Virus record (IMG/VR): IMGVR_UViG_3300021197_001916
Span: 1 to 23,093 of that record
Length of the DNA stretch: 23,093 nt
From: a virus
Direction: 5' to 3' (one strand)
In this document: one piece after another, positions 1 to 23,093 of the stretch
Numbering within the stretch: the stretch's first letter is position 1
How the letters are laid out: every line of letters starts with the position of its first letter
Made by a program: the position numbers and the translations under genes
Notes under the pieces: model-generated
What the model was told of the DNA's origin: nothing
The model's database searches: none
Seen by the model: only the letters and a program-made list of their open reading frames with translations

Positions 1-9
1 CATAGAATT

Positions 10-354
10 CTAGTCTCTTCTTTCAAAGGCCCGCAGGACTGCCTCCAGCGGCATGGGGATCATAATCATGTCGCCGACTTGGCAATTTGCTTCAGTGGGA
101 CGTTGGTTAAACTGAGCTATCACCCACCAGAAGCGCGTGGAGCCATAATATTTATGAGCTAATTTATAATAGCGATCACCGGTTGTCCATATATGACGAA
201 TCTGAGTAAACTTCTGAATCTCAGAGATCGTGGGGTATCGAAATTTAGCGGTGTTATAGTGCCGGATTGATTTGCGGTGACGTTTATCCAGTGCTTCCTC
301 ATAAAGCTCACTCGTGTTTGTGAACACTTGTCGATCATCGTAGCGTTTGCCCAT
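10..354 (-). CDS. gp53: Baseplate wedge protein with LysM-like domain, gp53-like
   Basis: The product is 114 aa (T4 gp53 is 196), starting at ATG one base past the upstream stop, with GGAG inside the end of the preceding gene. Gp53 binds the assembled baseplate wedges and helps join them. Residues 55-101 form a LysM-like domain: IWTTGDRYYKLAHKYYGSTR, FWWVIAQFNQ and VGDMIMIP. This domain is known in gp53 and in related baseplate proteins, where it binds other baseplate proteins and not necessarily peptidoglycan. The N-terminal 40 residues are basic and polar. On the minus strand an ATG at 3-1, seven bases beyond the stop codon, may begin the next gene, but only that codon is visible. Confidence 0.85.
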   Translation of the reverse strand: MGKRYDDRQVFTNTSELYEEALDKRHRKSIRHYNTAKFRYPTISEIQKFTQIRHIWTTGDRYYKLAHKYYGSTRFWWVIAQFNQRPTEANCQVGDMIMIPMPLEAVLRAFERRD

Positions 355-355
355 C

Positions 356-1225
356 TTACTCTCCGCCTCCGCCTAAGATTGTACTGCCAATTGCTGTGCG
401 GGCAGCTGCTGGTATGCCGTCGATGTCAGTGTCGGTGGCATCTGTCTGCTCGACTATGGTTGAGGCATTGGGAAATTTACCATTCACCTTGTCATTACCG
501 AATATATAGTTACCGGCGTCATCTATCCTCCAGCCCATTAAATGAGTATGCAGGACCGTAAATTCTAATGTAAGACTAACTGTTTTTGGAATAAAGCTTC
601 TACCGTGAGTATATTCTAAACGAGAATCAGTACCGACAGTAGTTGAAGCGTCAAATAGTTCCGTGGGATCCGTGCTCCTTGTGGCAATGCTCCACTCTTG
701 GTCATCGAGGCGCATTCGGGGGGCATTTATAAACCCGCCTTCCTCAATTCTAGGGGCATAGTTAACTCCCTTAAAATAACCTATGAGGTAGCCGCCGTCG
801 GAGGCATTTGAGATAAGGTTGGTCCATCGGAGCCCTATAAGCGGGGCAGCTGATAATGTTGCCCTCTGATTACGCCCTTGCACTGGAGCATCGACGTCGC
901 CGCTTTGACTATAAACAGGGTACTGGAACTGAATAAGTTTATTTATTTTTATTAGATTGTCCGAAGCTGCTGTCGCTGACGGCGAGACGACATCAAAGCC
1001 AAGGGAAATATTACGACGCGTATTCTTAAACGTACTTAAAGGGTCCTGTCGACCATAGACCATATTTTCATTCCAGGAAGCCGCATATTGGTCGGCGAAC
1101 TGGGTGACCCATCCTTCAAACTCAACAAGATTCTCTGGCTTACTAGGAAAACCGGGAGAAGTGGGCAGATGGACGATCTGGATCCCGAAGAATTCATTTG
1201 TTGTTAAAAGGGAGGGGTTTTTCAT
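356..1225 (-). CDS. Baseplate tube cap / tube-initiator protein, gp48/gp54-like
   Basis: The product is 289 aa. The ATG follows the tape measure stop by 9 bases and has no clear Shine-Dalgarno, so coupling to the upstream gene is likely; no later Met is a plausible start. In T4, gp54 and gp48 sit on the hub and start tube and sheath polymerisation. The segment WVTQFADQYAASWNENMVYG with RQDPLSTFKNTRR (39-71) and NISLGFDVVSPSATAASDNL (72-91), then a helix and QYPVY, is the pattern I know from tail-tube junction proteins (VYGR-DP, a Y/F-x-x-T-R strand). The central LRWTNLISNASDGGYLIGYF and late FIPKTVSLTLEFTVLHTH are tube-like beta strands. Which of the two T4 proteins it equals is unclear. The C-terminus GGGGE contains the ribosome site of the next gene. 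Confidence 0.75.
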   Translation of the reverse strand: MKNPSLLTTNEFFGIQIVHLPTSPGFPSKPENLVEFEGWVTQFADQYAASWNENMVYGRQDPLSTFKNTRRNISLGFDVVSPSATAASDNLIKINKLIQFQYPVYSQSGDVDAPVQGRNQRATLSAAPLIGLRWTNLISNASDGGYLIGYFKGVNYAPRIEEGGFINAPRMRLDDQEWSIATRSTDPTELFDASTTVGTDSRLEYTHGRSFIPKTVSLTLEFTVLHTHLMGWRIDDAGNYIFGNDKVNGKFPNASTIVEQTDATDTDIDGIPAAARTAIGSTILGGGGE

Positions 1226-1234
1226 TATATAAGG

Positions 1235-3289
1235 TTATCCGTTTGTGAAAGGGTTAAGCGCTTGGCGTCCTGCGGGGGAGTTAATAGCTTTCACTACAAT
1301 CTCGTCAATTTTCTCTCTTCCTATGTGGACCGCTATCTGAGATGGTCCGCCTCCGCCCAGACCATCCAGTCGTTTGGTGAGTCGCGTAATGGCGTCAGTA
1401 AGCTGCTGCGTGGATGGCGCCGAGGTAACGCGGCTTCCACCAGGAACCTCCATGAGTTCTGGTCCGTTTTCTCCAACCATTGCCAGGGTTGTTGCCCCGA
1501 CGGATCCGCCTGATGCAAACCCAGGAATTGATGGCATATAGGGTGTACTTCCCACACCGGACGCACCTGGTCCTAGGGAGGTACCCATCCGGGAGGTTGG
1601 TCCGAAGTCTGTTATCATCGAGTTTGCTTTGCCTCCGGCTTTTTTACCTAACGAGGCGCCAAATGTCATCATTCCGGCGGCTCCTGCAGCAGCGCCTATA
1701 GCCAGGAATGGACCGGCGCCTGGGATTGCGGCGGTGAATGCCAGCATCAAGCCGATGCCGGCGCCGAAGACTGTCCCCAGAGTACCCAATAGTAAGGCTA
1801 GTCCCGGACCGGTATTAATAAAGTTGCCTAATGCTTGCGCCGCTTTGCTTACTTCTGCTGTTAGAGGTATAAAGAAGTCAGTAATCAAAGGCTCCATGTC
1901 AACCATAAGTGCATTAAAAGCACTATTCAACATTGTCATAATATCTTGTGTTTTGGCTGCAGCTTCTGCCAGTTCTTCTTGTTCTATCTTTTGGGCTGAT
2001 AATTCCTCATTACTCATTCCCAACAGGTTTTTGGTTTCTTGAGCTGTCAGTCCTAGGGCGGACGCAACAGCCATCAGTTCGGCGCCGGCAAGATCTTCCG
2101 CCATGACTCCGGCTTGCTCAAAGCCCTCACGAAGCATCTTAATACCCTCAACTGGGTCCTCGAAAGATGCGTTAAGCATATCCATAGAGTTTAAGAACGG
2201 ACCTCCTAAAACAGCATTTAAGCGTCCGACGGTGCGACCGGCATCTTCGAAGGTTTGGAATCCTTCCATAATACCCAGTAATTCAGATACCTCCATCCCC
2301 AATGACTTGGCAGTAATGGCTGTTTCGTTGAACACATCGACCGCGGTGTCGCCAAAGCGTGTCAAATACTCGGCGTTCGCAACGAACGACTCCGCCAATA
2401 TTCCCATATCAATTCCCAGGGCCCGGGCAGTGGAAACGATCTCCAACATTCCCTCATTGGCTTGTGTCAGTGACATGTCCAGGGACTGGGTTGCGGTCTG
2501 TAGTATGGCAGCTTGGGTGCCGAACTCAACTCCTAGTTTTTGGAGAAGAGCGGTGGTGACCCCTAGTTCGGTGGCTGTATCTTGGTTAAGATAAGTGAAG
2601 TCTGTAAATTCATTTTTCAACTCGGCTGCTGCGCCGGCGGCGTCTTCAAAGGTCACACCGGCTGCAAAAGCGCCCCGTTCGATACCCGTGATTACAGCGT
2701 TAAATTCATTGCCGGCGCCCGTGCTCGCCCGGAAGCTGGCTAATACCTTATCTGTCTGAAGTGCAAACTTGATAAGGGAGTCAATCACTTTTAGGGATGC
2801 CATCACAAAGAGTTGTCCGGACTTGGCAGCCTCCTGGAAGCCTTCCTTCATACCCATGATACCCGGGATGCCATTCTTTTGGAAGTTGTTTGCCAGATTG
2901 CCAAGGGGTCCATCAATCCCCAAGATGCTGCTTATGTATGCCTCAGCGGTTTTCTTACCAGCTTCTTTGGCGTCCTTCACATCCTGAAGTGCTTTTGTGA
3001 TTCCCTCTAGAGCTTTCTTCTCGTCGTCAAGGGCGTCGAGCATGCCGCTAATGTCCTTGTTGGACTTTCCTTCGGCGCGGGCTGCGGCAATCTGATTTTC
3101 CAGATCTAAGACTTCTTTGCGCTTCTTGATTTCTTCGTCGGAGCCACTTCGTTCCGCCTGTCGTAATTGCCGTTCGAACTCAGATTCGCCGGAGGTTTTC
3201 TTCTTCTTGGCGGTTTCCGGACCATGCGGTTCGATTCCAGCGACATCTTGGAGGGCAGTTAATAATTTTTCAAATTGTGCGTTTGTCAT
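1235..3289 (-). CDS. Tail tape measure protein
   Basis: The product is 684 aa (T4 gp29 is 590), starting at ATG after GAGGGGG. The tape measure fills the growing tube, fixes its length, and is expelled on infection. Residues 22-115 are highly charged and helical (KKKK, EIKKRKEVLDLENQI), followed by long Ala/Leu/Met/Glu-rich helices to about 480. Two hydrophobic segments lie near 490-550 (LALLLGTLGTVFGAGIGLML, LAIGAAAGAAGMM), which could enter the host membrane. The C-terminal FASGGSVGATTLAMVGENGP with ELMEVPGG (about 591-618) is a hallmark of tape measures. At about 0.15 nm per residue the tail would be near 100 nm. I see no lysozyme or peptidase domain. Confidence 0.9.
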   Translation of the reverse strand: MTNAQFEKLLTALQDVAGIEPHGPETAKKKKTSGESEFERQLRQAERSGSDEEIKKRKEVLDLENQIAAARAEGKSNKDISGMLDALDDEKKALEGITKALQDVKDAKEAGKKTAEAYISSILGIDGPLGNLANNFQKNGIPGIMGMKEGFQEAAKSGQLFVMASLKVIDSLIKFALQTDKVLASFRASTGAGNEFNAVITGIERGAFAAGVTFEDAAGAAAELKNEFTDFTYLNQDTATELGVTTALLQKLGVEFGTQAAILQTATQSLDMSLTQANEGMLEIVSTARALGIDMGILAESFVANAEYLTRFGDTAVDVFNETAITAKSLGMEVSELLGIMEGFQTFEDAGRTVGRLNAVLGGPFLNSMDMLNASFEDPVEGIKMLREGFEQAGVMAEDLAGAELMAVASALGLTAQETKNLLGMSNEELSAQKIEQEELAEAAAKTQDIMTMLNSAFNALMVDMEPLITDFFIPLTAEVSKAAQALGNFINTGPGLALLLGTLGTVFGAGIGLMLAFTAAIPGAGPFLAIGAAAGAAGMMTFGASLGKKAGGKANSMITDFGPTSRMGTSLGPGASGVGSTPYMPSIPGFASGGSVGATTLAMVGENGPELMEVPGGSRVTSAPSTQQLTDAITRLTKRLDGLGGGGPSQIAVHIGREKIDEIVVKAINSPAGRQALNPFTNG

Positions 3290-3305
3290 CTTGACTTACC
3301 CCCTC

Positions 3306-3635
3306 TTAGTTTTTAAAGGGCCAGCGGAGTCCGGTCTCTTTCTCAAACTTGCCCACGGAGGAATTGAGTTGGCGCTGGGTCCGCAGAGTGCGAGGATCAC
3401 TAAGCCCGTGCTTCATATAGGAATCCATATAGCGCTTTTCCCTCTTAAGGGAGGTCATAAAGCTATCAATTTGTCTCTGAGACCCCACCATACTGAGAGG
3501 GATATCAAACCCTGCATTATAAAGGTTCATAAGCATTAGTTTGGCTTGACCTGCAAATTTGGAAAAGGAGAGAGACTCCGACATTTGTCCGTCGAGATTA
3601 TTTAAATACACTTTTTCTTTGACCAGATCTGTCAT
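3306..3635 (-). CDS. Unrecognised 109-aa protein before the tape measure
   Basis: The product is a basic, mostly helical 109-aa protein with ATG and GAGG upstream, and no cysteine. Visible pieces are an N-terminal VYLNNLDGQMSESLSFSKFA, a helix AKLMLMNLYNAGF, a Lys/Arg/Met-rich centre (SLKREKRYMDSYMKHGL) and a terminal ETGLRWPFKN. I do not recognise a family with confidence. Its place between the gp26-type/chaperone-like gene and the tape measure, 16 bases before the latter, suggests a tail assembly partner of the tape measure or a small hub component. Confidence 0.7.
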   Translation of the reverse strand: MTDLVKEKVYLNNLDGQMSESLSFSKFAGQAKLMLMNLYNAGFDIPLSMVGSQRQIDSFMTSLKREKRYMDSYMKHGLSDPRTLRTQRQLNSSVGKFEKETGLRWPFKN

Positions 3636-3683
3636 TTTGGGGTCCTCGCTTATATAACTAGTTCGAAAATAGAAAGAAATAGG

Positions 3684-3866
3684 CTACTTTGTAGCAGCCT
3701 TCTCTCTTTCTTCCTTTTGTCTTTGAAATTCATCAATCATTCGTTTTAAAAACCAATGCCTTAAAGCGACAGGAAGGTTATATAATTCCGTAAAAGACCA
3801 ACCACCATGATGCTTGAGGGCAAAGAACTGTTCGTAAACCGATTCTTGGTATTTAGGCGTTAGGCC
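3684..3866 (-). CDS. Frameshift extension of the gp26-type protein, or small separate assembly factor
   Basis: This 60-codon frame reads GLTPKYQESVYEQFFALKHH, then GGWSFTELYNLPVALRHWFL, and ends in a charged helix KRMIDEFQRQKEEREKAATK. Between the upstream in-frame TGA (3884-3882) and the main body there is no ATG, GTG or TTG codon; the only ATG (codon 43) is too late. It cannot therefore be translated alone with a usual start, yet it looks like real protein: a helix, a G-W-S-F-E-L-NLP-LR-WF motif, and a coiled end. Small proteins of this sort follow gp26 in related phages (from memory), as the T part follows G in lambda-type tail chaperones. The fusion would be about 337 aa. Confidence 0.7.
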   Translation of the reverse strand, partial: GLTPKYQESVYEQFFALKHHGGWSFTELYNLPVALRHWFLKRMIDEFQRQKEEREKAATK

Positions 3867-4698
3867 AAAAAAACTGTGCCGTCAAGGGCATCTTTACCTC
3901 ACCTTCATGGGAGCAAAATGCACACGTATAATCAAATGTTAAGTTTATATCAGGCTTAAGTGCCTCATATGTAGTGCGGAGCAGGCGCACATCAGGCAAC
4001 GGCATCAACTCAACAAACTGATGCAGTAGTTGAGGGTTGGTTACATCTGCAACAGAAACAATCACTGTCTTGAGAAGGTCGGTGATTGGGGAGAACGTAT
4101 CGTTCTTTTTCTGCTTCGCGGCCAAGCGCTTCGCCAAACGTGTTTCATCGGCACTGTTGAGGAGACGCACTGTAACGGGAACTTGAGCTTGGGGTAGCTC
4201 AAATCTAAAGAGCCCGGAACCCAGGTCTTCGACCCCCTCTGGGATCTCTAGTGGATCATTCTTAATATCTTCAAGATTAAAGGTCTGTTCGTTAGAGCGC
4301 GCGCAACTAGGGCAGTGGGTGGCCACCTCATAATGGGGACCGTACCCTGTAATACGAGCAGCGATGATCAAGGCATTCTTGTCACCGAGGTATAACGTTT
4401 CGGGATCAATTGTCTTATCAATTATAATGGACTGTACCAATCGATTGATGGCAAGACCCGTTTTATTAAGGGCTTCGGAAGTAAGAATGTCTTCTTCCTT
4501 TGCTGTCATATGCTTGATTTCAATGGTCTTGCAGTTATGAAGCGGATGACCCTCAGGGTAGTATCTTCCCTCTGTGGGAAGGAGAACAAACTCAGTGGGT
4601 CTCACAAACGAGAAAATGCCGTTTTCGGTATCTAGTGTGGGGGTAGGCGCGTCTGGGTGCGGTGCGCCAAGCCGGTCGCTATTATTTCTTCGAGACAA
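3853..4698 (-). CDS. gp26: Gp26-type baseplate hub / tail assembly protein with two CxxC pairs
   Basis: The product is 281 aa. The frame starts with TTG, which is supported by AAGGTGA five bases upstream; no ATG lies near. I recognise the T4 baseplate protein family of gp26 by FVRPTEFVLLPTEGRYYPEG (31-50), IEIKHMTAKEEDILTSEAL (59-77), INRLVQSIIID and LGDKNALIIAARITGYGPHY (104-123). Two cysteine pairs, CPSC (129-132) and CAFC (259-262), can make one zinc site. T4 gp26 (208 aa) belongs to the central hub; this one is longer. It lies between the tube and tape measure genes, exactly where other tailed phages place the tail assembly chaperone. Its last codons contain a T7 run followed by an open +1 frame, so a longer fusion product is likely. 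Confidence 0.85.
   Translation of the reverse strand: MSRRNNSDRLGAPHPDAPTPTLDTENGIFSFVRPTEFVLLPTEGRYYPEGHPLHNCKTIEIKHMTAKEEDILTSEALNKTGLAINRLVQSIIIDKTIDPETLYLGDKNALIIAARITGYGPHYEVATHCPSCARSNEQTFNLEDIKNDPLEIPEGVEDLGSGLFRFELPQAQVPVTVRLLNSADETRLAKRLAAKQKKNDTFSPITDLLKTVIVSVADVTNPQLLHQFVELMPLPDVRLLRTTYEALKPDINLTFDYTCAFCSHEGEVKMPLTAQFFWPNA
3867..3873 (-). other. Candidate programmed frameshift site, seven T
   Basis: In the gp26-type frame the reading is CAG TTT TTT TGG CCT AAC GCC TAA, so the normal product ends four residues after the run. A +1 (or -2) slip on the seven T enters a frame beginning GGC CTA ACG and open for 60 codons to a TAG at 3686-3684. A TTT TTT pair allows re-pairing of tRNA-Phe in several frames. 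An SD-like GAGGT lies about 22 bases upstream, with an ATG (residue 270) between. A sequencing error in the homopolymer is the main alternative. Confidence 0.6.
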
Positions 4699-4724
4699 AA
4701 GTCACCTTCTTTCAATAATGAATC

Positions 4725-5300
4725 TTAGAGGTCCGTCGCAGCTGCAACAGCTGGTCCGGATACATACTCAGCCCAATCATACCTGAATGTCAGGTCAATA
4801 TTAAGTAGTGCATCAGTATCATAGTCAAGATCACCGAATTTAGCATCGGTAATAAAAGCATTCTCTAAGGTCCATGTACCAATGAGTCCGCCTTCACCAT
4901 TAAGCTCTTCCATGACCACATTGCCCAAAGCCCTAACCGAATCAAACTTGTTAATAGTTCCGGGCAGCACACCAGCGTTGTCGAATACCTGCGCCTGAGT
5001 TGTAGGCTTGAGATATCCGGACTTCTCTAGTGCGTCATAGATGATCTGGTTTCCATCAGGATTGATGGCATTAACAATAACAGCGCTAACTGGCTGCCAT
5101 GTAACGATACCGGGGTAGTAATATGTGTTACCAAGAAACTTATGCGGCTGATCGCTCACCTGAAAGGATGGCTTTGTAACCTTCTTAGCAAGGTACTGCT
5201 CATAAGCAACAGAAGAGTCTGCTGATGTAAGGTTGGGTAGGGAAAGCAAAAAGCGATGTGCTCTCCGTGGTTCTGATAGTGCGCTGGTCCAAAATGGCAT
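4725..5300 (-). CDS. gp19: Tail tube protein, gp19-like
   Basis: The product is 191 aa (T4 gp19 is 163), starting at ATG with AGGAG nine bases upstream. It stacks as hexameric rings to form the inner tube through which DNA passes. The sequence begins MPFWTSALSEPRRAHRFLLS and continues AKKVTKPSFQVSDQPHKFLG, NTYYYPGIVTWQPVSAVIV, ending with a beta strand and DLTFRYDWAEYVSG. This series is typical of the tube family (basic KK-TKPSF stretch, LGNTYY-PG-V-W-PV). It follows the sheath gene, the invariant order in contractile tails, and is followed 26 bases later by the gp26-type gene. Confidence 0.9.
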   Translation of the reverse strand: MPFWTSALSEPRRAHRFLLSLPNLTSADSSVAYEQYLAKKVTKPSFQVSDQPHKFLGNTYYYPGIVTWQPVSAVIVNAINPDGNQIIYDALEKSGYLKPTTQAQVFDNAGVLPGTINKFDSVRALGNVVMEELNGEGGLIGTWTLENAFITDAKFGDLDYDTDALLNIDLTFRYDWAEYVSGPAVAAATDL

Positions 5301-5301
5301 T

Positions 5302-5308
5302 TAAATAG
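5302..5308 (-). promoter_or_regulatory. CTATTTA element between the ribosome site and ATG of the tube gene
   Basis: The sense strand reads AGGAGACTATTTAAATG, so the element fills the 9-base spacer between AGGAG and the start codon. At this position a sense-strand -10 box would start transcription inside the gene and lose the ribosome site. This copy therefore argues for an RNA-level role or for chance. Confidence 0.35.
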
Positions 5309-5335
5309 TCTCCTGTAATCCTTATATTATATAGT

Positions 5336-5362
5336 GAGGGAGGAATAAACCTCCCTCTTTTT
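5336..5362. terminator. Hairpin between sheath and tube genes
   Basis: GAGGGAGG (5336-5343) and CCTCCCTC (5350-5357) make a perfect 8-bp stem with a 6-base loop. The five-T run (5358-5362) follows it on the plus strand. On the sense strand it is preceded by A and followed by ACTATATAAT, a poorer U-tract. It may give partial termination or protect the sheath mRNA end, and would be a better terminator for antisense transcription. Confidence 0.65.
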
Positions 5363-5363
5363 A

Positions 5364-8309
5364 TTAATCGACGAACGATGCTCCGGTTCTGGAGATATTG
5401 AAGTCAATTGCAATGTATTCAATAGCTCGTGTTGGCTTCAAGAAAATCTGTGCGTACATGATGTTTCTATCAATCAAATCCGGGGTTGTTGTTGTGTCGT
5501 CTAGTACAACCTTAAAATCGGACAAACCAAAATTAGTTTTCACATCCTGAAGGAATGGATTAACCTGCGACGTAAAGCGCAACCATGTCTGTCTAACATT
5601 AGGATCAAAGAGCAAGCCAGATGCGATCTGGGAGATGCGCTTCTTCACAAAGATCATCAGGCGTCGCACATTAATGCGATCCAGTGCCGAAGGTGTAACC
5701 TGCAGGGTCTTCTGACCGAAGATTACAATACCCTCTGCTGGGAACTTGGCGATTGGGTTAATGTTCGCTGTGTAGAGGTCATCACGGTCCTTGCGGCGCA
5801 GCTGGTGGGCTACGTCGACAATGGGGATACCTGCGGAACCTTCCGTCAGTCCACCGCGATTGAAGCCGGCTGGAGCAAACCAGACCTGCGTCTTACGCTG
5901 GGAGCTAGAGAAAGTACCTAAGGCGGGCACAGATGGTGGTAACCATACAAATGCGCCGTTTAGGGTGTCTCGTCCGCGGACCCATGGGTAATAGGTGCAG
6001 CCGTAAGAGGAGTTGAGTCCTCGATCGCGCAGTCCGTTGATTGCCTGCGTGATAGTTGATTGGGTGTTGCCGCGGCGTGAAGCTGCGGAAGCATTGCTCT
6101 GCTCACGTGGGATGTAACCCTGTGGCAAGTCGATGATTGCCAGAGCGTCGGCGCGGTCTTCACAAATATTAATCAAGTTAGTGGTCAAACCTTCGTTGCG
6201 GAGACCCGGCATTGTGGCCAGGTTCATCTCCACCACCTCAGGATCCGAGATGGCATCCATTGAGCGGCGGATTGTATTAAAGACATAGTTAGTCTTCTCT
6301 GTCGCGGTCGAAGGCAGGTTTGTGGTGCTGCTATTGAATGGATCCATCTCTGTAATGTCGACACCATCAAATCCCCCATAAAGCGGGACAGTAAAGCGAT
6401 CGAAGCCTTGGTCAAGAACACCGCTCACGGCGCCATTAACCTTGGTGAGAGAACCGCCCTGATATGTACTAGCTGCGAGAGAGTGGGAACCACTGACCCA
6501 GACACCTGTGGATCCCGAGATATCATCAAGGGTAAAGGTCACAGAGCGCTCGGTCAGGTTGGTAGACGAGGCTCCGAACATCGATCCCACTGCTCCGCCG
6601 CGTGGGCGCATCAGATCGATAGTGGAACGAGCAAACTTCGAGGAGCCGGCTGTTTCAGAAGTCTGAAGTCCAAAATAGGCGTCCGTAGGGTTGTTAAGAT
6701 TGCCAGCGCTTGCGCTCACACGGAGTTCGGGTGCTGGGTATAAGATCTTGATTTGCGCTACACCGTTGTTGAGCGGACGGGAGGCGGCTCCGTCGGCATT
6801 GGAAATTGACGCAGAGAGGGCAATGCCGGAGCCGGAGATAAAGAGCTGAGTGACTGCGGTAGCGGCGACTGGAAAGAAGCTCTTGTCGTTGGAGCCCGAG
6901 AGCCAGTTGCCGGTGGCTGCGTCAGTCTGAAGCAATTCTTCGTCATCATATTTGACCATACCCTTGAAGCCGAAGGGCACCAGGGAGGGGTTGGTAAGTC
7001 CTGCATCGACATCAGAGTTCATGGCAACGCGGATATAACGAGAGTTATTGTTCCAGTCGCCCTTCTCAATGTAGCGGCGCTCAGTGGTATCCCACTGCTG
7101 GTACTTGCTGCCGATCTTGCGTGCGACATAGTTAACGGAATCAGGGTTAAGATCGCACTCGTCAAACTGCTCTACAATTTGCACAACGTTATCGGAATCA
7201 CTGAGGGCGCGGACGACAACCGAGAAAGTACCATAACTAGACTCCTGGTTTGTGGAGCGCTTGATGTCTTGGATAGAGACCTTCAGATTACGGTTAGTCC
7301 AATCACCGGGTTCGTTCAGTGCGTGAAGAGTAAAGAGATCGGTTGGAACATCAGTGGGAGCCAGGCGGCAGCTGATGATTGTCGGAGACTGAGCCGACTG
7401 TACATCGGTACCCTTATAATCGGAGCCTCCGAGCGAGTCGTCTTCATTATAGATGCGCACAAAAGACGCACATGTTCTCTTGCCATTTGTGAGGTTGGCT
7501 TTCATGTGGCGATCGAATGTTTCACCCAAGAAATAGTTTGTGGTGGCACCGGCGACGACAGAAGCGTTGGTTTTCTGAGGATTAGTATTAAATACCTTGC
7601 GGATGTACCGGGAATCGCTTTCGTTAAAGTTAAAGGTGACAGGAGTCTTGGTGGAGCTAGAAACGATCTGCGCCACAAACTCGAAGTTTGTGCCCGTGTC
7701 TGCAATTGCCACAAAACTGCCCGTACCAGATTCGAACGGACCGGAACCAGTTATAATAATGCCCGAGGCGTCCTGTGAGCCAGAGCCGATGAAGGCGCCT
7801 GAGAGTTCCATCGAAACGTTGGCATCTGTGTATATAATAGCGGCGAGGGTACCTGTGAGGAACTGGTCTTGGGATCCCCGTGCGGCTGTGCCGTCGTTGG
7901 ATTGAGAAAGATTAGGCTGCATCACCATCAAGCCCCAGGCTGCGTTAGTGGACCAGCCTGCTTTGCCGGCTGTCGTAGCATTCTGATGCTCGGCGCCATT
8001 GAGGCGAATATAGGTTAGAGGAGAGCTGTTGCGGAGATACGCCTGTGCAGCATACATGCCGTATGTAGTAGCCGATTTATCAGTACCTTCACGCCATACA
8101 TCGTCTCCGGCTTGTCCCGGAGCGGGGGTACCGAAAACATTTACAAATTCTTCAAAAGAATCAACGGTAGTGGGGCGAAGGGATGGTCCCTTTTCTGCTC
8201 GACCAATGACGACCGGGCCGATGCCGGCGGGAGATGCAGGCACTTGGGAGTTATCGATCTCACTGACAAAGACACCCGGGGATACGAATCTATACTTTTT
8301 AACTGACAT
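5364..8309 (-). CDS. gp18: Contractile tail sheath protein, gp18-like, enlarged
   Basis: The product is 981 aa, much longer than T4 gp18 (659 aa), starting at ATG with AGGAG. The sheath surrounds the tube and contracts to drive it through the host envelope. The N-terminus (SPGVFVSEIDNS, then GPVVIGRAEKGPSLRPTTV) is classic sheath. Residues about 130-560 are long, beta-rich and Ser/Gly-rich and probably hold inserted surface domains. The core motif PLYGGFDGVDITEMDPF is near 645-660, followed by MPGLRNEGL and AIIDLPQGYIPRE. The C-terminal domain (QVTPSALDRINVRRLMIFVK, WLRFTSQVNPFL, DRNIMYAQIFLKPTRAIEYI) is the conserved part that makes inter-subunit contacts. A hairpin separates it from the tube gene. 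Confidence 0.93.
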   Translation of the reverse strand: MSVKKYRFVSPGVFVSEIDNSQVPASPAGIGPVVIGRAEKGPSLRPTTVDSFEEFVNVFGTPAPGQAGDDVWREGTDKSATTYGMYAAQAYLRNSSPLTYIRLNGAEHQNATTAGKAGWSTNAAWGLMVMQPNLSQSNDGTAARGSQDQFLTGTLAAIIYTDANVSMELSGAFIGSGSQDASGIIITGSGPFESGTGSFVAIADTGTNFEFVAQIVSSSTKTPVTFNFNESDSRYIRKVFNTNPQKTNASVVAGATTNYFLGETFDRHMKANLTNGKRTCASFVRIYNEDDSLGGSDYKGTDVQSAQSPTIISCRLAPTDVPTDLFTLHALNEPGDWTNRNLKVSIQDIKRSTNQESSYGTFSVVVRALSDSDNVVQIVEQFDECDLNPDSVNYVARKIGSKYQQWDTTERRYIEKGDWNNNSRYIRVAMNSDVDAGLTNPSLVPFGFKGMVKYDDEELLQTDAATGNWLSGSNDKSFFPVAATAVTQLFISGSGIALSASISNADGAASRPLNNGVAQIKILYPAPELRVSASAGNLNNPTDAYFGLQTSETAGSSKFARSTIDLMRPRGGAVGSMFGASSTNLTERSVTFTLDDISGSTGVWVSGSHSLAASTYQGGSLTKVNGAVSGVLDQGFDRFTVPLYGGFDGVDITEMDPFNSSTTNLPSTATEKTNYVFNTIRRSMDAISDPEVVEMNLATMPGLRNEGLTTNLINICEDRADALAIIDLPQGYIPREQSNASAASRRGNTQSTITQAINGLRDRGLNSSYGCTYYPWVRGRDTLNGAFVWLPPSVPALGTFSSSQRKTQVWFAPAGFNRGGLTEGSAGIPIVDVAHQLRRKDRDDLYTANINPIAKFPAEGIVIFGQKTLQVTPSALDRINVRRLMIFVKKRISQIASGLLFDPNVRQTWLRFTSQVNPFLQDVKTNFGLSDFKVVLDDTTTTPDLIDRNIMYAQIFLKPTRAIEYIAIDFNISRTGASFVD

Positions 8310-8347
8310 TAGTTATGTTCTCCTACACATTAAGAAATGTTCAAAAG

Positions 8348-8364
8348 TAAATAGTGTTAAATAG
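8348..8364 (-). promoter_or_regulatory. Two CTATTTA elements upstream of the sheath gene
   Basis: Sense copies of CTATTTA lie at 8364-8358 and 8354-8348, 10 bases (one helical turn) apart, within GACTATTTAACACTATTTAC. The first is preceded by an inverted repeat AATAGT/ACTATT (8360-8380) that overlaps the gp15 stop. The sheath ATG is at 8309. A double copy before one of the most abundant virion proteins is suggestive of a promoter role. Confidence 0.5.
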
Positions 8365-8375
8365 TCTGAATGGTA

Positions 8376-9320
8376 CTATTCTCTATATTTTCCATCTTTA
8401 ATAGTGTCGGGTATATCTCCCAAAATTGTTCGTTCCCGTGCAAACTTAAATTCCACAGCATTTTCTCTCTTAACAATCTTGGGTTTTTCTTGATTTTCGC
8501 CCTCGCCGATGAGATATCCTAATGTTTCAATCGTAATAGTGCTCTCATAGTTGCGCTGGTCCATACCGAGATTGGCTTTATTCGAGCCGACTGCCAAGGA
8601 GCCATCAATAAAGATTTCATAAAAATGTCCCTCATTTTCAATTCGGCGTGGAGTTCGCGAGTTGCCCGGAACGGTTAAGAACGGAGTGATCATTGTGTTC
8701 AGTTGCTGCTGATACTCGCTTCGCACTGTAACTTCGTACATTACCTTTACCCATACCGGGATAGGAATTGTGATCGTTTCATAGACCGTCTTAGCTGTCG
8801 ACATGTTGCGCTTGTTGGTATTCTGCATTTTGCTCGGTACAGAATTATTAACACCATACTTACGATTCGCTTGGGCGTTTTGAAATTCAGCTGTTTTCTT
8901 TTGATTGATCTGGCGCGCAATCGTTATCGTGCCCCCTGCAGCGCCAGCTTCAGGGTAAAGGTTGGCATAGACGGTCCCTTTATAGTTGGGTTCCTTGGTT
9001 ACACTAGCGCGGTTCACCGTAATCAGCGGGAGGACCAGAGCCTCTTCCTTATCTCTCAGGTCTTTGTTATGCTTGATCTGATAGGCGCGCTCGGAAGTGA
9101 CCCATAAAACCGGTACTTTTTTAAATCCATCGTTGGTTGTGGTGGAAATATTTAAAGTTTCATCTATAAACCGGAGCATTGCTGTGTCGATAGTTTCTAG
9201 CGTCGATGGCATAAACTCTACTTCGTGAAGCTTGGCTGCCACTTCTTTATCGCCCACGTAATTAAACCGGTCAGTTCTTTTGTCTTCAATTTGTTTTTGT
9301 GTCTTTTTACTCCGGGTCAT
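8376..9320 (-). CDS. gp15: Tail completion / sheath stabiliser protein, gp15-like
   Basis: The product is 314 aa (T4 gp15 is 272), starting at ATG preceded by AGGA that overlaps the gp13 stop region. Gp15 forms a hexameric ring on the last sheath and tube rings and connects the tail to the neck. Supporting features are VPVLWVTSERAYQ (69-81), EALVLPLITVNRASV, the long beta segment IPIPVWVKVMYEVTV with QQQLNTMITPFLTVPGN, and the final ESTITIETLGYLIGEGENQ with EFKFARERTILGD. These follow the order seen in gp15 proteins (W-x-S/P-K-x-R, LPRM-type strand, ...MVKN...QIVEQILPFF..., TFTLKGYFYG). Placement between gp13 and the sheath agrees with the assignment. Confidence 0.8.
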   Translation of the reverse strand: MTRSKKTQKQIEDKRTDRFNYVGDKEVAAKLHEVEFMPSTLETIDTAMLRFIDETLNISTTTNDGFKKVPVLWVTSERAYQIKHNKDLRDKEEALVLPLITVNRASVTKEPNYKGTVYANLYPEAGAAGGTITIARQINQKKTAEFQNAQANRKYGVNNSVPSKMQNTNKRNMSTAKTVYETITIPIPVWVKVMYEVTVRSEYQQQLNTMITPFLTVPGNSRTPRRIENEGHFYEIFIDGSLAVGSNKANLGMDQRNYESTITIETLGYLIGEGENQEKPKIVKRENAVEFKFARERTILGDIPDTIKDGKYRE

Positions 9321-9324
9321 TGCG

Positions 9325-10587
9325 CTATCCTACAAAAATGCCGGCAGGAATATTTTCTGTGACTTTCTTAGTCGAGTCTTGGAGTGTCGCGTCAACGGCG
9401 GCGAGATTCGCATAAGTTGTCTCGTCGAGGATAGTTTTCAACTCATTTCTCAGATTGTCCTGCTCTGTTCGGGCTTGCCCTAACAATTCGCTAGCATTAA
9501 GTGTTACACTTTCACCAGGGATCGGCACAGTCGAGAACTTACCGCGTACCTGCCCTAACATCTCCTTAGTCAGTGCCAACGCAAACCGGCGGATCCACTG
9601 CTTACCTATAGAGTTAATATTCTCATAAGGGATATTTTCAAATGGTAGTGTATTAAGGTTATTGATTCCCATTACTCCATTTTCGCCGCGGCCAGTTTCA
9701 TCCCATGGTTCATACTGATTCTCAATTGTGAACTGAACCCAAAAGTTCGCGGGGCTAGTCCTGTCTGGATTGGGGAAAATCCTCAACATATTATCCTTAA
9801 TCTCATAAGAATAGTGTGAGACTCGGGTATAAAGCGCATCCTCGTATGCCATCGCCTGTAGCTTGTTCTGCCATGTCGGAACAATCTCAAAAGTAGAATC
9901 GTCCGCATACTGCCCATAAGTTCGCATGTTGCCAACCACAGAAAATCCGCCATAATATCCGTAAAAGCGCCACATTGCGCGTGGAGTTCTGAAGAATACT
10001 TTTCGTACAGTAACTCTCTTATCTTTAATTTGCTCGTAGTAGGGAACCGTAGAATCAGTAGCCGCTGAAGAGGAGAGGATCGCCTGAAGATCATAATCTT
10101 GCGTACCCGGCACCATGGGGACGGACCCTGAGTAGATAGGGAGGGTGCCATTGATATTTGCTTCTGTGCTTATTCCCTCTACTACTCTCTTCACATAACC
10201 GTATTCATAGCGTGGATATCTTAAGGCTATGTTCGATCCCGATAGCGAGCCCGTGATCGTACCATCTTGGTCGAAGGATCCCGTGCTGCTGCCCAGGTAC
10301 GAGGATAGAGCATTCTTGGACTGATGCAGATTTACTAAATAGGAATATTCTAATACAGCTTCCTCATATGCTGCATAGACGTTCCCTTCGGACAACTCAA
10401 TATCTAATACGTCGCCTCCGAGCTTCTTATAGGTATAGGCTACCTGATCGGCTGCTCCCGAGAGGAAGAAGTCCGAAGAATCATACATCCCAAAAGGCAG
10501 TGTCGCAGCTACGTTAAGTACACTACCGGTGGCTGGCAAAATGTTGGCGTTGGATGTTGAAGCAGGGTAAAGTTTAGGGATTGCCAT
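9325..10587 (-). CDS. gp13: Neck protein, gp13-like
   Basis: The product is 420 aa (T4 gp13 is 309), starting at ATG with GAGGA upstream. Gp13 works with gp14 to seal the DNA-filled head and present the tail-binding neck. The family signs are the N-terminal helix KKLGGDVLDIELSEGNVYAA with EEAVLEY (compare the LGxPVxDxExxDEQIxxxxxxALxxY pattern), central aromatic strands (AMWRFYGYYGG), an NMLRIFPNP turn, and the C-terminal WIRRFALALTKEMLGQVRGK, then VPIPGESVTLNASELLGQA followed by a long helix. The extra length lies near residues 95-165, in Ser/Gly-rich loops. It ends 4 bases before the gp15-like start, so the two are translationally coupled. Confidence 0.85.
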   Translation of the reverse strand: MAIPKLYPASTSNANILPATGSVLNVAATLPFGMYDSSDFFLSGAADQVAYTYKKLGGDVLDIELSEGNVYAAYEEAVLEYSYLVNLHQSKNALSSYLGSSTGSFDQDGTITGSLSGSNIALRYPRYEYGYVKRVVEGISTEANINGTLPIYSGSVPMVPGTQDYDLQAILSSSAATDSTVPYYEQIKDKRVTVRKVFFRTPRAMWRFYGYYGGFSVVGNMRTYGQYADDSTFEIVPTWQNKLQAMAYEDALYTRVSHYSYEIKDNMLRIFPNPDRTSPANFWVQFTIENQYEPWDETGRGENGVMGINNLNTLPFENIPYENINSIGKQWIRRFALALTKEMLGQVRGKFSTVPIPGESVTLNASELLGQARTEQDNLRNELKTILDETTYANLAAVDATLQDSTKKVTENIPAGIFVG

Positions 10588-10613
10588 TTAGAGTTCCTCG
10601 ATTAGTCTATTAC

Positions 10614-10620
10614 TAAATAG
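10614..10620 (-). promoter_or_regulatory. CTATTTA element between the capsid terminator and gp13
   Basis: The sense strand reads CTTTCTATTTAGTAATAG. The element abuts the terminator stem, and CTATT/AATAG can pair as a small hairpin. It lies 27 bases upstream of the gp13 ATG. One of the recurrent CTATTTA copies. Confidence 0.45.
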
Positions 10621-10652
10621 AAAGCCCCGCCTCAAAAGAGAGACGGGGCTTT
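10621..10652 (-). terminator. Strong terminator after the capsid gene
   Basis: AAAGCCCCG (10621-10629) and CGGGGCTTT (10644-10652) form a 9-bp stem that can extend with CTC/GAG inside the loop. On the sense strand the stem ends in CTTT and runs into CTATTTAG. The element is nearly symmetrical and could stop transcription from both sides. It lies 27 bases beyond the capsid stop. Confidence 0.9.
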
Positions 10653-10678
10653 AACTATTTTGACCTTACGTCAGACTA

Positions 10679-12487
10679 TTAGCCAGTCACTACATCCTTG
10701 CAGATAACCAGTCCGTACATATCTGGACGAACCATCTTCTTGGCGTATCGGGTCATGACACCCTTACGAGGTACGAAGTCCTCTACACCGAAGATAGTAG
10801 GTGTGGTCTGCAGCGGCACATAAGGTGCATACACATAACCACTCTCAAGGAAGGAACTTCCGCGGCGACCAACGAGGATCACGTTACGCATGAAGTATGG
10901 ATCGACAAAGATGTCGAGCTTCTTCGAGAGGGAACCAACCTTAACAGCACCCGCGTCGCCACGGTCGCTATCAGCAGTCACGTTAGCACGGAAGCCAGCA
11001 GTGAACTCAAGGATGTTGGCAACTTCAGGTCCGCAGACGATGAAGTTAGCAGCACCACGCAGAGTCTTGCGGTGGATCTGTGCGGAGACGTCATTGATGG
11101 ACTCAATGAGTGTCTCATACCATTCGCTCACGTTACCTGTGAACTCGCCACCAGAGGCGACTGCACCTGTCTCGCGATTCAGGAACTCACCTGGGGAGCG
11201 CGACCAGTAACGAGTACCGGCTGCAGCACCTGCGACGAGGTCCTCAAGGATCTCACGATCAATCTCAAGAGCGATCTGCTCAGACAGAATCTGAGTAAGC
11301 TCGACCTCTGCATCCAGGTTGTGGTATGCGTTAAGGTCTTGACCCAACTCAGGAGTCCACTTAGCCTTCAGCTTCTTGGTGATAGCTGTGACAGCCACGG
11401 AATCAACCTTAATGTCGATCTCGGGGATGTCAACGTTGTTCTCAAGACCCCAGTCGGTAGTACCTTCAACAGCACCAAGAGCCGAAGCGTCCTGGAAGTT
11501 GTCGTCGATGGCGAAGGTGATCTTGCAATCTCGGACCGAAGCAGAGAGGACACCAGGGTTGGAACCATTGGTCGAAACAAAGACAGCGCGGACAACTTCT
11601 CGGTTGACCGTGCCGGGATCACTAAGGGACCGGCTCAGCTGGCTGAGTCGTGGAACGAGTACAGCGACGCCGCTAGCAAGGTTAGAAGCCATGGCAGTGA
11701 GATCATCCTGGTTAAACTGCGTGGAAGCAGAGAGACCAAGCTCAGCAATAACGAAGCTGGAACCAGATGTGAGATCTGGATCGTAGCGAAGCAACTGAGT
11801 AGCGTTCAGAACGCTGAAGTTCGGGGCAAGGTTATTTGCGCCGCCCGGACCACCAGTGCTCCAGCCGCCGGCGGTACCGCGTGGCATGTCTGCCGTGCCG
11901 ATGCACTCGCCAAGAGCACCAATGGTGCCTGAGCCAATAACTGTGATACCTTTATTGTCTGTAGCAACCGACGGGTCAAGTGTACCAGTCGGAGACGAGT
12001 AACCGTTACGCAAGTTGTAAGGACCGTTTGCAACGGTACCCTCGCCACCGGCGAGATCAACACCACCAGTGATCTGGGAACCAACAACATTACCACCATA
12101 AAGCGATGTGTTCTCGTTGAAACCAAGACGGTTGGCGTTGGTCAGCGTACCACCAAACTCAAAATCAAGGAAGAAGATGAGGCCGGAAGGCAAGCTCATG
12201 GGCTGAACGGAAACGAGTTCGTTTGCGATCAGGTTGCCGAATACTCGGCGTACAAGTGGGAATGCAACTGCTGCAAAACCCTGGACGTCACCAGCAGACA
12301 TGCTGGAAGACTCACGGAGCAGCTCTTTTGCTTGGTTTTCAAGCAAACGTGCCATTCCATTCCGAACGGTATCGTCACCGAGACCCTCAAGAAGACCTGT
12401 CTGTTCCCACTTATTAATGAGAGCAGCACCTTCAGCTGAGAGATCACGATTTACGATGCCTTCGGTCAATTTCTCGACGATAGACAT
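10679..12487 (-). CDS. gp23: Major capsid protein, gp23-like
   Basis: The product is 602 aa (T4 gp23 is 521), starting at ATG after a strong AGGAGG. It forms the hexamers of the head shell. Diagnostic segments are KWEQTGLLEGLGD (26-38), ARLLENQAKELL (46-57), and FPLVRRVFGNLIANELVSVQ (76-95), followed by PSGLIFFLDFEFG. The region 106-200 is longer and Gly/Asn-rich compared with T4 and may be a surface insertion. Later LKAKWTPELGQDL, EILSEQIALEIDREIL-type helices and the C-terminal PRKGVMTRYAKKMVRPDMYG also fit. A probable prohead protease site, LLRE followed by SSSM, lies after residue 59, close to the known T4 cut after residue 65. A strong terminator follows, as expected for the most abundant late transcript. 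Confidence 0.95.
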   Translation of the reverse strand: MSIVEKLTEGIVNRDLSAEGAALINKWEQTGLLEGLGDDTVRNGMARLLENQAKELLRESSSMSAGDVQGFAAVAFPLVRRVFGNLIANELVSVQPMSLPSGLIFFLDFEFGGTLTNANRLGFNENTSLYGGNVVGSQITGGVDLAGGEGTVANGPYNLRNGYSSPTGTLDPSVATDNKGITVIGSGTIGALGECIGTADMPRGTAGGWSTGGPGGANNLAPNFSVLNATQLLRYDPDLTSGSSFVIAELGLSASTQFNQDDLTAMASNLASGVAVLVPRLSQLSRSLSDPGTVNREVVRAVFVSTNGSNPGVLSASVRDCKITFAIDDNFQDASALGAVEGTTDWGLENNVDIPEIDIKVDSVAVTAITKKLKAKWTPELGQDLNAYHNLDAEVELTQILSEQIALEIDREILEDLVAGAAAGTRYWSRSPGEFLNRETGAVASGGEFTGNVSEWYETLIESINDVSAQIHRKTLRGAANFIVCGPEVANILEFTAGFRANVTADSDRGDAGAVKVGSLSKKLDIFVDPYFMRNVILVGRRGSSFLESGYVYAPYVPLQTTPTIFGVEDFVPRKGVMTRYAKKMVRPDMYGLVICKDVVTG

Positions 12488-12523
12488 ATTAAAACCTCCT
12501 AATATTGTTATTAATGAATGTCA

Positions 12524-13639
12524 TTATTTATTCAAACCTGCTAAACGCAGCATACGACCCATATTTGGGTCTTTAGTAGCCTCGTTGTTTTTTCGGGAGT
12601 TGAGTAATAAGGATGTAGGTCTTTGAACTGCTTCACGAAGTGTCTGTGGTCGTGTGCGCTGATCTGGCGCGGACCCCACTGCGTTTTGAATCGTTTCAAA
12701 AATCATACCCGTTTCTTCAACAGAATTGGCAGATTGAACAGCTTCGACAATTTGTGTTTTTTGTCGCTCATTCAAGGAGGCGCTATTCAAAGCCTTGTTT
12801 TGATAAACAAGCTTGGCGTTATCCAAGTTCAACTTCATGAGCTGATCCTTGGCTTCCATAATAAGAGCACGTAGCTCTGTATTAGAATCTGTAAGTTCTG
12901 AGATCTTCGTCTCAAAGAGGGCGGCGTCAGAAACTGTATCTACAGTCTGTACCTCTTCCTCTTCCTCTTCTTCGAGGTTATCGGCATTAGCGGCTGCCGC
13001 GGCCATGGCTTCATCATTAGCTTGCAGAACGCTATTATATGCAGAGTTACCGGATGACCAGCCCTGCGGGCGAGGGGTCATATCCACAGTAAGTTCTTCA
13101 ATCAGGTCTGCAATCATCTCTTCAGTAAGATTAATCTCGTCGTCGTCATATGCCTCTTCCACGGCTGCATTTTCGATGTCCTGATTGGACATTGCATCAT
13201 CTTCCTCTTGATCAACTTGACTAACACCTGAGAGGGTGGCTGCAGCGTCAGACTCAACATCGCTCATGCCTGTCTGAGTTTCTTCTAGTGCATCGGCAAG
13301 GTCGAGTGCATCGGTTAGATCATCTTCCTCTACAACCTCGTCCTCTTCTTCGAGGCGCGCCTTGAGAGCATCGAAATCAATCTCTACGATCTCTTCTTCA
13401 GCAAGTCCCTCGACTTCTTCGTTTGCAAAAGCAAATGGGATATCTTCCGTAAACTCCATTAGATCTTCACCATCTGTAGCTTCTTCTTCTAATCCCACCT
13501 CTTCCTGCTCTAAAAGAGTGTCAAGGGCTCGCTTGACTTCTCCTGAGTATTTGTTCAGGACAGCATCTTCTGCATTTTTTAATGCGGCTTCCTTGAGGGC
13601 TTTAGCGTCTACGATTGCTTCTTCTAATAGTGAAGACAT
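12524..13639 (-). CDS. gp22: Prohead core scaffolding protein, gp22-like
   Basis: The product is 371 aa and very acidic, starting at ATG with GGAG upstream. The scaffold forms the internal core around which the capsid protein assembles, and it is then digested by the prohead protease. Residues 42-235 are dominated by Glu and Asp, including a run of seven Glu (223-229). Residues 237-275 form a predicted coiled coil (ETKISELTDSNTELRALI). The block NAKLVYQNKALNSASLNERQ (274-293) and QIVEAVQSANSVEETGMIFE are what I recognise as the conserved core of T4-superfamily scaffold proteins. The end (MGRMLRLAGLNK) is also typical. Candidate protease sites of the L-x-E type occur at LKE-AA (17) and LRE-AV (337). 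It precedes the capsid gene, as gene 22 precedes 23 in T4. Confidence 0.85.
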   Translation of the reverse strand: MSSLLEEAIVDAKALKEAALKNAEDAVLNKYSGEVKRALDTLLEQEEVGLEEEATDGEDLMEFTEDIPFAFANEEVEGLAEEEIVEIDFDALKARLEEEDEVVEEDDLTDALDLADALEETQTGMSDVESDAAATLSGVSQVDQEEDDAMSNQDIENAAVEEAYDDDEINLTEEMIADLIEELTVDMTPRPQGWSSGNSAYNSVLQANDEAMAAAAANADNLEEEEEEEVQTVDTVSDAALFETKISELTDSNTELRALIMEAKDQLMKLNLDNAKLVYQNKALNSASLNERQKTQIVEAVQSANSVEETGMIFETIQNAVGSAPDQRTRPQTLREAVQRPTSLLLNSRKNNEATKDPNMGRMLRLAGLNK

Positions 13640-13653
13640 AAGATTACTCCAGA

Positions 13654-13670
13654 TCTGATAACTTATCAGA
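13654..13670. promoter_or_regulatory. 17-base palindrome before the scaffold gene
   Basis: TCTGATAA-C-TTATCAGA is a perfect 8-bp inverted repeat around one base. In RNA it can fold as a 6-bp stem with a 5-base loop, placed just upstream of the GGAG of the scaffold gene. It could be a protein-binding operator or a translational control hairpin. Confidence 0.45.
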
Positions 13671-13672
13671 AA

Positions 13673-13679
13673 TAAATAG
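13673..13679 (-). promoter_or_regulatory. CTATTTA element upstream of the scaffold gene
   Basis: The sense strand reads GGACTATTTATTTC. It lies 34 bases upstream of the scaffold ATG and directly before an inverted repeat. One of the recurrent CTATTTA copies. Confidence 0.45.
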
Positions 13680-13724
13680 TCCTTAGGATGCCGAAATGAC
13701 TAATAGTTGTAATTTAGAGTACTA

Positions 13725-14501
13725 TCAAATCTGTGGTTCTATTTTCCAGATCCGCATGCGGTTGACTGTAAAGGTTGGCTGAGCGCCGCTGGTGTCGCCC
13801 ACAAAAACAAGCCCTACGTTAACTGGGGCGGAGGCTGTGAGGGTTAGTGTCTGTTGGGAGCCGGCTATGGCGGGACTGTCTGTGGAGGCATAAATTGCAC
13901 CTTTATAGGTTCCTGCATTGGGTGTGTTTCCATCAGCACTAGTACTCACTAGGCAAGTATTAAAACCATCCCTGCTCAACTTAGTATAAAAGGTGAGTTC
14001 ATTGCCGCCGGCGTTCGCGGTGGCTTGCTGGGTTCCACCCACATAATAGTAGTATTTATCGGCGCCGTTATATTGGGTTCCGAATAGACATGTATAGCCC
14101 CTGCTCACAGCATCATCGCTCCAGAAGCCCGCCATGAAACGAGCAAAGTTTGCTCCGCCGCCGGGGTAGGAATTGCAAACCGTCTGGACCACATACTCTG
14201 CTGACGCGTTTAGGCTACTGTCAAGAGCGGATAATTTGATCCCCAAATAAGGTCCCGTACGGGCTGTATTATACCAGTCCCCGACGCTGCTCGCCTTAGG
14301 CTCCAAGATTAAATTCGAACCGTTAGGTCCAAACACGGTGGAATTGCCACCATTTCCTATGGTCCATGTCTGCCCATTAAGCGAAACTGTGCTCTCCCCA
14401 GTCCAATCATCCGAAGTCATTGTAGTAAAGTCTAAGTCTGATAAGAGAGTGACGGATGCAGGGGGTGCATCGATTCCATCAACATTTTTAATATTTGCCA
14501 T
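13725..14501 (-). CDS. Beta-rich virion-associated protein, possibly lectin-like, unknown function
   Basis: I choose the ATG at 14501 (258 aa, MANIKNVDG) because GGAG lies 5 bases upstream. The longer frame from 14534 (269 aa) has no ribosome signal. The sequence resembles a jelly-roll carbohydrate-binding fold: LLSDLDFTTMTSDDWTG near the start, aromatic and Asn/Gly-rich strands in the middle (GPYLGIKLSALD, NFARFMAGFWSD, ADKYYYYVGGTQQ), and a final strand RMRIWKIEPQI. These features recall concanavalin-like laminarinase/LamG domains, where such an N-terminal DFT-W and C-terminal RIWKI strand are common. That is a structural guess with no catalytic residues identified. It follows two fibre genes, so a fibre tip, capsid decoration or glycan-binding accessory is plausible. 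Confidence 0.65.
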   Translation of the reverse strand: MANIKNVDGIDAPPASVTLLSDLDFTTMTSDDWTGESTVSLNGQTWTIGNGGNSTVFGPNGSNLILEPKASSVGDWYNTARTGPYLGIKLSALDSSLNASAEYVVQTVCNSYPGGGANFARFMAGFWSDDAVSRGYTCLFGTQYNGADKYYYYVGGTQQATANAGGNELTFYTKLSRDGFNTCLVSTSADGNTPNAGTYKGAIYASTDSPAIAGSQQTLTLTASAPVNVGLVFVGDTSGAQPTFTVNRMRIWKIEPQI

Positions 14502-14536
14502 CTCTACTCCATTGATTAATGATGAATTGGGCATCG

Positions 14537-17191
14537 TTACGAACCAATTTCAATATATGTACTGTCCGGATCGAAATATACCACATTCGGTGTATCAGTG
14601 CCATAGCCTACTACTCGAACATAAGAGTCCGTTGCCGTAGGGGCTGAGGAACTTAAGTATCCACCACCTACGACGGGGCGACCGGCAAGGACCGATGACG
14701 ATTGAATGTATACAGGGGCGCCCTTTATAAAGGATCCCGAATAGAAGCTGCTGACGTCAAAGTACCCCTTGAGTAGCATCCCATTGCCTGCTGCCTTCGC
14801 TCCGAGGGCGACCCCTAAGAGCTGGTTGTGCCCGCTGCCTGTCGTGGCTGAGTTAGCTGATTCCCAACCACCATTCTTATTGAGGTAGTAAATGCCACCT
14901 GCAGTCAGGTTTGCCGAGGAGGTTCCGAAATAGGCTACGTGGCCACCACCCGTATCGTTACCCAATTTAACAGGGTTTCCAGAGCCCGTATAATGAACAT
15001 CCATGGACACTAAGGGGGATGAGGTTCCTACTCCCACGCTATCAGCGCCGCCTGAGACGTAGAGTGCCGGTGCTGTCGACATACTGTCGGCGTTGGGTGC
15101 ACTCATCGCCGTAAGGACGGCAAAGTCTGTTTCAAGAGAAGCGGAACCGACTATTACAGCATCCGGAGTGCTGGCGTTTTCATCCACAACCAACATTCTT
15201 TTTGCGCCGGCGAAGAGGGAAATCCCGTCGCTCCCGGGGACTCCCGAGCCGCCAAACTTAATAAAAGTATTGTCATCGTTGTTGGAGAAAATATACCCGG
15301 TGCCGGATTTACCCACTCGCACATGTCCGCGGACGTCTAGGAAAGTATCCACGCTTGGAGAATTGGATGGTGTGGCAGTTCCGATGCCAACCATAGACCC
15401 ACTCACAACAAGTTGAGGTTCATCTCCAAGTCGTCCAGCGGTCTTATCGGGACCTTCAGCACGGAAATATAGCCCCTGGTCTGAAGATGCAGAAGTAGCA
15501 GTGGATCCGGCGATTGTTAGAGCATTTGTGGTCTTGTTCCATGTGAAATCCGCGTCGCCTCCTAAGGTTCCGGCATCGTTAAACTGGATTTGGGTGTTTG
15601 AGCCGCCGGGGGATCCCCCAGAAGGCGTCGCAAGAACCACCTTATTATCGGAATCAATAGCCAAGAAACTACCGGGTCCTGCAAGGGTTCCCGAAAGCCC
15701 GGCGGCCTTACTCAAGTAGGTCTGCTGTGGGAAGACAATGCCCTTTGCGCTTCCACTTGTGTGGAACTTCATGAAATCGCCACCAGAGCCAGTAAAGAAC
15801 ATCAGGGCGCCGTTGCCGCTTACACCATCGACACCATCCTTAAGTGTCGCGACAACAGCGTTTGCGCTCATATTCCATGAACCAGCGTTCCATGTAACAC
15901 CATCTCCGGATGCATCGCCGAGAGTTACATCGCCATTAGCTACCAAGCCACTATTAATTACGGCATTAGCATTATTAACAGTAAGTCCCTGATTATGTAC
16001 GGAAGCACTATTATTAAAAGTAGCTGTATCATTGAAGGTCGATATACCATTGTTTTGAAGGGAACTGTTGATTGTTAGAGCGGTGTTGTTAACACTCATT
16101 CCAGCGTTGATAGATACCGAGTCATTGTTGGTATTTAGCCCAGCATTCAAATTAACCGTGGTTTGTCCGACGATCCCGGCTGAGCCGCTTAATATAACTT
16201 CGCCGGCTGTTGCCCTGAGAGTAGCATCTCCATTGTCGGCGCGGACTAGGGTTGCACCGTTTTTGGCTCTGAACTCAAACTCTTCGCCGCCGCCGAAGTC
16301 GCTTAAGATGATAGACGTCCCCGTCCAACCGGATCCCCCTATACTTCCCGAACCAAAGAACATCTGTCCATATACTTGTCCCGGGCCAAATGCAGGATTT
16401 GACGCAGACAACTGCATGCCTGGACCTGTTCCGGCAGGAGTAGTAGAGAGAATAACATTAGAAGAAGTTGCTGCAGCGTTCAGGTTAACCGTACCATTAA
16501 ATGTAGAATTGCCAGCGACTGTAAATGTGCCGCCGGCTGCAAGGTTACTCGATCCCGAGATCGCTCCGTCATGGCCGATGTCAATGGCTACAACATCGGA
16601 CATATTGGTAAGAGTAAGTCCTGTATTGGTGTACGCGGAAGCCACTGTAAGGTTAGTACCTTCGCCAATTATAGCGAAAACACCATCGGAACCAGAGATG
16701 TCAATGCCGCCGGAAGATTTCAGTACGAAGAGATAGCCGTTGTCTTCCTCAACGAGGAGTTGTCCAACCTTTTGTGCCTTGGTACCAAAATATATCTCAC
16801 TGGATTGGAACCCTGCCGCGGTTCCCGAGATGGCAAGCGAGGAGGAAAGTGACAGAGTACTACTAGCTGTAAGGAACACCAATGCGCCAGATCCTGAGAT
16901 CTCACCTGAGATAGGAGTGTCTCTTCGGAACTGAATTGAAAATTCTGGTCCGTCTGCGACGTTAACAGCACTGGCTGTCAGTCCCGTAAGATTTGAGCCG
17001 TCGCCATAAAAAGAGGAAGCTGAGATATTTAACGAAGCTGAGAGTGAACCTGATCCATCAGTGATGAGCGCGCTAGAGCCACTAAATGCTCCGTTATTAT
17101 TAAATTGTATATTTGTGTCGAGTCCGCCGGGGTCGGTTGCTCCGGTGCCGGAACCACTCACAAACGCCCAGCCTTGAGATGAAATTGCCAT
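14537..17191 (-). CDS. Long modular fibre protein, 884 aa, with conserved C-terminal knob-like domain
   Basis: The start is ATG after AGGAG. Residues 24-50 (TNIQFNNNGAFSGSS) and 58-107 (FYGDGSNLTG...VADGP) are modules shared with the other two fibre proteins; 125-214 matches 417-506 of the 862-aa protein. Residues about 345-440 are Asn-rich with short beta repeats (LTINSSLQNNG, FNDTATFNNSA), as in a beta-helical shaft. Residues 533-690 contain TQIQFNDAG and VGIGTATP. The last 120 residues (LNKNGGWES...GMLLKGYFDV...GAPVYIQSS...VRVVGYGTD...VYFDPDSTYIEI) form a separate C-terminal domain of a kind I associate with marine phage fibres. Role: probable virion fibre or surface spike; receptor binding is inferred. 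It ends 2 bases before the longest possible frame of the next gene, and its stop lies within that gene's leader. Confidence 0.75.
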   Translation of the reverse strand: MAISSQGWAFVSGSGTGATDPGGLDTNIQFNNNGAFSGSSALITDGSGSLSASLNISASSFYGDGSNLTGLTASAVNVADGPEFSIQFRRDTPISGEISGSGALVFLTASSTLSLSSSLAISGTAAGFQSSEIYFGTKAQKVGQLLVEEDNGYLFVLKSSGGIDISGSDGVFAIIGEGTNLTVASAYTNTGLTLTNMSDVVAIDIGHDGAISGSSNLAAGGTFTVAGNSTFNGTVNLNAAATSSNVILSTTPAGTGPGMQLSASNPAFGPGQVYGQMFFGSGSIGGSGWTGTSIILSDFGGGEEFEFRAKNGATLVRADNGDATLRATAGEVILSGSAGIVGQTTVNLNAGLNTNNDSVSINAGMSVNNTALTINSSLQNNGISTFNDTATFNNSASVHNQGLTVNNANAVINSGLVANGDVTLGDASGDGVTWNAGSWNMSANAVVATLKDGVDGVSGNGALMFFTGSGGDFMKFHTSGSAKGIVFPQQTYLSKAAGLSGTLAGPGSFLAIDSDNKVVLATPSGGSPGGSNTQIQFNDAGTLGGDADFTWNKTTNALTIAGSTATSASSDQGLYFRAEGPDKTAGRLGDEPQLVVSGSMVGIGTATPSNSPSVDTFLDVRGHVRVGKSGTGYIFSNNDDNTFIKFGGSGVPGSDGISLFAGAKRMLVVDENASTPDAVIVGSASLETDFAVLTAMSAPNADSMSTAPALYVSGGADSVGVGTSSPLVSMDVHYTGSGNPVKLGNDTGGGHVAYFGTSSANLTAGGIYYLNKNGGWESANSATTGSGHNQLLGVALGAKAAGNGMLLKGYFDVSSFYSGSFIKGAPVYIQSSSVLAGRPVVGGGYLSSSAPTATDSYVRVVGYGTDTPNVVYFDPDSTYIEIGS

Positions 17192-17210
17192 TAATCGATA
17201 CTCCTGCTCT

Positions 17211-17219
17211 TATAAATAG
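17211..17219 (-). promoter_or_regulatory. CTATTTATA element upstream of the 884-aa fibre gene
   Basis: The sense strand reads CTATTTATA; the plus strand reads TATAAATAG, which contains the exact T4 late promoter octamer, but pointing away from the genes. It stands between the terminator and the AGGAG of the 884-aa gene. It belongs to the recurrent CTATTTA set. Whether it is a promoter, and in which direction, cannot be decided from sequence alone. Confidence 0.45.
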
Positions 17220-17231
17220 ATTCCCAAATGC

Positions 17232-17266
17232 AAAAAGGGTGGGTACCCCGAAAGATACCCACCCTT
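17232..17266 (-). terminator. Strong rho-independent terminator after the 862-aa fibre gene
   Basis: On the sense strand, AAGGGTGGGTA (17266-17256) pairs perfectly over 11 bases with TACCCACCCTT (17245-17235) around a 10-base loop, and runs into TTTTTG. It lies 39 bases past the 862-aa stop and before the 884-aa gene, so it should uncouple the two fibre genes. Confidence 0.9.
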
Positions 17267-17304
17267 GATAGTAAGAAACTATCCCAAGCTAAACTAGGTT
17301 TGGC

Positions 17305-19893
17305 TTAGTACAGTCGCCAAAGGTCACTAGCCACATTGACGCAGATCAAAGATACTGCGGCGTATGGGGACTCAAGGACCACGGACGATTCACCGTCAAT
17401 TGTACCGCCAGAGACAGTAATTGTTAGTGAGTCGCTGCAGTTGGCTGGAGCCTTAACGTGAACGATGTCACCCACTTCCTGCGGAGCTGGCAAAGACCAG
17501 ACTCGTGCGGATGTGAGACTAACGTTACCGTAGTTGAAGCCTTCCTCTAGACTCGCTGCAGCATCGCCAATGGCGTTTGGAGCTACAGAGGCATCAGCAG
17601 AAAGAACACCGTTGGTTGCAGTGAGACCGGCACCTGCCATGGCAGTTACGAGGTCAGCAATGCTTTCCTTCTTGGAACCGTTGTCAGTTGCGTCGACAAT
17701 AGCAATGCTATCAGCGGCGACGTCGACTGCGGCGGCACTCAACTCGTTGAGGTCAAGACTCAGAACTGCAGAAGCAGCTGCGAGACCGTTACCAGCAAAG
17801 AGAGTTGCGAGATCATCAACGCTTTCCTTCTTGGAGGCGCTGCTGTCGTCAGCATCGATGAATGCAAAGCTATCGCCAGAAGCAATCGCTGCAGCACTCA
17901 AGTCGTTAAGGTCAAGACCGAGACGACCAGCTACCGACTTTAGACCCTCATTGGAGCCTGCTGCCAGAGCTGTTGCATAAGCAGCAAGACTTGTGGTCTT
18001 GATCGTACCCGTAGCACCATCATCAATGATCATCAGATCAGAAGTGAGAGCGACAGTTGCATTGCCCAAGCTGGCAGCACTCAAAGTACCACCGATCGAG
18101 AAGTTACCCGAACCGGAAACACCTGCTGCAGTAAGATTCTTACTAGCATCAGAGAGCTGGCTGTTAGCAATCTTGAAGGTCTGAGCGACATCAAGGGAAC
18201 CAAGAGCTTCAAGCTCCGAGCCGTTCGAACCCATGGAAGCAAGGTTTGCAAGGGTATCGATTGCAGCTTCAACAGTAGCTTCAGTTGTAGCATCAAGAGA
18301 TGCAACGTTCTGGAGCTGCTGTGCGTCACTAAAGACCTGTACGCTGTCAATAGCAAGCGAACTGAACGAGCCCATCGAGGAACCGGAGACAGTACCGTCG
18401 CGCTTGAGCTGCACCTTGGTGCCACCGGTGAAGTCCACAAGTTTCAAACCGGAGTTCTCGAACTGGGATGCAACATTGAGGAACGTACCGTTTGGCATCA
18501 TAGCTGTAATGCCATCAGAGCCCGACAGATCGATTCCACCAGCGGAGATGACGGACATTGCATAACCGGAATCCTCATCTACATAGATGCGACCCTGCTT
18601 CGATGCAGGTGCACCAAAATATAGCTCACTGGACTGCATGCCGGAAGACGAACCCGAAACCGCGAGGGAGCCAGAACCATCATAGATCAAGCCAGCGTTT
18701 GCACTGAACTCACCATTCTGGTTGAACTGAATCTGCTTATCAGAACCGAAAGCGTCCAAGTTGCCGACGTTGATGTTGGTAATACCAGCACCATCACCGA
18801 AGAACTTAGCAGCTACAACGTTTGCCGAAGCTGTGAGGCTTCGGAAACCACTGATGTCCTTGTTAGCGTCGACAACAACTGCTTTAGAAGCCGCAACAGT
18901 ACCATTCGTGATACCATCAAGCTTCTCAAGATCGGCTTCGTTAAGATCGGCAGAACCGATGACAAACGAAGTACCAGCAGTGATTGAAGTCGCGGACACC
19001 ACGGCGCCAGAAGAGGCGGCAACGCTGAACTTCTCGACGTCCGAGGAGTTCTCGATTATCAGATCCCAGCCCGAGGAAATAATTCCCTCTTCTGCATCAG
19101 CACTGAATACGTCACCGATCATCAGTGAGCCCATCTCGAAGAGATTGGAACCAGAGACGTTACGGAAACCGTCAGCATCCTTGTTGGCGTCGACGATGAC
19201 AGCCTTGGAAGCAGCAACTGTGCCGGCGGTGATACCGTCGACCAAGTTAAGTTCTGCAGCTGTCGAGGTGACTGCAACGCCACCAAGCTTAAGACCTGCA
19301 GTCTTTGCAATGTTGAAATCAACATCGCTGGCAAGTGCCAAGGACTGAGCGGCCAATGTCATGATGTCTGTATCAGCATCACAACCAATTGTAGAGCTAT
19401 TGTCAACAGCCAAGCTCTTTAGGGCTGTGTCACCGTCAGCGTCGACAGAAAAACCTGTCATTGTGATAGTGCCCATCGTGAGGTCACCAGAACCGTCAAC
19501 ACTCGTGATGTTACTGACTGCGCGAGCAGACGAGATAACCTCTGAGTTAGCGACCTTAAGTCCGCCAGCAACGTCAAGAGAGCCAAGAGCCTCAAGTTCG
19601 CTACCGTCTGAACCCATGGATGCGAGATTTGCAAGTGTATCGATTGCTGCCTCAACAGTTGCCTCAGTTGTTGCATCAAGAGATGCAATGTTCTTGAGAC
19701 CCTGTGCGGCGTCAATGACTTCTACACTGTCAATAGAAAGTGTGCTGAACTTACCAGCAGCCGAACCAGAAACAATACCGGACTGTAATACAGACGCGAC
19801 TTCGCTTCCCGCTTGGTTGTGGAGCTTAAAAGCACCTTCCTGTGTAAGGGCGCCACTCATCTGAGCTGCCCCTGATTGATATTTATATGCCAT
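17305..19893 (-). CDS. Long modular fibre protein, 862 aa
   Basis: The start is ATG after AGGAGG. The protein is rich in Ala, Ser, Gly and Asp with almost no cysteine, and is built of repeats. Residues 48-121 recur at 509-582. A unit of the form DGIT-GTVAASKAV-VDANKD occurs at about 213-250 and 318-355. Residues 417-506 match 125-214 of the 884-aa fibre. Residues about 618-762 hold three tandem units (each with D-S-I-I-D, KKES-DL, AG-GL and V-L). The last 35 residues (TIDGESS...ESPYAAV...WRLY) match the tip of the gp14-like fusion. Such mosaics are typical of trimeric phage fibres and related surface proteins of marine myoviruses. The attachment site on the virion is not visible; there is no peptidase S74 chaperone domain. 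A hairpin terminator follows the gene. Confidence 0.75.
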   Translation of the reverse strand: MAYKYQSGAAQMSGALTQEGAFKLHNQAGSEVASVLQSGIVSGSAAGKFSTLSIDSVEVIDAAQGLKNIASLDATTEATVEAAIDTLANLASMGSDGSELEALGSLDVAGGLKVANSEVISSARAVSNITSVDGSGDLTMGTITMTGFSVDADGDTALKSLAVDNSSTIGCDADTDIMTLAAQSLALASDVDFNIAKTAGLKLGGVAVTSTAAELNLVDGITAGTVAASKAVIVDANKDADGFRNVSGSNLFEMGSLMIGDVFSADAEEGIISSGWDLIIENSSDVEKFSVAASSGAVVSATSITAGTSFVIGSADLNEADLEKLDGITNGTVAASKAVVVDANKDISGFRSLTASANVVAAKFFGDGAGITNINVGNLDAFGSDKQIQFNQNGEFSANAGLIYDGSGSLAVSGSSSGMQSSELYFGAPASKQGRIYVDEDSGYAMSVISAGGIDLSGSDGITAMMPNGTFLNVASQFENSGLKLVDFTGGTKVQLKRDGTVSGSSMGSFSSLAIDSVQVFSDAQQLQNVASLDATTEATVEAAIDTLANLASMGSNGSELEALGSLDVAQTFKIANSQLSDASKNLTAAGVSGSGNFSIGGTLSAASLGNATVALTSDLMIIDDGATGTIKTTSLAAYATALAAGSNEGLKSVAGRLGLDLNDLSAAAIASGDSFAFIDADDSSASKKESVDDLATLFAGNGLAAASAVLSLDLNELSAAAVDVAADSIAIVDATDNGSKKESIADLVTAMAGAGLTATNGVLSADASVAPNAIGDAAASLEEGFNYGNVSLTSARVWSLPAPQEVGDIVHVKAPANCSDSLTITVSGGTIDGESSVVLESPYAAVSLICVNVASDLWRLY
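17608..18042 (-). repeat. Three tandem fibre repeats of about 45-50 residues
   Basis: Residues 618-762 of the 862-aa protein contain three successive units: SDLMIIDDGATGTIKTTSL..., GDSFAFIDADDSSASKKES... and ADSIAIVDATDNGSKKES.... Each is followed by an Ala-rich helix and an NEGL/NGL/AGL plus hydrophobic-Leu ending. The last two also share LDLN-LSAAA just before the unit. They look like repeated shaft segments. Confidence 0.75.
18188..18367 (-). repeat. 180-base repeat, second copy in the 862-aa fibre gene
   Basis: Partner of 19571-19750. Protein similarity continues beyond the DNA-level match into the KIANSQLSDAS region (residues 574-584), which matches KVANSEVISSA (113-123). Confidence 0.85.
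19571..19750 (-). repeat. 180-base repeat, first copy in the 862-aa fibre gene
   Basis: This stretch and 18188-18367 align end to end without gaps, exactly 461 codons apart, with clear identity at the DNA level as well as the protein level. The core encodes ASLDATTEATVEAAIDTL. Third-position differences show the copies are not brand new, but similarity remains high enough to imply duplication or gene conversion within the gene. Confidence 0.85.
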
Positions 19894-20067
19894 TTTAAAA
19901 AATCCTCCTATGGAAATGACTGAGACTGTGTTAAATCAAAAAAGTTTGGGGGTATCACTATCGGAGGAGAGGTTGCTAAAAAATATACCCACATATGTCT
20001 CATTACATATAGCTTATTAGACGACAAGAAGACAGAAATATTTTAGAATATTTTATATTTTTTTATT
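19894..20067 (-). promoter_or_regulatory. AT-rich 174-base intergenic region before the first long fibre gene
   Basis: This is the longest gene-free gap in the window. On the sense strand it starts with a very AT-rich stretch directly after the fusion-gene stop, which includes AATATAAAATATT, loosely like the T4 late promoter TATAAATA. It holds an inverted repeat ATATGT-CTCATT-ACATAT (19993-20010) followed on the sense strand by a run of T, and it ends with a strong AGGAGG eight bases before the 862-aa start. It probably contains a terminator, a promoter, or both, but no single element is convincing. It lacks the CTATTTA element seen in other gaps. Confidence 0.45.
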
Positions 20068-21606
20068 TTAGTAAATGAACCAGTTTGTTCCGTCTGAATA
20101 CATAAAGACAGAACCGTACGGGGATTCAATAATAGCAGTGGATAAACCGTCTATAGTCTGCGAGGCTGACGGCATAAGAGTTATCGCATTTGTAGCGTTA
20201 GCGGCGCCGCTCTCATCCTTGATCACAAGTCCCTGTCCATCGGAGAATAAAGTAGCATCAAACAAGATTTCTGTAGGGACCGCAGTGATACCCAGAATAT
20301 AATTACTCACAGAGGCAGTGTGTCGTGTAGAAACAGCTGTTCGATTAAAGGTGAGTCCACCTCCAAAAGAAAGCCGGTTATTGGATATGTCATAGAGGAC
20401 CTGACTGCTGCCACTGATCTCACCTGTTTCTGGTGTATTGACCCTAAACTGCAAAGATCCAACAGGACCGTCTGCCACTGTAGTGGCACTGGCTGTGATG
20501 TTTGTTAGGTATCGTCCGTCGCCGTAGAAGTACGATGATGATACAAAAAGAGATGCACTGACGTCTCCCGTTTGCACACATGAGCCGGAGATTGTTAACT
20601 CGCCATCGCCATTCGGGGCGAATTCGCCCACTTGCGATCCGAATTGGTTCACTATTGAGAGTCCGCCCGAAATCTTCAGAGGTGACCCTCCAACAACAAC
20701 TCCCCTAACCGTGAGGTCGCCGCCGATAAGAACATCTGAGGAGGCTGACATATTCCCCGCCACTGTTAGGTTGTGGGTCGGGGTGTCAGTGCCTATCCCC
20801 AGTCGGCCGCTTCCGCTTAGGAACACTAAGTTACTGTTTCCGGCAAAGGAGCCCCCGCCATGTTGGAGCTGTACTGCACCGGCGATTCCTTGGGCATTAG
20901 CACCAGCTGCGTCGATCGTAATAGTATTGTTGGGTCCGCCATCTGTTATAGTGATACCTGTTCCAGCGGTAAGCACCCGCTCGTTTGGAAGCTTGCTGTC
21001 AGGGTTCACCGTTACATAGCTAGCTGCTAATGGAGGATAAGGAGCTGGGCGCGGGGCTGGATTGTCTTGTTCGCCGGCTTGTTCAGCAAGCGTAGTTGGA
21101 CGGTCGACTGCTGGCATGACCCGGAAGGTGCCTTTGCGAGCGCGCACACATTCTGTTGCGATCTGGAATTTGTGTTCTACCTGTCCGAAGTAGTATCGAG
21201 TATCTTCAAAGATCTTGACAATCTCATAAAAGAATTCGCCATATTGAATAAAGTCGCCGACGCGGACATAAAGGTTCTGATCCTCTGTAATACGTCGCTC
21301 GCTAAAATAAACCTTAAGTTTTGTCTGATATTCATATCCAAACTTTTCATTGCTTTGGGCGTTCGTAACGTCAACGTATGCATATACGCGTACAGGAGGT
21401 AGGGAGACTTTCTCAATAGCTTCACCATATGTTTGGTTAAAGTTAGATTCTTCAGTGCTTATAGGATAGTAAGCAATTGGTTGCCCGATGACCCTTTCAG
21501 AAAGTTCATCGTTGATCTGCTTTACTAAGTCTCGTTCTTTTTTGCCAAAAAACATTGGCGCCGGTGGGGCCAATGGGCGTGTCCATTTATCCTTTGGGTC
21601 TGCCAT
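20068..21606 (-). CDS. Gp14-like neck domain fused to a fibre-like C-terminal region
   Basis: The product is 512 aa. Residues 1-163 are a close paralogue of the preceding 171-aa protein. Residues 165-195 are a Pro-rich linker (NPAPRPAPYPPL). Residues 200-512 are Gly/Ser/Thr-rich fibre sequence, including LGIGTDTPTHNLTVAG (269-284), a YGDGRYLTNITASATTVADG module (361-380) also present in the 884-aa fibre, and a terminal TIDGLST...ESPYGSV...WFIY tip (484-512) also present in the 862-aa fibre. The start ATG lies 12 bases after the previous stop, with AGGGGG as its ribosome signal. If the first domain sits in the neck, the rest would project as a collar or whisker-like appendage; T4 achieves whiskers with the unrelated fibritin. 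The neck placement is inference. Confidence 0.65.
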   Translation of the reverse strand: MADPKDKWTRPLAPPAPMFFGKKERDLVKQINDELSERVIGQPIAYYPISTEESNFNQTYGEAIEKVSLPPVRVYAYVDVTNAQSNEKFGYEYQTKLKVYFSERRITEDQNLYVRVGDFIQYGEFFYEIVKIFEDTRYYFGQVEHKFQIATECVRARKGTFRVMPAVDRPTTLAEQAGEQDNPAPRPAPYPPLAASYVTVNPDSKLPNERVLTAGTGITITDGGPNNTITIDAAGANAQGIAGAVQLQHGGGSFAGNSNLVFLSGSGRLGIGTDTPTHNLTVAGNMSASSDVLIGGDLTVRGVVVGGSPLKISGGLSIVNQFGSQVGEFAPNGDGELTISGSCVQTGDVSASLFVSSSYFYGDGRYLTNITASATTVADGPVGSLQFRVNTPETGEISGSSQVLYDISNNRLSFGGGLTFNRTAVSTRHTASVSNYILGITAVPTEILFDATLFSDGQGLVIKDESGAANATNAITLMPSASQTIDGLSTAIIESPYGSVFMYSDGTNWFIY

Positions 21607-22134
21607 TCATCGTGCCCCCTATGATGGTCTCGTGGGGGATTGCTTTACCTTAAAGACTCCCTCACGCGAGCGGATACATTCGGCAGCAATCTGGAACTTG
21701 TGTTCTACTTGTCCAAAGTAGTACCGAGTGTCATCATATGTACGTGCGATTTCATAAAAAACCTCTCCGTACTGAATAAAATCTCCAACACGGACATAAA
21801 GATCCTGGTCAGCTGTGATTCGTTTTTCACTAAAATAGATTACTAAACTGGTTTGATAGTCATAACCAAATTTCTCATTGGTCTGTTCATTGTCCACCTG
21901 AACATAGGCATACACCCGAATCGGTGGTAGTGAGACCTTTTCAATGGCCTCGCCATAGGTCGTATTAAAGTTAGTATCTTCCATGCTTATCGGGTAATAA
22001 GCGATTGGTTGTCCGATGACCCGCTCAGACAGTTCATCATTAACCTGTTTTACTAAGTCCCGCTCTTTTTCCCCGAAGAACATCGGAGGCGGAGGGGCGT
22101 CCGGTTGATTCCATTTGTTTTTTGGATCTGACAT
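21118..22134 (-). repeat. Tandem gene duplication of the gp14-like domain
   Basis: Two copies of a roughly 163-codon unit lie head to tail: 22134-21646 in the short gene and 21606-21118 in the fusion gene. They align over the whole length without gaps and differ mainly by conservative changes (I/V, K/R, D/E). This is a duplication followed by divergence, with a fibre region attached to only one copy. Confidence 0.9.
21619..22134 (-). CDS. Neck (head completion) protein, gp14-like, short paralogue
   Basis: The product is 171 aa, starting at an ATG preceded by AGGAGG. In T4, gp14 joins gp13 to close the filled head and form the surface to which the tail binds. The order of features fits gp14: an N-terminal helix (ERDLVKQVNDELSERV), then AYYPIS (compare YYVPRE in T4 gp14), EKFGYDYQ (compare SNFGMQVQ), then GDFIQYGEVFYEI (compare GDLIYFPMDNSLFEI) and YYFGQVEHKFQI (compare FYQLG). 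There is no gene of this type between the gp13-like and gp15-like genes, where T4 has gene 14, which supports the assignment. About three quarters of residues 1-163 are identical, without gaps, to the N-terminus of the following gene. An alternative is another head-tail connector family with the same fold. Confidence 0.6.
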   Translation of the reverse strand: MSDPKNKWNQPDAPPPPMFFGEKERDLVKQVNDELSERVIGQPIAYYPISMEDTNFNTTYGEAIEKVSLPPIRVYAYVQVDNEQTNEKFGYDYQTSLVIYFSEKRITADQDLYVRVGDFIQYGEVFYEIARTYDDTRYYFGQVEHKFQIAAECIRSREGVFKVKQSPTRPS

Positions 22135-22165
22135 CCCGTAGACCTCCTATAGAGTAAGTACTCCC

Positions 22166-22579
22166 TTACCCGACAAGAGCCGCTAAAGATCCAGACCAGT
22201 TAGACCCCGAAGGGGACACTGCGGCATTATTGATACTGGTGGTTTCAATACTGGTGAGTCCAGCTACGACACAAACATAGTCCGAACCGGAAATCCAAAG
22301 TTCGCTCACTTTCAGTTCTAGTTGCCCAGAAGTTTCACTAACTTCAAAAAAGTTGGTGCCAAGAATTCCCTTCTGAGAGAATCCAACCCTCATCGGCTCG
22401 GCGCTTTCGCCGCGACTGTCGCCATTCTGGACCTCAACCCAGCGCGTGACTCGCGGAAAAGTAATACGCTGCTCACCGTGCAGTACGCGGCAGTTAACAC
22501 TCCCAGTCACCCACGGAGCACCGGAGACCTCATACGATGCTGCATTTCCGAGTCCTGGTTTATAATTATAAGTTGACAT
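22166..22579 (-). CDS. Small virion-like beta protein, function unknown
   Basis: The product is 137 aa with no cysteine-rich or catalytic motif. The start is ATG with GGAG 7 bases upstream. The sequence is rich in Ser, Gly, Val and Thr and alternates as expected for a beta sandwich (for example TRWVEVQN, RVGFSQKGILGTNFFEV, LELKVSELWISGSDYV), and it ends with a flexible SPSGSNWSGS tail. I believe similar small proteins recur among uncharacterised structural genes of marine T4-like phages, but that is from memory. Its place between bS21 and the neck paralogues, within a late structural run, supports a virion component such as a head or neck decoration. No specific function is claimed. Confidence 0.7.
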   Translation of the reverse strand: MSTYNYKPGLGNAASYEVSGAPWVTGSVNCRVLHGEQRITFPRVTRWVEVQNGDSRGESAEPMRVGFSQKGILGTNFFEVSETSGQLELKVSELWISGSDYVCVVAGLTSIETTSINNAAVSPSGSNWSGSLAALVG

Positions 22580-22590
22580 TCTTTATCTCC

Positions 22591-22605
22591 GTCTAATAAA
22601 TAGAC
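22591..22605 (-). promoter_or_regulatory. CTATTTA element inside a small inverted repeat
   Basis: On the sense strand the sequence is GTCTA-TTTAT-TAGAC, a perfect 5-bp inverted repeat that contains CTATTTATTA. It stands a few bases upstream of the GGAG that serves the 137-aa gene. It is one of seven intergenic copies of CTATTTA in the window. Function unknown; candidates are a late promoter element or an RNA processing/regulatory site. Confidence 0.45.
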
Positions 22606-22618
22606 GCCACCTGGGCGT
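22604..22618. terminator. Small hairpin between bS21 and the next gene
   Basis: ACGCC and GGCGT form a 5-bp GC-rich stem around ACCTG. On the plus strand it is followed by TTTTAT; on the minus (sense) strand it is followed by CTATTTATTAG. It lies just past the bS21 stop. It may act as a weak terminator or as an mRNA 3'-end stabiliser; the stem is short. Confidence 0.4.
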
Positions 22619-22619
22619 T

Positions 22620-22841
22620 TTATCTAAACAATTTTTGTTGTTTCTTTCTTTCTAGCTTCCGGCGCTCTCGACGGGCAGCCTCAGACTTAAGCTTTTTGCT
22701 TATAGAAGGCTTGATGTAATGATCGGTCTTTGAGCGATATAACTTTACGATGCCTTCCTTTTTACACTTACGATTAAAACGCCGGATTAGTCTCTCGGAT
22801 GTCTCTCCGCGGCGTAGTTCAACTTTCACATTTACTGGCAC
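22620..22841 (-). CDS. rpsU: Phage-encoded ribosomal protein bS21 homologue
   Basis: This is a 73-aa, strongly basic protein. bS21 is a small-subunit protein placed near the anti-Shine-Dalgarno end of 16S rRNA, where it helps messenger selection and initiation. The family pattern is visible: an N-terminal beta strand (VNVKVEL), then ETSERLIRRFNRKCKKEGIV matching the bS21 helix with RRF-K, a short linker ending YIKP, and an Arg/Lys-rich second helix (AARRERRKLERKKQQK). The length is that of cellular bS21 (about 70 aa). The start is GTG, 3 bases after the upstream stop, with a modest AGGT signal. bS21 genes are known in several cultivated and metagenomic phages, including a Pelagibacter myovirus; a role in redirecting host ribosomes to phage late mRNA is inferred, not shown here. 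Confidence 0.88.
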   Translation of the reverse strand: MPVNVKVELRRGETSERLIRRFNRKCKKEGIVKLYRSKTDHYIKPSISKKLKSEAARRERRKLERKKQQKLFR

Positions 22842-22844
22842 AAC

Positions 22845-23093
22845 TTACCTACTTTCTTTCTTTACATTATTCATGTGAGCATTCCAGTTCCTTCCAACAC
22901 TCCCGAACAGGTTTCCAATATCAACACCCGGGTCTGTGGGGTTCTGGCCGGACATTGGGTTTGACTGTTGCGTGGGGGAGGCTTGCGCTGGGGCTGGTGT
23001 AGTGCCCTCAAAGAGATTAACTCCATTGTAGGCTTCTCCACCGATAGCGGACATCAACTTAGTCCGATGCTCCTGAAGCTTGGAGGTTTGTTG
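22845..23093 (-). CDS. Unrecognised protein, 5' end cut by the window edge
   Basis: The frame is open from the right edge of the window to a TAA at 22847-22845, giving at least 82 residues. A TTG/ATG pair inside it (about 23057/23054) could be taken as a start, but the codons upstream of it to the window edge contain no stop and there is no good Shine-Dalgarno, so I read this as the C-terminal part of a longer gene. The visible part is low in hydrophobic residues and rich in Pro, Gln, Asn and Gly in the middle, with a basic tail ending KKESR. No motif points to a function. It stops 3 bases before the GTG start of bS21, so the two are almost certainly co-transcribed and probably translationally coupled. 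Confidence 0.6.
   Translation of the reverse strand, partial: QQTSKLQEHRTKLMSAIGGEAYNGVNLFEGTTPAPAQASPTQQSNPMSGQNPTDPGVDIGNLFGSVGRNWNAHMNNVKKESR

Follow-up and report, generated by a model that had tools for sequence, protein, structure and literature searches.

The bS21 gene and its late structural neighbourhood

We analysed a 23,093-nucleotide stretch of DNA from a marine phage (hereafter the window), in which all genes, chance open reading frames aside, lie on the minus strand. A complete rpsU-like gene is located at 22620..22841 (-), starts with GTG at a place that is homologous in all close relatives, and encodes a protein of 73 amino acids. The product matches Pfam PF01165 with 50.3 bits (cut-off 27), covering positions 2-55 of the 55-position profile, NCBIfam TIGR00030 with 45.4 bits (cut-off 28.95), and PHROG 21469, annotated as ribosomal protein S21. 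With the curated family cut-offs exceeded over the full domain, the profile matches identify the product as a genuine bS21, in agreement with the preliminary description of this DNA, which had recognized a complete bS21 homologue. The AlphaFold2 model, built with 28 phage homologues, is helical with a mean pLDDT of 87.7. When we searched the PDB for similar folds, bS21 or mS21 chains of bacterial, chloroplast or mitochondrial ribosomes occupied ranks 1-14, and the best E-value was only 0.62, a weak value that is expected for a small helical protein. In sequence, the phage protein is 35% identical to the bS21 of E. coli and 34% identical to that of F. johnsoniae; its net charge is +19, compared with +14 in E. 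coli bS21.

The window is a T4-like late cassette containing the gp23 capsid, sheath, tube, baseplate hub, tape measure and wedge genes. The major capsid protein gp23 gene at 10679..12487 (-) matches PF07068 with 249 bits, which fixes the phage as T4-like, and a head-tail adaptor gene was assigned by a profile match at 9325-10587 (-). In addition, the relative L004 encodes an S77 prohead protease (PF03420), and a late-sigma match was detected in a relative, which is weak (phrog_234, 26.9 bits). Judged by its gp23-type capsid, S77 protease and late-sigma match, the phage appears to be a T4-like phage with gp55-type late transcription.

Upstream of bS21, the window contains the C-terminal part of a gene (22845..23093 (-)) that is cut by the window end. 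The protein is about 149 amino acids long in relatives and matches no family; full-length versions are present in L004 (7548-7997), L007 and others, in most cases directly preceded by the prohead protease gene, and in some relatives one extra gene separates the two. The window itself covers only the part downstream of the protease, and the upstream map comes from related contigs, where the order is terminase, portal, several genes without a family, prohead protease (S77), the 149-aa protein and bS21, followed by a 137-aa protein, fibre and baseplate genes, scaffold and capsid. In the window, the conserved gene for the 137-aa protein, which follows bS21 in most loci, lies at 22166..22579 (-); family and profile searches with this gene and the next one (21619-22134 (-)) gave no match to any known family. 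Further downstream are a baseplate-type match at 20068-21606 (-) and long repetitive fibre-like ORFs. The preliminary description had placed bS21 in a late-gene setting, ahead of neck and fibre genes. The late setting is borne out, since bS21 lies among the late structural genes and shares their strand, and the fibre-like ORFs and the baseplate-type match do follow; the neck label is not confirmed for the two next genes, which have no family match, and the head-tail adaptor gene lies elsewhere, at 9325-10587.

Two side observations concern this region. The genes at 21619-22134 and 20068-21606 have N-terminal domains that closely resemble each other (MFFGKKERDLVKQ / MFFGEKERDLVKQ...), which suggests a duplicated gene whose second copy bears a fibre-like extension. 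A bS21 of a different type is encoded in L012 (8001-8114) and L013 (6243-6353); in L012 it immediately precedes the scaffold gene, which looks like an independent case of placement next to head genes.

Fixed position, probable translational coupling and proposed transcription units

We searched viral contigs only, using the 149-aa upstream protein alone as the query, which does not select for bS21, and retrieved 80 loci. A bS21 gene was located within 2 kb downstream of the 149-aa gene, usually adjoining it, in 76 of the 78 loci with enough downstream sequence. Homologues of bS21 were found in more than 80 viral loci altogether, and both sequence and position are kept in about 80 related contigs, mostly metagenomic fragments that are mutually non-independent; a feature conserved to this extent is far beyond chance. 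Each of the 12 long records searched contains exactly one copy. The dN/dS values were 0.014-0.084 in most close pairs for which they could be estimated, with 0.2 in one noisy pair having few changes. Thus, bS21 is a core gene of this T4-like clade that is locked in its position and is under purifying selection.

The stop codon of the upstream gene lies 3 nucleotides before the bS21 start, as had been described, and the corresponding distance ranges from -1 to 9 nucleotides in 43 of the 44 representatives scored. An SD-like motif, AAAGTAGG, lies inside the end of the upstream gene at 22848..22855 (-) and ends 6 nucleotides before the bS21 start. In 17 of 47 representatives, the SD-like sequence AAAGNAGG has its end exactly 6 nucleotides upstream of the bS21 start, while the upstream stop is 3, 7 or 16 nucleotides away. 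Since this distance is constant despite the shifting stop, the motif keeps its place with respect to bS21 and not to the reading frame of the upstream gene. From this arrangement, we infer that bS21 is translationally coupled to the upstream gene. With a 16S tail ending UUUCU, the bS21 SD site of the window pairs at -10.8 and those of relatives reach -14.9, compared with only about -6 for an E. coli-type tail. A Bacteroidia-style extended SD or autoregulation of bS21 is not claimed here, because the pairing depends on the 16S tail assumed and the end of the upstream gene is purine-rich.

When we examined the sequences upstream of genes in four long relatives, CTATTTA was the most enriched 7-mer (25-fold), with 36 occurrences on the coding strand and 2 on the other strand. 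The window contains eight copies compared with 2.4 expected, all on the coding strand, and those upstream of structural genes are found at 22597-22603, 17213-17219, 13673-13679, 10614-10620, 8358-8364, 8348-8354 and 5302-5308, all (-). The motif was found upstream of 27 of the 147 structural genes and of 8 of the 212 other genes (p = 6.6e-6); for sigma70-like sites, the corresponding counts were 0 and 22. Based on these motif statistics, CTATTTA is a candidate late-promoter element of the clade; it differs from the T4 element TATAAATA, and our literature search gave no previous description of it as a late promoter of T4-like phages.

The copy at 22597..22603 (-) lies just behind bS21 and is a candidate late-promoter element of the next (fibre) unit. 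Among 48 representatives, the motif occurs no more than 70 nucleotides after the bS21 stop in 38, with a distance of 15-16 nucleotides in most relatives, and in none of them within the 120 nucleotides before the bS21 start. A terminator-like hairpin, a 5-pair stem followed by CTATTTATT, lies between them at 22604..22618 (-); it is weak (fold z-score -1.7), present in L002 and L004, and absent from more distant relatives. Because the late-promoter-like motif follows bS21 and does not precede it, bS21 seems to close the protease unit, and the simplest reading is that it is the last gene of that unit with a new late unit starting just behind it. The earlier placement of bS21 at the head of a structural gene run is probably wrong.

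The ASD-contact residue, the probable host and the proposed role of phage bS21

In F. johnsoniae bS21, Tyr54 is part of the pocket that hides the ASD (PDB 7jil; PMC9976891); in Bacteroidia, this residue stacks on the ASD region. Among 57 distinct phage bS21 sequences, the corresponding position is Arg in 56 and Lys in one, and the aromatic residue that marks the ASD-blocking bS21 of Bacteroidia is absent from all 57. E. coli bS21 has Lys54 at this position, which is basic like the phage residues.

The host is probably one of the Pseudomonadota, although the evidence is weak. A ferredoxin of one relative scores 123 bits with the proteobacterial FdxA model, below the model's own cut-off of 135, and 68 bits with the actinobacterial one. 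The closest long relative encodes a DnaK that, in the limited collections searched, most resembles the alphaproteobacterial and E. coli proteins. These two genes come from different relatives and neither lies inside the window; taken together with the residue at the Tyr54 position, they point to an SD-using pseudomonadotal host as likely. Among the relatives, G002 encodes an FdxA-type ferredoxin and an IscA/ErpA-type iron-sulfur protein (L096:6834-7151 and L090:194-556) and G001 has a DnaK-like gene (L089:571-2397); G006 contains another IscA-like gene and a GroEL-like gene at 187653-189224, the latter judged by eye. Searching genome contigs for bS21 gave a single bacterial locus, in a Peptococcaceae MAG (44% identity), and plasmid and phage searches with the window bS21 protein gave no matches. 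Flavobacterium phage immuto is among the nearest named capsid and terminase relatives, which prompted the idea of a Bacteroidota host; this host is disfavoured, as immuto has an unrelated 75-aa protein at the place of bS21 and the residue comparison also argues against it.

We favour, with somewhat better than even confidence, an explanation in which a vertically inherited phage bS21 keeps or tunes translation initiation in an SD-using host. Late in infection, the protein would be produced alongside the prohead protease and the 149-aa protein, the timing being suggested by its neighbours and the candidate promoter motif, and it would be translated by coupling to the 149-aa gene. It would then most likely enter host 30S subunits, replacing host bS21 or joining it. 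This step is modelled on published work with another phage, as bS21 of Pelagibacter phage HTVC008M enters E. coli 70S ribosomes (PMC6375957). On phage mRNAs, the resulting ribosomes may keep or tune initiation, presumably in a pseudomonadotal cell. Against this explanation, and against a benefit of phage bS21, stands the finding that ribosomes containing a phage bS21 showed only about 5% of normal translation in the heterologous E. coli in vitro assay of Mizuno 2019 (PMC6375957).

A narrower version, in which stronger SD-ASD pairing through phage bS21 would give late messages with strong SDs an advantage, had been put forward in the preliminary description together with the view that strong SDs argue against a host that ignores them. 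The latter view is partly upheld: phage genes generally pair with the ASD above background, and the ASD-blocking equivalent of Tyr54 is absent. The major capsid protein genes carry the canonical AGGAGGU in all eight representatives scored, and several structural genes pair strongly. However, the median SD strengths of structural and other genes are nearly equal (-6.0 and -5.6 kcal/mol, p = 0.02; 51% and 45%, respectively, at or below -6). Both classes carry noise in this comparison, because the first ATG of each crude ORF call served as the start. Moreover, the terminase, portal and protease genes of the head cassette have weak SDs, and mRNAs of an SD-using host bear SDs too, so that SDs alone give no selectivity. 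A late-specific SD code is therefore not supported, and an SD-based bias towards late messages seems unlikely.

The gene might instead simply supply bS21, replacing an exchangeable or depleted host protein during host shut-off while mRNA preference is unchanged. This agrees with the strong purifying selection on a near-canonical basic bS21, with bS21 belonging to those ribosomal proteins that can move from one ribosome to another (PMC6375957), and with pelagimyophages, which keep bS21 as a core gene without a fixed gene cluster (PMC7029224); it leaves unexplained why the gene is locked beside the protease and 149-aa genes in this clade, and we hold it to be a less probable account, though one to be taken seriously. 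A very improbable alternative is that this basic protein has been repurposed to bind RNA or DNA in the prohead or virion, being made with the protease and packaged; packaging is raised as a possibility by Chen 2022 (PMC9723584). The fixed order after the prohead protease and its 149-aa neighbour and the higher net charge would suit such a protein, but strong purifying selection maintains the bS21 domain in full, which is unexpected for a protein off the ribosome, and no capsid-targeting signal was identified in it. Also quite doubtful is a reading in which bS21 and the 149-aa protein are obligate partners, translationally coupled and linked to head maturation, that jointly switch host ribosomes to virion production; the 149-aa protein or the activity of the protease could then help to displace host bS21.

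Comparison with known phage and bacterial bS21 proteins

Phage bS21 is the commonest viral ribosomal protein (PMC6375957), and phages with bS21, as well as the idea that it substitutes for the host protein late in infection, are already published (Chen 2022, PMC9723584; Mizuno 2019, PMC6375957). Its closeness to prohead protease and neck genes is likewise frequent and already published. The present clade adds three points: bS21 keeps one place throughout, on the strand of its neighbours and apparently coupled to the upstream gene; the residue corresponding to Tyr54 is basic; and CTATTTA is a candidate late-promoter motif. A widespread T4-like clade can thus have a ribosomal protein among its core genes, locked in position, and not as an occasional cargo.

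Pelagibacter phage HTVC008M and the pelagimyophages are, like this clade, marine T4-like myoviruses in which bS21 belongs to the core genes (PMC6375957, PMC7029224), but their bS21 is reported outside any specific gene cluster (PMC7029224), while the position is fixed here. Microcystis phage Mel-JY01 (PP395634) shows the protease, a 154-aa protein, bS21 annotated as RpsU (38% identity) and later the capsid at the corresponding place. A 388-aa hypothetical gene after its bS21 replaces the 137-aa gene and the fibre block, and our comparison detected no relationship between the 154-aa and 149-aa proteins.

Close parallels in gene neighbourhood are the Bacteroidetes phages of Chen 2022 (PMC9723584), myoviruses in which bS21 lies beside TerL, portal, prohead protease and MCP, with a conserved neighbour of no assigned function, and is expressed with late genes, for which ribosome takeover was proposed. 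The gene order of the relatives places bS21 of the present clade within the same region. However, bS21 of those phages lies on the strand opposite to the structural genes, while the window and its relatives have bS21 on the strand of these genes, apparently coupled to the upstream gene. Furthermore, all 61 bS21 proteins of Chen 2022 carry an aromatic residue at the Tyr54 position, which is Arg or Lys here; the phage residue likewise differs from Tyr54 of F. johnsoniae bS21, a member of the same family (PDB 7jil; PMC9976891). The two phage groups thus have the same gene in a similar neighbourhood, with and without the ASD-blocking residue, and comparing them would separate tuning of SD use by bS21 from its simple supply.
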